Positions 1 through 64,000 of a stretch of 64,000 nucleotides of DNA are shown here, one piece after another. The DNA comes from Thalassospiraceae bacterium LMO-JJ14. GTDB taxonomy: Bacteria > Pseudomonadota > Alphaproteobacteria > Rhodospirillales > Casp-alpha2. Every line of letters begins with the position of its first letter. Positions within the stretch are counted from its first letter, which is position 1. Where the stretch lies: assembly GCA_021555105.2 (NCBI GenBank), contig CP134604.1, forward strand, positions 2,666,001 through 2,730,000, given 5' to 3'. The position numbers were made by a program, and so were the translations under genes. The notes under the pieces are model-generated. The model was not told where the DNA came from, ran no database searches, and saw only the letters and a list, made by a program, of their open reading frames with translations.

Positions 1-602
1 ACTTCCTGCTCAAGAACCTCGAAGGCCGCCAGCAAACGTTTGTCGAATGTGGCACGGTCAATGTGCGCCAGTTGGGCTTCCGGATTATGAAGATAAAAAA
101 TATCGATTTTCTCGAGCCCCAGAGCGGCAAGACTTTTCGATATCCGGTCACGAATATATGACGGATGGATACAATGATTATCGCCGACAAGATCGCTCTC
201 ACCGATGCCGTCCTTACCCATGTAGGAATCCCGGAAAACATCGGCAGGGGTCGGCAAATACCCCGCCTTGGTGCAGATAATCAATTCGTCTCGCTCAGCC
301 TCGCCGGCTGCGAATATGTCAGCGAGCGCTTTGCCGACGGCCGCTTCTCCCCTGCCGCGGCGATAATTCGCCGCCGTATCGATGACGTTGATCCCCCCGT
401 TGACGGCAGCCCGGACGGCGACACTGACGGCAACATCGGTCTTGTCATCTATACCGCCCAGATATGTGCCGATACCGACACTCGACCAGTTCAGATCAAG
501 GGCGCCACGGTATTGCCCGGGGCGCGCGCTGAAGCGCTCCGCAAATCGGAGCGTTCCTGCTGGTGTCGCCGATGCCTTGTTTTCGACAGTGCTTTTCGTC
601 AC
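1..602 (-). CDS. Aldo/keto reductase, N-terminal part (cut by left edge)
   Basis: About 200 codons are visible and the reading frame runs off the left edge without a stop. The GTG start is chosen because it has a GAGGAGG ribosome site five bases upstream (604-612 region). The translation shows the AKR pattern in order: the catalytic Asp-Tyr stretch IDTAANYRRGRGE, the Lys in ICTKAGY and the His in FYLHNPE, so the four catalytic residues (Asp, Tyr, Lys, His) are all present. AKRs are NAD(P)H-dependent cytosolic oxidoreductases of carbonyls; the substrate cannot be read from this fragment. It is divergent from the DUF2336 gene, with about 70 bases between the starts. Confidence 0.85.
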   Translation of the reverse strand, partial: MTKSTVENKASATPAGTLRFAERFSARPGQYRGALDLNWSSVGIGTYLGGIDDKTDVAVSVAVRAAVNGGINVIDTAANYRRGRGEAAVGKALADIFAAGEAERDELIICTKAGYLPTPADVFRDSYMGKDGIGESDLVGDNHCIHPSYIRDRISKSLAALGLEKIDIFYLHNPEAQLAHIDRATFDKRLLAAFEVLEQE

Positions 603-674
603 GGAAGCCTCCTCGCCAACATTGTAACATCGGCAATCGAAAGATAGCATCTCAGGGCGTTTCAGGAGAGGCAA

Positions 675-1952
675 ATGCTCGATTGGGTATTAGGCCGTAA
701 GAAAGGCGCGAAGAAGCGCAAACCCGGCCAGAAAAAGAAACCTTCCTATGAGGAAGCAAAGCATGTCGCCGCCAAGGGTGATGCAAAGGCGCGTGCCGAG
801 CTAGCCTCGCATGAAGATCTTGAGCCGGAATTTCTGTATTTTTTCGCCTCCGACGAAGACCCGGACGTCCGACGTGCCGTTGCAAAGAACGATGGGGCTC
901 CCCTGCAGGCGGACCTGATCCTCGCCAAGGATATTGACGACTCCGTTCGAGAGGAGCTTGCCTTCAAGATCGGCCGCCTGGTGCCATCCCTGACCGAAAG
1001 CGAAAGCCAGCAGCTTGCCGAAATGACGTTTCAGGTTCTGGAGATTCTGGCTCAAGACCAGGTGCCGCATATCCGCGCCATTATATCGGATGAAATAAAA
1101 CATCTAACCAATGTGCCGAAACGGCTGGTCAAACGCTTGGCGGAAGATGCTGAAATCACCGTAGCCGGTCCGATCCTCGAATACTCGCCACTGCTGACCG
1201 ACGAACAAATTCTGCAAATCGTTACCAGCGGGTTGCGCGGCGGGCTGCTTGAAGCTGTCGCACGCCGCAAGAATATCTCTAACCGGGTATCCCAGGCAGT
1301 TGTCGATCAGGAAGAAGACCCGGCAATCGCTGAGTTGCTGAAAAACCAAACCGCGAAAATCAGTGACAAGCTGATGGAAGAAATCGCTATTCATGCGGAA
1401 ACCCGGCCCAGCCTTCATTTGCCGCTGGTCGACCGCCGCAGCCTGTCTAAATCGACACTTCGCCGCATCGCCACATTCGTCAGTGCCGCGCTTGTTGAAC
1501 GAATGCTCTCATCTAACAAGCTTGAGGAAGACTTGGCGCACGAAATCCGCCTTGCCGTCCGTGAGCGTATCGACGCCGGCGACATCGAAGCTGAAAAGCC
1601 GAAAAGCGCAGCCGATGCTGCGACCGCTGAAAAGCTTTTCAAGGCCGGTAAACTCGATGAATATGCCGTCCTCGATGCCATCGACGAGGCGAACGTCGAA
1701 TTCCTGCAGAGAAGTTACGAATTGCTTACCGGTCTGCCTGCCGACCACGTTGAACGAATGCTGAAATCCGAGAGCGCTAAGGGGCTTTGTGCCCTTGCCT
1801 GGAAAGCGGGACACGGTGCGGACATTGCAGTGTCCCTGCAACGCCGGGTCGGCAAGATACCAGCCAAATCAATGATCCACGAAAAAACCAATGGTGGTTA
1901 TCAAATGGATGAAGGGGAACTCGAATGGTATGTCGATTATTTCAAGAAATAG
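675..1952 (+). CDS. DUF2336 domain-containing protein
   Basis: A 425-residue soluble protein starting at ATG 675 after an AGGAGAG site. The N-terminus is very basic (GRKKGAKKRKPGQKKK), followed by a HEAT-like all-helical region (about residues 45-330) typical of DUF2336, a family largely restricted to Alphaproteobacteria. Recurrent helical units such as PEFLYFFASDEDPDVRRAVA give the ARM/HEAT impression. The C-terminus is a separate helical segment ending WYVDYFKK. There is no signal peptide or membrane segment. Its last 28 bases overlap the EipA gene in another frame, which suggests translational coupling. No biochemical function is established for the family as far as I know. Confidence 0.8.
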   Translation: MLDWVLGRKKGAKKRKPGQKKKPSYEEAKHVAAKGDAKARAELASHEDLEPEFLYFFASDEDPDVRRAVAKNDGAPLQADLILAKDIDDSVREELAFKIGRLVPSLTESESQQLAEMTFQVLEILAQDQVPHIRAIISDEIKHLTNVPKRLVKRLAEDAEITVAGPILEYSPLLTDEQILQIVTSGLRGGLLEAVARRKNISNRVSQAVVDQEEDPAIAELLKNQTAKISDKLMEEIAIHAETRPSLHLPLVDRRSLSKSTLRRIATFVSAALVERMLSSNKLEEDLAHEIRLAVRERIDAGDIEAEKPKSAADAATAEKLFKAGKLDEYAVLDAIDEANVEFLQRSYELLTGLPADHVERMLKSESAKGLCALAWKAGHGADIAVSLQRRVGKIPAKSMIHEKTNGGYQMDEGELEWYVDYFKK

Positions 1953-2530
1953 TGGCTGTTCACACAGCCCACTTCAGCAAATCGCTATGGGCAATGTTGG
2001 TATTTGGCTTTCTCCTTGTTGGTATACCGGCGCAAGCTCAGGAAGAAAAGACGTTCTCGGTAGAGGAAATATCGGATGCCGCTGAAGGTTTTTTCGGCAG
2101 CACCACGGCAGGATTAGCGGAAATCATCGAGAAGGTCTTCTCCGACCTTGGACGGCCTACCGCCTACATCACCGGCGAGGAAATCAGCGGCGCCTTTGTG
2201 GTAGGTCTGCGCTACGGCAAAGGTGAAATGAATATCAAGGCCGAAGGCAAATCCAAAATCTTCTGGCAGGGACCTAGTATCGGCTTTGATATTGGCGGCA
2301 ATGCATCAAAAACGTTCGTGTTGGTCTATGGCTTGACCAGCAAGGATGCCATATACAAACGGTTCCCGGGAATTGAAGGATCGTTTTACTATGTTGCCGG
2401 ACTGGGTGTAAATTATCAGGGCGATGGCGACATTATGATGGCCCCGATCCGTACCGGTGTAGGTCTGCGCGCAGGTGCCAATATCGGTTATCTACATTAT
2501 AGCCAAGAGCATTCCTGGTTGCCATTCTAG
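1925..2530 (+). CDS. eipA: EipA-like periplasmic protein (DUF1134)
   Basis: 201 residues. The sequence matches the DUF1134/EipA family: a signal peptide ending near GIPAQAQ, then a small beta-rich domain with GLRYGKGEMNIKAEG, WQGPSIGFDIGGNASKTF and GLGVNYQ. EipA is a periplasmic beta-barrel protein needed for cell-envelope integrity in Brucella; that role is transferred from the family. ATG 1925 is chosen because AAGGGGAA lies five bases upstream. ATG 1994 is an alternative but would leave a signal peptide with almost no charged N-region. The start lies inside the end of the DUF2336 gene, so the two are probably co-translated. Confidence 0.8.
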   Translation: MVCRLFQEIVAVHTAHFSKSLWAMLVFGFLLVGIPAQAQEEKTFSVEEISDAAEGFFGSTTAGLAEIIEKVFSDLGRPTAYITGEEISGAFVVGLRYGKGEMNIKAEGKSKIFWQGPSIGFDIGGNASKTFVLVYGLTSKDAIYKRFPGIEGSFYYVAGLGVNYQGDGDIMMAPIRTGVGLRAGANIGYLHYSQEHSWLPF

Positions 2531-2601
2531 GGATTCCATTGATTTTCTCCAAGAAACGTTCACCTGTGTATTTATTGAAACCTCTCGATTGAGAGAATGC
2601 T

Positions 2602-3171
2602 GTGGCTAGCTCGGAAGTCGAATACATTGTCCTCAATGTCGAGGAAATTCCCTGTGAATTTCCTTCGCACAGCCCGCTTGCTCTGACCCTTGAATTATGG
2701 CGTGCCTGGTCCGGGAAGGATTCAGCCCCGACATGGAAAGACATCAAGTTGTATGACTTGCCACCCGTTGTCTTGCCGCAAACATTGGTCGTGGATGTTG
2801 TCGAAGGCGGTCATGACTTTCGTTACCGTTTCTGGGGAACTGAATACACCGGTCATTACGGCGTCGATGAAACTGGACTTTTGCTTTCAGAATGCATGGG
2901 GCCAAGTTTCATTGAAGCAACCAGAACCCAGTTGCTGACAGTAACGGACCGCAAAGCCCCATGTGCCTTCGATGTCGCCATACGCGCACCGAGATCAGGC
3001 GTAATTCAAACCAAGATCAATTTGCGGCTGCCGATTATGGATACACCGGGTGAGGTTACCAAAGTGATGACCGCAACGCTGTTTAATGAGACCACCATCG
3101 ACCACAAGGAAGAGCTCCTCGCTGCCGTCTCTGATGAAAAGCGACGCAACAAAGCAGGAAACGATGCTTGA
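2602..3171 (+). CDS. Short PAS-domain protein (PAS_5-like)
   Basis: 189 residues from a GTG start (GTG GCT AGC), the only plausible start near the N-terminus. It consists of one domain with the sequence feel of the PAS_5 family common in Rhodospirillales: LELWRAWSG, then WKDIKLYDLPPVVLPQTLVVDV, then a core containing RYRFWGTEYTGHYGVDETG, which resembles the ligand-binding PAS core. There is no output domain, membrane segment or signal peptide, so it is a free-standing sensor module or adaptor. A paralogue lies at 41635-42162. Ligand and partner are unknown. The 157 bases downstream are AT-rich (about 3180-3290) and probably hold the promoter of the next gene. Confidence 0.65.
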   Translation: MASSEVEYIVLNVEEIPCEFPSHSPLALTLELWRAWSGKDSAPTWKDIKLYDLPPVVLPQTLVVDVVEGGHDFRYRFWGTEYTGHYGVDETGLLLSECMGPSFIEATRTQLLTVTDRKAPCAFDVAIRAPRSGVIQTKINLRLPIMDTPGEVTKVMTATLFNETTIDHKEELLAAVSDEKRRNKAGNDA

Positions 3172-3328
3172 TTGCGAACTTCAGGCCTTGGCCAGCATAC
3201 ATTAAACTCTTATATTACATTTTTATTGTGTTATATAATATAAATTCTCGATTCACATTCTTTTTTTATATATTATCCAAGACGAATGTGTGTTCATAAT
3301 CGACGATAAAAAAAATAGGGAGCGAATC

Positions 3329-3781
3329 ATGAAAATATTGAAGCTGGTTATAATTGCACTTGCCCTCATAGGCTTTAGTGCAAACTCACTGCAAGCAAAT
3401 GAACGATACGGCAAACAGAAGGTCGTCTATCACATCAACTACAACGGCGGTGAAGATGACAAGGCTTACCGTGGGGCCTTACGGAACATTCAGAATCACA
3501 TCAATGCCGTCGGCGCCGAGAACATGGAAATTAAGGTCGTTCTGCATGGAAATGGCTTGGGACTTCTCAAAAATGCCAAATCCAATCAGAAACTGCAAAG
3601 CGCTGTGACAAATCTGAAAACTCAGCAAGTCGCCTTTTCTGTCTGCAACAACACTCTCAAGGGCCGCAAGATCGACTACGAAAATGATTTATTCGAAGTC
3701 TTTCAGGACAATATCGTGCCGAGCGGGGTAGCTGAACTGAGCTATTTGCAACAGCAGGGCTATACGTACATCAAACCCTGA
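3329..3781 (+). CDS. Secreted DsrE-family-like protein
   Basis: 150 residues from ATG 3329, which has AGGGAG six bases upstream; a longer reading from 3290 lacks this. The N-terminus is a signal peptide (MKILKLVIIALALIGFSANSLQA), so the mature protein is periplasmic. The mature part has the DsrE/DsrF-like alpha/beta fold pattern: KVVYHINYNG, helices, IKVVLHGNGLGLL, then QVAFSVCNNTL with a single cysteine where family members carry a conserved Cys, and a C-terminal SGVAELSYLQQQGYTYIKP. Exported DsrE-like proteins are frequent in proteobacteria; sulfur carriage is a family idea, not shown here. It appears to be monocistronic, ended by a hairpin at 3805-3834. Confidence 0.7.
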   Translation: MKILKLVIIALALIGFSANSLQANERYGKQKVVYHINYNGGEDDKAYRGALRNIQNHINAVGAENMEIKVVLHGNGLGLLKNAKSNQKLQSAVTNLKTQQVAFSVCNNTLKGRKIDYENDLFEVFQDNIVPSGVAELSYLQQQGYTYIKP

Positions 3782-3804
3782 TCACACCTGCTCAATGCAG
3801 TTCT

Positions 3805-3834
3805 ACGGGGCCTGCATGCAAGTGCGGGCCCCGT
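3805..3834 (+). terminator. Hairpin terminator after the DsrE-like gene
   Basis: ACGGGGCC (3805-3812) pairs perfectly with GGCCCCGT (3827-3834) over a 14-base loop that could itself fold (TGCA repeats). It starts 24 bases after the stop codon. The downstream T tract is weak (CGTCATTTATT), so efficiency is uncertain. Confidence 0.6.
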
Positions 3835-3870
3835 CGTCATTTATTCAATTATCAGGCTTTTAAAGGAGAA

Positions 3871-3948
3871 TGGGGTGGCTGATGGGATTTGAACCCACGA
3901 CCCTCGGCACCACAAGCCGATGCTCTAACCAACTGAGCTACAGCCACC
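3871..3948 (-). tRNA. tRNA-His (anticodon GTG)
   Basis: The minus strand folds into a full cloverleaf. The acceptor stem GTGGCTG pairs with CAGCCAC, the D arm contains AGCTCAGTTGGTTAGAGC, the anticodon stem-loop CGGCTTGTGGTGCCG carries GTG, and the T arm is GTGGGTTCAAATCCCAT. The discriminator base is C73 and CCA is encoded (3871-3873). A G at position -1 (3948) is encoded opposite C73, the identity element of tRNA-His. Confidence 0.97.
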
Positions 3949-3989
3949 ACAAGACGCCCTGAACACGAGCCCCGATGTGCGGGAGGCAC

Positions 3990-4018
3990 TCAATAGCCCC
4001 TGCCCCGGTTTCCGTCAA
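3990..4018 (-). promoter_or_regulatory. Promoter of tRNA-His
   Basis: Minus-strand -35 TTGACG (4013-4018) and -10 TATTGA (3990-3995) are separated by 17 bases and lie about 42 bases upstream of the tRNA 5' end. This is a standard housekeeping sigma-70 type arrangement. Confidence 0.6.
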
Positions 4019-4055
4019 GGGATCGAATGCACTTTGAAGGCGCGTTCGATGCCCC

Positions 4056-5609
4056 CTAGAAAACAATCTCGATCAAGAACGGACCTTCTTGCGCAACCCC
4101 TTTTGCAATGGCCGGAGACAGCCCCGCCGCATCGTCAACACGGACCGCTGCAACGCCCATGCTGTTCGCCATGCCGACCCAGTCGATTTCCGGCTCGTTC
4201 AGGCTGAAGAGGCCTTCCGCCACATGGCCCATCTTGTCGACGCCGACGCCTTTCATCTCGCCTTCTAAAATCCGGTACGACCGGTTCGAGAAGATCAAAA
4301 TGGTAATGTCCAGACCTTCGCGCGCCATGGTCCACAGCGCCTGATTGCAGTACATGCCCGAACCGTCTGATTGCAGCACCATGACCCGGCGGTCGGGGCA
4401 GGCAATCGCCGCGCCCACGGCATACGGCAGTCCTACGCCGATCGCACCACCCGTATTCTGTAGCCATGAATGCGGTGGGGCGGCACGGCTGTCGGGAAAG
4501 AACGCCCGTCCGGTCGTGATGCTCTCGTCCACGACGATACAGTCTTCGGGCATGTTGGCGCGGAACGCCATGGAAATAATTTCCGGCGTGATCGGACCGG
4601 AAAGACCGCTGACATCCGGCACCGGTTCAGCTTCGACGCAATCCGGTTCCACGTTTTCTGCCCCCAGAGCCGCAATCAGCATGTCGAGAGCACCAAGGGT
4701 GTCCTGGTTAGGACCGGCGAGGTTGAGTATCTCCGCGCCATCCGGGGACAACCGGCTCGGCTTGTCCGGATAGGCAAAGAAACCGACTGGCTCCCTGGTG
4801 CCGAGCAGGATTACTACTTCATAATCCTTGAGCGTCTCAAGCGCGTGATCGACCGGATACGGCAGCTTGTTGACGGCTACGCGCCCAGCGCCCCGATCGA
4901 TGCGGCGGTTCGACGTTTGCGCCAGAAGCGTGGCGCCGCTCGCGGCACTGACCTTGCCGGCCTTTTCCAGTCCTTCGCCGTAAAGAACGGCACCTGAGAG
5001 AAAAATAACCGCCTTTTTCCCGGACTTAAGGGCGTTGGCGACGGTTTCGACATCTGCCGGGATAACCGGTTCCGGCGCATCCCCCAACAGGGGTTCGCTC
5101 AACAATGTCGTTTCCGACCATGAAGAATCGGCGGGCAATATCAAGGTCGATATCTTTCCGGGCCAGGACTTCGCCTTGGCCACCGCGCGCGCGGTATCGA
5201 TGGCGACATCATCCGCCTTGTTTGTCGTCACCACCCAATCCGAAACAGGGCCGACGATGCCCTGAATATCCGAGGTCAACGGCGCATCGTATTCGATATG
5301 ATACGTCGCATGCTCGCCGACGATGTTGACCATCGGTACGCGGGCCTTCTTGGCGTTGTGCACGTTAGCCAGGCCGTTGCCGAACCCGGGCCCCAGATGC
5401 AGAAGCGTCGCGGCAGGCTGTCCGGTCATGCGGGCATAGGCGTCGGCGGCGCCCGTGGCGACGTTTTCCTGGAGGGCCAGAACGCAATAGATCAGGTCGA
5501 GGCGATCCAGTGCCGCGACAAAATGCATTTCCGATGTGCCCGGGTTGGCGAAACAGACATCAATTCCCGAATCCGCAAGCGTGCGGACCAATGCTTCGGC
5601 GCCATTCAT
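4056..5609 (-). CDS. ThDP-dependent enzyme, acetolactate-synthase/benzoylformate-decarboxylase-like
   Basis: 517 residues with the three-domain ThDP enzyme layout. The Pyr domain carries the catalytic Glu48 in LALQENVATGAADAYAR, which activates the cofactor. A central domain follows. The PP domain has the ThDP motif VLQSDGSGMYCNQALWTMAR, with the expected Gly-Asp-Gly replaced by Ser-Asp-Gly, and the downstream Asn in IFSNRSYRI. It is shorter than catabolic and anabolic acetolactate synthases (550-590 residues) and has no regulatory subunit gene beside it, so it is probably a decarboxylase or lyase of a 2-oxo acid rather than IlvB itself; the substrate is unknown. It is divergent from a class I aminotransferase, which could supply a 2-oxo acid. 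Confidence 0.8.
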   Translation of the reverse strand: MNGAEALVRTLADSGIDVCFANPGTSEMHFVAALDRLDLIYCVLALQENVATGAADAYARMTGQPAATLLHLGPGFGNGLANVHNAKKARVPMVNIVGEHATYHIEYDAPLTSDIQGIVGPVSDWVVTTNKADDVAIDTARAVAKAKSWPGKISTLILPADSSWSETTLLSEPLLGDAPEPVIPADVETVANALKSGKKAVIFLSGAVLYGEGLEKAGKVSAASGATLLAQTSNRRIDRGAGRVAVNKLPYPVDHALETLKDYEVVILLGTREPVGFFAYPDKPSRLSPDGAEILNLAGPNQDTLGALDMLIAALGAENVEPDCVEAEPVPDVSGLSGPITPEIISMAFRANMPEDCIVVDESITTGRAFFPDSRAAPPHSWLQNTGGAIGVGLPYAVGAAIACPDRRVMVLQSDGSGMYCNQALWTMAREGLDITILIFSNRSYRILEGEMKGVGVDKMGHVAEGLFSLNEPEIDWVGMANSMGVAAVRVDDAAGLSPAIAKGVAQEGPFLIEIVF

Positions 5610-5706
5610 ACATGTAATCCTTATTGTCGTTTACGTGTCGCAAAGACGGTGACATCAAGCACGCTAATCGGCATAGTGCCGCCAAGCAATATCCGGAGGA
5701 ATAATC

Positions 5707-6879
5707 ATGCCGCAACTCGTCGATGCCATGGCCAGACTGGGGACGGAGTCCGCTTTCGAAGTCCTTGCCCGCGCCAACAAATTGGCCCAAGGCGGGATGG
5801 ATGTCATCAATCTTGGCATCGGGCAACCGGACTTCAAAACGCCGGGTCATATCGTCGAAGCCGCTGTCAAGGCACTCAGGGACGGTCATCACGGCTACAC
5901 GCCGGCGAACGGCATTCCCGAACTGCGCGAGGCGGTCGCAGCGGATATTCTGAAATACAAGAAATGCGAGGTTAACCCCGACAACGTCGTCATCATGCCG
6001 GGCGGCAAACCGACAATGTTTTTCGCCGTGCTGATGTTCGGCCAACCGGGAACCGAGATTATTTACCCGAACCCGGGCTTTCCGATTTATGAGTCAGTCA
6101 TCAGGTTTTCCGGCGCCAAGCCTGTGCCGATGGCGCTGCATGAAGAAAACGGCTTTTCATTCTCAGCCGACGAAGTGCTTGGTCTGATCACGCCGCAAAC
6201 ACGGTTGATCATTATCAACTCGCCCGCCAATCCGACCGGTGGCACCGTACCGCGTGAGGAAATGGACAAGCTGGCAGTGGGTCTTGAAAAACACCCGCAC
6301 GTTGCTGTCCTATCCGACGAGATTTACGGCCGTATGCTCTATGACGGGCGTGAACACGTCAGCATGCTGGAGTACGAGCACCTGCGAGATCGCGTCATTA
6401 TGCTGGACGGGTGGTCAAAGACCTATGCCATGACCGGTTGGCGGCTAGGTTATGCTGTATGGCCGGCAGACCTTGCGGATCATGCGACACGCCTCGCCAT
6501 CAATTGTCATTCCTGCGTCAATGCGCCAACGCAATATGCGGGGATCGCCGCCCTGACCGGCCCGCAGGACGATGTCGATATCATGATGAAGGCTTTTGAC
6601 GAGCGCAGACGCGTCATCGTTTCCGAGCTTAATCAGGTCGAGGGGTTTCGCTGCACAGAACCGGGCGGTGCATTCTATGCATTCCCGAACATCGAAGGCA
6701 CCGGGATGTCGGCCAGGGCACTGCAGGATCAACTGCTTGAAAAAGCAGGCGTTGCCATCATTGCCGGCACAAGTTTCGGCGCCCAAGGTGAAGGCTACGT
6801 GCGTTTCTCGTATGCCAATTCAACGGAGAATATCCGCGAAGCCATCCGCCGGGTGCGTGAGTTCCTGGGGAACCGCTAA
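5707..6879 (+). CDS. Class I/II PLP-dependent aminotransferase
   Basis: 390 residues from ATG 5707, with GGAGG seven bases upstream. Fold-type I signatures occur in order: INLGIGQPDFKTP near residue 40, HGYTPANGIPELREA, the SPANPTGG motif, SDEIYGRMLYDG with the PLP-binding Asp and Tyr, and DGWSKTYAMTGWRLGY with the Schiff-base Lys at about residue 237. The C-terminus carries the substrate-carboxylate region around GYVRFSYANS. This is the aspartate/aromatic/alanine aminotransferase group; the exact amino donor cannot be told. The last four bases overlap the stop of the convergent argC. Confidence 0.88.
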   Translation: MPQLVDAMARLGTESAFEVLARANKLAQGGMDVINLGIGQPDFKTPGHIVEAAVKALRDGHHGYTPANGIPELREAVAADILKYKKCEVNPDNVVIMPGGKPTMFFAVLMFGQPGTEIIYPNPGFPIYESVIRFSGAKPVPMALHEENGFSFSADEVLGLITPQTRLIIINSPANPTGGTVPREEMDKLAVGLEKHPHVAVLSDEIYGRMLYDGREHVSMLEYEHLRDRVIMLDGWSKTYAMTGWRLGYAVWPADLADHATRLAINCHSCVNAPTQYAGIAALTGPQDDVDIMMKAFDERRRVIVSELNQVEGFRCTEPGGAFYAFPNIEGTGMSARALQDQLLEKAGVAIIAGTSFGAQGEGYVRFSYANSTENIREAIRRVREFLGNR

Positions 6880-7841
6880 AGCAGCACCGGCTCCAGAAGG
6901 CCGGCTTCTTCGGGCGCGCCGAGCATAAAGTTGAGGCATTGCACGGCCTGACCGGATGCCCCCTTACCCAGATTGTCGAGCACGCCGCAGACAACTGCCT
7001 GCGCGCCGTCCTTGCTGGCATAGACATGCAGCCTGAGTTCATTGGTGCCGTTCATTTCCTCCGGATCGAGCACAGGCGCACCTTCGCCTTTCACCAAGTC
7101 GGCGACGGTCACGAAACGGCGTCCTTCGTAATGCGCGGCCAGGATATCGTGAAGTGCTTCGGCGCTGGGTGCCCCCGGCAATGCGCCAAGATGCAGCGGC
7201 ACCTGGACGATCATGCCCTCGCGGTAACGCCCGACACTCGGCACAAAAATCGGTTTATGTTTCAGTCCTGCCCAATACTGTATTTCCGGCACATGCTTGT
7301 GCGCCAGTGTGAGACCGTAAACCCGAAACGGCGTATCGATCCGCTCCGGCGCGTTCGGGTCTTCGAAACCGGCGATCATCTTCTTGCCGCCGCCGGAATA
7401 GCCGGACACGGCATTGATCGTCACCGGCCAGTCTGTCGGCAGTAAACCGTCTTCGACCAGCGGATGCAGAATGGCCACCGAAGCGACCGCATAACAGCCG
7501 GTGTTCGCGACCCGCTTTGACGACGCAATGATCGCCGCCTGTCCCGGATCCATTTCAGGAAATCCGTAGTCCCAGCCTTCAGCGGTCCGGTGCGCGGTTG
7601 AGGCATCGATCACCCGAACATCGGGATTTTCAATCATCGCCACGGCTTCACGCGCCGCATCGTCGGGTAGGCACAGGATCGCCACATCGCAGGCGTTCAG
7701 CATCCCTGCCCGTTTGACGGGATCCTTGCGATCCGCGTCACTGAGCGCAAGCAAAGCGATATCGTCGCGACCTTCAAGCCGCGATTTGATCTGCAGCCCG
7801 GTCGTGCCTTCGGCGCCATCGATGAAAATACTATGTACCAT
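6876..7841 (-). CDS. argC: N-acetyl-gamma-glutamyl-phosphate reductase (short ArgC type)
   Basis: 321 residues, the size of the shorter ArgC class. It performs the NADPH-dependent reduction of N-acetylglutamyl phosphate to the semialdehyde in arginine synthesis. The N-terminal Rossmann region is FIDGAEGTTGLQI and the nucleophilic Cys (about residue 116) sits in VANTGCYAVAS. Other family marks are YGFPEMDPGQ, INAVSGYSGGGKKM and LTLAHKHVPEIQ with the catalytic His. No other arg gene is next to it. It may be transcribed with the alpha/beta hydrolase nine bases upstream. Its stop codon shares four bases with the stop of the convergent aminotransferase. Confidence 0.93.
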   Translation of the reverse strand: MVHSIFIDGAEGTTGLQIKSRLEGRDDIALLALSDADRKDPVKRAGMLNACDVAILCLPDDAAREAVAMIENPDVRVIDASTAHRTAEGWDYGFPEMDPGQAAIIASSKRVANTGCYAVASVAILHPLVEDGLLPTDWPVTINAVSGYSGGGKKMIAGFEDPNAPERIDTPFRVYGLTLAHKHVPEIQYWAGLKHKPIFVPSVGRYREGMIVQVPLHLGALPGAPSAEALHDILAAHYEGRRFVTVADLVKGEGAPVLDPEEMNGTNELRLHVYASKDGAQAVVCGVLDNLGKGASGQAVQCLNFMLGAPEEAGLLEPVLL

Positions 7842-7850
7842 GGCGACTGT

Positions 7851-8663
7851 TTAACGCCCGTCCGCCGCCCTGTCATGAAAAACTTCAACAAACCGGCTAA
7901 TTGCTGTGATCGTGTTTTCCGGTTGATCGAAATGCGGATTATGCCCGCAATCGTCGATCATCAGCTTTTCGGCGGCACTGCCGGCGCCTGCGACAATAGT
8001 GTCTACTTGTTTCTCGGAACCGTAATGGTCGTCCTTGCCTTGCATGACCAGCAACGGACAAGCAATCCGGGGCAGATATTTCTCGACATTCCAGTGCCAG
8101 TAATCATCCCGCTGCCAAGTGTCGTTCCAGCCATAAAACGCCGTATCCACGTTCTCGCCGTGATAGCGCTGCAACTTGTCCCTGAGGTCCGTGCTATCCC
8201 ATACCTTTCGTGCTTCACGAATGCCTTCGATGCAGATTTCCTCGTTGAACACATGTGCTGCCATCGTTGCCACGCCCAGAACCCGGCCGCACTCGTCAAG
8301 GCCGGCATGGATCAGTGCAATGGTCCCGCCATCCGAGTGACCGATCAGGATCGCCTTTTCTATGCCCAGTGTGTCGAGAACATCCGACAGCGCATCGCGG
8401 GCTTCGTCTTCCTGATACGTGATCGGGCGCGGCAGATCGATACCCTCAGAGCCGCCATAACCGGCACGGCTATAGACAAGTCCCGGCAAATCACAGGCTT
8501 CGCTGAGCTGTTGCGGAAAGTCGCGCCAAAGCGCGATACAACCGAGACCTTCGTGCAGGAAAACAAGCACCGTTTCGCCAGGCACGGGCTTTCGGTTGAC
8601 CCAGGCAAATTCAAGCCGTTTACCGGCGGCGGTGAGAAAATCGGCATTGGAAACCTTGTTCAT
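7851..8663 (-). CDS. Alpha/beta hydrolase
   Basis: 270 residues with a canonical alpha/beta-hydrolase fold: the oxyanion region VFLHEGLGCIALWRDFP near residue 30, the nucleophile elbow ILIGHSDGGTIAL (Ser near residue 107), an acidic residue in LLVMQGKDDHYG, and the final His in DCGHNPHFDQPE. It is cytosolic, with no signal peptide. The HSDGG elbow is typical of small-molecule ester, lactone or carbon-carbon bond hydrolases; the substrate is unknown. It starts from ATG 8663 and ends nine bases before argC on the same strand, so they may form one transcript. It is divergent from the MetX-like gene. Confidence 0.85.
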   Translation of the reverse strand: MNKVSNADFLTAAGKRLEFAWVNRKPVPGETVLVFLHEGLGCIALWRDFPQQLSEACDLPGLVYSRAGYGGSEGIDLPRPITYQEDEARDALSDVLDTLGIEKAILIGHSDGGTIALIHAGLDECGRVLGVATMAAHVFNEEICIEGIREARKVWDSTDLRDKLQRYHGENVDTAFYGWNDTWQRDDYWHWNVEKYLPRIACPLLVMQGKDDHYGSEKQVDTIVAGAGSAAEKLMIDDCGHNPHFDQPENTITAISRFVEVFHDRAADGR

Positions 8664-8781
8664 AATGATTCAATGCCAAGGAACAGACGAAAAGAAAAGT
8701 ACTTAAGAACCCAGCAAGAGGCTTTTCCCCCTCTGCCGAATGAAGCTACGATCCTGCACGTAATGAAGGGAACATCCGAAT

Positions 8782-9804
8782 ATGTTACTGTCCACGTCGA
8801 CGACATTCACCTCCCCCAGTTTTGAACTCACGTCCGGTGCGACACTGCCCAAGCTGACCATTGCCTATGAAACCTGGGGCATGCTCAACGAAGATGGCTC
8901 GAATGCGATCCTGATGTGTCATGGCTACACCAATCATCCGCATGCCGGTGGCGATGCCGACGGCTGGGCGCACAACCTTGTCGGTCCCGGCAAGGCCATC
9001 GACACCGATAAATATTTCGTCGTCTGCTCGAACATGATCGGCTCGGCCTTCGGCAGTTCCGGCCCGGCCAGTATCAATCCGGATACCGGCAAGCCGTATG
9101 GCCCGGACTTTCCGGCTTATTCGACCATCGATATGATCCGGGCCCAGCATCTGCTGATCGACGAACTCGGATGTGGCCAGTTGAAAGCCGTAATCGGTTA
9201 TTCCTACGGTGGCCATCTGACGTTTTTGTGGGGCGCGAATTACCCGGACCGCATGCGCGCTCTTGTTCCCATCGCCGGTGACATCAAACGCGAAACGAAG
9301 CTCGAAGACACCAAACGCATCCGCAGCCAGTTCGAGAACTGCAACGGCTGGAATGGCGGACACTATTACGGTCACGAGGATGAGCCCGGCGGCGTGCGCG
9401 AAAAAATGATCGAAGCCCGTATCGGCACACTGACCAGTTACGGTCTTGGGGATTACCTCAAACACAACGGCGAAGCCCCCGAAGCGATTGAACTTATCAT
9501 CCGCGCCAACGCGGAAAAGTGGGCGCATCAGTTCGATGCCAATTCGCTCTACAAACTCTATGAGGCCGGCATTGGTTCCGAAGCGGATGCTTCCGCCATC
9601 AAGGCGCCGTTGCTGAACGTGCTGGCAAATTCGGACAGTGTGGTTGACGTCAAGCTCGGCCCGCCGACGGTTGAGCTACTGAAAAGCCATGGCGTCGATG
9701 CCACGTTCCATGAAATCGACACGCCCTATGGGCACACCGGACCGATGCTGGATGCGCACAAGTGGGCCGATACGCTTCGGGTGTTTCTTGAACGGACGCC
9801 CTAG
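8782..9804 (+). CDS. Homoserine O-acetyltransferase-like alpha/beta hydrolase (MetX family)
   Basis: 340 residues. The N-terminal half follows the MetX/homoserine acetyltransferase family: FELTSGATLPKLTIAYETWG, ILMCHGYTNHPHA, a GSAFGSSGP stretch typical of the family and the nucleophile elbow VIGYSYGGHLTFLWG. True MetX usually has a GGSMGGMQ elbow, and the cap region here is short, so I infer a MetX-like hydrolase or acyltransferase rather than a proven homoserine acetyltransferase. The C-terminal His lies in DTPYGHTGPML. The O-acetylhomoserine sulfhydrylase at 18106-19410 would use the product of a genuine MetX, but it lies 8 kb away. Its stop shares four bases with the convergent acyl-CoA ligase. 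Confidence 0.75.
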   Translation: MLLSTSTTFTSPSFELTSGATLPKLTIAYETWGMLNEDGSNAILMCHGYTNHPHAGGDADGWAHNLVGPGKAIDTDKYFVVCSNMIGSAFGSSGPASINPDTGKPYGPDFPAYSTIDMIRAQHLLIDELGCGQLKAVIGYSYGGHLTFLWGANYPDRMRALVPIAGDIKRETKLEDTKRIRSQFENCNGWNGGHYYGHEDEPGGVREKMIEARIGTLTSYGLGDYLKHNGEAPEAIELIIRANAEKWAHQFDANSLYKLYEAGIGSEADASAIKAPLLNVLANSDSVVDVKLGPPTVELLKSHGVDATFHEIDTPYGHTGPMLDAHKWADTLRVFLERTP

Positions 9805-11327
9805 CGATCCTCCAGATAACGCGCCTTGATCTCGCGTTTGAGGGTTTTTCCCGCAACGTTGCGGGGCATGTCGTCGAGGATTACAACATCGCTGAGGCGC
9901 TGAAATTTTGCTTCGACACGTCCGTTGACCCATGCGCAAATGTCCTCGGCATAGGCGGCGGCCCCCTGTTTCAACACCACCGCAGCAACCGGCGTCTCGC
10001 CCCATTTGTCGTCGGGGATCCCGAACACGGCGGCTTCCAATATATCCGGATGCTCGACGGCGATTTCCTCGATATCGCGTGGGAAGACATTGACGCCACC
10101 GGAGATGATCATCTCTTTCTTGCGATCGACCAGATACAGAAAGCCGTCTTCATCCACATAACCGATGTCGCCTGTCTTCAACCAGCCGTCCACAATGGTT
10201 TCCGCCGTCAGGTCCGGGCGCTTGTAGTATTCCGCCATCAGCATCGGTCCGCGTCCGCAAATTTCACCCGCTTCGCCCGCAGGTAATTCTTCGCCATCCG
10301 GCCCGACGATTTTCATTTCGTTGAAAGGCGTCGGCACGCCGACCGAGGACATTTTTCTTTCAACGTCATACTTGTCGAGTACCGTCATGAAGCCTTCGGT
10401 CAGACCATACAGTTCATAAAAACGATCAGGCAGCGCATTGATCAGACGCTGCTTGTGTTCAAGATGCAGCGGCGCACCCACGGTCTGCAGCATTTCCAGG
10501 CTCTCAAGACGCTTCGGGTCGAAGCCGGGGGTATTCATCACGGCGACGATCTGCGACGGCACCAGTATGGTGTGCGTGACTTTTTCGGCTTCGATTACAT
10601 TAATGGTCTCCTGCGCATCGAATCCCGGCATCAGCACATACGTACAGCCGACAAACATCCACGGCATCAGGGTCAGGAACGAACCGTTAAAAACGATGGA
10701 CCCGGCGTGCATGACGACACTTTCCGGCGTCATGCGCCATTGGCTGGCGAATATCGCACCGTAATTGCCGCGTATACGGTGTGTGTGCACGATCCCCTTC
10801 GGCTCTCCGGTGGTGCCGCTGGAATAGATGATGTTATACGGATCTTCCATGTCGATCCCGGCATCGGGCGGCTCGGATACAGAGCTCCTTGCAACAAAGG
10901 CGTCATAGGCAACGTAACCGTCGGGTGCATCATTCCCGGTCAGTATCCAGCGTCCCTCGGAAACCATCGGCACATCGGCTCTGACCGCATCAAGCGTCGC
11001 CACGAAAGACGGAGACGAAACCACCATCACGCAGTCGGACTTACTCAATAGCGTCTTCAGACCAGCTGCCTGCAACAGCGTACTCGACGGCACCACCACC
11101 GCACCAATTTTCGCCGCCGCCCAATACAGATCGAGAAGTTCCAGACAGTTCGGCAGGATCGTCGCGACCTTGTCGCCCTTTTCAATCCCTGCCGCGAGCA
11201 TCGCGTTGGCCAGCTTGTTGATCCGCGCATTGAATTCGCGATACGTCAGACGCTGGTCCTTGAAGACCACAGCCAGTTGACCGCCCCGGTAACGCGCATG
11301 CCGTGCCGGTAATGTTCCGATATTCAT
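9801..11327 (-). CDS. AMP-binding acyl-CoA synthetase
   Basis: 508 residues of the ANL superfamily. It activates a carboxylate with ATP to the adenylate and then forms the CoA thioester. The P-loop-like motif is YNIIYSSGTTGEPKGIVHTH, followed by YELYGLTEGFMTVLD, the hinge-region motif LKTGDIGYVDEDGFLYLVDR, KEMIISGGVNVFPRDIEE and the C-terminal adenylation Lys in PRNVAGKTLKREI. Size and motifs fit medium- or long-chain fatty-acid CoA ligases or related feruloyl/malonyl ligases; the chain specificity cannot be read. It is cytosolic and monocistronic as far as seen. The stop overlaps the convergent MetX-like gene by four bases (CTAG). Confidence 0.9.
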   Translation of the reverse strand: MNIGTLPARHARYRGGQLAVVFKDQRLTYREFNARINKLANAMLAAGIEKGDKVATILPNCLELLDLYWAAAKIGAVVVPSSTLLQAAGLKTLLSKSDCVMVVSSPSFVATLDAVRADVPMVSEGRWILTGNDAPDGYVAYDAFVARSSVSEPPDAGIDMEDPYNIIYSSGTTGEPKGIVHTHRIRGNYGAIFASQWRMTPESVVMHAGSIVFNGSFLTLMPWMFVGCTYVLMPGFDAQETINVIEAEKVTHTILVPSQIVAVMNTPGFDPKRLESLEMLQTVGAPLHLEHKQRLINALPDRFYELYGLTEGFMTVLDKYDVERKMSSVGVPTPFNEMKIVGPDGEELPAGEAGEICGRGPMLMAEYYKRPDLTAETIVDGWLKTGDIGYVDEDGFLYLVDRKKEMIISGGVNVFPRDIEEIAVEHPDILEAAVFGIPDDKWGETPVAAVVLKQGAAAYAEDICAWVNGRVEAKFQRLSDVVILDDMPRNVAGKTLKREIKARYLEDR

Positions 11328-11550
11328 ATGCCCCCCTCCCGGCTGCAGCCGGTTTATGATATTCTTGATTATTATTGGAATATAACCCCACCGGCATTGC
11401 TATAAATCAACTCTTGCATGCACATGCATGCAGTGCGGACCTTTCTGAAATTGAGGGATAACGGCCTTTATCATTGTAATTCCATGCTGTGCATCAGAGA
11501 GTCCGGCTCCTTTAAAACCATCCTTTTTTATATGCTGAAAGACATACCTT

Positions 11551-11892
11551 ATGGACACCCTGCCCGACTGCCCGAAATGCAATTCAGATTGCGTCTATGA
11601 AGACGGTGCGATGTTGATCTGCCCGATGTGTGCGCACGAGTGGCCGAAAGATCAGGCGCCGGATAGCGGAAATGAGAATGCCGTTGTCCGTGATGCAAAC
11701 GGTAATCCGCTCGAAGACGGCGATGACGTTGTCGTCATCAAGGACCTGAAGGTCAAAGGCTCGTCCTCGGTCGTCAAGGTCGGCACCAAGGTCAAGAATA
11801 TACGCCTCGTCGAGGGGGATCATGATATCGATTGCAAAATTCCGGGGATCGGCCAGATGGGACTGAAGTCCATGTTCGTGAAAAAGGGCTGA
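11551..11892 (+). CDS. yjdM: PhnA/YjdM zinc-ribbon protein
   Basis: 113 residues matching the YjdM (old PhnA) family nearly end to end. The N-terminal zinc ribbon is [21 protein letters not shown], with the paired cysteines; then HEWP, and the conserved C-terminal beta domain [20 protein letters not shown] and [17 protein letters not shown]. Despite the historical name it is not part of the C-P lyase pathway and no phn genes are here. Function is unproven. The 223 bases upstream, facing the acyl-CoA ligase start, hold only the promoters and a small TGCATGCA-rich stretch at 11414-11433. Confidence 0.92.
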
Positions 11893-11960
11893 ACGCCATC
11901 CAGAGATGATTGGCACGTTACGGGGATTCTACCGCCAAGATCTTGCATCGATATCGGTGT

Positions 11961-11988
11961 GTAATTATCCGTGTGCCGTCATAATTAC
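11961..11988. promoter_or_regulatory. Inverted repeat upstream of the truncated haemoglobin gene
   Basis: GTAATTAT (11961-11968) and ATAATTAC (11981-11988) are perfect inverted copies separated by 12 bases, centred about 70 bases upstream of the globin start. The spacing (20 bases centre to centre) suits two half-sites on one DNA face. The regulator is unknown. It does not match the FNR, NnrR or NsrR motifs I know. Confidence 0.35.
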
Positions 11989-12043
11989 TTCAGCTTTTCT
12001 ATATACTTATGGAAAAATGAATATGTTAACTGGAAAGAATAAT

Positions 12044-12406
12044 ATGCTTCCTACAACCGAACTCGGCGACGAAGCTGTTCTTGAAGAGCTTTCCGAACTG
12101 CTGAGAAAACGGCTTGAAGCCGACCCCTTGCTCGCCCCGATGTTCAAAGACGTCGACATGGACGTACTCAGCAGGAAGCATCACCTTTTTTTCACCATGC
12201 TGTTCCTCGGCAATACAGAGATCGGCGCCGAAAAACTTTTTGAAGCGCATCATCGGCTCAAGAATCATGGCGGCATTTCGGACGAACACTTCGCCGCCTT
12301 TGTTTCGCATATCCTGGCGGCCTGCCGAGAACTGAATATTTCCAAAGACAGCATAGCGCGGGTCATGAAGTCACTAAACGACGTGAAGCCTTCGATCATT
12401 CCCTGA
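12044..12406 (+). CDS. Truncated haemoglobin (bacterial globin)
   Basis: About 120 residues. The sequence aligns by eye with group 1 truncated haemoglobins: LLAPMFKDVDMDVLSRKHHLFFTMLFLG in the B-E region, the proximal His in LFEAHHRLKNHGGISDEHFAAFVSHI, and the final helix ISKDSIARVMKSLNDVKPSII. Such globins bind O2 or NO haem ligands in the cytosol. ATG 12044 is preferred because GGAAAG lies six bases upstream; ATG 12017 or 12023 would add up to nine residues. It is a single gene that ends at the shared hairpin at 12426-12447. The inverted repeat at 11961-11988 may control it. Confidence 0.75.
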   Translation: MLPTTELGDEAVLEELSELLRKRLEADPLLAPMFKDVDMDVLSRKHHLFFTMLFLGNTEIGAEKLFEAHHRLKNHGGISDEHFAAFVSHILAACRELNISKDSIARVMKSLNDVKPSIIP

Positions 12407-12425
12407 GAACCACAGCAAATGAAAA

Positions 12426-12447
12426 CGGCCCCGGAAATCCGGGGCCG
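12426..12447 (-). terminator. Bidirectional hairpin between globin and YeeE/YedE genes
   Basis: CGGCCCCGG (12426-12434) pairs perfectly with CCGGGGCCG (12439-12447) over the loop AAAT. Read on the minus strand it is followed by GTTTTC, so it is a good intrinsic terminator for the YeeE/YedE operon. It probably also stops the globin transcript, although the plus-strand T tract is poor. Confidence 0.75.
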
Positions 12448-12455
12448 CTTAGTGA

Positions 12456-13025
12456 TTAGCGATTTAATATCCGCATTGGCAGCAGAGCTGCTATGGCAAT
12501 GAATACAATGCCAAGAACAATCCCGGTAATCTCGCCTGGCAAACTACTGAAGAAGGCCGGATAATCGGTGCCGGAGATCTCGCCGAGTGTCGCCTTGCCA
12601 CCGGCTATGCTTTCCAGAAGCCCGGTCGACTTCACCCAGGCATAACTGCCCATATAAGCCGCTGCACCGACCAGTCCTCCGATGATGAAGAACATCGCGT
12701 CCTTGCGCCCGGTCGCGGCCGCGGTCAATCCCGTTCCCGGACAAAATCCGGAAATGGCAAATCCGCCACCAAGCAATAGCCCGCCGACGAAAACGCCGAC
12801 ATAGGCGCCTTTAACCGACAGATGTCCGGCATCGACGATGCCGCTCAGCAGGCCACCGAACATCAACAGGGAACCGATACCGATTGCCAGCAGAATGGTT
12901 TTCATCAGATGCAAGTCGGTCAGGTTCAGCATGCGGATGATGTAACCGGGATTCGTCGCACCTACCCGGTCGAGTACGGCACCGAAAGCGGCGCCCAGAA
13001 CGATTGCAAGTATAAGGGTCGTCAT
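12456..13025 (-). CDS. YeeE/YedE family membrane protein, second half
   Basis: 189 residues with five or six predicted membrane helices. It carries the family cysteine motif AISGFCPGTGLTAAATGR (Cys near residue 90), which in YeeE/TsuA-type proteins lines the thiosulfate or sulfur-species pathway. Here, as in PmpB-like proteins, the double-length YeeE fold is split into two genes; the first half is immediately upstream with a three-base gap. The pair probably forms an inner-membrane sulfur-compound transporter. In BigR/SqrR systems, DUF395 (YeeE/YedE) genes are regulated by persulfide sensors, which fits the operator at 13608-13627. Confidence 0.85.
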   Translation of the reverse strand: MTTLILAIVLGAAFGAVLDRVGATNPGYIIRMLNLTDLHLMKTILLAIGIGSLLMFGGLLSGIVDAGHLSVKGAYVGVFVGGLLLGGGFAISGFCPGTGLTAAATGRKDAMFFIIGGLVGAAAYMGSYAWVKSTGLLESIAGGKATLGEISGTDYPAFFSSLPGEITGIVLGIVFIAIAALLPMRILNR

Positions 13026-13028
13026 CGG

Positions 13029-13589
13029 TCAGTTCCTCTTCCTGAACATAAGCAAAGCAATCGGAATACCGGCGGTAAAAGCTCCGGCGGTGAAGATATA
13101 GCCGGACACGGCCGTCTGCATCATCCCGCTCATCATATGACCGGACGTGCAACCGCCAGCGAGACGTGCACCGTAGAGCACGACAATCCCGGCAAGGAAC
13201 GCCGCCAGGTATCTTTTCCACGGTTCATTCCCAATGCTTTCACGCCATACCGCCGGCATTTGCCGTTCTTCGGCTGGTACACCGCCTCGCAGGAAAGCCG
13301 AAACACCGGCACCAATGACCATCGCGATCACGAACACGAAGCTGTAGTTCATCGGGTTGGCGACGTTCTTGGCATACTTGCCACCGCTTTTGTTGAGATA
13401 CGCGTTCGGGCTGGCATAACCACTCTTGGCGGTTTCGGATGTCACAACGACATCCGGGCTGACAGCATCCCACAAGATGCCGTCAAAAATTACGAACTGG
13501 GTCGATACACCGATCGGCTTGACCAGCAGCACCGCTGCGAAAAACACGATACCGAGCAGCACGCCGCCCGTTTTCCACGAAAGGATCAT
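13029..13589 (-). CDS. YeeE/YedE family membrane protein, first half
   Basis: 186 residues from ATG 13589, with TTGGAG nine bases upstream; the frame stays open to a TTG at 13604, but that would leave no ribosome site. It carries the second YeeE cysteine motif GARLAGGCTSGHMMSG (Cys near residue 152). It has four or five membrane helices and a periplasmic loop with SPDVVVTSETAKSGYASPNAY. It pairs with the next gene to make a complete YeeE/YedE unit for sulfur-species transport across the inner membrane. The operon promoter shows an FNR-type box and a SqrR/BigR-like palindrome. No sulfur dioxygenase, rhodanese or regulator gene is adjacent. Confidence 0.85.
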   Translation of the reverse strand: MILSWKTGGVLLGIVFFAAVLLVKPIGVSTQFVIFDGILWDAVSPDVVVTSETAKSGYASPNAYLNKSGGKYAKNVANPMNYSFVFVIAMVIGAGVSAFLRGGVPAEERQMPAVWRESIGNEPWKRYLAAFLAGIVVLYGARLAGGCTSGHMMSGMMQTAVSGYIFTAGAFTAGIPIALLMFRKRN

Positions 13590-13607
13590 AGGTCTGTTCT
13601 CCAAAAC

Positions 13608-13627
13608 ATATTCATTTTAATGAATAT
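13608..13627. promoter_or_regulatory. SqrR/BigR-like operator over the YeeE/YedE promoter
   Basis: ATATTCATT (13608-13616) and AATGAATAT (13619-13627) form a perfect nine-base inverted repeat with two central bases. It contains ATTC-N8-GAAT, the consensus I recall for the persulfide-sensing repressor SqrR. It overlaps the minus-strand -10 TATATT (13623-13628) and the predicted start near 13616, so bound repressor would block transcription. The match to a sulfur gene operon supports the reading. Confidence 0.6.
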
Positions 13628-13650
13628 ATTATGAGAGCAGCCTGTTAACA

Positions 13651-13664
13651 ATGATCTGGATCAA
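13651..13664 (-). promoter_or_regulatory. FNR/FixK-type box upstream of the YeeE/YedE operon
   Basis: On the minus strand TTGAT-CCAG-ATCAT differs from the TTGAT-N4-ATCAA consensus only in the last base. Its centre is exactly 32 bases from the centre of the -10 TATATT, which places it at -41.5, the class II activator position. Confidence 0.55.
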
Positions 13665-13685
13665 GAATATTTTGTGATGCGGAAC

Positions 13686-13712
13686 GAAAAAGGGCCGCCC
13701 GAAGGCGACCCT
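13686..13712 (-). terminator. Terminator of rplM-rpsI
   Basis: In minus-strand RNA, AGGGUCGCC pairs with GGCGGCCCU (one G-U pair) over a UUCG tetraloop, followed by UUUUC. It lies 26 bases after the rpsI stop. Confidence 0.85.
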
Positions 13713-13738
13713 CTCCCATACAGAACTGTATAAAACGC

Positions 13739-14233
13739 TTAACGCTTCGAGAACTGGAAGCTGCGGCGGGCCTTGCGGCGGCCGTACTTTTTCCGTTCAA
13801 CCGTACGCGAGTCACGGGTCAGGAAGCCTTCTTTCTTGAGCGCACCGCGCAGGTCCGGCTCATAAAGCGTCAGCGCACGGGAAATACCGTGGCGTACCGC
13901 ACCGGCCTGACCGGACAGCCCGCCACCCTTGACGGTGACGAAGACGTCGTACTGACCTTCGCGGGCAGCGACTTCGAATGGCTGGTTGATAACCATGCGC
14001 AGCACCGGACGGGCGAAGTAGCGCTCAAATTCGCGACCGTTGACGGTGATGACGCCACGGCCCGGCTTGATCCAGACACGGGCGACCGCATCCTTGCGTC
14101 GACCGGTGGCATAGGCACGGCCCTGCGCATCGAGCTGCTGGGTACGCGGTTCCTGGTTTTCGGCGGCAGCTTCGGCCAGCGCCGGATCAACGAGATCCTT
14201 GAGATCCTCGAGGGTTTTGGTTTCCTCAGCCAT
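13739..14233 (-). CDS. rpsI: 30S ribosomal protein S9
   Basis: 164 residues, with an alphaproteobacterial acidic N-terminal extension ([19 protein letters not shown]) ahead of the universal S9 domain. The domain is recognised by [48 protein letters not shown] and the basic tail [14 protein letters not shown], which reaches toward the P-site tRNA. It lies three bases downstream of rplM in the usual order and is followed by a strong terminator. Confidence 0.98.
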
Positions 14234-14236
14234 GGA

Positions 14237-14698
14237 TCACTTCCTTTTGTTTTTCGGGTTCATGCCGGCAACATCCAGAACTTCCGGCTGCTGCGCTGCG
14301 TGCGGGTGCTCGGTCCCGGCATAGACATGGAGCTTTGTCAGCTGCTGACGGCCCAGCGGCGAACGCGGGATCATGCGCTCAACGGCTTTCTGGACAACAC
14401 GCTCGGGGAAGGCACCGGAAAAAATTTTCTCAGGCGAGGTTTCCTTGATACCGCCCGGATAACCGGTGTGGCGGTAGTAGCGCTTGTCTTGCATTTTACG
14501 GCCGGTCAGACGCACTTTTTCGGCATTGATGACGATGATGTTGTCACCACAGTCGACGTGCGGCGTATACAGCGCCTTGTGTTTGCCACGCAGCCGGGTC
14601 GCGATCACAGCGGCAAGACGGCCAAGGACGACACCTTCGGCGTCGATCACATGCCACTTGCGCTCGATATCGGCGGCTTTGGCGGAAATGGTTTTCAT
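14237..14698 (-). CDS. rplM: 50S ribosomal protein L13
   Basis: 153 residues from ATG 14698 ([19 protein letters not shown]), the usual alphaproteobacterial L13 start. A longer frame to 14728 exists but is not conserved in type. Motifs are [46 protein letters not shown] and [16 protein letters not shown]. It is the first gene of the rplM-rpsI operon; the promoter is at 14763-14790. L13 is an early-assembly protein of the large subunit. Confidence 0.98.
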
Positions 14699-14762
14699 CT
14701 GCTTGATTCCGCTTTCCAATAAAAACAACGAAAGCGCACCGCCCCTGCAGTGCGCGGGCGGG

Positions 14763-14790
14763 AATATGACACCCTAATTCCGGAAGTCAA
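14763..14790 (-). promoter_or_regulatory. Promoter of rplM-rpsI
   Basis: Minus-strand -35 TTGACT (14785-14790) and -10 CATATT (14763-14768) with a 16-base spacer, about 65 bases upstream of the rplM start. Confidence 0.55.
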
Positions 14791-14826
14791 CGGAAAAAGC
14801 GCCTAAAAACGATAACTTACGATTAT

Positions 14827-14840
14827 GGTATTATAATACC
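14827..14840. promoter_or_regulatory. Perfect 14-base palindrome upstream of the rplM promoter
   Basis: GGTATTATAATACC reads the same on both strands. It sits between the end of the thioesterase gene (14855) and the rplM -35 region (14790), so it could be an operator for either a neighbouring promoter or an unmapped one. No known regulator is assigned. Confidence 0.3.
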
Positions 14841-14854
14841 GTATTTTGAAATGT

Positions 14855-15277
14855 TCATCGTGGCGGGATGGAATAGGTCCCTGTCGAATGCGCAACAAGG
14901 TCGTCCGAGCCGTCCGCATAAAGGTCAACCGCCATCACCGCAAGACGTTTGCCGCATTTCAGCATGCTGCCCTTGGCAATAAGATTGCGCGGCTCGGGTT
15001 TGCGCAGAAAATTAATATTCAGATTGGTCGTCACCGCCAATTTGACGATGCCGATTTCCGACAACACCACCGCATACATGCAGGCATCGGCCAGCATCAT
15101 CATGGTCGGTCCGGACATCGTGCCACCGGGCCGCAACATCTTTGCGTCATACGGGATCATTAGGGTTGCCGTCCCCTCCCCGATCTCGGTCGCCATGACC
15201 CCAAGCTCGTGCGCCCAAGGCAATTCATCGGCAACGATATCATTAAAGGCTTCGACGGTAACTTGCGGCATGGTCAT
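14855..15277 (-). CDS. PaaI-type hotdog-fold thioesterase
   Basis: 140 residues from ATG 15277 (MTMPQVTVEAFND), with AGGAT five bases upstream; the frame is open further but without support. It is a single hotdog domain of the PaaI/YigI group: LPWAHELGVMATEIGEGTATL, RPGGTMSGPTMMMLADACMY with the HGG-like motif replaced by PGGTMSGP, and AVTTNLNINFLRKPEPRNLIA. These enzymes hydrolyse acyl- or aryl-CoA thioesters in the cytosol. It is divergent from the enoyl-CoA hydratase gene and shares the intervening control region with the palindrome at 15312-15327. Confidence 0.85.
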   Translation of the reverse strand: MTMPQVTVEAFNDIVADELPWAHELGVMATEIGEGTATLMIPYDAKMLRPGGTMSGPTMMMLADACMYAVVLSEIGIVKLAVTTNLNINFLRKPEPRNLIAKGSMLKCGKRLAVMAVDLYADGSDDLVAHSTGTYSIPPR

Positions 15278-15311
15278 GGATATCCTGCGGCCAAACTTGA
15301 AACAATTTCCG

Positions 15312-15327
15312 TTTACGTTAACGTCAA
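15312..15327. promoter_or_regulatory. LiuR-like palindrome between two acyl-CoA genes
   Basis: TTTACGTTAACGTCAA is a 16-base palindrome with one mismatch (7 of 8 pairs). It resembles the ACGT-cored sites I recall for LiuR-type MerR regulators of branched-chain and fatty acyl-CoA catabolism. It sits between the thioesterase and enoyl-CoA hydratase starts, both acyl-CoA enzymes. Confidence 0.4.
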
Positions 15328-15408
15328 AGCTGGTTTCGCTCAACAGTCCGCGTACAACCCTTGTCAAAAAACCGCCGTTTCGCGACACTTGTCCGAGGAG
15401 AGATATCC

Positions 15409-16212
15409 ATGACACAGCAAACAAGCAATGAAGCCCTCGTGCTGCGCGCAGACAATGCAGGCGTCACCACACTGACGCTGAACCGGCCGGATCAATATAA
15501 CACGCTCTCAACACCGCTGATGCTTGATCTCAAGGCGCATCTCGCCGCGATCAAGGAAGATACGTCCGTCCGCGTCGTCGTCATCACGGGGGCCGGCAAG
15601 GCTTTCTGTGCCGGGCACGATCTGAATGAAATGCACGCCGACCCGTCCGAAACCGCGATGCAGAAAATGTTCGCGCTCTGCACCGACAACATGATGGCCA
15701 TGACTCATCTGCCTCAGCCGGTTATCGCCAAGGTCAACGGCGTTGCCGCCGCTGCCGGCTGCCAGTTGGTCGCACAGTGCGACCTGGCGATTGCCGTCGA
15801 CAGCGCCAAGTTCGGCACGTCGGGAATCAACGTCGGGCTATACTGTTCGACACCATCTGTTCCCGTGACCCGTAACATGGGCCGCAAGCAGGCGATGGAA
15901 CTTTTGATGACCGGTGACATGATCCCGGCCGCACAAGCAGAAGCCTGGGGGCTGATCAATCGCGCCGTGCCTTCAGAGCAACTGGACGATGCCGTAAACA
16001 ACATGGCCGCCAAGATCGCATCGAAAAGCCCGGATGCGGTGGCACTGGGCAAGGACCTGTTCTATCGCCAGATCGAAGAAGGCATGGATGCCGCCTACAC
16101 GCGTGCGGGGCAGGCCATTACCTGCAACATGCAAGCGGATGCGACGCAGGCCGCCATCGACAGCTTTCTGCACAAATCCCCCCTGCCCGATTGGCCGGAC
16201 CGAAACACTTAA
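15409..16212 (+). CDS. Enoyl-CoA hydratase/isomerase family protein
   Basis: 267 residues from ATG 15409, with GAGGAGAG about seven bases upstream. The crotonase fold is clear: LTLNRPDQYNTLSTPLM, the oxyanion-hole motif VVITGAGKAFCAGHDLNEM and the second one in VNGVAAAAGCQLVAQCDLAIA, then GLYCSTPSVPVTRNMGRK. The second acidic residue of crotonase is in the usual region but has Cys-Ser in GLYCSTPS, so the reaction (hydration, isomerisation or hydrolysis) is not certain. First gene of a likely five-gene transcript to 19410; the next start is 27 bases downstream. Confidence 0.87.
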   Translation: MTQQTSNEALVLRADNAGVTTLTLNRPDQYNTLSTPLMLDLKAHLAAIKEDTSVRVVVITGAGKAFCAGHDLNEMHADPSETAMQKMFALCTDNMMAMTHLPQPVIAKVNGVAAAAGCQLVAQCDLAIAVDSAKFGTSGINVGLYCSTPSVPVTRNMGRKQAMELLMTGDMIPAAQAEAWGLINRAVPSEQLDDAVNNMAAKIASKSPDAVALGKDLFYRQIEEGMDAAYTRAGQAITCNMQADATQAAIDSFLHKSPLPDWPDRNT

Positions 16213-16239
16213 TCAACAACAACTCTCAGGGAATCATTC

Positions 16240-17115
16240 ATGCCGTCGACCATCATCTCCTGCGCCGTCACTGGCTCTGCGCCGACCCCCGATAAATGCC
16301 CGGCCGTCCCGGTCACACCGGCTGAAATCGCCGCCAGCGCCATCGATGCCGCCAAGGCAGGTGCTGCGATAGTGCATATTCACGTGCGTGATCCGGAAAC
16401 GACAAAACCGAGCATGGATCCGGCCTTATACCGCGAAACCACCGAGCGCATCCGCGACAGCGGCACGGACGTCATCATCAACCTGACAACCGGTCCCGGG
16501 GCGCGATATATTCCGCACCCTGAAATCCCCGGTCAGGCTTCCGACGACAGCACCATGGCAACGCCGGAGCGGCGTGTCGTGCATATCGAAGAAATGTCGC
16601 CTGAAATCTGCTCGCTCGACGTCGCCACCATGAATTTCAACCAGCATGTCTTTTTGAACCACCCGGATCACCTGGCCATCATGGCGGAGCGTGCGCGCAA
16701 GGCAGGCGCCAAGCCGGAGTTGGAAGTCTTTGATACCGGCCACATCGTGCTCGCCAAGAAAATGATTGCCGACGGACTGATCGACGCCCCGCCGTACTTC
16801 CAGTTCTGTCTCGGCATCAGCTACGCTGCCCCGGCAACGGTCGAAAGCATGAAATTTATGCGCGACATGCTGCCCGAAGGCGCGGTGTGGTCGGCATTCG
16901 GTATCTCGCGCTTTCAATTCCCCATGGTCGCCGCTGCCGTATTGCTGGGCGGCAATGCCCGCGTCGGATTGGAAGATAACATCTGGCTCGAAAAAGGTGT
17001 GATGGCGCCGTCCAACGCGGCACTGGTCGAGAAAGCCTGTCGCATCGTCAATGATCTTGGCGGCAACGTCGCCAGCGTCTCGGAAGCACGCGAAAGGCTG
17101 GGTCTCAAGGGATGA
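16240..17115 (+). CDS. BKACE family 3-keto-acid cleavage enzyme (DUF849)
   Basis: 291 residues matching the beta-keto acid cleavage enzyme family: the N-terminal CAVTGSAPTP, PVTPAEIAASAIDAAKAGAAIVHIHVRDPET with the metal-binding His-X-His, IINLTTGPGARY, ERRVVHIEEMSPEICSLDV, and KPELEVFDTGHIVLAKKM. The C-terminal GGNARVGLEDNIWLEKG supplies the conserved Arg-Glu-Asp cluster. BKACE enzymes are Zn-dependent and condense a beta-keto acid with acetyl-CoA, yielding acetoacetate and a CoA thioester; the substrate varies. Its neighbours (crotonase, CoA-binding protein) fit acyl-CoA metabolism. Its last four bases overlap the start of the next gene (ATGA). Confidence 0.92.
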   Translation: MPSTIISCAVTGSAPTPDKCPAVPVTPAEIAASAIDAAKAGAAIVHIHVRDPETTKPSMDPALYRETTERIRDSGTDVIINLTTGPGARYIPHPEIPGQASDDSTMATPERRVVHIEEMSPEICSLDVATMNFNQHVFLNHPDHLAIMAERARKAGAKPELEVFDTGHIVLAKKMIADGLIDAPPYFQFCLGISYAAPATVESMKFMRDMLPEGAVWSAFGISRFQFPMVAAAVLLGGNARVGLEDNIWLEKGVMAPSNAALVEKACRIVNDLGGNVASVSEARERLGLKG

Positions 17116-17609
17116 GCGCACTCGTTTATGATGATGACCTGATCCGCAGGACCCTCAAGGACACCCGTACAATCGCAATGGCCGGGGCCAGCCCGAACTG
17201 GGTGCGGCCATCGAACTTCGCCATGAAATACCTGCAGGGCAAAGGCTATCAGGTACATCCAATAAACCCCGGCCACGCAGGTAATGAAATCTGGGGCCGC
17301 ATGACCTATGCATCGCTGGCTGACGTGCCCGGGCCTATCGACATGCTGGACATCTTCAGAAATTCCGAAGCGGCCGGTCAGCTTGTCGATGAGGCGATTG
17401 CCCTCAAGGACGAAAAAAACCTCAAGATCATCTGGATGCAGTTGGGCGTGATTAACGAAGACGCCGCCAAACGGGCAGAGGACGCGGGCTTGATCGTCAT
17501 CATGGACCGTTGTCCTAAAATCGAATACGGGCGGCTGTTTGGCGAGCTTGGCTGGTCCGGCGTCAATTCCGGCATCATCACGTCGAAACGCCGCAAGGCT
17601 CCGGCTTAG
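17112..17609 (+). CDS. CoA-binding protein (YccU-like Rossmann)
   Basis: 165 residues forming one CoA-binding Rossmann domain: IRRTLKDTRTIAMAGASPNWVRPSNFAMKYL, VHPINPGHAGNEIWGR, IDMLDIFRNSEAAGQLVDEA and the conserved tail GLIVIMDRCPKIEYGRL. These proteins resemble the alpha N-domain of succinyl-CoA synthetase but are free-standing; their ligand role is not settled. It begins inside the BKACE stop (ATGA at 17112), so it is translationally coupled. In many alphaproteobacteria a protein like this lies beside O-acetylhomoserine sulfhydrylase, as here with one gene in between. Confidence 0.85.
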   Translation: MSALVYDDDLIRRTLKDTRTIAMAGASPNWVRPSNFAMKYLQGKGYQVHPINPGHAGNEIWGRMTYASLADVPGPIDMLDIFRNSEAAGQLVDEAIALKDEKNLKIIWMQLGVINEDAAKRAEDAGLIVIMDRCPKIEYGRLFGELGWSGVNSGIITSKRRKAPA

Positions 17610-17614
17610 CCTCG

Positions 17615-18109
17615 ATGAACAAATCCGCAAACGATGCGCAAATCGAAATCCGCGTGGATGACCTGCTAGGAGCTGAGATCGCTGCCCTGCTCGAAGCACA
17701 TCTGGATCACATGCGATCCATCTCGCCGCCTGAAAGCGTGCATGCGCTCGATCTGGAAGCACTCAGGAAACCTGAAATCACATTCTGGACCATGTGGCAG
17801 CACGGCAAACTGATCGGCTGCGGTGCCTTGCGCGAAATCGATCCCGTGCATGCAGAGATCAAGTCCATGCACACCCCCGCCGCCAACCGAGGTCAGGGAT
17901 TGGGCCGCCGCATGGTCGAGCATATCCTGAATGTAGCCCGCGAACGCGGCTACGAGCGCCTCAGCCTTGAGACCGGCGCGACCGATGACTTTCTTCCCGC
18001 ACGCAGTCTGTATGCTTCATTCGGCTTCGTCCCCTGCCCGCCTTTTGGCAATTACGTCGAAGACCCATTCAGCACCTGCATGACACTTGAACTGGATAAC
18101 GCGTCATGA
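17615..18109 (+). CDS. GNAT family N-acetyltransferase
   Basis: 164 residues, a single GNAT domain. The acetyl-CoA pyrophosphate loop is RGQGLGRRMVEHIL (about residues 91-104), preceded by beta strands in AEIKSMHTPAA and followed by YERLSLETGATDDFLPARSLYASFGF, the standard C-terminal strands. It is of the YsnE/PhnO-like group that acetylates small amines or protein N-termini; the substrate is unknown. It starts five bases after the CoA-binding gene and its stop overlaps the next start (ATGA at 18106), so it sits in the middle of the operon. Confidence 0.87.
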   Translation: MNKSANDAQIEIRVDDLLGAEIAALLEAHLDHMRSISPPESVHALDLEALRKPEITFWTMWQHGKLIGCGALREIDPVHAEIKSMHTPAANRGQGLGRRMVEHILNVARERGYERLSLETGATDDFLPARSLYASFGFVPCPPFGNYVEDPFSTCMTLELDNAS

Positions 18110-19410
18110 GCGACACCAAAAAAGGCCCACCCGAATACGGTTTCGCGACCCGCACCATACATGCGGGTGCGCAGCCGGACCCGGTTACCGGCGCTCGCGC
18201 CACGCCGATTTATCAGACCACGTCCTATGTGTTCGATGACATCGAACATGCATCGGACCTGTTCAACCTGCAGACCTTCGGCTTTATCTATTCTCGTCTG
18301 ACAAACCCGACGGTGTCGGTGCTCGAAGAACGCATCGCCAATCTTGAAGGCGGCCGTGCCGCCGTCTGTGCCGGCTCCGGTCATGCGGCGCAGTTCCTGA
18401 CCTTCTTCACGTTATTGGAACCCGGCGACGACTTCATTGCGTCGAAGAATCTGTATGGCGGCTCGATTACCCAGTTCGGCGTAAGCTTCAAACGGCTGGG
18501 CTGGAATTGTACGTTCGTTGACTGCACCAGTCCTGAAAACATCAAGGCCGCGATCACGCCGAAAACCAAGGCGATCTTTATCGAGGTGCTGGCCAATCCC
18601 GGCGGTGTCGTACTCGACCTCGAAGCCATTGCCGCCATCGCCAAGGACGCGGGCATCCCGCTGATCGTCGACAATACACTGGCGACGCCGTATCTGTGCC
18701 GCCCGTTCGAATGGGGCGCGGACATCGTCTGTCATTCCATGACCAAGTTCCTGCAGGGCCACGGCACATCGGTCGGCGGTGTCATCGTCGAGAGCGGCAA
18801 GTTCGACTGGACGTGCGCCAAGGGCGGGCCCGGCTACCCGACCATGACGGAACCGGATCCGGCCTATCACGGCCTGACGTTTTACGAGACCTTCGGTGAT
18901 TTCGGCTTCACCATGAAGGCCCGTGCGGTCGCACTCAGGGATTTCGGCCCGGCGTTATCGCCGACCAATGCCTTCAACACGCTCACCGGGACCGAGACGC
19001 TGCATGTCCGCATGGACCGGCATGTGGAAAATGCGCTCAAGGTCGCGGCATTCCTGGAAGGACACCCAGCCGTCGACTGGGTCAGCTACGCCGGGCTGAA
19101 GTCCAGCCCGTATCACGACCTGGCCAAAAAATATCTGCCCAAGGGTGCAGGAGCGGTATTTACCTTCGGGCTCAAGGGCGGGTTCGAAGCGGGCGTGAAG
19201 ATGGTCGAAAAGATCAACATCTTTTCGCACCTCGCCAACATAGGCGACACCAAATCACTGATCCTGCATCCGGCGTCGACAACGCACCGCCAGTTGACCG
19301 ACGAGCAGCGCGAAGCCGCCGGTGCAACCAATCAGACGATACGGCTTTCCATTGGGCTTGAGGATGCGGATGACCTGATCCGCGATCTGGATATGGCAAT
19401 GAGCGACTGA
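18106..19410 (+). CDS. O-acetylhomoserine sulfhydrylase (aminocarboxypropyltransferase)
   Basis: 434 residues of the Cys/Met metabolism PLP family. It converts O-acetylhomoserine with sulfide or methanethiol into homocysteine or methionine in the cytosol. Signatures are FATRTIHAGAQPDPVTGARATPIYQTTSY, IYSRLTNPTVSVLEERIANLEGG in two parts, NNLYGGS-like KNLYGGSITQF, the PLP Lys in CHSMTKFLQGHGTSVGG and the C-terminal RLSIGLEDADDLIRDL. Its length is typical of Met17/MetY. It ends the five-gene run and its stop directly abuts the stop of the convergent MFS gene (no gap). I leave the symbol empty because metY/metZ cannot be told apart by eye. Confidence 0.9.
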   Translation: MSDTKKGPPEYGFATRTIHAGAQPDPVTGARATPIYQTTSYVFDDIEHASDLFNLQTFGFIYSRLTNPTVSVLEERIANLEGGRAAVCAGSGHAAQFLTFFTLLEPGDDFIASKNLYGGSITQFGVSFKRLGWNCTFVDCTSPENIKAAITPKTKAIFIEVLANPGGVVLDLEAIAAIAKDAGIPLIVDNTLATPYLCRPFEWGADIVCHSMTKFLQGHGTSVGGVIVESGKFDWTCAKGGPGYPTMTEPDPAYHGLTFYETFGDFGFTMKARAVALRDFGPALSPTNAFNTLTGTETLHVRMDRHVENALKVAAFLEGHPAVDWVSYAGLKSSPYHDLAKKYLPKGAGAVFTFGLKGGFEAGVKMVEKINIFSHLANIGDTKSLILHPASTTHRQLTDEQREAAGATNQTIRLSIGLEDADDLIRDLDMAMSD

Positions 19411-20616
19411 TTATTCCGCAGGCTGTGCTGCTGCACCTGCCCGACGGTCAGACGGCAACAGCAATCCGGCAATCACACCGACCAGCGAAATGCCCGCCAG
19501 CACCGTGAACAACAGGTGAAACTCGCCCGAATAGTCGAACAGCATGGCTTCGAGTTGCACACCGAGCGCTGAAAAACCGATAGCCACGATGAACTTGCAG
19601 CCGAACGCCAGCGCACGGCGGTGCGGGGGAATATATCTGGCAAGGATGACATTTTCGGCAGGCAAGGCACCGTTATTGGACGAGATCGTCATCACCGCGA
19701 TCAGGATCACCAGCGGACCGGCTGCATCGGCAAGCAAAATCAGTAACGGAATTTGCACAGCGAACGCGCCGATATAGACCAGCTTCGGCGAGGTCCTGTC
19801 GGCAAGCCAGCCGCCCGCGAACTGCATCAGGCCGGCAATAAAGAAGACCCCTGCAACCAGCGTCGAGATACCGAAAACGCCGCTTGAAAACAGATCTTCA
19901 AGCCGCATCTGAAACGTCTTGGGCAGACCGGCCTGTGTCGCCTGATAGATGACCCCCGTACACAGCATGGAAACCGCCAGAACCGCGAACACCCGTAACG
20001 CGTCGCTCTTTTCGGCGGGCGGTGTCGGTGTACGGTCGCCTTTACTCTCAACGATGACACCGCGCGCGACGAGAAAAATGAAGTACAAGCCCGTGAGCAG
20101 AATCAACACACCCGGAATAATGAACACGGCGCGCCAGCCCATCAGGGTGATGATGGTCCCGGCCGTGAGGGCTGCTATCGTCGGCCCGAGCGCACCGAAA
20201 ATGCCATTGATGCCGAGTGCCGTGCCACGATTTTTCGCATTACGGATCAACCAGGCAATCCCTACCGGGTGATAGATCGAGGCACAAAGCCCGGTCAGCG
20301 CCAGCGCCGCCATAATCTGCCAAGGGGCCACCGCGAACCCGGTCAGAATCATCGAAACACCGGTGCCGATATAGAACAGCGACATCATCGGCACGGCACC
20401 GAACCTGTCGCCCAGCCAGCCGGCGGCGGGCGCACCGAACCCGAACAACATCCCGCCCATGACAGCCAATTGGATCGCCTCGCCATGGCTCAGGCCCAGT
20501 TCATCCTCAAGCGTCAGCACCGCCACATAGTAGAGCGGCTGAAACAGGTGGCTGTAAGTATGGCCGATACTGGAAAAAATCAGCGACAAACGGGCAGAAC
20601 GGGCATCCGTGGTCAT
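19411..20616 (-). CDS. MFS transporter
   Basis: 401 residues with twelve predicted membrane helices. The MFS motif A region between TM2 and TM3 is GWLGDRFGAVPMM, and the N-terminal helix FSSIGHTYSHLFQPLYYVAVL plus GIAWLIRNAKNRGTALGINGIFGALGP resemble fosmidomycin-resistance/Fsr-like or NarK-like carriers. Substrate is unknown. It is downstream of hutF on the same strand but a hairpin at 20678-20703 separates them, so cotranscription is doubtful. Its start ATG 20616 has weak ribosome-site evidence. Confidence 0.85.
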   Translation of the reverse strand: MTTDARSARLSLIFSSIGHTYSHLFQPLYYVAVLTLEDELGLSHGEAIQLAVMGGMLFGFGAPAAGWLGDRFGAVPMMSLFYIGTGVSMILTGFAVAPWQIMAALALTGLCASIYHPVGIAWLIRNAKNRGTALGINGIFGALGPTIAALTAGTIITLMGWRAVFIIPGVLILLTGLYFIFLVARGVIVESKGDRTPTPPAEKSDALRVFAVLAVSMLCTGVIYQATQAGLPKTFQMRLEDLFSSGVFGISTLVAGVFFIAGLMQFAGGWLADRTSPKLVYIGAFAVQIPLLILLADAAGPLVILIAVMTISSNNGALPAENVILARYIPPHRRALAFGCKFIVAIGFSALGVQLEAMLFDYSGEFHLLFTVLAGISLVGVIAGLLLPSDRRAGAAAQPAE

Positions 20617-20677
20617 GGATTGAAATCCTCGTCTTTCATTGGCCCTATTACATAACGTCAGGCGTCACGCTTACAAA

Positions 20678-20703
20678 GGGCCATTTCCCGCAAAAAATGG
20701 CCC
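20678..20703 (-). terminator. Hairpin downstream of hutF
   Basis: GGGCCATTT (20678-20686) pairs with AAATGGCCC (20695-20703) around an eight-base loop. On the minus strand it follows the hutF stop by five bases and is trailed by TTTG, so it is a likely, moderately efficient terminator. Confidence 0.6.
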
Positions 20704-20708
20704 GGTTC

Positions 20709-22106
20709 TCAGAAATCCAGTGCCGTTATAATCTTTGAGAACACATCCAACGTATCGCGTTCACGAATATGGCGCCCATCCACAACCTGGCGCTTACCGG
20801 CAATCCAGACTTCCTGAATGCAAGGCGAGTTCCCGCTGAAAATCATGGAGTCGATCATCCGGTCGCCACTGCGCCCGACCAAAAGCGGGTGTGACGGATC
20901 GAGCACGACAAAATCCGCCCGGCAACCCAGTCCGATCTTGCCAAGCCTGCGGCCCGAGGCCTGTGCACCGCCTCTGAGCGCATCGTCATAAAGCCGCATA
21001 CCCGTCGATTCACCCGGCCCGGCGGCAGCAAGATTTCGCCTGCGTTTGATCAATCGCTGCCCGTATTCGAGCCAGCGCAATTCCTCGACCACACTGATCG
21101 AGATATGGCTGTCGGAACCGATACCGAAACGCCCGCCCTGCTCGAGATACGGCAGCAGCGGAAAAATTCCGTCGCCCAGGTTCGCTTCGGTCGCCGGGCA
21201 CAAACCGACAACGGCACCGGACCCGGCAATCTGCGTTACTTCTTTTTCCGTCAGATGCGTGGCATGGACCAGACACCAGCGCGGCCCGACATCGAAATTT
21301 TCCATGACCCATTCAACCGGCCGCAGTCCAGTGAACTCGACAGACTCGCTAACGTCTTTTTCCTGTTCGGCGACATGAATATGGATCGGCGCATGCGCCT
21401 CCAGTGCGCTCAGGCCCTCGATAACCTTTCTCATTCCCTCCGGTGTCACCTGACGAGGGCTATGCGGCGCAACGCCGATGTGGACCTGCGGATCGGCGGC
21501 GTGAATGGCATGCACCGCTTCGATAATGCCGACAAGTTGATCCGGATTGGAAATAAACCGCCGCTGACCCGGATTCGGTTCGCGCCCGGCGTAACCGCCC
21601 GTTTCATAAAGCACCGGCATAAGCGTGATCCCGATTCCGGCACGTGTCGCGGCACGGATCAGCGCCATCGACATTTCCGCCGGGTCCGCATACGGCACCC
21701 CACCCGGACCGTGGTGCACATAATGAAATTCGTTAACCGCCGTATAACCGGCCTTCACCATCTCGACATACAGTTGCGATGCGACGGCTTCGAGAATTTC
21801 CGGTGTTACCATTTCGGCAAATCGATGCATGACATCGCGCCATGTCCAGAAACTGTCCTCGGCCCCTGCGCCCGATGCGCGGTATTCACTCAGGCCCGCC
21901 ATGGCACGTTGATGCGCATGTGAATGCAGGTTCGGCATCCCCGGAATTGCCGGCCCCGGCAGTCTGGCCATCAACTCGGGTTCAAACGCCGCATTGACCG
22001 AAATATCCGAGATATGGCCTCTGGCATCGACACCGATCGCGACATTCCGCGCCCAGCCCTCTGCGAGAAGTATATTGTCCGCAAATACCGTTACGCCTTT
22101 TGTCAT
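20709..22106 (-). CDS. hutF: Formimidoylglutamate deiminase
   Basis: 465 residues of the amidohydrolase superfamily, matching HutF. It deiminates N-formimidoyl-glutamate to N-formylglutamate in the five-step histidine degradation route. Metal ligands are in PGMPNLHSHAHQRAMAG (HxH), a His in FHYVHHGPGGVPYADP, and the histidine in GVAPHSPRQV; the catalytic region is WCLVHATHLTEKE followed by FGIGSDSHISI with the metal Asp. Other hut genes (hutH, hutU, hutI, hutG) are not in this window, so the pathway would be completed elsewhere. It is divergent from the ABC binding protein gene with 84 bases between starts. Confidence 0.9.
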   Translation of the reverse strand: MTKGVTVFADNILLAEGWARNVAIGVDARGHISDISVNAAFEPELMARLPGPAIPGMPNLHSHAHQRAMAGLSEYRASGAGAEDSFWTWRDVMHRFAEMVTPEILEAVASQLYVEMVKAGYTAVNEFHYVHHGPGGVPYADPAEMSMALIRAATRAGIGITLMPVLYETGGYAGREPNPGQRRFISNPDQLVGIIEAVHAIHAADPQVHIGVAPHSPRQVTPEGMRKVIEGLSALEAHAPIHIHVAEQEKDVSESVEFTGLRPVEWVMENFDVGPRWCLVHATHLTEKEVTQIAGSGAVVGLCPATEANLGDGIFPLLPYLEQGGRFGIGSDSHISISVVEELRWLEYGQRLIKRRRNLAAAGPGESTGMRLYDDALRGGAQASGRRLGKIGLGCRADFVVLDPSHPLLVGRSGDRMIDSMIFSGNSPCIQEVWIAGKRQVVDGRHIRERDTLDVFSKIITALDF

Positions 22107-22190
22107 ACTGGGTCCTTGTTTCAGATCGTCAGACTGGTCAGGTGACCTTCACGTGATAATCTCTGTATCGCCGGGTGACAAGGAGGTCGC

Positions 22191-23858
22191 ATGACATCGC
22201 TGAAGCAATATATGGTTTTCGGGGTATTTTTTCTTTGCATGGCGTTGTTAGCGCCAAACGTATCGGCAAAAACCGATCTGGTCATCGGCATTACGCAATA
22301 CCCGTCGACGTTTCACCCGAACATCGATTCCATGCTGGCGAAATCCTATGTGCACGGGCTGACGCGCCGTCCGATCACGGCGATTGATGCGCAATGGAAA
22401 ACCGTGTGTCTGCTTTGTGTATCCCTGCCGACACTTGAAAACGGCGGCGCAAAACTGGAAAAAACCGCCGACGGCAAAGACGGCATTGCGGTCACCTACA
22501 GCATCATCGAAGACGCGGTCTGGGGCGATGGCACCCCAATCTCCGTCGACGATGTGATATTCACGTGGGAGGTCGGCAAGCACCCGAAATCCGGCGTTGC
22601 CTCGAGCGAAGGTTACCGTCGCATACTTGCGATAGACCGCGTCGACAACAGAAAGTTCACCATGCACGTTGACCGCCGCACTTTCGACTACAATGACATC
22701 TCGACGATGAGCCTTCTGCCGGCGCATATCGAACGTAAGAAGTTCAGAGAACCTGAAGCCTACAAAACGCAAACCGCCTTTGACACCGATCCCATGAACC
22801 CCGGTCTCTATATGGGCCCATACCTCATGACACAGGCGAAGACCGGTTCGCACATGGTCTTCGAGCGCAATCCGAAATGGTGGGGCAAAAAACCGGCTTT
22901 CGATAAAATCACGGTTCGCGTTATCGAAAACACGACGACGCTGGAAGCGAATTTGCTGTCAGGTGGAATCGACATGATTTCAGGCGGTCTGGGACTCAAC
23001 GTCGATCAAGCACTGGCTTTCGAGAAACGCCACGGTCGTAAATTCACGGTCCTCTATAAGCCGGGACTTGTTTACGAGCACATTGACCTGATGTTCGACA
23101 ACCCCGTCCTTCAGGACAGGCGTGTACGACAGGCCCTTATGTATGCCATCGACCGCAGCGCCATCTCGGTGCGTCTGTTTGGCGGCAAGCAGCCGGTTGC
23201 AAATTCAAGCATCAACCCGCTCGATTGGGTCTATGCAGAGGACGTGCCGACATACAGTTTTGATCCTGCGAAAGCCGATGCCTTGCTGAACGACGCTGGC
23301 TGGACGAAGAACCAGGACGGCATGCGCATGAATGCCGCCGGTGATCCGCTAGTGTTCGAGATCATGACCACGGCTGGCAACCGGACCCGTGAGCTGGTTG
23401 AACAGGTTCTGCAAAGTCAGTGGAAAGCCGCCGGTATTAATACCCGTATTCGCAATGAGCCTGCACGTGTGTTCTTCGGCGAAACGGTGACCAAGCGGAA
23501 GTTCCCGGCCATGGCCATGTTCGCCTGGATTTCGGCGCCGGAAAGCGTGCCGCGCACGACCCTGCATTCAAATGAAATCCCGACAGAGGACAACAACTGG
23601 AGCGGCCAGAACTATACCGGCTTCAAAAATGCCGAGATGGACATGCTGCTTGAACAAATCGAGGTCGAACTGGACCGCGACAAGCGCCGCGAACTCTGGC
23701 GGCGTCTGCAGCATATATACGCGACCGAACTTCCGGCACTGCCGCTATACTTTCGGGCTAATTCCTACATCCTCCCGAAGTGGCTCTCCGGATTGGAGCC
23801 GACCGGCCACCAGTTCCCTCCGACGCTTTGGGTCGAGAACTGGGCGGTGAAGAAATAG
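22191..23858 (+). CDS. ABC transporter substrate-binding protein, family 5 (peptide type)
   Basis: 555 residues with a signal peptide (FFLCMALLAPNVSA), so it is periplasmic; no lipobox cysteine is seen. It has the family 5 (OppA/DppA) fold: VVTYSII-like region, WGDGTPISVDDVIFTWEVGK, the hinge FERNPKWWGKKPAFDKI, and LMFDNPVLQDRRVRQALMYA followed by DRSAISVRLFGG. It captures peptides or other small solutes, such as opines or amino-acid derivatives, for the two permeases that follow. GGAGG lies four bases from ATG 22191. The ligand is unknown; the divergent hutF neighbour is only a weak clue. Confidence 0.9.
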   Translation: MTSLKQYMVFGVFFLCMALLAPNVSAKTDLVIGITQYPSTFHPNIDSMLAKSYVHGLTRRPITAIDAQWKTVCLLCVSLPTLENGGAKLEKTADGKDGIAVTYSIIEDAVWGDGTPISVDDVIFTWEVGKHPKSGVASSEGYRRILAIDRVDNRKFTMHVDRRTFDYNDISTMSLLPAHIERKKFREPEAYKTQTAFDTDPMNPGLYMGPYLMTQAKTGSHMVFERNPKWWGKKPAFDKITVRVIENTTTLEANLLSGGIDMISGGLGLNVDQALAFEKRHGRKFTVLYKPGLVYEHIDLMFDNPVLQDRRVRQALMYAIDRSAISVRLFGGKQPVANSSINPLDWVYAEDVPTYSFDPAKADALLNDAGWTKNQDGMRMNAAGDPLVFEIMTTAGNRTRELVEQVLQSQWKAAGINTRIRNEPARVFFGETVTKRKFPAMAMFAWISAPESVPRTTLHSNEIPTEDNNWSGQNYTGFKNAEMDMLLEQIEVELDRDKRRELWRRLQHIYATELPALPLYFRANSYILPKWLSGLEPTGHQFPPTLWVENWAVKK

Positions 23859-23929
23859 CGGTCTTTCCAGCAATCCTGTCTCATTTACTTTCGGTTCCCG
23901 CCGAGGCATGCCGGGTGCTAGTCTGAACC

Positions 23930-24898
23930 ATGTCCGCGTTTCTGATCCGCCGCACCGTACATTCCCTGATCGTGCTGTTCGTCATGTCTGTCATCATCTA
24001 TGGCCTGATCGGCCTGATGCCGGGGGATCCGATCGACCTGATGATCTCCGCCGATCCTAAAATCACATCGGAGGATGCGGCCCGGCTTCGCGCTATCTAT
24101 GGCCTCGATCAACCCTTGTGGTCACGATATGCGAACTGGCTTGGCGCTGCACTGACGGGAGACTTTGGGTATTCAAGGCTGTATGCGCAACCTGTCTGGC
24201 AAGCAATCTGGCCTGCCTTGTCGAACACATTGATCCTGCTGATTACCAGTCTCGCGCTGGCCCTGGCGATTGCGCTTCCGGCAGGCATCTTCGCCGCCAC
24301 GCGGCCATACTCACTGGCCGACTACGGCATCAATCTGGCGGCCTTTGCCGGTATCTCCATGCCGCCGTTCTGGCTTGGCATTCTGCTTATCCTCGTTTTC
24401 GCCGTAACCCTGGGCTGGCTACCGGCAGGCGGCACAGCGGATTCCGCCGGTGTCGCCGGGCTTTGGGAACGTCTGCAATATCTGATCCTGCCCGTCGCCA
24501 GCCTGACCATTGCCGGCATCGGTGGGCATACCCGTTACATGCGCGCCTCGATGATCGAGACCCTGCGTCAGGATTACATCCGCACCGCGCGCGCCAAGGG
24601 ATTGAGCGAAAGCCGAATCGTCCTCGGACATGCGCTGCGGAACGCCATGATCCCGGTCGTCACGGTGATCGCCCTTGATCTTGGCGTGCTGTTCTCGGGC
24701 GCACTGATCACTGAAACCGTGTTTGCATATCCGGGCATGGGCAAGCTGATCTATGACGCCGTCATGGGGAACGATTACAATCTGGCACTTGTCGGACTGT
24801 TACTGGCGACGGCACTGACGCTGATCGGCAATCTGCTTGCCGATGTCGCATATGCCGGACTAGACCCCCGCATCAGCTACGAGGAGATGGATGCATGA
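23930..24898 (+). CDS. ABC transporter permease, DppB type
   Basis: 322 residues with six membrane helices. The N-terminal SAFLIRRTVHSLIVLFVMSVIIYGLI and IDLMISADPKITSEDAARLRAIYGLDQPLW are hallmarks of the DppB/OppB subfamily. The cytoplasmic coupling loop is DYIRTARAKGLSESRIVLGHALRNAM (the EAA motif). It lies 71 bases after the binding protein and overlaps the next permease by four bases (ATGA). No ATP-binding subunit gene follows, which is unusual. Confidence 0.93.
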   Translation: MSAFLIRRTVHSLIVLFVMSVIIYGLIGLMPGDPIDLMISADPKITSEDAARLRAIYGLDQPLWSRYANWLGAALTGDFGYSRLYAQPVWQAIWPALSNTLILLITSLALALAIALPAGIFAATRPYSLADYGINLAAFAGISMPPFWLGILLILVFAVTLGWLPAGGTADSAGVAGLWERLQYLILPVASLTIAGIGGHTRYMRASMIETLRQDYIRTARAKGLSESRIVLGHALRNAMIPVVTVIALDLGVLFSGALITETVFAYPGMGKLIYDAVMGNDYNLALVGLLLATALTLIGNLLADVAYAGLDPRISYEEMDA

Positions 24899-25833
24899 GC
24901 AACAGCACCACCCTCGCCTTTGAAACACCGGCCCGTGCCTTACTGGATCGCTTCATGCGACACCGGTTGGCCGTTGCCAGCGCCATTGTTCTTTTCGTGC
25001 TCGTTGTCTTGTCGTTGTTGGCCCCGGTCATCGAAACGCTGCTCGGCGTCGATGCCGAGGCCGTCGATCTATTTCTTCGGTATGCACCTTCATCTCCGGC
25101 GCATCCGCTCGGCACCGACGAACTTGGCCGCGATGTCCTGGTCAGGCTGCTTTACGGAGGACGGGTTTCATTGTTCGTCGGGCTGACGGCAACCATCGCC
25201 GCGGCCATTATCGGCACTGCCGTCGGATTGGGTGCCGGTTACGCAGGTGGGCGTATCGATGCCCTGATTATGCGCGTTACTGACGGTGTGATTGCCCTGC
25301 CCGTGCTGCCGCTCCTGATTGTGCTGGCTGCCGTCGATCTTGGAAAACTGGGGCTATCGACGAGCCTGCTCGGCTCCGAGAACCTCAGCCTGTACCGGAT
25401 CATCGCCATCGTCGCGCTGGTCGGGTGGACGACCGTCGCCCGGCTTGTGCGGGCTTCAACCCTGAGCCTCAAGACCCGCCCCTACATACTCGCGGCGCGG
25501 GCCCAGGGTGCCGGTGCGATGCGTATAGTACTCAGGCACATCCTGCCCAATCTGGCGTCCCCGATCATCGTCGCCACGACATTATCGGTGGGCAATGTGA
25601 TTTTACTTGAATCGGTGTTGAGCTTTCTCGGCCTCGGCATACAGCCGCCACTGCCGAGCTGGGGCAACCTGCTGACCGGCGCGCAGGAAACCATATGGGA
25701 ATCCCCCGGCCTTGCGTTCTATCCCGGGCTGCTGATTTTCGTGACCGTAATTGCTTTCAACTTTGTCGGCGACGGCCTGCAGGATGCTCTTGATCCCCGT
25801 GCACGAAACAGAAGAGCGGCAGACAGGCATTAA
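24895..25833 (+). CDS. ABC transporter permease, DppC type
   Basis: 312 residues. DppC/OppC marks are the N-terminal RFMRHRLAVASAIVLFVLVVLS, PLGTDELGRDVLVRLLYGGRVSL, and the coupling loop ILAARAQGAGAMRIVLRHILPN. The partner of the preceding DppB permease; together they form the inner-membrane channel of a family 5 importer. The gene ends 50 bases from the convergent universal stress protein gene and no DppD or DppF ATPase is present, so an ATPase must be shared from elsewhere or the system is incomplete. Confidence 0.93.
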   Translation: MSNSTTLAFETPARALLDRFMRHRLAVASAIVLFVLVVLSLLAPVIETLLGVDAEAVDLFLRYAPSSPAHPLGTDELGRDVLVRLLYGGRVSLFVGLTATIAAAIIGTAVGLGAGYAGGRIDALIMRVTDGVIALPVLPLLIVLAAVDLGKLGLSTSLLGSENLSLYRIIAIVALVGWTTVARLVRASTLSLKTRPYILAARAQGAGAMRIVLRHILPNLASPIIVATTLSVGNVILLESVLSFLGLGIQPPLPSWGNLLTGAQETIWESPGLAFYPGLLIFVTVIAFNFVGDGLQDALDPRARNRRAADRH

Positions 25834-25857
25834 CCGATCCGCCGCTCATCAAAACAG

Positions 25858-25881
25858 CATACGTACGAAATAGTACGTATG
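25858..25881. terminator. Palindromic hairpin between convergent genes
   Basis: CATACGTAC (25858-25866) is perfectly inverted as GTACGTATG (25873-25881) around GAAATA. On the minus strand it is followed by CTGTTTTG, so it could end the universal stress protein transcript. The stem is AT-rich and the base of it reaches the stop codon, so a regulator-binding role is also possible. Confidence 0.45.
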
Positions 25882-25883
25882 GC

Positions 25884-26723
25884 TTAGTGCGACATAAGCA
25901 CCGCGACGGTTGCCTGTTCCATCAGCGTATCCGTCACGCCGCCCAGCAACAGTTCACCCAGCCGCGAATGACCGTAACCACCCGACACGATCAGGTCGGC
26001 GCCATAGTCCGCCGCTTCGTTCAGCAACGTGGCACCAATGTCGCCACCGACCGATTTACGGTGGTCTGCCTCGGCAGTGACGCCATGGGTTGCCAAGAAC
26101 GCCGCAAGATCCGCACCAGGAAGATCGCCCAGGCCGTAACGGCCCGGTTTCGGATCTACGGCAAGCACCTTCACAGATGAAGCGGTTTCCAGGATCGGCA
26201 AAGCATCGCGAATGGCACGTGCAGCATGAGCGCTACCGTCCCAACCAACAACGACACGATCACCAATGCTGGCTTTTGGAGAAGCAGGCGGAATAATAAT
26301 AACCGGGGCGCCAGAGCCGAGAACAATCCTGTCAGCAACTTCACGGGCATGCGCGACCGCGCTATCACTCGCGGGCTGTGCGATCATCACCATATCGGCA
26401 TAACGCGCATGCATGCAGACGGTTTCATCGACCGGTTCGCGCCAGTCACCTTCGCGATAATCGTGGGAGATGCCATTCGCTTCACATATTTTCTCAAACA
26501 TGTCCGCTGTATTCTTTGCACTTTCCTCGACATGCGACTGATGCGCCGTAATTACTTCTGCGGGAAGTTGGGCGATGACATATGTCGGCATGTCATATGG
26601 GACCCCGGCAAACAAGCCGACAAGCCTTGCCTGATGACGTTCAGCCAAGCCGACCGCAGCCTCAACGACCGCTTGGCCACTATCGGCCCCGTTTAAATGT
26701 ACAAGAATATCCTTTACCGCCAT
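25884..26723 (-). CDS. Universal stress protein, tandem Usp domains
   Basis: 279 residues, made of two Usp domains (about residues 1-140 and 150-279). The first domain starts VKDILVHLNGADSGQA and lacks the full ATP motif. The second starts DRVVVGWDGSAHAARAI and carries the G-2X-G-9X-(S/T) nucleotide motif in SGGYGHSRLGELLLGGVTDTLM. Cytosolic Usp proteins are often induced by low oxygen or stationary phase; the FNR-type box at 26791-26804 supports that. The gene is convergent with the ABC permease and divergent from the class III aminotransferase. Confidence 0.93.
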   Translation of the reverse strand: MAVKDILVHLNGADSGQAVVEAAVGLAERHQARLVGLFAGVPYDMPTYVIAQLPAEVITAHQSHVEESAKNTADMFEKICEANGISHDYREGDWREPVDETVCMHARYADMVMIAQPASDSAVAHAREVADRIVLGSGAPVIIIPPASPKASIGDRVVVGWDGSAHAARAIRDALPILETASSVKVLAVDPKPGRYGLGDLPGADLAAFLATHGVTAEADHRKSVGGDIGATLLNEAADYGADLIVSGGYGHSRLGELLLGGVTDTLMEQATVAVLMSH

Positions 26724-26790
26724 GTCACTCTCCCTTTCCCGATCACCTAACTGGCTTGGCTTATTGAACTAATATGGCCGAATTCTAACC

Positions 26791-26804
26791 ATGATATAGA
26801 TCAA
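26791..26804 (-). promoter_or_regulatory. FNR/FixK-type box upstream of the Usp gene
   Basis: On the minus strand TTGAT-CTAT-ATCAT matches TTGAT-N4-ATCAA in all but the last base, the same variant as the box at 13651-13664. If it acts at -41.5, the -10 would be TTCAAT (26763-26768), which matches the consensus at four of six bases. Confidence 0.5.
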
Positions 26805-26902
26805 TTCTAAATTTTCTTCCTTGCAGGCCCAGAAAAGAAGGGCCAAGGATAACCTAGATTTAATCTGTCAGCGTTAGCTACATCTCTTTACTGGAGGACA
26901 CT

Positions 26903-28291
26903 ATGACCGCCATCGGCAATTCCGCGCAAGCCCGTGATATCGCCTATCACGTACACGGCTATACCAATCTTAAGGCACACGAGGAAAAAGGTCCCTTGGT
27001 GATCAATCGTGGTGCCGGTATTCGTGTTTTCGACGATAGCGGCAAAAGCTATATCGAAGGGCTTTCCGGACTTTGGTGCGTCAGCCTCGGTTTCGGCGAG
27101 CAACGCCTGATTGACGCCGCGACCGAAGCCATGGGCCGGCTTGCCTATTATCACGGCTTCAATCACCGTTCTGCGGACGTGGTCATCGATCTGGCTGAAA
27201 AGCTTGTTTCGATCGCCCCCGGGCGCTTGTCCAAGGTATTGTTCGCCAACTCAGGTTCGGAAGCGACCGATCTCGCCGTGAAACTGATCTGGTATTATCA
27301 CAACGCCATCGGCAAACCGGAAAAGAAAAAGATCATTTCACGCCTGCGCGGCTATCACGGTGTCACTGTGGCCTCGGCCAGCCTGACGGGGCTCCCGCAT
27401 CTGCACGGCGATTTCGATCTGCCGATCGACCGCATCCTGCACACAACCGCGCCGCACTATTACCGCGAAGGCAAGGATGGTGAAAGCGAGGAGGAATTCG
27501 CCACCCGCTGTGCCGAGGACCTGGAAAAAATGATCCTCGACGAAGGTCCCGATACCGTCGCCGCGATGTTCTGCGAGCCTGTCATGGGTGCCGGCGGAGT
27601 CATTATTCCGCCGAAGACCTACTATGAAAAAATCCAGAAGGTTCTGAAGAAGTATGACGTACTGCTGGTTGCCGACGAAGTCATCAACGGTTTCGGACGC
27701 ACCGGCAACATGTGGGGAACGGAAACTTTCAACCTCGATCCTGATTTCCTGTCCTGCGCAAAGCAGTTGTCGTCCGCTTATCTGCCGATCTCGGCGCTGA
27801 TGATCTCCGACAAGGTTTATCAGGCACTGGTCAGTCAGAGTGAGAAGCTCGGCATCTTCGGGCACGGATCGACCTACGGCGGGCATCCTGTTGCCGCTGC
27901 AGTGGCGCTGGAAACCCTGAAGATCTACGAAGAACGCGACATTGTCGGGCATGTCCGGTCCGTCATGGGCCATTTTCAGGATCGAATCGCCAAATTGGGC
28001 GAGCACCCGCTTGTCGGGAACGCGCGCGCTTGCGGTTTGATGGGGGCCCTCGAAGTGATGAAGGACAAGGCATCGAAAACACCGTTCGAGGCTTCCGACA
28101 AGGTCGGGCCGGCAGTTGAAGCCCGATGCCTTGAAAACGGGTTGATCGTCCGCGCCATCGGCGACAATCTCGCCTTCTGCCCGCCACTCATCACGACGGA
28201 TGAAGAAATAGACGAAATCTTTGATATTGCTGCAAAATCTCTCGATGAGACAGAAGCCTGGGTAGTCGAACAAGGCCTACGCGACGCATAA
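26903..28291 (+). CDS. Class III aminotransferase (omega-amino acid or amine:pyruvate type)
   Basis: 462 residues from ATG 26903, with GGAGG about six bases upstream. Fold-type I class III PLP enzyme: FDDSGKSYIEGLSGLWCVSLGFGE, LFANSGSEATDLAVKL which binds phosphate, RLRGYHGVTVASASLTGLP, LLVADEVINGFGRTGNMWG with the PLP Asp, and the Schiff-base Lys in CAKQLSSAYLPISAL, then FGHGSTYGGHPVAAA. Overall it resembles the amine:pyruvate transaminase of Chromobacterium in the N-terminal half. Likely uses beta-alanine, taurine, polyamines or GABA as amino donor; the substrate is not determined. Followed 79 bases later by a winged-helix protein. Confidence 0.92.
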   Translation: MTAIGNSAQARDIAYHVHGYTNLKAHEEKGPLVINRGAGIRVFDDSGKSYIEGLSGLWCVSLGFGEQRLIDAATEAMGRLAYYHGFNHRSADVVIDLAEKLVSIAPGRLSKVLFANSGSEATDLAVKLIWYYHNAIGKPEKKKIISRLRGYHGVTVASASLTGLPHLHGDFDLPIDRILHTTAPHYYREGKDGESEEEFATRCAEDLEKMILDEGPDTVAAMFCEPVMGAGGVIIPPKTYYEKIQKVLKKYDVLLVADEVINGFGRTGNMWGTETFNLDPDFLSCAKQLSSAYLPISALMISDKVYQALVSQSEKLGIFGHGSTYGGHPVAAAVALETLKIYEERDIVGHVRSVMGHFQDRIAKLGEHPLVGNARACGLMGALEVMKDKASKTPFEASDKVGPAVEARCLENGLIVRAIGDNLAFCPPLITTDEEIDEIFDIAAKSLDETEAWVVEQGLRDA

Positions 28292-28370
28292 TCTTCATGT
28301 GCCGCGATAATCCGTTCATGGACTTGTAACGTATTCAGGACTATATACATGGACGTAACCGGAGTGAGCA

Positions 28371-28904
28371 ATGTACGCCGATAACACCCTGACACCGAAA
28401 GAAGCGACGCGGCTGTGCGCCCTTGGCATCCTTGCCGACGGGCCGATAGCTTATGCCGAACTTGCCGCCGGGGTGCGCCATTTCGTGACCCACGTCATGG
28501 GGCCTTCGCTGGATGTATTGGGGACGTCCATTGAGCTGCTCAAGCATGAAGGTCTGGTCACGCCGATATCCGGGGAGAAAGACAAGGCCGTACTGGAAAT
28601 CACCCATGAGGGCCAGGCTGAGCTGAAGGTTCTCCTCAAAGCCCGAATCAAAACGGCCGAGAATGACCTGAACAAACTGGTCATCGCTCTGAAGTTCCGT
28701 TTCATGGACCTGCTGAATGAAGATGAACGCTTATTGCAGCTCGATCTTCTGTCGGATTCCGTTGAGAATGAACTGGCCCGACTTGAGGATCTTCGCGCTT
28801 ACCATGCCGAAGATTCGGTTCATCTGGTCGAGTGGCTGGATCGTGAGATCGAAGATCTCGAACGCCGTCTTGATTGGCTCAAGGCTAAGCGCGAGCGGGT
28901 TTAA
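28371..28904 (+). CDS. Predicted winged-helix protein (PadR-like), C-terminal coiled coil
   Basis: 177 residues. The N-terminal 80 residues have a helix-turn-helix pattern resembling PadR regulators: EATRLCALGILADGPIAYAEL, LDVLGTSIELLKHEGLVTPISGEKDKAVLEITHEGQAEL, where the last part reads as recognition helix and wing. The rest is helical and acidic/basic, ending in a predicted coiled coil (VHLVEWLDREIEDLERRLDWLKAKRERV), like PadR dimerisation helices. I infer a transcription regulator, but cannot assign its target. The gene shares four bases with the stop of the convergent dioxygenase. Confidence 0.5.
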   Translation: MYADNTLTPKEATRLCALGILADGPIAYAELAAGVRHFVTHVMGPSLDVLGTSIELLKHEGLVTPISGEKDKAVLEITHEGQAELKVLLKARIKTAENDLNKLVIALKFRFMDLLNEDERLLQLDLLSDSVENELARLEDLRAYHAEDSVHLVEWLDREIEDLERRLDWLKAKRERV

Positions 28905-29746
28905 GCCGCCAGAATTTCCGCGTCGGTACAGCCGACAATCATCCTGAGCTTCCGCATGGGGTCCTTGTAACCCGCCACCGCGCAATGCATGGATTGCCGA
29001 TTGTCGAGGATCGCAAGTTGCCCTTTCGACCACTTGTGTGTGTAGCGGAATTCCGCCTTGAGTTCGTGCTCGAACAATTCTTCCAGTAAGGCATCGCTTT
29101 CTTCCGGCGCCATGCCCTTGATGCTCATGGTAAAGCCGGGATTGACGTAAAGGATTTTCCTGCCTGTCCGCGGGTGCGTGCGCACCACCGGATGCTCGAC
29201 GTCCGGCGTTTTCTTGCGCTGCTCTTCGTTCAGGTTCGTCACCGCCTCGCCGCCCCGGTAACCATAGCGGTGAATACCGACCAGACCTTCGATCCGCTTT
29301 TTCATGGCGTCCGGCAATGCGTCATAGGCGAGTTGCGTGTTCGCGACCATGGTATCGCCGCCGTCTGTCGGCACATGCGTCGAATAAAGCATGATCGCAT
29401 CCGACGGGTGCGCGAGATAAGACTGATCGGAATGCCAGAATGCCCCCGCCGGTTTCTTGGTCGTGCGACTTTCCTGATTGCCCATGTTGGCGGTAATGAC
29501 CGACATTTCGGACGACAACGGGTGGTGATACTGATCGAGGATATGCGGCTGCAGCGGCCCGAAGCCACGGCCTAGCGCCAGTAGCCACGCCGGGTCCTCG
29601 GCAAGATCGTTGATAACGACAGCCGTATGCTCGGCCAGTGCATCCTTGATGGTCTCGATTTCATCGGATGTCAGCGGCTTGTCGGTGGAAACGCCCGAAA
29701 CAACAGCGCCGAAGGCTTCATTTTCTAACGGCGTGACTTCGATCAT
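28901..29746 (-). CDS. TauD/TfdA family Fe(II)/2-oxoglutarate dioxygenase
   Basis: 281 residues with the jelly-roll dioxygenase signature: the HxD part of the iron triad in AFWHSDQSYLAHPSDAIML, then VGIHRYGYRGGEAVT, the distal His in VVRTHPRTGRKILYVNPGF, and a 2-oxoglutarate-binding Arg region in QMSIKG-like FTMSIKGMAPEES. These enzymes hydroxylate sulfonates, carboxylates or amino acids using O2 in the cytosol; the substrate is unknown. The gene follows ilvD by five bases on the same strand and its own stop overlaps the convergent winged-helix gene by four bases. Confidence 0.9.
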   Translation of the reverse strand: MIEVTPLENEAFGAVVSGVSTDKPLTSDEIETIKDALAEHTAVVINDLAEDPAWLLALGRGFGPLQPHILDQYHHPLSSEMSVITANMGNQESRTTKKPAGAFWHSDQSYLAHPSDAIMLYSTHVPTDGGDTMVANTQLAYDALPDAMKKRIEGLVGIHRYGYRGGEAVTNLNEEQRKKTPDVEHPVVRTHPRTGRKILYVNPGFTMSIKGMAPEESDALLEELFEHELKAEFRYTHKWSKGQLAILDNRQSMHCAVAGYKDPMRKLRMIVGCTDAEILAA

Positions 29747-29751
29747 CCATC

Positions 29752-31617
29752 CTACTCCGCTGCCTGTTTCAATCGTTCGATCTGCGAGACATCGCGCACA
29801 GCACCTCGGGACGCCGACGTCGCGAGCAGGCCGTATGCTTTCAACGCCTGCGACACCACCCGGTTCCGCTTCGGCTTCCAGGCTTCCGGTCCCCTGGCGT
29901 TCATGGCATCGCGGCGGCGCTGCATTTCGGCATCGTCGATAAGCAGGTTCACTTTACGTGACGGGATATCGAACTCGACGATGTCTCCCTCTTCGATCAG
30001 ACCGATAGCACCGCCCTCGGCCGCTTCGGGGCTGACGTGACCAACGGAAAGGCCGCTGGAGCCGCCGGAGAAGCGTCCATCCGTAATCAGCGCGCAGTCC
30101 TTTCCAAGCCCCATCGACTTGATGTAGCTGGTCGGGTACAGCATTTCCTGCATCCCCGGGCCGCCCTTGGGGCCTTCATAGACGACGACAACCACATCGC
30201 CTTTTTGAATTTCACCCCCCAGGATCTTGGCAACCGCTTCGTCCTGGCTGTGACAGATACGCGCCGGCCCCTTGAACGTCAGGCATTCCTTAGGCACACC
30301 GGCCGACTTCACAACGCAGCCTTCGAGCGCAATATTGCCGTACAGCACACCAAGGCCCCCATCCTTCGAATAAGCATGCTCGACGGATCGGATGCAGCCG
30401 TTTTCACGGTCTGTATCGAGCGAATTATAGCGCTTGGATTGGCTGAAAGCCTCAACCGTGCGCACGTTTCCGGGCGCCGCCAGATAGAACTTGCGAACGT
30501 CCTCGTCATCACTGCGCATGATATCGTACTTGTCGATGGCCTCGCCGATGGTCGGCATATGCACCGTCGTACTGTCCCTGTGCAGCAAGCCGGCCCGGTC
30601 CAGCTCCCCCATGATGGCGAGAATACCGCCGGCACGATGGAAATCTTCCATGTGATAGAGGTTCGTCGAGGGTGAGAGTTTCGACAGGTGCGGCACCTTG
30701 CGCGACAGACCGTCAATGTCGTGAATGCCGAAGTCGACCTCGCCTTCCTGGGCCATGGCCATCAGGTGCAGGATCGTATTGGTCGATCCGCCCATGGCGA
30801 TGTCCACCGTCATGGCATTTTCGAAACCGCGCCGGTTGGCGATATTGCGCGGCAGGACGCTTTCGTCATCGTTTTCATAGTAGCGCTTGGTGATATCGAC
30901 AATCGTCCGGCCGGCGCGCAGGAACAGCTCCCTGCGATCCGAATGCGTCGCTAGCACACTGCCGTTGCCCGGCAACGCCAGACCGATCGCCTCGGCGAGA
31001 CAGTTCATGGAATTGGCCGTAAACATCCCCGAGCAAGATCCGCAGGTCGGACAGGCGGAACGTTCGTATTTCAGTGCGTCTTCGTCGGATGTTTCCGGCG
31101 CGGCAGCATGGATCATGGCGTCGATCAAATCAGCCTTCTGTTCCTTGCCGTCGACGTCCATTTTGCCCGCTTCCATCGGCCCGCCTGAGACGAACACAGC
31201 GGGGATATTGAGGCGCATGGCAGCCATCAGCATGCCCGGTGTGATCTTGTCGCAGTTGGAAATGCAGACCACGGCGTCGGCGCAATGCGCGTTGCACATG
31301 TATTCGACGGCGTCGGCGATCAGTTCACGCGACGGCAACGAATACAGCATGCCGTTGTGCCCCATGGCGATCCCGTCATCGACGGCAATGGTGTTGAATT
31401 CCTTGGCGACACCGCCCGCAGCTTCGATTTCGCGTGCAACGAGCTGGCCCAGGTCCTTGAGGTGCACATGCCCCGGCACGAACTGGGTGAACGAGTTGGC
31501 GATGGCGATGATCGGCTTGCCGAAATCATCATCATTCATGCCTGTGGCGCGCCAAAGACCGCGCGCGCCGGCCATGTTTTTGCCATGCGTAGAAGTGCGT
31601 GAACGATAATCGGGCAT
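29752..31617 (-). CDS. ilvD: Dihydroxy-acid dehydratase
   Basis: 621 residues, the standard IlvD length. It dehydrates 2,3-dihydroxy-3-methylvalerate or isovalerate in isoleucine and valine synthesis and needs an iron-sulfur cluster. Cluster cysteines and motifs are [39 protein letters not shown] and, near the end, [19 protein letters not shown]. The start ATG 31617 has GGGAGG eight bases upstream, within ATATCCTGGGAGGATAT-type inverted repeat (31621-31637) that could mask the ribosome site. It is preceded by an HxlR regulator and followed closely by the dioxygenase, so the three likely form one transcript. Confidence 0.97.
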
Positions 31618-31658
31618 TTCATATCCTCCCAGGATATATGTCGTTGTTAATCGGCAAT

Positions 31659-32036
31659 CTAATCGACGCTGACAGGGCTTTCAATCCGATTGCCGGGCTT
31701 CAGGCGTGGTGCCGGTGGACCTTCGGTGTATTTCTCTCCCCAGTCGCGGAGCGCCAAAAGTGCAGGTTTCAACGCCAGCCCCCGTTCGGTCAGGGAATAA
31801 ACGGCGCGCGGCGGATGTTCCGAATACAATTTTCGTTCCACAACGCCCGCTTCTTCCAACGTCTTGATACGTGCCGATATGGTATTCGGCGCAATCCCCG
31901 ACAAGGAATTTTGCAGATCCTGAAAGCGTCGTGGCCCCTGCATGAACAGATCGCGCAGGATCAGGATCGTCCAACGTTCCCCAATGATATCGAGAGTGCG
32001 TGCAACCGGGCACTTCGGATCGAGTGTCTTGCTCAT
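31659..32036 (-). CDS. HxlR family winged-helix regulator
   Basis: 125 residues from ATG 32036 ([16 protein letters not shown]), the usual HxlR N-terminus; an extended frame to 32063 is possible. The conserved core is [22 protein letters not shown], with the redox-type Cys as in YodB/HypR proteins, and the recognition area [19 protein letters not shown], then [29 protein letters not shown]. Members usually sense electrophiles, quinones or disulfide stress through that Cys. No clear ribosome site precedes either start. The 10-base inverted repeat at 32070-32096, between this gene and MAPEG, is its likely operator. Followed by ilvD after 41 bases. Confidence 0.88.
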
Positions 32037-32069
32037 TTGAGGAATATAACACTTGCCCCTCATAATTAA

Positions 32070-32096
32070 TAGTAACTATTATTTCTATAGTTACTA
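32070..32096. promoter_or_regulatory. HxlR-type operator between hxlR and MAPEG genes
   Basis: TAGTAACTAT (32070-32079) is perfectly inverted as ATAGTTACTA (32087-32096), with a seven-base spacer. It lies in the roughly 79-base gap between the two divergent genes, so one site could control both promoters. Confidence 0.6.
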
Positions 32097-32115
32097 ATTG
32101 TCAAGGATGTCCGCC

Positions 32116-32502
32116 ATGCTTTCAGTCACGCCGATCTACCTTGCCTGCGCCGTCGCCCTGTATTCGTTCATGGCATTTACCATCATCGGTCATCGTCGCC
32201 GACGCCGGATTTCCATTGGTGATGGCGGCAAACAGGACTTTGCGCGCATTATCCGCGGACACGCCAATTTTGCCGAATATGCACCGCTGGCACTTCTGTC
32301 CATCGGCGTTGCCGAGCTGAGCGGCGTCATGCCCGCTGTCCTGCATACCTGCGGCATCATGTTGCTGCTCGGCCGCGTCCTACATGCCTGCTGTTTCCTG
32401 TTCACACCGATCGGCATGAGACTGCGCGTTGCCGGCATGGTGCTGACCTTTTTCGCACTCTGGACAGCCGCCGCCTCGGCATTAATCATGGTTCTCGCCT
32501 GA
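32116..32502 (+). CDS. MAPEG family membrane protein
   Basis: 128 residues from ATG 32116, with AAGGA eight bases upstream; ATG 32107 is an alternative. Three or four membrane helices are predicted. Family motif: FARIIRGHANFAEYAPLALLS, with the polar/acidic residues typical of MAPEG glutathione-dependent transferases and isomerases, then LLGRVLHACCFLFTPIGMRLRV. Bacterial MAPEG proteins often carry out glutathione conjugation at the inner membrane; the HxlR regulator and operator next door fit an electrophile-responsive detoxification pair. Function here is inferred. Confidence 0.85.
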   Translation: MLSVTPIYLACAVALYSFMAFTIIGHRRRRRISIGDGGKQDFARIIRGHANFAEYAPLALLSIGVAELSGVMPAVLHTCGIMLLLGRVLHACCFLFTPIGMRLRVAGMVLTFFALWTAAASALIMVLA

Positions 32503-32569
32503 GCAGCATTGCCAGACCGGCTTGGAGGTTGATAATCGCCCGTGGATAAATGACCTACGGGAGAGCACC

Positions 32570-33820
32570 TTGTTCGGACGCAGCAAAGAAGAAACCAAAC
32601 TCAACGTCGACTTCTGCCGGGCGCAGTTTCCATCTCAGTGCTGGGAATGGGCCTTTTTCGAGAATGCCGGCGGCAGCTTTGTGCCGAACAGCGTCATTCA
32701 GCGCCTGACGGCTTACATGACCGAATGCCAGGTGCAACCGGGCGGCCCCTTTCCTGCCGGCGCGCTGGCGCAGGAACGCATGGATACGGGGCACCGTAGC
32801 ATGGCCGACATGATCGGTGCCGATGTGGACGAAGTCGTGATCGGTCCGTCGACCTCAGCCAATATCGATGTCCTTTCGCGTTCGCTACGTCCACTATGGC
32901 AAGAAGGCGATGAGGTGATCGTCACCAACCTCAATCACGAAGCCAATTCCGGTCCCTGGCGCAGACTTGCCGAGACCGGCATCCGCATTGTCGAATGGCC
33001 GGTCAATCCGGATACGGCGCAGCTTGATATCGATCTCCTCGACCGTTTGCTGAGCGAGAAAACACGTCTCGTCGCCCTCCCCCATGTTTCGAACATCACC
33101 GGCGATATCTGTGACGTAAAGTCGATCACGAAACGCGTGCACGAAGCCGGTGCGCTGGTTTGCGCCGACGGGGTCGCCTATGCGCCACACCGCTTTGTCG
33201 ATGTTAAAGACTGGGATGTCGATTTCTACGCTTTCAGTCTCTACAAGACCTATGGGCCGCACATCGGCCTGCTGTATGGGAAGAAAGACCTGCTGCTCGA
33301 AGCGAAAAGCCGACACCACTACTTCATTCCGGAAACAGCAACATCGTACAAGATGAATCCGGCCGGGCCGCAGCATGAAATTATCGCCTCGCTGAGCGGC
33401 ATTTCAGATTACATCAATGCCGTCGCCGCCGAACACCTGGATGATCTACCCAATGATCTGTTTTCCAGAACACGTGCTGTGTATGAGTTGTTTACCCGCC
33501 ACGAAGGCGATCTGGCTAAGATTTTCATCGATTGGGCGGCCTCAAAGGGCAATGTCCGGCTGATCGGCCGCGAGAGCGCGGACACCGGCGCGCGTGCGCC
33601 GACATTTTCTTTTGTCGCAGAGGGCAAAAGCTCGGAATCTATCGCGCTGGGTGTATCGGCAGATAAAATCGGCATACGGCACGGCGATTTTTATGCCCGG
33701 CGCCTCGTAGAGGCCGTCGGCATCGATGCAGATGACGGTGTCGTCCGCTGTTCCATGGCGCACTACAACACGCTCGAGGATGCTGAGCAGCTGGTGGCCG
33801 CTCTGGACAAGGTCGTTTAA
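32570..33820 (+). CDS. Class V aminotransferase-like protein (cysteine desulfurase/selenocysteine lyase fold)
   Basis: About 416 residues. Fold-type I class V marks include WAFFENAGGSFVPNSVIQRL, VVIGPSTSANIDVLSRSL, TNLNHEANSGPWRRL, LPHVSNITGDICDVKSI, VCADGVAYAPHRFVDVKDWD with PLP Asp, and the Schiff-base Lys in FYAFSLYKTYGPHIGLLYGK. It most resembles the VC1184-type cysteine-desulfurase-like group rather than IscS; no Cys at the catalytic loop is obvious. The start is uncertain: TTG 32570 has GGGAG six bases upstream, while a TTG at 32522 would add 16 residues. The stop shares four bases with the convergent membrane protein gene. Confidence 0.8.
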   Translation: MFGRSKEETKLNVDFCRAQFPSQCWEWAFFENAGGSFVPNSVIQRLTAYMTECQVQPGGPFPAGALAQERMDTGHRSMADMIGADVDEVVIGPSTSANIDVLSRSLRPLWQEGDEVIVTNLNHEANSGPWRRLAETGIRIVEWPVNPDTAQLDIDLLDRLLSEKTRLVALPHVSNITGDICDVKSITKRVHEAGALVCADGVAYAPHRFVDVKDWDVDFYAFSLYKTYGPHIGLLYGKKDLLLEAKSRHHYFIPETATSYKMNPAGPQHEIIASLSGISDYINAVAAEHLDDLPNDLFSRTRAVYELFTRHEGDLAKIFIDWAASKGNVRLIGRESADTGARAPTFSFVAEGKSSESIALGVSADKIGIRHGDFYARRLVEAVGIDADDGVVRCSMAHYNTLEDAEQLVAALDKVV

Positions 33821-34368
33821 GCCCCTTCGCCGAAACTAAGTGCACCCCTGCTTTTACGGGCTTTCTTGAGCAGGTCCTCGTATTCATCGGCCTCGGCGTT
33901 GAGTTCTTTTTCCAGGCGTTTGATACGACGGTTGAGGCTTTCGATCCGGCCCAGGATTTCCCGGCGTTTTTTGGCTTCGCGGCGTTCCGACCAGTTGCGA
34001 ATCCGCCAGTCGCCGACGGCAAGGATAAGCAGAATACCGGCCAATCCGCAGATCACGGCACCGACCAGATATTCGATCTTGTCCATGCTCGCGACCGTGC
34101 CCCAAAACCCGATGGTAATCATCGATGACGCGGCAACGAACAGCACCCGCTTGGAATGCAGTTCGTCGTGCTGTTGTGACATTTCCGCCTCGGCAACGGC
34201 GATGGCGATTTCCGAGCGCGCCATCTGCTTCCACTTGTCGAAAGACATGCCCTGTTCATCCTTGCGGCCCTCGCGAATGAATTGCTCAAGGCGCGCAACG
34301 ATGTAATCGGCGCGGTCTTCTGCGGTTGAATTCGCCGACAAGGTTGGTGCGGGTGCAGACTTCTCCAT
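33817..34368 (-). CDS. Membrane protein with C-terminal coiled coil, unknown function
   Basis: 183 residues from ATG 34368 (MEKSAPAPTLSANSTAEDRAD). A cytosolic helical N-terminal segment is followed by two close membrane helices (VLFVAASSMITIGFWGTVASM and YLVGAVICGLAGILLILAVG) and then a charged coiled coil with a heptad pattern (GRIESLNRRIKRLEKELNAEADEYEDLL). I do not recognise a named family. It could be a membrane-anchored scaffold. It lies downstream of mscS on the same strand but a strong terminator (34421-34449) stands between them. Its stop overlaps that of the convergent class V gene by four bases. Confidence 0.7.
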   Translation of the reverse strand: MEKSAPAPTLSANSTAEDRADYIVARLEQFIREGRKDEQGMSFDKWKQMARSEIAIAVAEAEMSQQHDELHSKRVLFVAASSMITIGFWGTVASMDKIEYLVGAVICGLAGILLILAVGDWRIRNWSERREAKKRREILGRIESLNRRIKRLEKELNAEADEYEDLLKKARKSRGALSFGEGA

Positions 34369-34420
34369 CGTGTAAGTATAACAGAATCTGCTTACCAAGT
34401 GGTTATCAGGGGCTGGAACG

Positions 34421-34449
34421 AAAACGGCCCGGCGAATCTGCCGGGCCGT
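34421..34449 (-). terminator. Terminator of mscS
   Basis: ACGGCCCGG (34424-34432) pairs with CCGGGCCGT (34441-34449), an uninterrupted nine-base GC-rich stem with an eight-base loop. The minus-strand RNA continues UUUUCG. It lies 25 bases after the mscS stop. Confidence 0.85.
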
Positions 34450-34474
34450 CGTATTCAGCAATAACCGGAGTGGA

Positions 34475-35311
34475 TCAACCGATCCCCTCGTTGAACAGGT
34501 GCACGTCGCGCTGCGGGAACGGGATTGAGCAACCGGCATCTTCAACGGCGGCCTTCGCCCCCTTGTTCAGCGACCAGAGCGCATTCCAGTAATCGGCCGT
34601 GTTCACCCAGCAGCGGATGTTGATATTGACCGAGCTGTCGGCCAACGCCATGACCATGGTCATGGGCGCCGGCTCTGCCAGCACCAGATCATTATCTTCC
34701 ATCAGCTTCTGCAGGGCGTTCTGTGCATCGTCGATGTTGTCGTCATAGGCAATCCCGACAACGATATCGATACGCCGCGTCGGATTGCGGCCATAGTTGG
34801 TAATCACCTGATTCCAGATTTGCGAGTTCGGCGCCATGATGTAGATGCCGTCCGCTGTCTTCAGCTCACTGGTAAACAGACCTATTTCGACGACAGTGCC
34901 GGAAAGCGAACCGGCAGCAACGAAGTCACCGACCTTGAACGGGCGCAAGATCAACAGCATCACACCGGACGCAACATTCGCCAGTGTTCCCTGCAGGGCC
35001 AGACCAATAGCCAGACCTGCGGCACCCAAGACGGCGATGATGCTGGTTGTCTCGACGCCGAACTGGCCCAACACGGCAACAATAACGAAAGCCAGAATGG
35101 TCCAGCGTACGATATTCGACAGGAACGGCCGCAGGGTCGAATCCATGTTCGGGACTTTCCCTAGACCGCGGTCGACAACACTCCGGACCCATCCGGCCGC
35201 CATCCAGCCGATGATCAGGATCGCCAGGGCGCCGAATACATCAATCCCGTAGACCGTAACAATTTCAATCACCTGATCGGCGATTGCCTGCATGTCTTTA
35301 TCCATATCCAT
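34475..35311 (-). CDS. mscS: MscS-type mechanosensitive channel
   Basis: 278 residues, close to E. coli MscS (286). The N-terminus has two hydrophobic helices, and the pore helix and beta domain are easily found: WTILAFVIVAVLGQFGVETTSIIAVLGAAGLAIGLALQGTL followed by LANVASGVMLLILRPFKVGDFV, AGSLSGTVVEIGLF and RTADGIYIMAPNSQIWNQVITNY. It is an inner-membrane tension-gated channel that releases osmolytes. It follows valS by 40 bases on the same strand and ends with a strong terminator at 34421-34449. Confidence 0.94.
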   Translation of the reverse strand: MDMDKDMQAIADQVIEIVTVYGIDVFGALAILIIGWMAAGWVRSVVDRGLGKVPNMDSTLRPFLSNIVRWTILAFVIVAVLGQFGVETTSIIAVLGAAGLAIGLALQGTLANVASGVMLLILRPFKVGDFVAAGSLSGTVVEIGLFTSELKTADGIYIMAPNSQIWNQVITNYGRNPTRRIDIVVGIAYDDNIDDAQNALQKLMEDNDLVLAEPAPMTMVMALADSSVNINIRCWVNTADYWNALWSLNKGAKAAVEDAGCSIPFPQRDVHLFNEGIG

Positions 35312-35351
35312 AACCCCTTGTTGAGCCCTAAATATTCAGAGGACAAAAGCG

Positions 35352-38009
<2,658 letters not shown>

Positions 38010-38104
38010 AGCCGGAGGCCTCCAGTCGTCGCCGTTGCATGAAGCGCATGGTTTTAGCGCCGCCAACCGGTCGGATCAACGTTTACAGTTAAATTTGGAA
38101 AGCT

Positions 38105-38734
38105 TTAGCTGTCGAGCCGTTCCGCACGGTTGATCATTTTGTCGATTTCTTTCTTGACCAACCGTTCGATCAGGTACGGTAAGTTCCGGTCCAACCACTC
38201 GCGCAGGATCGGCTTGAGCATTTCCCTGACCATGGTTTCAAGCGTTATGTCGTGGCTTCCGCCCACAGACAGGTCACGCTGATCAAGGATTGCCTTTGCC
38301 AATTCGGAGAGCATATCCGCACCCGACTGGAATGTCGGTGTCGACACCAATTCCGGCATCGCCACCATATCCGGTGTGAGTTGCAGTATTTCCTCCATTT
38401 CCGAAGGCATCGGGGGTGGAGGAGGCGGTGGTGGCGGTGGTGGTGGCGGCGGTGGCGCCATTACAGGTTCTGGTTCTGGCTCAGGTTCCGGCATCGGCTC
38501 GGGTTCCGGTTCAGGAGCAGGCTCGGGTTCCGGCATCGGCTCGGGCTCGGGTTCAGGGGCAGGCTCTGGCTCAGGGGCAGGCTCTGGCTCAGGGGCAGGC
38601 TCTGGCGCAGCAGATGCTTCTTCGCCACCTTCTTCATCCTCTTCCTCGGCAAGAATGCGTCGGATCGAGGCGAGGATATCCTCCATCGAAGGTTCGGCGC
38701 CGTCTTCTCCGGCTGCGTTAGCTTCTTCGCTCAT
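38105..38734 (-). CDS. popZ: PopZ-like polar organising protein (DUF2497)
   Basis: 209 residues. N-terminal [16 protein letters not shown] and the C-terminal block [34 protein letters not shown] are the two conserved ends of PopZ. Between them is a disordered acidic, proline-rich region with repeated [10 protein letters not shown]-like units (about residues 45-95), then an unbroken run of about 15 prolines. In Caulobacter PopZ forms a polar hydrogel that anchors ParB-parS and polarity factors; the middle region controls the fluidity of that condensate. Its position between tolC and valS on the minus strand is notable for an alphaproteobacterium with likely polar growth or asymmetric division. 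Confidence 0.88.
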
Positions 38735-38816
38735 GCGCGGGTCTAGCCCCTTGTTTAAGTTAACAATCCCTAGAAGATGGCCTAAAGACGGTTAACAAAC
38801 CGTAATCATAACGAAA

Positions 38817-38837
38817 ACTTCGGGACTGTCGCCCCCG
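38817..38837 (-). terminator. Weak hairpin downstream of tolC
   Basis: TCGGG (38820-38824) pairs with CCCGA (38833-38837) and, read on the minus strand, is followed by AGTTTTCG. The stem is short, so this is only a possible terminator for tolC. Confidence 0.35.
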
Positions 38838-38848
38838 AGCTTCATTAG

Positions 38849-40231
38849 TTATTTAACGCCACCCGAGCTGGTTCCCCCGAACCACTTGTCCCGGACTTCA
38901 TTATAATGTTCACGCGGATCGTATAGATCGACCGAAAGCCCTAAATCCTTTGCTGTCAGCCGGCCCAACGCCGACATAAGTTCATAGGCAGCAACAAGCT
39001 CGTCACGCTCTGAGCGGACATGAGAAACCCGCGAATCCAACAGTTCCTGCTCGGCATCAAGAATATCGAGAACCGTACGGGAACCAACCGCTGCTTCACG
39101 CTGCACACCTTCAAGGGCAACAATACTTGCTTCTATCTGAGTCTGGAAGGCATCTACTTGCGCACGTGCCGTGACCAAGCTTTCATAGGCCTGTGTCCCT
39201 GCTTCTGCAGCATCCCGCCTTTCCGTATCGATCACCAACGTACTTTCAGCCGCATCCTGACGGGCCTGACGCAGGCGTGAATAAACGCCCCCCTGCTGAT
39301 AGATCGGGATCGTCAAATTAAGCGTAACCGCATGGGTGGTCCGGGCGCTGGTCTCTGTCGAGGTTTGCAATTCACGTGTGCTGCTGGCGGTCAATTCAAG
39401 TTCCGGCAGCAATTCCCCCCAAACCTCGTCGACATTGTCCATGGAAGAACGGCGGTCAAACTCCGCAGCAATCACGCCCGGGTTATTGACGACCGCAATG
39501 CGCACCGCTTCTTCAGCACTCACCGGAAGATCGCTGACACGTTCCGGCAGCCTGAGCGTCGCCGGTGCCGGTTCTCCCACTATATTCAGGTAATTGGCCC
39601 GTGACGTTTCAAGATCACCGGCTGACTGGATTCGATCGGCTTTCGATCTGGCAAGACGTGCCTCGGCTTGGTGGACGTCGGTGCGTGTAATTTCCCCAAC
39701 TTCAAAACGATCACGCGTTGCTTCTAGCTGTCGCTGCAGAACCTCTTCGTTGTTCTGGTTCAGTCGAAGCACCGCCTGATCACGGTATACGTTCAAATAA
39801 GCCGTGGCAGCCTGAAGCAAAATATTCTGCTCAGTATCCAGCAACCTTGCGCGTGCCGCGCGTATATCGTTCTCAGCACCGCTTGTCGCCGCCAAGGTCC
39901 GACCGCCGCGAAACAACGGTTGCGTCACCGAAACCCCAAGGTCCTTCGGGCGGCGGCTTTGGTTGCGATCTGTACCTGTTGAGGTGTTGCTAGCTACAGC
40001 TTCAGCTCCAAGGGAGGAAGTGACCTCAACACTTGGGCGCCAATCAGCCAGTGCCTGCGGCACGCTTTCATCGGTACTCCGCAATCCGGCACGCGTTGAA
40101 AGCAACGTCGGATTATTCAGATAAGCCTTGGCCAGCGCATCTTCGATTGTTTGCGCCATCACGGGCTGGGCACACAGTCCGACAAACGCAGCAAAGGTCA
40201 GTGAAGATGCGATGATCGCGGTTTTATTCAT
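38849..40231 (-). CDS. tolC: TolC family outer-membrane duct protein
   Basis: 460 residues, the usual length for TolC. It has a signal peptide (IASSLTFAAFVGLCAQPVMA), two repeats of the TolC helical barrel pattern (about residues 27-240 and 240-430) with VPQALADWRPSVEVTSSLG, VTQPLFRGGRTLAATS, LNLTIPIYQQGGVYSRLRQAR and, at the exit end, AVGSRTVLDILDAEQELLDS. TolC forms the outer-membrane channel of type I secretion and efflux systems, so it could pair with the T1SS at 48188-51800. It is next to pcm, as in many alphaproteobacteria. The 255 bases to pcm hold its promoter and a small hairpin. Confidence 0.95.
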   Translation of the reverse strand: MNKTAIIASSLTFAAFVGLCAQPVMAQTIEDALAKAYLNNPTLLSTRAGLRSTDESVPQALADWRPSVEVTSSLGAEAVASNTSTGTDRNQSRRPKDLGVSVTQPLFRGGRTLAATSGAENDIRAARARLLDTEQNILLQAATAYLNVYRDQAVLRLNQNNEEVLQRQLEATRDRFEVGEITRTDVHQAEARLARSKADRIQSAGDLETSRANYLNIVGEPAPATLRLPERVSDLPVSAEEAVRIAVVNNPGVIAAEFDRRSSMDNVDEVWGELLPELELTASSTRELQTSTETSARTTHAVTLNLTIPIYQQGGVYSRLRQARQDAAESTLVIDTERRDAAEAGTQAYESLVTARAQVDAFQTQIEASIVALEGVQREAAVGSRTVLDILDAEQELLDSRVSHVRSERDELVAAYELMSALGRLTAKDLGLSVDLYDPREHYNEVRDKWFGGTSSGGVK

Positions 40232-40297
40232 AGTGCATCAACCTATACAGCCCAGATTAGGTAACACGACGTTGGCCTTAATTCCCAGAAAACAACA

Positions 40298-40314
40298 CGG
40301 GTAAATACCACCCG
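40298..40314 (-). terminator. Possible hairpin between pcm and tolC
   Basis: CGGGT (40298-40302) and ACCCG (40310-40314) with a seven-base loop; in minus-strand RNA it is followed by UGUUGUUUUC. It lies about 170 bases after pcm and just before tolC, so it may end the pcm transcript or affect tolC. Confidence is low. Confidence 0.3.
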
Positions 40315-40486
40315 CGATTAAGGCTTTATGAACCATAAGGGAGTCAGAAGCCCGCACTCAGGTCAAGTTTCTCATTTAGTACAACAATAATAAAGGCTTA
40401 CCCGCACCATTCAAAAGCGCAGCAACAAAATAAGTGCGAATCGCTATCGATAAATTTTTGCCGTGAAACCATGGGCTTGGCTAATC

Positions 40487-41152
40487 TTAGAAGGAAAATA
40501 CGGCCTCTTTTTCAAATCCCGGAAGTACCGGTTCCACAGCGTCGAATATTTCACGTTTTGAAACTACATCGCCAAAACGGGTCACCAGGACACCGCGGCC
40601 AACCGGCTTACCGGGCTGCATCTCGACACAAACCAGCCGTCCGCCATCTCCCAACTGTTTGGCAATTCCTTCCGGAACCTCAGGAACGGCACCATCGATA
40701 TAGATCAGATTATACGGCGCATCTTTCGGATGCCCCTCGGCCAAAGTACCATCGACAATGGCGACGTTATCAATTCCAAGTTCCCCCAAGTTGCGCTCGG
40801 CTTTGGAGCGCATGGAGTTGTCGCTTTCTATGGCAATCACCGTGTCGACCAGCTTTGCAAGGACGGCGACCCCATATCCGGTCCCACATCCGACCGCCAA
40901 GGCAACATCGCTCTTTTTAACTTCTGCAACGTCCAGCAGACGGCCCAGCACCATCGCTTGCATCAGATAGCGGCCGTCTTCGATTAAAACCGTTTCATCG
41001 GAATATGCGAGCATTTGCCGGGCAGCCGGCAAGAACATTTCACGAGGCAGCGATCCCATAGCCGCAATCACGTTTTCATCGGTCACGCGGTTAGGCAGAA
41101 TCTGGCTGTCGACCATATTCCGGCGAGCTTTTGCATATTGCGCATCATTCAT
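40487..41152 (-). CDS. pcm: Protein-L-isoaspartate O-methyltransferase family protein
   Basis: 221 residues. It transfers methyl from SAM to isoaspartyl residues in damaged proteins. Motifs: the N-terminal RNMVDSQILPNRVTDENVIAAMGSLPREMFLP, ETVLIEDGRYLMQAMVLGRLLD, the SAM-binding loop DVALAVGCGTGYGVAVLAKL, and the acidic IDGAVPEVPEGIAKQLGDGGRLVCVE. The DENVIAAMG and NRVTD pattern is typical of the alphaproteobacterial type that precedes tolC. A GTG or ATG start near 41152 is used. It lies upstream of tolC on the same strand with 255 bases between. Confidence 0.93.
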   Translation of the reverse strand: MNDAQYAKARRNMVDSQILPNRVTDENVIAAMGSLPREMFLPAARQMLAYSDETVLIEDGRYLMQAMVLGRLLDVAEVKKSDVALAVGCGTGYGVAVLAKLVDTVIAIESDNSMRSKAERNLGELGIDNVAIVDGTLAEGHPKDAPYNLIYIDGAVPEVPEGIAKQLGDGGRLVCVEMQPGKPVGRGVLVTRFGDVVSKREIFDAVEPVLPGFEKEAVFSF

Positions 41153-41311
41153 GCGGACAACCCTTCAACAAAAGATGGGAGCACGGATTTCAACACATCC
41201 CGCGAAATCATGCCGTCCAACGATTTATAGGTCTACACGACCCGGAAAACAACTCAGTGCGGCATTTCCAGGCCGTGAAAAAAAATTGCCTGAAATCAGC
41301 ACATGGATTGC

Positions 41312-41340
41312 TTGACCCCCGGCAATGTTACGTCTAATTT
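41312..41340 (+). promoter_or_regulatory. Promoter of the tRNA-Cys/tRNA-Asn pair
   Basis: -35 TTGACC (41312-41317) and -10 TAATTT (41335-41340) with a 17-base spacer, 71 bases upstream of tRNA-Cys. Confidence 0.6.
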
Positions 41341-41411
41341 CCCGCGTCGTCGCCAAGCGGGTTATCCTGAATGACGGATTGTCGTCAGGCGGCGGGAGGT
41401 CAACGCGGAAC

Positions 41412-41485
41412 GGCGCGGTGGCGGAGTGGCTACGCAGCGGCCTGCAAAGCCGTGTACACCGGTTCGATTCCGGTCCGCGCCTCCA
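41412..41485 (+). tRNA. tRNA-Cys (anticodon GCA)
   Basis: GGCGCGG pairs with CCGCGCC at the acceptor. The D arm contains GGAGTGGC, the anticodon stem-loop AGCGGCCTGCAAAGCCGT carries GCA, and the T arm is CCGGTTCGATTCCGG. CCA is encoded at the end (41483-41485), after discriminator T. It lies eight bases before tRNA-Asn. Confidence 0.96.
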
Positions 41486-41493
41486 AGCCCTGA

Positions 41494-41569
41494 TCCGGCT
41501 TAGCTCAGTTGGTAGAGCACCTGACTGTTAATCAGGTTGTCGCAGGTTCGAGCCCTGCAGCCGGAGCCA
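41494..41569 (+). tRNA. tRNA-Asn (anticodon GTT)
   Basis: Acceptor TCCGGCT pairs with AGCCGGA. The D arm is AGCTCAGTTGGTAGAGC, the anticodon arm CTGACTGTTAATCAG with GTT, and the T arm GCAGGTTCGAGCCCTGC. Discriminator G and encoded CCA follow (41566-41569). Confidence 0.97.
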
Positions 41570-41574
41570 ATTTC

Positions 41575-41607
41575 AAAGGAGATAGCCCAGAGCGGGTTAT
41601 CTCCTTT
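41575..41607 (+). terminator. Strong terminator after the tRNA pair
   Basis: AAAGGAGATAGCCC (41575-41588) pairs with GGGTTATCTCCTTT (41594-41607) over a five-base loop; all 14 positions pair, one as G-U. The transcript continues UGUUAUUU. It starts six bases after tRNA-Asn. Confidence 0.9.
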
Positions 41608-41634
41608 GTTATTTCTCCATCATGCCCCAATATA

Positions 41635-42162
41635 ATGCTGTTACCTTTGCATTGCCTGATTGTGAGTATCTGCTTGATTGAAATCAGCGTCGACGACCAG
41701 CTCTACGAACGGCGAGAAATCGGGCCTAACACTCCGCCAGAGCATCCGAATGCACGCCGTTTATATAATTATTGGCTTGAAAAGCGCGGTCAGCGGGCTT
41801 TTCCGTCATGGCGGGATATTGATCTTCTTGATCTGTGGCAAATCGCATCGTGTTTAATCGTCAAAGACGTTATCGATTACGGTGCGGACTTCCGTAACCG
41901 GTATTGGGGGACACAGGTTACACAGCGGGCCGGCTTCGACGCCACAGGGCGAACACACTCTGAGATTTACAAGAATCAACCGTTAGGGCCGCAGATGGAT
42001 ACTTATCAGGCGGTTATCAATACGCGGCGTCCTTACATGGTTCACCGCACCAGCACTTTTATCGAAGGCCGTGAATTCGTTGTTTTCAATGCTCTCAATC
42101 TGCCATTGGGCACCAGCGACGAAAAGGTCGATCACATCATGATAGCCATCGACTACGAGTAA
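41635..42162 (+). CDS. Second short PAS-domain protein (PAS_5-like)
   Basis: About 175 residues. The layout matches the protein at 2602-3171: PNARRLYNYWLEKRG, then RDIDLLDLWQIASCLIVKDVI, then the PAS core DFRNRYWGTQVTQRAGFDATG, with the same Arg-Tyr-Trp-Gly-Thr run. So the two are paralogues of one family. It is a free-standing sensor with no output domain. The start is uncertain: ATG 41635 or GTG 41662, neither with a clear ribosome site; the true N-terminus must lie after the tRNA-Asn terminator (41607). Confidence 0.6.
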   Translation: MLLPLHCLIVSICLIEISVDDQLYERREIGPNTPPEHPNARRLYNYWLEKRGQRAFPSWRDIDLLDLWQIASCLIVKDVIDYGADFRNRYWGTQVTQRAGFDATGRTHSEIYKNQPLGPQMDTYQAVINTRRPYMVHRTSTFIEGREFVVFNALNLPLGTSDEKVDHIMIAIDYE

Positions 42163-42203
42163 AGGCCTGCATTTAACCCCCTCGCCCCCTGAATGAATTC
42201 AGC

Positions 42204-42209
42204 TATAAT
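42204..42209 (+). promoter_or_regulatory. Consensus -10 adjacent to an ATG start
   Basis: TATAAT (42204-42209) lies six bases before the ATG at 42216, which would make the first base of the start codon the likely +1. No good -35 is seen (42181-42186 is CTCGCC). It suggests a leaderless mRNA for the HEMTH protein but is weak alone. Confidence 0.35.
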
Positions 42210-42215
42210 TACCGC

Positions 42216-42911
42216 ATGATTGGCCGAACCGGACATTCAGGTTTTTTTTGTTGCTTGGCATTGGCCTGCATAATCTTGTCAATGGTTACACCTGCTTGGG
42301 GGGCATCCTGCAGTTTCCCGCAGCCACGCGATGTGCAGGTTTCTGTTACCCGACTTGATGGCGTGATTAGCATGAATAATGAACGTACACGCGACAGCCT
42401 CCGGCGGATGCAGCGTCAAAGCGGGCGCGCCAAGGCATTCGGTCCGGCATGGACTCCGGTTGGGCTGACGCTTACCGAGCTTCAATACCAGTTACGCCTG
42501 AAGATCGAAGCTTACCCCATCTCGGGTAACGTCCACTGCGCACGGCTGACAGATGTCGATGCGGAACTCGGTTACAACAAGTTCAAAGTTTATATCGCCC
42601 GCAAATTCCGCCCTGGAACATGTGCGCATCGGTCGATCCGCGCACATGAAATGACCCACGTCGCGGTGTTTCGCCAGGCCCTTGACCAGTTTTACCCTCG
42701 CCTGCAACGCAGACTGCAGCGTGCCGTACATGAAATTGATACCATCAGAACGTCCAGCCCGGACAATGCAGCGACATATCTGAGAAAGCGCCTAAGTGCG
42801 ACAATCCAGCCATTGTTTCTGGAGATGAACAGGGAACTGGATCGAAACAATGCGCGTCTGGATACGCCTGAACGATACCGTCACGAGCAGGCTCTTTGCC
42901 CGGAATGGTAA
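42216..42911 (+). CDS. Secreted predicted zinc metalloprotease (HEMTH motif)
   Basis: 231 residues with a signal peptide (CCLALACIILSMVTPAWGA), so it is exported. A zinc-metalloprotease HExxH motif is present in SIRAHEMTHVAVFRQALDQF (His-Glu-Met-Thr-His near residue 145), after KFRPGTCAHR with a Cys. The rest has no family I recognise with certainty; the layout recalls DUF922-type secreted proteins. The region before it (YPISGNVHCARLTDVDAELGY) is also extracytoplasmic in style. The start ATG 42216 has no ribosome site but lies six bases after a perfect -10, so translation may be leaderless. Single gene in its own context. Confidence 0.6.
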   Translation: MIGRTGHSGFFCCLALACIILSMVTPAWGASCSFPQPRDVQVSVTRLDGVISMNNERTRDSLRRMQRQSGRAKAFGPAWTPVGLTLTELQYQLRLKIEAYPISGNVHCARLTDVDAELGYNKFKVYIARKFRPGTCAHRSIRAHEMTHVAVFRQALDQFYPRLQRRLQRAVHEIDTIRTSSPDNAATYLRKRLSATIQPLFLEMNRELDRNNARLDTPERYRHEQALCPEW

Positions 42912-43028
42912 GCTCAATGTAAAGATTTTATTGCAATGCAGCATTTGTTTTTGCAATGCAACATACTATATTGACAATCTTGGACACGATTCGCGGCCAC
43001 CCAAGGCCAGCGCTGTTTGGATTGAAAA

Positions 43029-45719
43029 ATGACAACCCGCAATTTGGAAAACCTATTCCGCCCAAAGTCGATCGCCGTTATCGGTGCGACTAACCGTCCC
43101 GGCTCGGTCGGTTCCGTCATCATGCACAATTTGCTCGAGGGAGGATTTGAAGGCCCCATACTGCCGGTAAACCCTAAGCATAGCGCCGTTGCCGGTGTTC
43201 TTGCCTATCCCGATGTCGAGAGCCTTCCCATGCCGCCGGATCTGGCCGTGATCTGCACACCACCGTCCGTAATCCCGATGCTTATTGAAAAGCTTGCGGC
43301 GATCGGCACCCGCGCAGCCATCGTGCTTACGGCCGGGCTAGACGAAGAGATCACCCGCGATGGCAGAACCATAAAGCAAGCCATGCTGGAAGCCACCAAT
43401 AAACATATTTTCCGGATTCTCGGCCCGAACTGTCTTGGCATCCTAGTCCCCGGAATCAAGCTCAATGCCAGCTTCGCGCATCTTCCCGCTACGGACGGCA
43501 AAATTGCCATGGTGTCGCAGTCCGGCGCACTATGTACGGTAATTCTGGATTGGGCGGCAGAAAATGGTGCCGGTTTCTCACACTTCATTTCGCTCGGCGA
43601 ATGCGTCGATGTCGATTTCGGCGACGTCATTGATTATCTTGCGACGGATGCCTCGACCCGGGCTATTCTGCTTTATATCGAATCCATTACCAATGGTCGC
43701 AAATTCATGTCTGCATGCCGGTCCGCGGCACGGAACAAACCTGTCATTGTGATCAAGTCGGGCCGCGGCGGTGCCGGTGCGAAGGCCGCCGCATCGCACA
43801 CCGGTGCTTTGGCCGGTGCAGACCATGTATATGATGCCGCGTTCCGACGTGCCGGTATGCTACGCGTCGATGAAATCGGTGAACTTTTCTCGGCCGTAGA
43901 AACTCTGACCCGAGCGAAGCCCCAAAAAGGCGAGCGGTTGATGATGATGACCAATGGCGGCGGGCTCGGTGTTATGGCGGCGGACATGCTGGGTCAGCAC
44001 GATATCGAAATTCCGGAATTGGCGGACGAGACCATCACGGCATTGAATGCGGCCTTGCCCGGAACATGGTCGCACGCCAACCCGGTCGACATTATCGGCG
44101 ATGCCCCTGGTGAACGGTATACGGCAGCCGCTCAAGCCTTGCTTGATGACCCGTCGGCCGATGCCCTGCTCGTCATGCACGCACCTACTGCAATTGCATC
44201 CAGCATTGAAGCTGCCGATGCGGTGATCGCCGTGGCCAAGAAAAGCGGCAAGAATATTCTGGCCAGTTGGGCCGGCGGCAAGGCCGTAGCACCGGCGCGC
44301 AAGCGTCTGCGCGAAGCAGGTATCCCCTCTTATGACACGCCGAATGATGCCATTCGCGGGTTCTTGGAAGTTATAGAATACAGGCGCAACCAGAAGCTTT
44401 TGATGGAAACCCCGCCTTCGGTTCCCAATTATGTTACGTATGCCCCCGAGGCCGCACGTCTGGTTGTTGAGGCCCGGCTCGGCAATGGCCGGGATTTACT
44501 GACCGAACCTGAATCAAAGGCCGTACTGTCGGCATACGGCATTCCGACGGTCGAAACGCACATAGTCCGCACCCCCGAAGAAGCCGCCGAGAAAGCAGAT
44601 GAAATGGGCTTTCCCGTCGCACTGAAAATTCTTTCGGATGATATCAGCCATAAATCCGACGTCGGTGGTGTCGATCTGTTTCTGAGTAATGCCGGCGCCG
44701 TAAAAACGGCGGCTGAAGATATACTCAAGAATATTGCAAGAATACTCCCGGATGCCACTGTACAAGGGTTCACCGTACAGCAAATGGCAAACAGGCCTGG
44801 CGCTCATGAGGTTATTATCGGCGTCTCGCCGGATCCGGTATTTGGGCCGATTATTCTTTTCGGTCATGGCGGCACAGCCGTCGAGGTGATTGGTGACCGC
44901 AGCGTCGCACTGCCGCCGCTGAACATGACCTTGGCTCGCGATCTGATTTCGCGCACGCGCATATCGAAGCTCCTTGCCGGCTATCGCGATCAACCGCCCG
45001 TTAATATGGATGCGCTTTGCGAAACATTGATCCACATTTCACAGATGATCATCGATATCCCGGAAATTCAGGAACTGGACATCAATCCGCTACTGGTCGA
45101 CGAACATGGTGTACTGGCGCTCGATGCACGGATACGCGTCTCCAGTCGCAAGGACAAACCCGGGCTGGCCATTCGCCCCTACCCGAAAAATCTGGAAAGC
45201 GATGTGGTTCTGAACGATGGCGAGAAAGTGCACATCCGCCCGATCCGCCCCGAGGATGAGCCGGCACACGTTGAATTTCTGTCCAAGATCAGCAAACAGG
45301 ATATCCGCTTCCGTTTTTTCGGACAGGTCCGTGATCTGCCGCACAGCGAGATGGCAAAACTGACGCAAATCGATTACGACCGCGAAATGGCCCTGGTCGC
45401 GAAACGCCCGGGCGCCACCAGTGAAGGAGAAACGCTGGGTGTCGTCCGGACGATTACCGACCCTAACAACGAGCGCACAGAGTTTGCGATCATTGTCCGC
45501 TCCGACCTGAAGGGCCATGGCCTGGGCGGTATTCTGTTACGCAAGATGATCGAATATTCACGCGCCAGGGGCACGATCGAAATGGTTGGCCAGGTACTGC
45601 GCGATAATGAGGTCATGCTGGCCCTGACCCAGCAGCTCGGCTTCACCCGGTCATTGGTGCCGGGCGAGGAAGCATATGAGGTCAAGCTTCAGCTTCTGGA
45701 AGCGAAAGCGGCAGTTTGA
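43029..45719 (+). CDS. Pat-like protein acetyltransferase: ADP-forming acyl-CoA synthetase fused to GNAT
   Basis: 896 residues, close to E. coli PatZ/Pka (886). Domains in order: CoA-binding Rossmann (about 10-130: PKSIAVIGATNRPGSVGSVIM), ligase-CoA core (150-300, with SQSGALCTVILDWA and the ASHTGALAGADHVYDAAFRRAG region), ATP-grasp (490-700: ESKAVLSAYGIPTVETH, FPVALKILSDDISHKSDVGG) and a C-terminal GNAT (about 730-890) with VRSDLKGHGLGGILLRKMI as the acetyl-CoA loop. The order ACS-GNAT marks a lysine acetyltransferase such as Pat, which acetylates and inactivates acetyl-CoA synthetase. It is convergent with a CHASE2 adenylate cyclase, which is suggestive because Pat enzymes can be tied to cAMP. 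Confidence 0.88.
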   Translation: MTTRNLENLFRPKSIAVIGATNRPGSVGSVIMHNLLEGGFEGPILPVNPKHSAVAGVLAYPDVESLPMPPDLAVICTPPSVIPMLIEKLAAIGTRAAIVLTAGLDEEITRDGRTIKQAMLEATNKHIFRILGPNCLGILVPGIKLNASFAHLPATDGKIAMVSQSGALCTVILDWAAENGAGFSHFISLGECVDVDFGDVIDYLATDASTRAILLYIESITNGRKFMSACRSAARNKPVIVIKSGRGGAGAKAAASHTGALAGADHVYDAAFRRAGMLRVDEIGELFSAVETLTRAKPQKGERLMMMTNGGGLGVMAADMLGQHDIEIPELADETITALNAALPGTWSHANPVDIIGDAPGERYTAAAQALLDDPSADALLVMHAPTAIASSIEAADAVIAVAKKSGKNILASWAGGKAVAPARKRLREAGIPSYDTPNDAIRGFLEVIEYRRNQKLLMETPPSVPNYVTYAPEAARLVVEARLGNGRDLLTEPESKAVLSAYGIPTVETHIVRTPEEAAEKADEMGFPVALKILSDDISHKSDVGGVDLFLSNAGAVKTAAEDILKNIARILPDATVQGFTVQQMANRPGAHEVIIGVSPDPVFGPIILFGHGGTAVEVIGDRSVALPPLNMTLARDLISRTRISKLLAGYRDQPPVNMDALCETLIHISQMIIDIPEIQELDINPLLVDEHGVLALDARIRVSSRKDKPGLAIRPYPKNLESDVVLNDGEKVHIRPIRPEDEPAHVEFLSKISKQDIRFRFFGQVRDLPHSEMAKLTQIDYDREMALVAKRPGATSEGETLGVVRTITDPNNERTEFAIIVRSDLKGHGLGGILLRKMIEYSRARGTIEMVGQVLRDNEVMLALTQQLGFTRSLVPGEEAYEVKLQLLEAKAAV

Positions 45720-45755
45720 AGATGCCATCAGGTATCGTCTAGGCCGTGCCGGGGA

Positions 45756-48032
45756 TTACTTCGTCGTTGCGATGAAGACGCCATCCCAGTCCGGGTCGGG
45801 CGGGTTCACGCGGTATTCGGCAATCCGTTCGTCATAGAGATCGCAAAGGACGTGCAGGTTGCAGTCGAGTTTCCAGGGCTTCTTCGCATCACTGCCCAGA
45901 TCGCGGATTTCATCGAACATTTCCTGCGCATCGTCCCACTGCTGGGCACGGTACATTTCCTGCGCATCGAAGATCAGATTCTGCAATTTCTTGAATGCGG
46001 GATCGGCGAGGACTTCCTCGTCCCCCATCAGGCCATAGATGTAGGTGCCTTCGGTCTTACCCTTCACCTGGATGAAATCGAGGTCGATGGTGGCCAATCG
46101 GTCCTTGACCGCATTTCGCGTCGTCGGACCGAGCACGACATTCATGCCATAGCTTTTGCTTTGACCTTCAAGACGCGCCGCCAGGTTCACCGCATCGCCA
46201 AGCACCGAATAGTCGAAGCGCATGTCCGATCCCATGTTGCCGACGACGCAAGGGCCCGTGTTGAGGCCAAGGCCGACTTTCAGCGGGATATGCTTTCGAC
46301 CTTCCTCTTCTGCTTCCTTCTCCAGTCGGTCATTGAGCGGATGCATCTCCGCAAGCATCGCCAGAGCCGATGCACAGCCGTTGTATTCCTGATCGTCATC
46401 ATCCAGCGGCGCGTTCCAGAACGCCATGATGCAGTCGCCCATGTACTTGTCGATGGTGCCCTTGCGCTCAAGAATAACGTTGGTGAGCGGCGTCAAAAGC
46501 TTATTGATCAGACTGGTCAGGCCGACTGCGTCAAATTGTTCTGAAATCGTCGTAAACCCGCGCACATCACAGAACAGCAACGTCATTTTGCGCTGATCGC
46601 CGCCCAGCTTCAGCGCGCCCGGATCACCGGCAACGCGCTTGACCATATCCGGTGACAGATATTTCGAGAACGCGTCACGGGTCTGACGCCGCTCGGCTTC
46701 CTCACGCGCATACCCCAAATAGGTCATCGATGTGTACATGACCGCAATGCCGACCACCGCATAGGTCGCATCGAGCAAAACAAGATTCTCAGCAAACAGG
46801 TACCATGATGTCCCGAGTGAACCACCTGCCACGAGAAGGAACAGGGCTGCCGTCCACTTCGCGCCGACCCACGGCACAAGGATAATCATGATGATGCCAC
46901 CAACAAGCAGGATCGAAAGCTCCGCAACGTCTGCATAGTTCGGCCGCACCAGGTATTTCTTATGGATGATCGCCTCAATCAGCTGGGCATGCACCTCGAC
47001 CCCGGGGATGTCGCGTTCCGTCGGGATAGAACGAATATCTCGAAGTCCCACTGCGGAAGTTCCCAGGATCGTCAGCTTGCCCTTGATCATTGCCGGATCG
47101 GCCGTGCCGTTCAGCACCTTGTAAGCCGGGACATATTTATCCCAATCTCGTTTCGAGAAATACGGCCATATCTGGCCGATCCTGTCCGTTGTCACCTTTA
47201 ATCCCTTGGCAACACCTGCGCCAGTCATACCGGCTGCATTCACCTCTGCCAGCACCGTTTGCCGGCCCGTGGCGATCCTGAGCATTTCAATGGCCAAGGC
47301 CGGAAAATACTCGCCATCGTGTCCAAAGAACGCAGGTACGCTGCGCACGATTCCGTCTTTCCCTGGGATAACCGAGAAAATGCCATGACCACCGAAACGG
47401 CCAATCGCCGCTTGTTCGATCACCGGCACATTCCGCACCAGTGACGGAAATTTCGGAATATAAGTATAAGGCTCAACGGCATTCTTTGATGATTTACGCA
47501 CTGCAACCGACTTTTTGACCGGTGGTCCCTTAACGCCGTCGGTTTCGTTCGGGCGCCCGGCCTGGCCAAGAACGACCCTTGATTTGCGAATCGTATCGGC
47601 GAAAATCTGGTCGTTGCTTTTTAACGAGACCAGTTTGGCCTTTGTCGCATCATCAAGGCCGGCAAGTGTCGACGCGACGCTGGCCGGGTTCATCCTGTCG
47701 GGCTCGGCAAACACAATATCGAATGCCACCAGAACGGCGCCCATCTGCATCAGATTCTGGACCAGTTGTGCCAGTATGTTTCGAGGCCAGGGCCACTGCC
47801 CGACCGTCTCCAGGCTCTGTTCATCAAGATCGATAATCGTAACGGGTTTGTTTTCCGGCGTCGGTATTTCGCGGGGTTTTATTTCCTGATAATAGTCGAA
47901 AACCTTATTTCGCCATGCATCCAAGAAACCGATGTTGGTTTTGACATCGACGTAATACAGCCCAAGGAACGAAACCAGAAGGATCATGCCGAGCGAGCGC
48001 TCGAAACTGAATATGGATTTAAGTATCCGCAA
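45756..48032 (-). CDS. CHASE2-domain adenylate/guanylate cyclase
   Basis: About 758 residues. A TTG start at 48032 is chosen: GGGGAG lies nine bases upstream and it gives a positive N-region before the first membrane helix (ERSLGMILLVSFLGLYYV). The CHASE2 sensor follows (VTIIDLDEQSLETVGQWPWP), then a run of three helices (about residues 380-460). The C-terminal class III cyclase domain has MTLLFCDVRGFTTISEQFD, YMGDCIMAFWNAPLDDDD and FDYSVLGDAVNLAARLEG, with both metal-binding Asp residues. A final helical region follows. It converts ATP or GTP to a cyclic nucleotide in response to an unknown periplasmic signal. It is divergent from the T1SS genes. Confidence 0.92.
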   Translation of the reverse strand: MRILKSIFSFERSLGMILLVSFLGLYYVDVKTNIGFLDAWRNKVFDYYQEIKPREIPTPENKPVTIIDLDEQSLETVGQWPWPRNILAQLVQNLMQMGAVLVAFDIVFAEPDRMNPASVASTLAGLDDATKAKLVSLKSNDQIFADTIRKSRVVLGQAGRPNETDGVKGPPVKKSVAVRKSSKNAVEPYTYIPKFPSLVRNVPVIEQAAIGRFGGHGIFSVIPGKDGIVRSVPAFFGHDGEYFPALAIEMLRIATGRQTVLAEVNAAGMTGAGVAKGLKVTTDRIGQIWPYFSKRDWDKYVPAYKVLNGTADPAMIKGKLTILGTSAVGLRDIRSIPTERDIPGVEVHAQLIEAIIHKKYLVRPNYADVAELSILLVGGIIMIILVPWVGAKWTAALFLLVAGGSLGTSWYLFAENLVLLDATYAVVGIAVMYTSMTYLGYAREEAERRQTRDAFSKYLSPDMVKRVAGDPGALKLGGDQRKMTLLFCDVRGFTTISEQFDAVGLTSLINKLLTPLTNVILERKGTIDKYMGDCIMAFWNAPLDDDDQEYNGCASALAMLAEMHPLNDRLEKEAEEEGRKHIPLKVGLGLNTGPCVVGNMGSDMRFDYSVLGDAVNLAARLEGQSKSYGMNVVLGPTTRNAVKDRLATIDLDFIQVKGKTEGTYIYGLMGDEEVLADPAFKKLQNLIFDAQEMYRAQQWDDAQEMFDEIRDLGSDAKKPWKLDCNLHVLCDLYDERIAEYRVNPPDPDWDGVFIATTK

Positions 48033-48187
48033 AAAATCGAGCTCCCCGTCCCAGGCTCCAAGCCTTAAGTCTACACATTTTACGTCATATGGGGTCAAGC
48101 GTCTTTCGACAATTACCCAGAATGTATGCTAAAAGATTGAAATATCGTATGGTATCGTGCATTGCGACACATGTTCAGGGACCTTGA

Positions 48188-50416
48188 ATGAGCGATAACG
48201 CCAAGCGCGCGTGGCTAAAGCCCATAATGAAGCAATTGAAGCCGATCTTTCGCGAGGTTTTCGTGATGTCGGCGTTTGTCAATCTTATGGCGCTGGCGAC
48301 TCCGGTCTTCACCATGCAGGTCTATGACCGCGTGGTCGGGACTGGCGGCCTCAGTACGCTCTGGGGCCTTGTCATCGGCATGACCCTGGTGGTGCTGTTC
48401 GATCTTTCCCTGAAACAGGCGCGCTCTAGAATCATGCAGACGGTGGCGCTTCGCGTCGACGTCATTGTCGGCCGATACCTGTTCGATAAATTAATGAGCC
48501 TGCCGCTGGACGTACTTGAGGCCAAACCGGCAAGCTATTGGCAGGCCCTGTTCCGCGACGTGGATACCATTCGCAACACGCTGTCCGGCGCCTCGGCCAT
48601 CCTGCTTTGCGACCTGCCGTTCGTCATTATGTTCATTGTCCTGATTTCAATAATCGCAACGCCGATCGCCTGGGTCTTGCTGGTCATTCTGCCTCTCTTC
48701 ATGTTCGTCGCCTGGCGTTCGAGCGGTGTCATGTCACAGGCCAACGCTGCGGAGCGTGAAAGCACGCAGGGCCGCGACGCCCTGATCGCCGAACTCATTC
48801 AGGGGCGTACAACCATCAAGGCACTGGCGCTTGACCGTTCCATGCGGCCTTTGTGGGAAGAAACCCATGCCAACAACATCGCACAGTCGATGTACCGTGG
48901 CAGCAAGACTGATTTCTATACCAACTGCTCGCAATCCCTGACCATGGCGACGACGATTTTCATGACCTCCGTCGGGGCCTATCAGATCGTCAACCAGAAC
49001 ATGACCATGGGCTCGCTGATTGCAGCGAACATGCTGTCCGGGCGAATTCTCGGGCCGTTGAATCAACTGGTCGGACAATGGCGCGCCTACAACAGCTTCA
49101 AGCAATCGGTGGATCGTCTGGGTGAAGTGTTCTCATCCATTTCTGACCGTACCGAGAGCGAGGTGAAACTCGAAAAGCCGCGTGGTGAAATTCAGGTCGA
49201 AAACCTGACCTTCGCTTATGCCGAGGGGAACAAGCCGGTCGTCGATTCCGTAACCGTCAATATCCATGCCGGCGGCGTGCATGCGCTGGTCGGCAGGAAC
49301 GGCTCAGGCAAGACGACACTGTTGAAAATGATTCAGGGCCTGTATGCGCCGACGAACGGCCGCGTGCTGCTGGACGGCGCCGACATCGCCCAGTTTACAC
49401 GCGCGGAACTCGCAACGTGGATGGGCTATGTACCGCAGGAAACCGTCCTGTTCGCGGGCACTGTCCGTGACAACATCGTGCACCGCTTCCCCGATGCGTC
49501 GGATGAAAAGATCATCGAAGCGGCGACACAGGCCGGTGTGCACCACTTCATCATCGATCTGCCGGATGGCTATGCATCGGATATCGGCGAAGCCGGGCAG
49601 CGTCTTTCGGGCGGACAGCGTCAGCGTATTGCCATTGCCCGTGCCCTGCTCGGCGATCCGGCCGTGTTGCTGCTCGACGAGCCTTCGGCCAGCCTTGACC
49701 GTCAGGCCGAACAGGAACTGCGCAAGACCCTGGTCGAAATCGGCAAGACAAGAACCGTCGTGATCGTCACGCACAGCCCGATCCTGTTGGCGGCGTGCGA
49801 CGACCTCGTTGCTCTGGATAAAGGGAAGGTTGCACTTGCAGGGCCGTCCCGGGAGATACTGCCGAAGCTCTTCGGCCAGCAACCGATGGCGAAAGGCGAC
49901 GCACCGCAAGAAGCCGCCGCAGCCCCTGCGAATGCCACTCAGAAACCGGCACCGCCGCGACTCAAGGGAACAGGTGAGGCGCCCCCTAAAGCCCCGCCAC
50001 AAGCAGTCCCGCCACAAGCAACTGCCCCGCAACAGCCCCCGCGGACGCCACCAGCCGCAGGCCAACCGCCCGCTGCTACAAAGGCTCCGGTCCCGCCGCA
50101 ACCAGCAAATATGCCTGCGCCCGGCACCCCTGCGAAAACAGCGCCGCCATCGCCCGCCAACGCCGACTTGCCGCCGAAGACGGGGGGTGCCGCCGAAGCG
50201 ATTGCCGAGCGCGCAAAATCCAAGAATGCCGAGCGTTCGACGGCGGATCCCAGCGTCCCGGCCAGCAATATGTTCAAACTGGATGGCGATGCGAAACGGT
50301 TGCTTGATGATCCGTATGCGGATTTAATTAAGGGGTTCGATGGGGACCATAAATCGAACCAGAAAGCGCCTGACGAAGCCGCGAGCCCAAAAAATCAAAA
50401 GGCGCAAGCCGATTAG
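48188..50416 (+). CDS. Type I secretion ABC transporter with long Pro/Ala-rich C-terminal extension
   Basis: 742 residues. A transmembrane domain begins at about residue 25 (no C39 peptidase or CLD) with TPVFTMQVYDRVVGTGG and LFDKLMSLPLDVLEAKPASYW. The nucleotide domain has Walker A VGRNGSGKTTLLKMI (near 370), signature LSGGQRQRIAIARALL (near 475), Walker B AVLLLDEPSASLDR and the switch His in VIVTHSP. So it is a complete HlyB/PrtD-type exporter. After about residue 570 an unusual tail of 170 residues follows: alanine/proline/glutamine-rich, ending in SNMFKLDGDAKRLLDDPYAD. Such a tail is not part of standard T1SS ATPases. It precedes HlyD by ten bases. Confidence 0.9.
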   Translation: MSDNAKRAWLKPIMKQLKPIFREVFVMSAFVNLMALATPVFTMQVYDRVVGTGGLSTLWGLVIGMTLVVLFDLSLKQARSRIMQTVALRVDVIVGRYLFDKLMSLPLDVLEAKPASYWQALFRDVDTIRNTLSGASAILLCDLPFVIMFIVLISIIATPIAWVLLVILPLFMFVAWRSSGVMSQANAAERESTQGRDALIAELIQGRTTIKALALDRSMRPLWEETHANNIAQSMYRGSKTDFYTNCSQSLTMATTIFMTSVGAYQIVNQNMTMGSLIAANMLSGRILGPLNQLVGQWRAYNSFKQSVDRLGEVFSSISDRTESEVKLEKPRGEIQVENLTFAYAEGNKPVVDSVTVNIHAGGVHALVGRNGSGKTTLLKMIQGLYAPTNGRVLLDGADIAQFTRAELATWMGYVPQETVLFAGTVRDNIVHRFPDASDEKIIEAATQAGVHHFIIDLPDGYASDIGEAGQRLSGGQRQRIAIARALLGDPAVLLLDEPSASLDRQAEQELRKTLVEIGKTRTVVIVTHSPILLAACDDLVALDKGKVALAGPSREILPKLFGQQPMAKGDAPQEAAAAPANATQKPAPPRLKGTGEAPPKAPPQAVPPQATAPQQPPRTPPAAGQPPAATKAPVPPQPANMPAPGTPAKTAPPSPANADLPPKTGGAAEAIAERAKSKNAERSTADPSVPASNMFKLDGDAKRLLDDPYADLIKGFDGDHKSNQKAPDEAASPKNQKAQAD

Positions 50417-50426
50417 GAGTTGAGCG

Positions 50427-51800
50427 ATGAGTCCCGACGCATCAGGACCTGAACAAACAGCTGATCCCCAGAAGATTACGCAACCGGGACCGCCCAGCGG
50501 CCCGACCGCGTCCGACAAGCTGGATATGATGTTGAACCAGAACCCGCTGCCGGGATGGCGTCTGGTTGCGTGGCCGGTCATGATCCTTCTGGCTGCAGGT
50601 CTGACGTGGGCCAATTTCGCAACCCTTGACGAGGTCTCGATCGCCACCGGAGAAGTCGTTCCTGCCGGACGCATCAAGGTCGTGCAACACCTTGAAGGCG
50701 GCATTATTCAGGAAATTTATGTTACGGAAGGCGATACTGTGCGCGAGGGGCAGACACTCTTGCAGCTCGACCTCGCGTCTGCAGGCACCAACCGCGAAGA
50801 ACTGCAGGTCCGCATCGATAGCGAGCGCCTGGTCAAAGCGCGTCTCGAAGCCGAAGCTACTGGGGCAGAGCTTGTATTCCCCGAAGATGTCGCCAAACGC
50901 CGTCCCGCCATCGTCGCTGCTCAGCGTCAGGCCTATGAAGCACGACGGCGAGAGCTGTCGTCGACAATCCAGGTGATGCGCGAGCAGGTCAAACAGCGCG
51001 AGCTTGAAGTTGAGGAACTGACCGCGAGGTCGCGCGCAGTCGAGAGCAACTACAAGCTAGCCTCGGAACGCCTGAAGATGTCCAAGTCGCTGCTGGCCGA
51101 AGGGCTGACGGCAAAAATGGAACACCTGGAACTGGAAGCCGAAGTCGAGAACCTTGACGGTGAGATGAAGTCATTGCGCCCGTCCCTGCCGAAGGTACAG
51201 GCCGCCGTCGAGGAAGCCCGTCAGCGCCTGCAGGAAACGGAAAGCCGCTTCCGCCGTGAAGCACAGGATCAACTCGGCAAGATTGAAGAAAACATTGCCC
51301 GCGTGACGGAATTGTTGAGCGATGCCACTGAACAAGGCATCCGCGCCGAGATCAAAAGCACAATCAACGGCGTTGTTAAAAACATGCGCTATAACGCCAT
51401 CGGCAACGTCGTCAAACCGGGCGAACCGATTATGGAACTCGTGCCGACCGGCGATCAGCTCGTCGTTGAAGCGAAACTTAACCCGATTGACCGTGGATAT
51501 GTAACCGAAGGTCAGGCCGCAACGGTCAAGATTTCCACCTACGACTTCGCCCGCTACGGCGGCTTGAAGGGGCAGGTTATCCGCGTTGCGCCGGATAGCA
51601 GCACGGATGAGGACGGCGCACCCTATTTCCGCGTCGTCGTGCAGACGGATAAGAACTACCTGGGCAGGGTCGAGGGCGATCTGCCGATCACGCCCGGTAT
51701 GCAGGCGACAGTCGATATCCATACAGGCGAAAAATCGGTCATGGACTATCTGATCAAACCGGTCTTGAAGCTGCGTCACGAAGCTTTCCGCGAACGCTAA
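50427..51800 (+). CDS. HlyD-family T1SS periplasmic adaptor
   Basis: 457 residues. One N-terminal membrane helix (WPVMILLAAGLTWANFATLDEVS), then the lipoyl-like/beta-barrel adaptor: ATGEVVPAGRIKVVQHLEGG, a long coiled coil (about residues 140-300) that reaches toward TolC, and the C-terminal barrel LNPIDRGYVTEGQAATVKI and ending GDLPITPGMQATVDIHTG, which closely matches the standard HlyD C-terminus (MTATVDIRTG type). It joins the ABC transporter to the outer-membrane duct. A T1SS membrane fusion protein; the substrate is not in the window. It ends 132 bases before motA. Confidence 0.95.
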   Translation: MSPDASGPEQTADPQKITQPGPPSGPTASDKLDMMLNQNPLPGWRLVAWPVMILLAAGLTWANFATLDEVSIATGEVVPAGRIKVVQHLEGGIIQEIYVTEGDTVREGQTLLQLDLASAGTNREELQVRIDSERLVKARLEAEATGAELVFPEDVAKRRPAIVAAQRQAYEARRRELSSTIQVMREQVKQRELEVEELTARSRAVESNYKLASERLKMSKSLLAEGLTAKMEHLELEAEVENLDGEMKSLRPSLPKVQAAVEEARQRLQETESRFRREAQDQLGKIEENIARVTELLSDATEQGIRAEIKSTINGVVKNMRYNAIGNVVKPGEPIMELVPTGDQLVVEAKLNPIDRGYVTEGQAATVKISTYDFARYGGLKGQVIRVAPDSSTDEDGAPYFRVVVQTDKNYLGRVEGDLPITPGMQATVDIHTGEKSVMDYLIKPVLKLRHEAFRER

Positions 51801-51932
51801 GAAAAGACAATTTATCAGCCGGGACTCTGCTGCTAATTATTTCTTAAACATAAGGGATTCTTTATAGTAGCAGGATTCGCCGACATTGTGTGTCGTCCGG
51901 TGAGCGCAGGGAAACTACTGAGAAGCGACTAA

Positions 51933-52727
51933 ATGTCATTAACAACTATATTCGGTGTTTTAGGTGCGCTTGGCCTGTTTCTTGGCGCCATTATCATCAG
52001 CACCGACAACTATATCATCTTCCTCAGTGGATCGAGCTTCATCATGGTTGCCGGCGGGACGCTCGCGTCGACCTTTATTTCATATGAGCCGCGGTACGTT
52101 TTGCTGTCGCTGAAACTGATCTGGCGTATTGTTTTCTCACCCAAGGTCGGCCGTAATGTCCTCAAAAGCGAAGTTGGACGCATTATCAAATGGGCCTACA
52201 CGGTGCAAAAAAGCGGCGTGCCGGCCCTTGAAGCGGAAGCCATGAAAGCAACGCGTGGTGATAAATTCCTGCGATTCGGGGTCGAGATGGTGGTCTCGGG
52301 ATATACCGGCGAGGAAGTCCGCGAAATCATGACCAATACCATCGAAACGACTTATGGCCGGAATACCGTGCAGGTATATATCCTTAAGGACATGGCTTCG
52401 GCGGCCCCAGCCTTCGGCATGATCGGAACCCTGGTCGGCCTGATCATCATGCTCGATAATATGGGCGGTGATCCATCTCAGCTAGGTAAGGGGCTGGCTG
52501 TTGCTTTGTTGACGACATTGTATGGCGTGCTGTTTGCACGGATATTCTTCCTGCCGACTGCAACCAAGGTTCTGCAGCGCGAACAAATCGTTAAATTCCG
52601 CAACTATCTGGTTGCCGAGGGTCTTGCTCTCCTCGCGGACAAGAAATCACCGCGCTATATTCAGGACAAGATGAACAGCTATCTCGATCCATCGATCCAC
52701 TTCAACATCGACAAGATGAAGAAATAG
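51933..52727 (+). CDS. motA: MotA/PomA-type proton channel subunit
   Basis: 264 residues with four membrane helices. It has the MotA pattern: IFGVLGALGLFLGAIIISTDNYI, IMVAGGTLASTFISYEPRY, AAPAFGMIGTLVGLIIMLDNMGGD and KGLAVALLTTLYGVLFARIFFLP, the last two being the pore helices. It pairs with the next gene to form an inner-membrane stator-like proton channel. In standard flagellar loci motA and motB are near other fla or che genes; here they follow a T1SS. A weak GAGAAG precedes the ATG start. The symbol is given by family, not by proof of a role in flagella. Confidence 0.85.
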   Translation: MSLTTIFGVLGALGLFLGAIIISTDNYIIFLSGSSFIMVAGGTLASTFISYEPRYVLLSLKLIWRIVFSPKVGRNVLKSEVGRIIKWAYTVQKSGVPALEAEAMKATRGDKFLRFGVEMVVSGYTGEEVREIMTNTIETTYGRNTVQVYILKDMASAAPAFGMIGTLVGLIIMLDNMGGDPSQLGKGLAVALLTTLYGVLFARIFFLPTATKVLQREQIVKFRNYLVAEGLALLADKKSPRYIQDKMNSYLDPSIHFNIDKMKK

Positions 52728-52757
52728 CGGCACAAGACCACTCACAGGAGGCCGGTT

Positions 52758-53786
52758 TTGGCGGCACCCAAGAACGAACCACCTGAAGATGCAGCGGAAG
52801 ATTGGCTAACGACGTTTGCCGATGCCATAACGCTGTTAATGGCGTTCTTCGTCATGTTGCTGACATTCGCCGAATTCGACATTCCCGCGTATGAAGAACT
52901 GTCTTCCGCCGTCGCAGCGAACATCGGCGGCCGCGACAAGCAGACGACGACTCAAAGCCTGAAAATCGACGCCCAGGATCTTGTCTATGAAATGCAGGCC
53001 GATCAGGTCGTAACCGTCGGCGCGGACGACAAAGGCGTGACGATCGAACTGCAATCGAACGCATTCTTCAAGCCCGGCTCGGCTGAAATTGTCCCGGCCG
53101 CGATCCCGGTTTTGAAGAAACTCGCCGAGACTTTATCTTCACCGAATTACGAGCTTTATAACGTCGTTGTCGAAGGGCATACCGATGACGGGCAGATCAG
53201 CACCAAGCAGTTTCCATCGAACTGGGAATTGTCCGCAGCCCGGGCATCAACCGTCGTCAGAATGTTTGAAGGTAACAATGTCGCGCGCGAACGGCTCGTC
53301 GCTACGGGCTATGCGGATACGCGTCCAAAGGTGCCGAACCTGGATCTGGAAGGCAAACCGATCCCCGAAAACCGGGCCACCAACAGAAGGGTCGTCCTGA
53401 GACTTCATCCGATGTCCCTGAATGAGCGTGATGCCTATATCCGCGCACAAGAATTCAAACGCCGCCAGGAAGAAGCAAAAGCCGTCGCGCCGCAGCAGCA
53501 AGCCGGCACGGTTCCTGGTGCGACGCTTGAGCAGCGGCTGCCGATACAGCCGGCTCCACAAGCACTGAATCCGGCACAGCAGCAAACCAAAACGGCGCTC
53601 GACAATCTGAAACGCGAGATCATCGCCGCCGGATTGCCGCAAAACATGAATGCTCTTGAAGAAATGCAGTTGAAATTCGACAACCTGGCGTCAAGCAGAG
53701 ATCCCGCGCTGAGCAAGGATTATGAGCAGTTCGAGGCCTTCCTGAATGCCGAACGCCAGCGCTTGACGACGCAAACTGCTAATTGA
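52758..53786 (+). CDS. motB: MotB-type protein with OmpA peptidoglycan-binding domain
   Basis: 342 residues from TTG 52758, with GGAGG six bases upstream. The single membrane helix DWLTTFADAITLLMAFFVMLLTFAE carries the channel Asp in a FADAITLLMAFF pattern as in MotB. A plug/linker follows, then the OmpA domain (residues 90-215) with VVEGHTDDGQISTKQFPSNWELSAARAS and LVATGYADTRPKVPN, which grips peptidoglycan. A Gln/Pro-rich C-terminal tail (about residues 230-285) comes next. It forms a torque- or energy-transducing channel with the upstream MotA. The D-to-channel role is from family knowledge. Confidence 0.85.
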   Translation: MAAPKNEPPEDAAEDWLTTFADAITLLMAFFVMLLTFAEFDIPAYEELSSAVAANIGGRDKQTTTQSLKIDAQDLVYEMQADQVVTVGADDKGVTIELQSNAFFKPGSAEIVPAAIPVLKKLAETLSSPNYELYNVVVEGHTDDGQISTKQFPSNWELSAARASTVVRMFEGNNVARERLVATGYADTRPKVPNLDLEGKPIPENRATNRRVVLRLHPMSLNERDAYIRAQEFKRRQEEAKAVAPQQQAGTVPGATLEQRLPIQPAPQALNPAQQQTKTALDNLKREIIAAGLPQNMNALEEMQLKFDNLASSRDPALSKDYEQFEAFLNAERQRLTTQTAN

Positions 53787-53816
53787 TTTCTGAAAACAAA
53801 GGAAAGCCGCCGAAAG

Positions 53817-54641
53817 TTATTCGACGATCAGTTCCATACCTTCACGGCTGACGAAATTACCTTCCCACGCCTCGGCGGCTTCAATGGCAAGGTTATCCAT
53901 GAATTCGTCATTGTGGTCCGGATCATGGTGGAAGATTGCGTGCCGCTTAACATTGGCAGCCTTACAAAGGCGCATCCCCTCTTCCCATGTGGAATGCCCC
54001 CAGCCGACTTTCGCCGGGAATTCCTGTTCCGTATAAGTGCAGTCGTAAATTACCAAATCCGCGCCTTCGATCAGTTTCAAAATATTCTGATCGGGTTTGC
54101 CGGGTATGTGTTCGGTGTCCGTTACATAGACCACTGAATTACCTTCGTGATCGACCCTGTAAGCGGTAGCTCCGTTCGGGTGGTTCAGCGGTGCCGTCGA
54201 GATGTCGACCCCCTTGGCCAACGAAAAACTGTCGCCGGCTTCAAAGTCTTCAAACCGCAAACTCGCCTGCATCGCTTCGAGCGGTACAGGAAACATCGGG
54301 TTATGCATCTGTGTCGATAACACGTCCTGGACGCCGCCCTGATTTTTCAGATGCCCGGCCATGATATGAATTGATCTCTTTGCATCATAAGCCGGCACGA
54401 AGAATGGAAATCCGTTGATATGATCCCAGTGGGTGTGAGTCAGAAGAAGATGAGATTCAGTGATATCATCTTTAAGAAAGGTGTTGCCGAAGTTTCGGAT
54501 ACCGGTGCCTGCATCCATGACAAAGCGATAGTCACCAGCTTGAATTTCAATGCAGCTGGTATTCCCGCCATATTTCATGTGATCGGGAGTTGCACATGCA
54601 ATGCTCCCCCTGACCCCCCAGAATTTTACACGAATCGACAT
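53817..54641 (-). CDS. MBL-fold metallohydrolase
   Basis: 274 residues starting at ATG 54641. The metal-binding HxHxDH motif is LLTHTHWDHINGFPFF (about residue 68), and the rest of the zinc set is in the later His/Asp residues (HPNGATAYR, YDCTYTEQEFPAKVGWGHSTWEE, IFHHDPDHND). The N-terminal KFWGVRGSIACATPDHMKYG is typical of the bacterial cAMP phosphodiesterase/RNase Z-like MBL subgroup. Cytosolic; substrate unknown, with cyclic nucleotides or phospho-esters plausible given a cyclase 6 kb away. It is transcribed toward motB on the opposite strand. Confidence 0.9.
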   Translation of the reverse strand: MSIRVKFWGVRGSIACATPDHMKYGGNTSCIEIQAGDYRFVMDAGTGIRNFGNTFLKDDITESHLLLTHTHWDHINGFPFFVPAYDAKRSIHIMAGHLKNQGGVQDVLSTQMHNPMFPVPLEAMQASLRFEDFEAGDSFSLAKGVDISTAPLNHPNGATAYRVDHEGNSVVYVTDTEHIPGKPDQNILKLIEGADLVIYDCTYTEQEFPAKVGWGHSTWEEGMRLCKAANVKRHAIFHHDPDHNDEFMDNLAIEAAEAWEGNFVSREGMELIVE

Positions 54642-54759
54642 ATATCCCGCTCGGTTTGGGCGACGGTCAAACGATCCAACTCCCCGAATTAATACCTCAG
54701 CTTATATCAATGATGGTAGTCGTACCACATTGGTTTGCCAAATTATTCTGCAGTTTTGA

Positions 54760-55515
54760 TTATTTCCCTGACAGTTTCCTTACGGCAACCTGACTACCGA
54801 CTTCAAGGCCCAGTTTCGCTGCCGCGTGCCCATGACTTACGGCAATCTCAACAAGCCCCATCGCATTCTCATAACAAAACGCCGTACCTTCAGGAACGTC
54901 AGAGAATGTCCGAGCACGCCCTATCGTTCCAGAAGGCAAATCAATTGCAAAATTGGTGGTGAGTATGCCCCAGCGGGTTCCCAGCATACAGTTTCCATAA
55001 CCGTCAATGTAGATTACTTCAGCTAAATCGTCGGGCCAATCCGTGTTCGGCGAAGCCCCTGGCTCTTTCTTTCTGGCTATATCGGCAAGCGCCCCATACC
55101 CCTCTTTGGCTATTTTTGCAGCAACCGGTGCAAACAGGTCCCGGCCATGAAAACTGGCCGAAAGCCTGTCCGGCGCATAGGTGATCTCCCACCATTCAGG
55201 TTCCGATTCGCTACGCCGTGCGACTATTTCGAATAACCCGTTATCTGGCCCAACGTACCAACGGTTATCCGCACGAAGAATAATCGGCGCCCGGCGGCTG
55301 CCGACACCGGGGTCAATTACGGCAAGACAGACGGTTTCTTCAGGTAGAGGCCCCATCACCGCCGGCAATAGATATGCCGCCGAACGTGGATCGAACGCAG
55401 GCGCATCCGCCATCAGGTCGACAACAGGTATACCGGGCGCTTCACCATAGATGGCTGCCCGCATCTGCCCCATATAGGGGCCTTCCGTTCCGAAATCCGT
55501 AAACGTTACGATCAT
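54760..55515 (-). CDS. SAM hydroxide adenosyltransferase / SAM hydrolase (DUF62)
   Basis: 251 residues of the DUF62 family. It hydrolyses S-adenosylmethionine to adenosine and methionine with a water/hydroxide nucleophile. Recognised by VTFTDFGTEGPYMGQMRAAIYGE, SAAYLLPAVMGPLPEETV, CLAVIDPGVGSRRAPIILRADN, WYVGPDNGLFEI and the C-terminal VIYIDGYGNCMLGTRWG. A related fluorinase and chlorinase share the fold, but the gene context gives no hint of halogenation. It lies just downstream of the groEL terminator on the same strand, so it needs its own promoter. Confidence 0.92.
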   Translation of the reverse strand: MIVTFTDFGTEGPYMGQMRAAIYGEAPGIPVVDLMADAPAFDPRSAAYLLPAVMGPLPEETVCLAVIDPGVGSRRAPIILRADNRWYVGPDNGLFEIVARRSESEPEWWEITYAPDRLSASFHGRDLFAPVAAKIAKEGYGALADIARKKEPGASPNTDWPDDLAEVIYIDGYGNCMLGTRWGILTTNFAIDLPSGTIGRARTFSDVPEGTAFCYENAMGLVEIAVSHGHAAAKLGLEVGSQVAVRKLSGK

Positions 55516-55550
55516 GGGCCAGACGTTATCGTATCCTATCCGCTCTCACC

Positions 55551-55582
55551 AAGAAAAAGGGGCGCCCCGAAGAGCGCCCCTT
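55551..55582 (-). terminator. Terminator of groES-groEL
   Basis: AAGGGGCGC (55557-55565) pairs perfectly with GCGCCCCTT (55574-55582), an uninterrupted nine-base stem with an eight-base loop; the minus-strand RNA continues UUUUUCUU. It lies 38 bases after the groEL stop, in the gap before the DUF62 gene. Confidence 0.9.
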
Positions 55583-55619
55583 GATCGCTTGGCCTTGTAA
55601 GGCGTCGGATAGCAGGGAC

Positions 55620-57293
<1,674 letters not shown>

Positions 57294-57608
57294 TTAGGCA
57301 GCTTTTTTCTTGGCAGCGGATTTTTCGATCACGCCAAGAATATCGGATTCTTTCATGATGATGAGGTCTTCACCGTCGATCTTGACCTCGGTACCGGACC
57401 ATTTGCCGAACAGCACCTGATCACCGGCCTTAACGTCCAGGGCGGTCACTTTACCGTCCTCGGACTTGTGGCCATTACCGACGGCGACGATGACGCCTTC
57501 CATCGGTTTTTCCTGCGCGGTATCGGGAATAATAATCCCGCCGGCCGTTTTCTCCTCCTGCTCGACGCGCCTTACCAGCACGCGATCATGCAAAGGTCTG
57601 AATGACAT
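57294..57608 (-). CDS. groES: Co-chaperonin GroES
   Basis: 104 residues from ATG 57608 ([23 protein letters not shown]), with GGAGG about seven bases upstream; an upstream extension to 57662 is not real because it would run into the CIRCE operator. Motifs: [20 protein letters not shown] with the mobile loop for Gro[13 protein letters not shown], and the roof [15 protein letters not shown]. It caps GroEL in folding. Controlled by the CIRCE element and promoter just upstream. Confidence 0.99.
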
Positions 57609-57656
57609 ATATCGTTCCTCCTTGAACAAGCGAACGTCAGTGGTTGAAGTGATAAA

Positions 57657-57681
57657 TGGCACTCAAGCTCCCTGAGTGCCA
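57657..57681. promoter_or_regulatory. CIRCE element (HrcA operator) upstream of groESL
   Basis: TGGCACTC (57657-57664), nine-base spacer and GAGTGCCA (57674-57681) form a perfect inverted repeat of the CIRCE type (canonical GCACTC-N9-GAGTGC). It lies just downstream of the -10 of the groESL promoter, in the leader of the transcript, the usual position for HrcA repression. hrcA itself is not in the window. Confidence 0.93.
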
Positions 57682-57686
57682 ATGTG

Positions 57687-57714
57687 TATTTAACCCGGAA
57701 TTCCAAGGCGTCAA
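57687..57714 (-). promoter_or_regulatory. groESL promoter
   Basis: Minus-strand -35 TTGACG (57709-57714) and -10 TAAATA (57687-57692) with a 16-base spacer, directly upstream of the CIRCE element. A CTTGAC start also recalls heat-shock sigma-32 -35 elements, so dual control is possible. Confidence 0.6.
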
Positions 57715-57867
57715 GGCTCCCGTGCATGACTTTTTTAAGGCACATGGGCCAAGGTAGCAGCACTCCCCCGGACTCGCTGCTAAGATGTTGAATTTATTGA
57801 TTTTTGTTGCGCCTGAAAAAAGATCACGGCAGAATTATTGCATCGCAACGATCTGAAAGGAGACCTA

Positions 57868-58188
57868 ATGTTTACCGACGACAGCAATCCTTCCAGCAGC
57901 GGCCCTGCCCAGAAAGGCCCTTCCGGAAACTTCCTCCGGGACCAACTTGCCGGCTACCGGCTGACGACAGCGCAAATTCTCTATCATCTTCCGGATTACC
58001 CGCAACTGCTGCAGGAATTTATCTGGCAGCGGCTCGATATCGCACCGGAATTTCCGCAGCTTAAGCAGTTTCTCAATTTCTGGGAGCGCCGTATCGACGG
58101 CAGATTGCATTCTGTGACCATCGCGTCTGCGGAGCTTGTCAGCCCCGCAGAGCTCAGGATGGCGGATGGTATGTTCGCGGTTAACTAG
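57868..58188 (+). CDS. usg: Usg family protein
   Basis: 106 residues from ATG 57868 with AGGAG six bases upstream. It matches the small Usg family known from Alphaproteobacteria: QLAGYRLTTAQILYHLPDYP, LLQEFIWQRLDIAPEFPQL, LNFWERRIDGRLHSV and AELVSPAELR. The name comes from its position upstream of trp genes in Caulobacter; it is not itself a tryptophan enzyme and its function is not known. It is divergent from groES and convergent with rpoH. Cytosolic, with no known motifs. Confidence 0.93.
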   Translation: MFTDDSNPSSSGPAQKGPSGNFLRDQLAGYRLTTAQILYHLPDYPQLLQEFIWQRLDIAPEFPQLKQFLNFWERRIDGRLHSVTIASAELVSPAELRMADGMFAVN

Positions 58189-58207
58189 CGCCCGGCAGTT
58201 GATCGGA

Positions 58208-59092
58208 TCACCCGGCCGCTGCCTGCATGGCTTCGGCACGAACAAGCTTCTGAACCTTGTCGAACGCCCGTACTTCAAGTTGGCGGATTCGTTCGCGGCT
58301 GATACCGTATTCAACCCCCAGTTCCTCCAGGGTCACCGGGTCGTCCTTCAGACGCCGCTCGATCAGAATATGCCGTTCACGTTCCGGCAGTTCCGAAAGT
58401 GCACGTTCAAGCATTTCGGAACGCACACTTAATTCCTCATGCGCACCGACGAGAGCTTCAGGACTTGGACGCTCGTCAACAAGTGTATCCTGAAATTCAG
58501 CCACACCGTCATCCGTTTGTGACAACGGCGCATTCAACGAGAAATCCCTTGAATGCAGGCGACGGTTCATATGCTGAACCTCTTCCTGCGTCGCGCCCAC
58601 GGCTTTGGAAATCAAGCCGGCCTGCTCATCGCTCAACTCACCGTTATCGTAAATCTTGAGCTGGTTTTTCATGCGGCGAAGAGAGAAAAACAATTTCTTC
58701 TGCGATGACACCGTACCCATTTTCACCATCGACCACGACTTCAGCACGTACTCGGTAATCGACGCCTTGATCCACCAGATCGCGTAGGTGGAAAGGCGGA
58801 AACCCATGTCGGGGTCGAATTTCTTAACGGCCTTCATGAGACCGATATTGCCTTCGGAAATCAGATCTGAAACCGGCAGGCCATAGCCCCGATAGCCCAT
58901 GGCAATCTTTGCCACCAGCCGCAGATGAGACGTCACCATTTCATGGGCGGCATCAACATCACCTTCGTCACGCAAACGATAGGCGAGCATGTATTCCTTT
59001 TCTTTTTCGAGTATCGGGAATTTCCAGATTTCCTGGAGATACCGCGACAGCCCGTTTTCGCTTGTCAGTGCGGGAAGCGTCATGCTGGTCAT
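58208..59092 (-). CDS. rpoH: Heat-shock sigma factor RpoH (sigma-32)
   Basis: 294 residues. Region 2 is obvious in HEMVTSHLRLVAKIAMGYRGYG, ISEGNIGLMKAVKKFDPDMG with the -10 binding area, YAIWWIKASITEYVLKSWS, and the RpoH box QKKLFFSLRRMKN. Region 4 has the helix-turn-helix in LPERERHILIERRLKDD, VTLEELGVEYGISRERIRQLEVRAFDKVQ. RpoH directs transcription of heat-shock genes. The gene has a long leader (about 235 bases from the promoter at 59336-59365) with a small upstream reading frame and a hairpin, which could regulate its translation or termination. Confidence 0.99.
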   Translation of the reverse strand: MTSMTLPALTSENGLSRYLQEIWKFPILEKEKEYMLAYRLRDEGDVDAAHEMVTSHLRLVAKIAMGYRGYGLPVSDLISEGNIGLMKAVKKFDPDMGFRLSTYAIWWIKASITEYVLKSWSMVKMGTVSSQKKLFFSLRRMKNQLKIYDNGELSDEQAGLISKAVGATQEEVQHMNRRLHSRDFSLNAPLSQTDDGVAEFQDTLVDERPSPEALVGAHEELSVRSEMLERALSELPERERHILIERRLKDDPVTLEELGVEYGISRERIRQLEVRAFDKVQKLVRAEAMQAAAG

Positions 59093-59156
59093 AGTTACAT
59101 CCTCTTTCCTGTCTTAATCGGCCTAAATGAAGCACCGGTAATCTCTGCTCTAAGAA

Positions 59157-59180
59157 CAGCGCACACTAAAGCGCACGCTG
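59157..59180 (-). promoter_or_regulatory. Hairpin in the rpoH leader
   Basis: In minus-strand RNA CAGCGUGCGC pairs with GUGUGCGCUG over the loop UUUA. All ten positions pair, three as wobbles. It is followed by UUCUUAGAG, a poor U tract, and starts 14 bases after the small reading frame ends. This resembles an attenuator layout, but the U tract is weak. Confidence 0.4.
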
Positions 59181-59194
59181 TATAACAGCTGCCA

Positions 59195-59236
59195 TCAGCA
59201 ACGATGAATGAGTGAGATCTTCAGAAAGAACTTCAT
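59195..59236 (-). CDS. Possible 13-residue leader peptide upstream of rpoH
   Basis: ATG 59236 begins MKFFLKISLIHRC and stops at TGA 59195-59197. A near-perfect AGGAGG lies eight bases upstream, one of the strongest ribosome sites in the window. No run of a single regulatory codon is present, though it is hydrophobic with two Phe, two Leu and two Ile. It lies in the rpoH leader, about 103 bases before rpoH. It could be a translated regulator of the leader or a chance frame. Confidence 0.35.
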   Translation of the reverse strand: MKFFLKISLIHRC

Positions 59237-59335
59237 GGCCACATCCTCCTTCAGAGCAACGTTGGCTTTGTTGCAGGTTCACAACCGCCGAACCCAATCG
59301 AGAAGCCCCAAATGGGCACCCCTCTTTACCCGACC

Positions 59336-59365
59336 TTTATACTAGGTGATTGGCTTCAATGTCAA
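59336..59365 (-). promoter_or_regulatory. Promoter of rpoH
   Basis: Minus-strand -35 TTGACA (59360-59365, perfect) and -10 TATAAA (59336-59341) with an 18-base spacer. If used, the transcript starts near 59329, giving the long leader. Confidence 0.6.
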
Positions 59366-59448
59366 GAAAATCCCACTTGAAGCATATAGTCACGTTACAA
59401 ATTCGTAATGGAAAACAGTGCCTTATGTTACCTCTTCATTATACTAAC

Positions 59449-59491
59449 CAATTAAATAATGTTATATGTTTTTTATAACATTATTTAATTG
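59449..59491. repeat. 18-base perfect inverted repeat, AT-rich, upstream of the rpoH promoter
   Basis: The arms at 59449-59466 and 59474-59491 are exact inverted copies (left arm begins CAATTAAATAATG) around the loop TGTTTTT. The repeat is almost pure A/T, unlike its surroundings. It lies between the mlaA terminator and the rpoH promoter. It is not a typical GC-stem terminator; an operator, cruciform or remnant element are options. Confidence 0.7.
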
Positions 59492-59507
59492 TTATATCTT
59501 GCCCTTG

Positions 59508-59533
59508 AAAAAGCCGGCAAAACGGCCGGCTTT
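59508..59533 (-). terminator. Terminator of mlaA
   Basis: AAAGCCGGC (59510-59518) pairs with GCCGGCTTT (59525-59533). The minus-strand RNA continues UUCAAGG after the stem, so with the stem's own U residues a U-rich end is present. It lies just past the mlaA stop (59550). Confidence 0.8.
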
Positions 59534-59549
59534 CGACAATCCCAGGCCT

Positions 59550-60467
59550 TTACTTAACGCCGGCGATAGAGCCGTTGTTATCCGGTGCGAAATTCAGATC
59601 GTAATTGGGAATCGAAGGCAAATCTTCTTCGCGACCGTTCGAAATCTCGGTCAGGCGCTTCTGACGGTACAGGCTGCGTATGGCCGCATAGTAGTCGACG
59701 GAAGTCTTTTTGATCTGCTCAAGCTCGTCGACCAGCCCGGCGTATTCATCGATGGCAGATACACCCAGCCTGGAATAAGCCTCGGCATCGCGTTCCGTAT
59801 TGGAAAGATAAAGTCCAAGAGGATCGAAGTACGGATCGACCAGATACTTGCCGACCGCATCTCTCGGGTTGGTTGGCCCCAAGAGCGGCAGCACCAGATA
59901 TAGCCCTTCTCCGACGCCATACGTTCCAAGTGTCTGGCCGAAATCTTCTTCGTGCTGCTCCAGCCCGATGCTGCTAGCAATATCAGCTATCCCGCCCATG
60001 CCCGTGACCGTATTGACCACAAATCTGGCCAGCGTCGTCAGTGCGCGGTCCAGCTCGAACTGCAAAAGGTCATTCACAAACGTTACAGGCGAAGAGATAT
60101 TGTCGATGACGTTGCTGACACCGGCACGGAATGTCGATGGCAAAACCGAATTGTAGGTTTTTGCAATCGGCGTCAGGAGAAAAGCGTAAACTGTCTCGTT
60201 AAACTGAAAAATCACCCGGTTAACGGATTCCAGCGGGTCGTTGACATCGTCGTCGGCCGCTGGCGCCTGTGCAAGAAGGGTACGACGTGGCGTTATCGCC
60301 GTGGCAGGCAATTCGGCAATCTGGGAGTCGATGTAGACACCCGGATGCGCAGAACCGCCGAAAGGTTCGAGAACGCCCCGTGAGTCAGCAAAGGCGGGTG
60401 CACTCATGACGAGTCCCGCTCCCAGAATCAACGCTGAACAGAATGTAGAAAGTTTAAGCGCGCGCAT
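59550..60467 (-). CDS. mlaA: MlaA/VacJ family outer-membrane lipid-asymmetry protein
   Basis: 305 residues. A signal peptide ends near MSAPAFADS but lacks the lipobox Cys, unlike E. coli MlaA, so it is likely cleaved by signal peptidase I. The MlaA core is DDVNDPLESVNRVIFQFNETVY, IDNISSPVTFVNDLLQFE, RFVVNTVTGMGGIADIAS and EDFGQTLGTYGVGEGLYLVLP, LLGPTNPRDAVGKYLVDPY. MlaA removes misplaced phospholipids from the outer leaflet and hands them to MlaC. Here it is divergent from a MlaC gene, with a roughly 230-base gap between starts. Confidence 0.95.
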   Translation of the reverse strand: MRALKLSTFCSALILGAGLVMSAPAFADSRGVLEPFGGSAHPGVYIDSQIAELPATAITPRRTLLAQAPAADDDVNDPLESVNRVIFQFNETVYAFLLTPIAKTYNSVLPSTFRAGVSNVIDNISSPVTFVNDLLQFELDRALTTLARFVVNTVTGMGGIADIASSIGLEQHEEDFGQTLGTYGVGEGLYLVLPLLGPTNPRDAVGKYLVDPYFDPLGLYLSNTERDAEAYSRLGVSAIDEYAGLVDELEQIKKTSVDYYAAIRSLYRQKRLTEISNGREEDLPSIPNYDLNFAPDNNGSIAGVK

Positions 60468-60695
60468 CGAATTCCAGTTCGTTTATATCGCTCCTAATAT
60501 ACACCTGTTGGCGCACAACGAAAGCGACCCCATCACCCAGACTTTTTACCCGGTTAAATGCCCACCGGGCAACATGATTGTGACCTTTTCCACATAACTG
60601 TGGCATTTTTGTCATCGAATATTGAAAACAGTGTGTTAACGGGTATCTGCAGATATGCTTAAATGGAAAAAAGCACATGGGGGGACGCTGTTACT

Positions 60696-61304
60696 ATGCG
60701 TTGCATACGAAATATAGTCGGCACGATTCTGATTTCAATTTTCGCTTTATATCCTGTTGCTTCATGGGCCGGCCCGGCCAGCGAGTTGGTGCAGAGTTTT
60801 CAGAGCGGCCTTTTATCGGTGATGAAGGATGCCAAAGAACTGGGAGTCAAAGGCCGGTATGACCGCTTGGAACCCATCATCACGAACACATTTCACCTGC
60901 CCTTGATGGCCGGGCTTTCCGCCGGAGCCCATTGGCAAACCGCATCGCGAGACCAGCGGAACAGATTGGTCGAAGCATTTACCGGGATGAGTATCGCCAC
61001 CCTGGCAACGCTTTTCGATGGGTATTCAGGGGAACAATTCGTCGTTCAGGGAGAGCGCGAAGGGCCACAAGGCATTACCTTCGTCGATACAGCGCTCAAG
61101 GTTCCCGGGCGCGACAGCGATGTTGCCATCTCCTATGTCGCCCGCAAATCCGAGGGGCAGTGGCGCCTGATCGACGTTATTGTCGACGGCGGCATTAGCG
61201 AGTTGAAAGTGCGAATCTCCGAATACCGGCTAACCCTTACTCAGGGGGGCATAGAAGCCCTGATTAGTCTGCTCAGAAACAAGGCGAGCGACCTTTTGTC
61301 CTGA
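60696..61304 (+). CDS. MlaC/Ttg2D-like periplasmic phospholipid carrier, copy 1
   Basis: 202 residues from ATG 60696, with GGGGGA about ten bases upstream; the frame is open from 60663 without a ribosome site. Signal peptide: IRNIVGTILISIFALYPVASWA. MlaC (Tol-tolerance) pattern: LEPIITNTFHLPLMAGLSAGAHWQ, the GMSIATLATLFDGYSGEQF segment and DVAISYVARKSEGQWRLIDVIVDGGISEL. It belongs to the family containing HpnM, a hopanoid-locus MlaC homologue. It carries lipids across the periplasm by family inference. It is followed by a second copy 58 bases later. Confidence 0.85.
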   Translation: MRCIRNIVGTILISIFALYPVASWAGPASELVQSFQSGLLSVMKDAKELGVKGRYDRLEPIITNTFHLPLMAGLSAGAHWQTASRDQRNRLVEAFTGMSIATLATLFDGYSGEQFVVQGEREGPQGITFVDTALKVPGRDSDVAISYVARKSEGQWRLIDVIVDGGISELKVRISEYRLTLTQGGIEALISLLRNKASDLLS

Positions 61305-61362
61305 ACGCCCTATTGTTGCCCTTTTCCGGGTTATTATTGGCACCAGGACAAAAGGATATCTT

Positions 61363-61956
61363 ATGTTAACTTCAATTCGCATCTTGTTGTTATTGTTGGC
61401 ATTAATGATTCCAGCAAGCCTGGCTGCAAGCCCCGCTGAAACGGTCAGCACGTATCACGACCAGCTTTTGCAAAGCGTTAGAGACTCTGCCGGGAAAACC
61501 GACATGGCACGGTTCACTTCGCTCGCGCCCGCCATGGACGCGGCATTCGATTTCGAAAGCATGATCAAAACGGCGGCCGGAACGCATTGGGGGAAAGCTT
61601 CGGCCGAATCGCAAAGGGCACTGCTTGACGCATTCCGGCGTGTCAGCATTGCGACATATGCAGACCAGTTCGCCGGTTTGACGAGCGGTGCTTTCATCAT
61701 CAAGGGATCGCGAAACGGCCCTCGCGGATTGAAGCTTGTCGATTGCGAGTTGAAAACTGGCGATGAAAACGTCGCCATAAGCTATGTCGTCAGGAACAAG
61801 AACGGCGACTGGCTGATCGTCGATGTCCTGCTAAAGGGCGGAATCAGCGAACTTGCCCTGCGTGCTTCTGAATACGCGAGCACCCTCAAGAAAGGCGGTG
61901 CCGAGGCTTTGGCCAGAACCCTCAACGAGCAGGCGACCGCTCTGCTGGCTCACTAG
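61363..61956 (+). CDS. MlaC/Ttg2D-like periplasmic phospholipid carrier, copy 2
   Basis: 197 residues with a signal peptide (ILLLLLALMIPASLAA). Same fold as the preceding gene: LAPAMDAAFDFESMIKTAAGTHWGK, RVSIATYADQFAGLTSGAFI, NVAISYVVRNKNGDWLIVDVLLKGGISELALRASEYASTL. The two copies share the DWRLID/DWLIVDV core but are not close copies, so they are diverged paralogues. They probably form one transcript with the upstream copy. HpnM in hopanoid clusters is this type. The gene converges on an HpnL-like gene. Confidence 0.87.
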   Translation: MLTSIRILLLLLALMIPASLAASPAETVSTYHDQLLQSVRDSAGKTDMARFTSLAPAMDAAFDFESMIKTAAGTHWGKASAESQRALLDAFRRVSIATYADQFAGLTSGAFIIKGSRNGPRGLKLVDCELKTGDENVAISYVVRNKNGDWLIVDVLLKGGISELALRASEYASTLKKGGAEALARTLNEQATALLAH

Positions 61957-61963
61957 ATGCCTG

Positions 61964-61982
61964 CCCTTATAGATTCTAAGGG
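61964..61982. terminator. Weak hairpin between convergent genes
   Basis: CCCTTA (61964-61969) and TAAGGG (61977-61982) with a seven-base loop, spanning the stop of the HpnL-like gene. It could serve both strands weakly. Confidence 0.3.
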
Positions 61983-62962
61983 GTGTCCCGGGGTGACGTC
62001 GGGTATGCCATCCACGCGACAAGTCCGAGTGCGATCCAGAATATTTCCCTGATCCTGCGCACCGCAGCGCAGGCAAGGCCAAGGCCGGGTACGCCGGTTA
62101 TGGCACCGGAAATCAGGACAAAAGCCCCTTCCTGTGCACCGATACCGAGCGGAATGAAAAACACGGCAGCCCGTATCATCTGTGCAAGCGCCTCAATCAT
62201 CCAGGCATCCGCCCAACCGATTTCATTCCCGAGGAGCAGAAACGTCACGTATATTTCAACGACGCCCAGTACCCAGTTAATGAAGGCAAGGACGAGCGAC
62301 GCCAATAACCGCCCACGATGGCGCGTGTAGAAAGTGACAAATCGATGGTCCAGCTCTTCGATGACCCTGATTGCTCCGGCGGCGCGCTCCGCCCATGCTT
62401 GCCCGGAAAACCTCGCCACCAGCCAACTTGATGCCTTGTATCGCTGGATCGCGAACATCAGTAACGTACCTATACTCAGAAAGACCAACCCTGCACTGGC
62501 GGTGGCTTGCAGCGGGCCGTCGATCACGTCGGAGAGAGCCATGAAAACGAAGCCGATCATCAGGAATACGATCAGGCCAATCATGTTGACGGTCCGCGCC
62601 ATGACGATCGAAGCCGTCGCTTCGGTATAACGCACGCCATACCTGGCCTTGAGGAGCACTGCTTTGACAGGTTCGCCTGCAAAACCGCCGGCGGGAACGG
62701 TATTGTTGAACGCCTCGCCTGCCAAGCGGACGATAAAGGTTCGCCTTATCCAGGTCAGACTCACCGGTAGCGATGTCAGGATCAGCAGCCAGGAAACAGA
62801 ATCGCCCAGAAACGCCAGAAAATAGATGCCGATGACAATAACGATCCCCACGGCACCGACCTGAAGCACCCGCCCGGCAACATCGTTCAGGTCGATACCG
62901 CTGATAATCCAATACAGCAGACCGACACCAATCAAAAGCGAGAGGACTTTCCAGCTACGCAT
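61976..62962 (-). CDS. HpnL-like membrane protein (lysylphosphatidylglycerol synthase TM family)
   Basis: 328 residues from ATG 62962, where ATGCGTAG overlaps the hpnN stop by eight bases; longer frames to 62974 or 63010 are possible. It is a polytopic membrane protein with eight or so helices of the LPG synthase TM region: FIVRLAGEAFNNTVPAGGFAGEPVKA, LFMIGFVFMALSDVI, ALAQMIRAAVFFIPLGIGAQEGAF. That pattern is shared with HpnL of hopanoid loci; a role in polar-lipid or hopanoid transfer across membranes is a family inference. It follows hpnN in one operon. Confidence 0.75.
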   Translation of the reverse strand: MRSWKVLSLLIGVGLLYWIISGIDLNDVAGRVLQVGAVGIVIVIGIYFLAFLGDSVSWLLILTSLPVSLTWIRRTFIVRLAGEAFNNTVPAGGFAGEPVKAVLLKARYGVRYTEATASIVMARTVNMIGLIVFLMIGFVFMALSDVIDGPLQATASAGLVFLSIGTLLMFAIQRYKASSWLVARFSGQAWAERAAGAIRVIEELDHRFVTFYTRHRGRLLASLVLAFINWVLGVVEIYVTFLLLGNEIGWADAWMIEALAQMIRAAVFFIPLGIGAQEGAFVLISGAITGVPGLGLACAAVRRIREIFWIALGLVAWMAYPTSPRDTP

Positions 62963-64000
62963 CCACCTGCCCATTATCAATATGGCCTTTATCCGAATGG
63001 CCAGCATCACGAGAACGCATCATCAGCGCCATCAGCGCCGGCAGGAATATCAGAATCGCGACCAGGCTTAGCGATATGGCGATACTGAGCAATAGCCCCA
63101 TGCTGGCTGTCCCCGGATGGCCGGAAAGCATGATCGAGCCGAATGACCCCAGCGTCGTCAGGGCGCTCAGCAGAACAGCACGCGGTGTCGTCGTCGACAT
63201 GGCATCGTGGTGGTCGGTATCGCTCGCGACAATGGCGCGCTGGCGCAACACGATGTGAATGCCGAAATCGACACTCAGGCCGAACAGAAGCGGCAGCACG
63301 ATCACATTGGCAAAATTGAACGGCACACCAGCCACGGCAGAAACCGCCAAGGTCCACAATGCGGCGACACAAACGGGTGCGAAAACCAGAAAGACGTCCC
63401 GGAGACGACGCAAAACAACCCAAAGCACGCAGCCTATGCCCAGCAAGGCAATAACCAGCGCCTTGCCAAAAGCGTCCAGAACGGCGCGACCTGCTTCGAC
63501 GATGATTATCGGTCCGCCTGTGGCTTGCGGCGCAACGCTCTGCACTGCCTCGACGAATTCACGAAGCCTTACCGGGTCGCGCAAATCGGCTTTCGGCCGC
63601 ACATCTAGGCGGGCTCTGCCGTCCTCGCTCAGATACCTGCTTTTCAGTTCCGCCGGAAGCCCTGCGACATCCACTTCCGAAGCTTCGAGCGCCGTCACCA
63701 GATCTTCAAGACGTCCCGGCAGATACCTGAAAAGTGCCTGATTGATACGCGCCGCCTGCTCTGCACGAGTGCCGTTCAATGCGGCAGCCAAACGGGTCGC
63801 TGCCGGGCCAAGAGCGGCATCGCTGGACAAGGCACTCAAGCTTTCGGCAATCTGATTCAACGCCGTATCCAGATTCTGCCCCGACAACGCAATCGCGCCT
63901 GGAGGAGCGAAAAACGCCGGCCCCATGAAGAGTGCCATACGCTCAATGATGGCAAGTTTGGCCGCCTGCGCATCCGGGATCAGTGAAAATATACTGTCGA
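62955..64000 (-). CDS. hpnN: HpnN-like RND/MMPL transporter, C-terminal part (cut by right edge)
   Basis: About 349 codons are visible; the frame continues through the right edge with no start. It shows one half of an MMPL/RND exporter: a periplasmic region, RLRDVFLVFAPVCVAALWTLAV, then VIVLPLLFGLSVDFGIHIVLRQR (TM with the family's Asp-Phe-Gly-Ile), TPRAVLLSALTTLGSFGSIMLSGHPGTASM and the last helix. HpnN moves hopanoids to the outer membrane in Rhodopseudomonas, and HpnL-like neighbours fit. The N-terminal half, about 500 residues, lies outside the window. Confidence 0.8.
   Translation of the reverse strand, partial: DSIFSLIPDAQAAKLAIIERMALFMGPAFFAPPGAIALSGQNLDTALNQIAESLSALSSDAALGPAATRLAAALNGTRAEQAARINQALFRYLPGRLEDLVTALEASEVDVAGLPAELKSRYLSEDGRARLDVRPKADLRDPVRLREFVEAVQSVAPQATGGPIIIVEAGRAVLDAFGKALVIALLGIGCVLWVVLRRLRDVFLVFAPVCVAALWTLAVSAVAGVPFNFANVIVLPLLFGLSVDFGIHIVLRQRAIVASDTDHHDAMSTTTPRAVLLSALTTLGSFGSIMLSGHPGTASMGLLLSIAISLSLVAILIFLPALMALMMRSRDAGHSDKGHIDNGQVDA

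Follow-up and report, generated by a model that had tools for sequence, protein, structure and literature searches.

When does Thalassospiraceae bacterium LMO-JJ14 make its half-size YeeE/YedE transporter proteins, and which regulators act on the promoter of their genes? We addressed this question in a window of 64,000 nucleotides, the whole stretch of DNA that was analysed (contig CP134604.1, positions 2,666,001 to 2,730,000), and positions below are those of the window unless a genome or locus is named. By profile match, two short proteins encoded on the minus strand correspond to the C- and N-terminal halves of PF04143 and thus form a PmpAB-type pair. The arrangement of PmpA and PmpB is that of a pair of half-size YeeE/YedE proteins (PMC11582611), and our pair resembles PmpAB of Serratia, where two half-size proteins likewise match both halves of YeeE. 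The pmpB-like gene starts 3 nt after the pmpA-like gene, and the two are therefore probably co-transcribed. A short open reading frame on the plus strand (12021-12406) is convergent with pmpB; by eye it could encode a truncated haemoglobin, and it has no Pfam or NCBIfam match. The features of the locus are as follows.

12456 to 13025, minus strand: pmpB-like half-size YeeE/YedE protein, 189 amino acids, N-terminal part of PF04143 (positions 9-110)
13029 to 13589, minus strand: pmpA-like half-size YeeE/YedE protein, 186 amino acids, C-terminal part of PF04143 (positions 177-306)
13598 to 13602, minus strand: ribosome-binding site GGAGA, assigned by eye
13607 to 13626, no strand assigned: predicted SqrR/SoxR-type operator ATATTCATT-AA-AATGAATAT, overlapping the last part of the -10 and the start point
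13616, minus strand: predicted transcription start (+1), placed from its position relative to the -10
13623 to 13628, minus strand: -10 hexamer TATATT, centre 13625.5, direct reading
13646 to 13651, minus strand: weak -35-like hexamer TTGTTA, 17 nt from the -10 and adjoining the FNR box, 9 of 12 consensus matches
13651 to 13664, minus strand: FNR-type box TTGAT-CCAG-ATCAT, centre 13657.5, predicted at -41.5, a class II activator position

Read directly on the minus strand, the promoter has the order TTGATCCAGATCAT-(22 nt)-TATATTCATTAAAATGAATATG-TTTTGGAGAACAGACCT-ATG, the ATG of the pmpA-like gene lying at 13589. The initial annotation had described ATTC-N8-GAAT inside a nine-base perfect palindrome, and this is borne out by the letters: two 9-bp arms flank a 2-bp centre, with the core at 13610-13625. 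The centres of the FNR box and of the -10 are 32 bp apart, as had been claimed (13657.5 versus 13625.5). The palindrome had also been said to overlie the -10; of the -10 it covers the last four bases, not the whole hexamer, and it continues over the start point into the first bases of the transcript. Because we took the hexamer as -12 to -7, +1 falls at 13616 and the box at -41.5. With respect to class II promoters, the box keeps a constant distance to the -10 in 45 promoters, its second half-site here is ATCAT rather than ATCAA, and the start is a predicted one. An RNA hairpin formed by the palindrome was rejected by inference, because a centre of 2 nt would not leave room for a loop and +1 lies inside the palindrome.

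We think it probable that these elements make up a promoter with two inputs for a PmpAB-like transporter pair that handles sulfur species, and that FNR-type activation and SqrR/SoxR-type repression would be combined there into an AND output. At low oxygen, an FnrL/FNR-type activator would bind the box at -41.5 and recruit RNA polymerase to a promoter without a good -35. When no reactive sulfane sulfur is present, a reduced SqrR/SoxR-type ArsR dimer would occupy ATTC-N8-GAAT over the -10 and the start and block the polymerase. Persulfide or polysulfide would link the two cysteines of the repressor, the repressor would leave and the transporter would be made, so that output would require low oxygen and reactive sulfur together. 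The two DNA elements were read directly, and their fixed geometry, their conservation, both candidate regulators and a second target are shown below; which proteins bind them, to which signals and with what logic is what we infer from sequence.

Conservation of the palindrome in relatives had been named beforehand as one of two tests on which this reading would stand or fall. We compared 80 named orthologous loci, which are mutually related and hence not independent, and whose record titles span Rhodospirillales, Rhodobacterales and Hyphomicrobiales. The palindrome is conserved, and its spacing to the FNR box is kept as well. A relative of the same genus (G002) and one of another genus (G009) both retain the box as TGAT-N4-RTCA, the 22-nt gap, the -10 and ATATTC-N8-GAATAT; the inner 8 bp of the operator vary among these two and the source genome. 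An exact ATTC-N8-GAAT lies within 150 bp of the gene in 45 of the 80 orthologues (55 sites), whereas each of the other spacers in ATTC-Nk-GAAT, with k from 0 to 16 except 8, occurs at 0-5 loci. Within the same 150 bp, the perfect ATATTC-N8-GAATAT was found in 18 of 80 (0.0 in shuffles), and versions with at most one mismatch in 28 of 80 (0.1 in shuffles). The FNR-type box TTGAY-N4-RTCA is present in 45 of the 80 orthologous promoters, versus 0.36 in shuffles. After alignment of these 45 on the box, the TA of the -10 falls at one fixed offset in ~70%, and across the 80 loci the distance from box start to operator start peaks at a single value (14 loci).

Could an AT-rich palindrome and box have arisen by chance? 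The promoters are indeed AT-rich, and single elements turned up in 0.2-0.9% of 150-bp dinucleotide shuffles of the promoter: ATTC-N8-GAAT in 0.85%, TTGAT-N4-ATCA in 0.23% and any palindrome with 9-bp arms in 0.5%. In the 3.89-Mb genome the full palindrome is single-copy, the next best place having 2 mismatches. The strict 8-bp spacer, however, is kept across Rhodospirillales, Rhodobacterales and Hyphomicrobiales, and we assign a chance origin a vanishingly small probability; for the palindrome itself, this spacer-specific conservation in the comparative data rules it out. The two-site layout recurs across alphaproteobacteria, which suggests that the genes are probably on only at low oxygen and with reactive sulfur.

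The promoter might also work without an AND gate. Once the repressor leaves, weak FNR-independent transcription would then allow sulfide alone to induce the genes, with FNR acting as a booster. The -35-like TTGTTA, at 17-nt spacing, may permit such basal activity, and in the promoters of Nisaea we found a perfect operator but no FNR box; yet a distance from box to -10 that is fixed in 45 promoters implies that the activator is needed, and we hold this non-AND logic to be possible but unlikely and retain the AND-type promoter as our reading. The converse of the Nisaea case is seen in genus g7 (L024, L027 and L029), where an FNR-like box is kept, the SqrR-type operator is missing and a SoxR-like gene is retained; a SoxR-like gene without the operator counts against our reading. 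The two inputs thus appear separable in evolution. By eye, a YgaP-like (DUF2892-type) gene lies directly before pmpAB in g7, below the FNR-type box, and upstream of both there is a gene with a Crp/Fnr-like end.

Other variants affect the operator. The pmpAB promoters of L067, L072, L093, L094, L099, L110 and L120 carry two ATTC-N8-GAAT operators exactly 25 bp apart, and in the five double-operator loci with an FNR box the upper operator begins within the box or directly against it. This contact, found in some Rhodobacterales, suggests that the repressor could also contest binding of the activator or at the -35. L026 belongs to the same order but to another family; ~33 bp before pmpA, where the operator would stand, it has a different palindrome, ATTAGTTAAAACTAAT.

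We next consider the candidate activator. Four Crp/Fnr proteins of the source genome pass the family cut-off. One is FnrL-like and has the expected cysteines (CxxC-x7-C and a fourth in NVC) together with an E-xx-SR recognition helix, here ETVSR. It could be aligned to FNR structures from near its first cysteine, and its best NCBIfam match is FnrL, at 164 bits against a cut-off of 300. The TTGAT-N4-ATCAA half-site of FNR is shared by Dnr, NnrR and FixK-type relatives and is common to FtrB-like proteins, and the box alone is unable to separate FNR from Dnr, NnrR or FixK relatives. The box may thus be used by another member of the family, such as a Dnr/NnrR-type NO sensor, FixK or an FtrB-like protein, in which case NO or a cascade signal would be combined with sulfane sulfur. 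One Crp/Fnr protein of this genome, with an ESLSR helix and without the N-terminal cysteines, would be available for such a role, and in g7 the gene with a Crp/Fnr-like end is the immediate upstream neighbour of the operon. The presence of the four-cysteine FnrL-like protein with its ETVSR helix and its best match to FnrL, albeit below the cut-off, makes us regard a different activator as rather unlikely, and an FNR-type protein is the probable activator.

For the repressor, the initial annotation had made its reading depend on a SqrR/BigR homologue, an ArsR-family protein with two cysteines, and the source genome encodes one of 116 amino acids (G000:C1, ~2,881,190-2,881,541). Its best PDB matches are 6o8k-6o8o (E 1.5e-27; 'ArsR family' in the PDB table entry), which we take to be SqrR of Rhodobacter capsulatus, with BigR next. 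Two cysteines ~66 residues apart (ILC and LFC) align with both cysteines of SqrR and BigR. The protein misses the NCBIfam BigR equivalog cut-off (102 bits versus 155); judged by these matches, it is a predicted member of the SqrR/BigR/SoxR clade and not a BigR equivalog. Its gene lies beside sox genes, named by eye from sequence, at ~200 kb from pmpAB, and since sox genes adjoin it the protein is better called SoxR-type. The locus is no bigR operon: the repressor gene stands outside the pmpAB operon, beside the sox genes. Two-cysteine ArsR genes directly upstream of yeeE, in a bigR-like operon, are found in L118 and L119, with no ATATTC-N8-GAATAT just upstream of yeeE. Adjacency of ArsR and yeeE genes as proof of the regulator was rejected: it is seen at only 2 of 80 loci, both of them without such an operator just upstream.

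ATTC-N8-GAAT, given as the SqrR site when the locus was first described, has been published as the sequence that R. capsulatus SqrR is deduced to recognize (PMC9774250). The SqrR/BigR homologue of Escherichia coli, YgaV, represses ygaVP, and its footprint at the start includes an ATTC-N8-GAAT-like sequence (PMC9774250). Near ~60 two-cysteine SqrR/SoxR-type genes we counted 8 sites with the N8 spacer, versus 0-5 for other spacers. The motif occurs in the promoter of a two-cysteine SqrR/SoxR-type operon in three lineages (three Nisaea loci, two Rhodobacteraceae metagenome-assembled genomes and two Filomicrobium). In the Nisaea loci the repressor operon includes genes for an HbpS-like protein and a full-length YeeE protein as well, which ties repressor, motif and target types together. 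Among the orthologue genomes, the operator is present in 42 of 70 with a SqrR-like gene and in 1 of 8 without one (Fisher p = 0.02, kinship ignored); at stricter cut-offs p is 0.06-0.07, and this co-occurrence is supportive, not decisive. The soxR promoter of the source genome has no exact ATTC-N8-GAAT, a point against our reading. The sole exact site in its sox cluster, ATTCCCATTATCGAAT at L017:6251-6266, overlaps the putative start of soxW; the operator core before pmpA in G009 (L025) has the same 16 bases.

The operator may be real and bound by another repressor, which would make the signal something other than persulfide. A second ArsR protein of the wider clade is encoded (108 amino acids, one cysteine, best PDB match NolR) and could fill this role, as could a repressor of another family; the operator here has no SqrR-like gene next to it, and the rarity of ArsR genes beside yeeE among the orthologues points the same way. 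On the other hand, the sequence is the deduced SqrR site (PMC9774250) and stands before two-cysteine repressor operons in three lineages, and the linked YeeE, YgaP-like, HbpS-like and DsrE-like genes fit sulfane-sulfur handling. We consider a different repressor distinctly improbable and the SqrR/SoxR-type protein the better candidate.

Does the promoter stand alone? A whole-genome search for the FNR box combined with the operator returned just two places, the pmpAB promoter and G000:C1:1013907-1013965, which precedes a gene for a YgaP-like transmembrane protein (PF11127). The geometry of this second target is the same, with 22 nt from the box to the -10 (TATACA), 32 bp between the centres and the overlapping ATATTCAACAATATGAATAT. 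An HbpS-like gene ~650 bp from this site has its own upstream ATATTC-N8-GAATAT, and a relative of the same genus keeps the YgaP-like promoter with the HbpS-like gene beside it. A version of the operator with two mismatches, ATATACACTATAATGAATAT (L012:1501-1520), lies 44 bp upstream of a DsrE-family gene. That the same two-part promoter occurs at independent loci, before genes that are found together in other places, is good evidence for a regulon.

The initial annotation had also proposed a scan of the genome for further ATTC-N8-GAAT sites. There are 35 exact matches versus 11 in a reversed control, but most are probably not operators; few of eight further ones that we viewed lie upstream of a plausible gene start. 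Because most of the 35 are probably not operators, the regulon is unreadable from the core motif alone. A class-wide pattern scan of 385 genomes was set aside, as its matches outside the source genome came mostly from small genomes, with two control hits, and were probably for the most part due to chance; plasmid searches found nothing further. In L198, L199, L210, L212 and L213, all from Rhodobacterales, an FNR box and ATTC-N8-GAAT lie upstream of ctaD-like (cytochrome oxidase) genes and, in L213, of a cydA-like gene (cytochrome bd). We lean slightly toward a regulon, widespread in alphaproteobacteria, whose promoters (pmpAB, YgaP-like and possibly ctaD and cydA) would be subject both to FNR-type activation and to SqrR/SoxR-type repression, in some cases through two operators spaced 25 bp from each other, and in which sulfur would be imported only at low oxygen with sulfane sulfur.

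We compared this arrangement to systems that have been reported. Each component is known on its own: FNR promoters, SqrR-type operators, YeeE targets. SqrR (R. capsulatus), YgaV (E. coli) and BigR (Xylella, Agrobacterium) share ATTC-N8-GAAT over the start site, a two-cysteine repressor and YgaP-like and YeeE-type targets with our locus; here, in contrast, the repressor gene is remote from the target and beside sox, and the target promoter has a conserved FNR-type box at a predicted class II position. The class II promoters of E. coli FNR and of FnrL in Rhodobacter and Dinoroseobacter have a TTGAT-N4-ATCAA box at -41.5 and a weak -35, much as predicted here, but our promoter has a second, predicted repressor operator over the -10 and the start. 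Searching the text of the FnrL paper on R. capsulatus, we found no YeeE genes. The SoxR and sHdrR system of Hyphomicrobium denitrificans likewise has a SqrR-clade repressor encoded by the sox cluster and a YeeE-family target, soxT1A (PMC10451225, PMC12423496); unlike there, FNR-type and repressor sites are found here on one promoter, and the term FNR is absent from the main text of PMC12423496. The pmpAB genes of H. denitrificans are not thiosulfate-regulated (PMC11582611), which counts, at the level of the response alone, against a dual-input reading. In the open-access papers searched, we found no description of a promoter class that combines FNR and SqrR sites in a conserved manner.

If our reading is right, oxygen and sulfane-sulfur sensing would be wired into single promoters across alphaproteobacteria, in contrast to E. 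coli, for which overlap between the regulons of YgaV and FNR is reported to be rare (PMC9774250). It would also connect SqrR/SoxR-type repressors directly to the control of anaerobic genes; in H. denitrificans, loss of the repressors affects anaerobic respiration genes by an unexplained route (PMC10451225, PMC12423496). Finally, it would point to a physiological role for PmpAB-type transporters in sulfur uptake at low oxygen.
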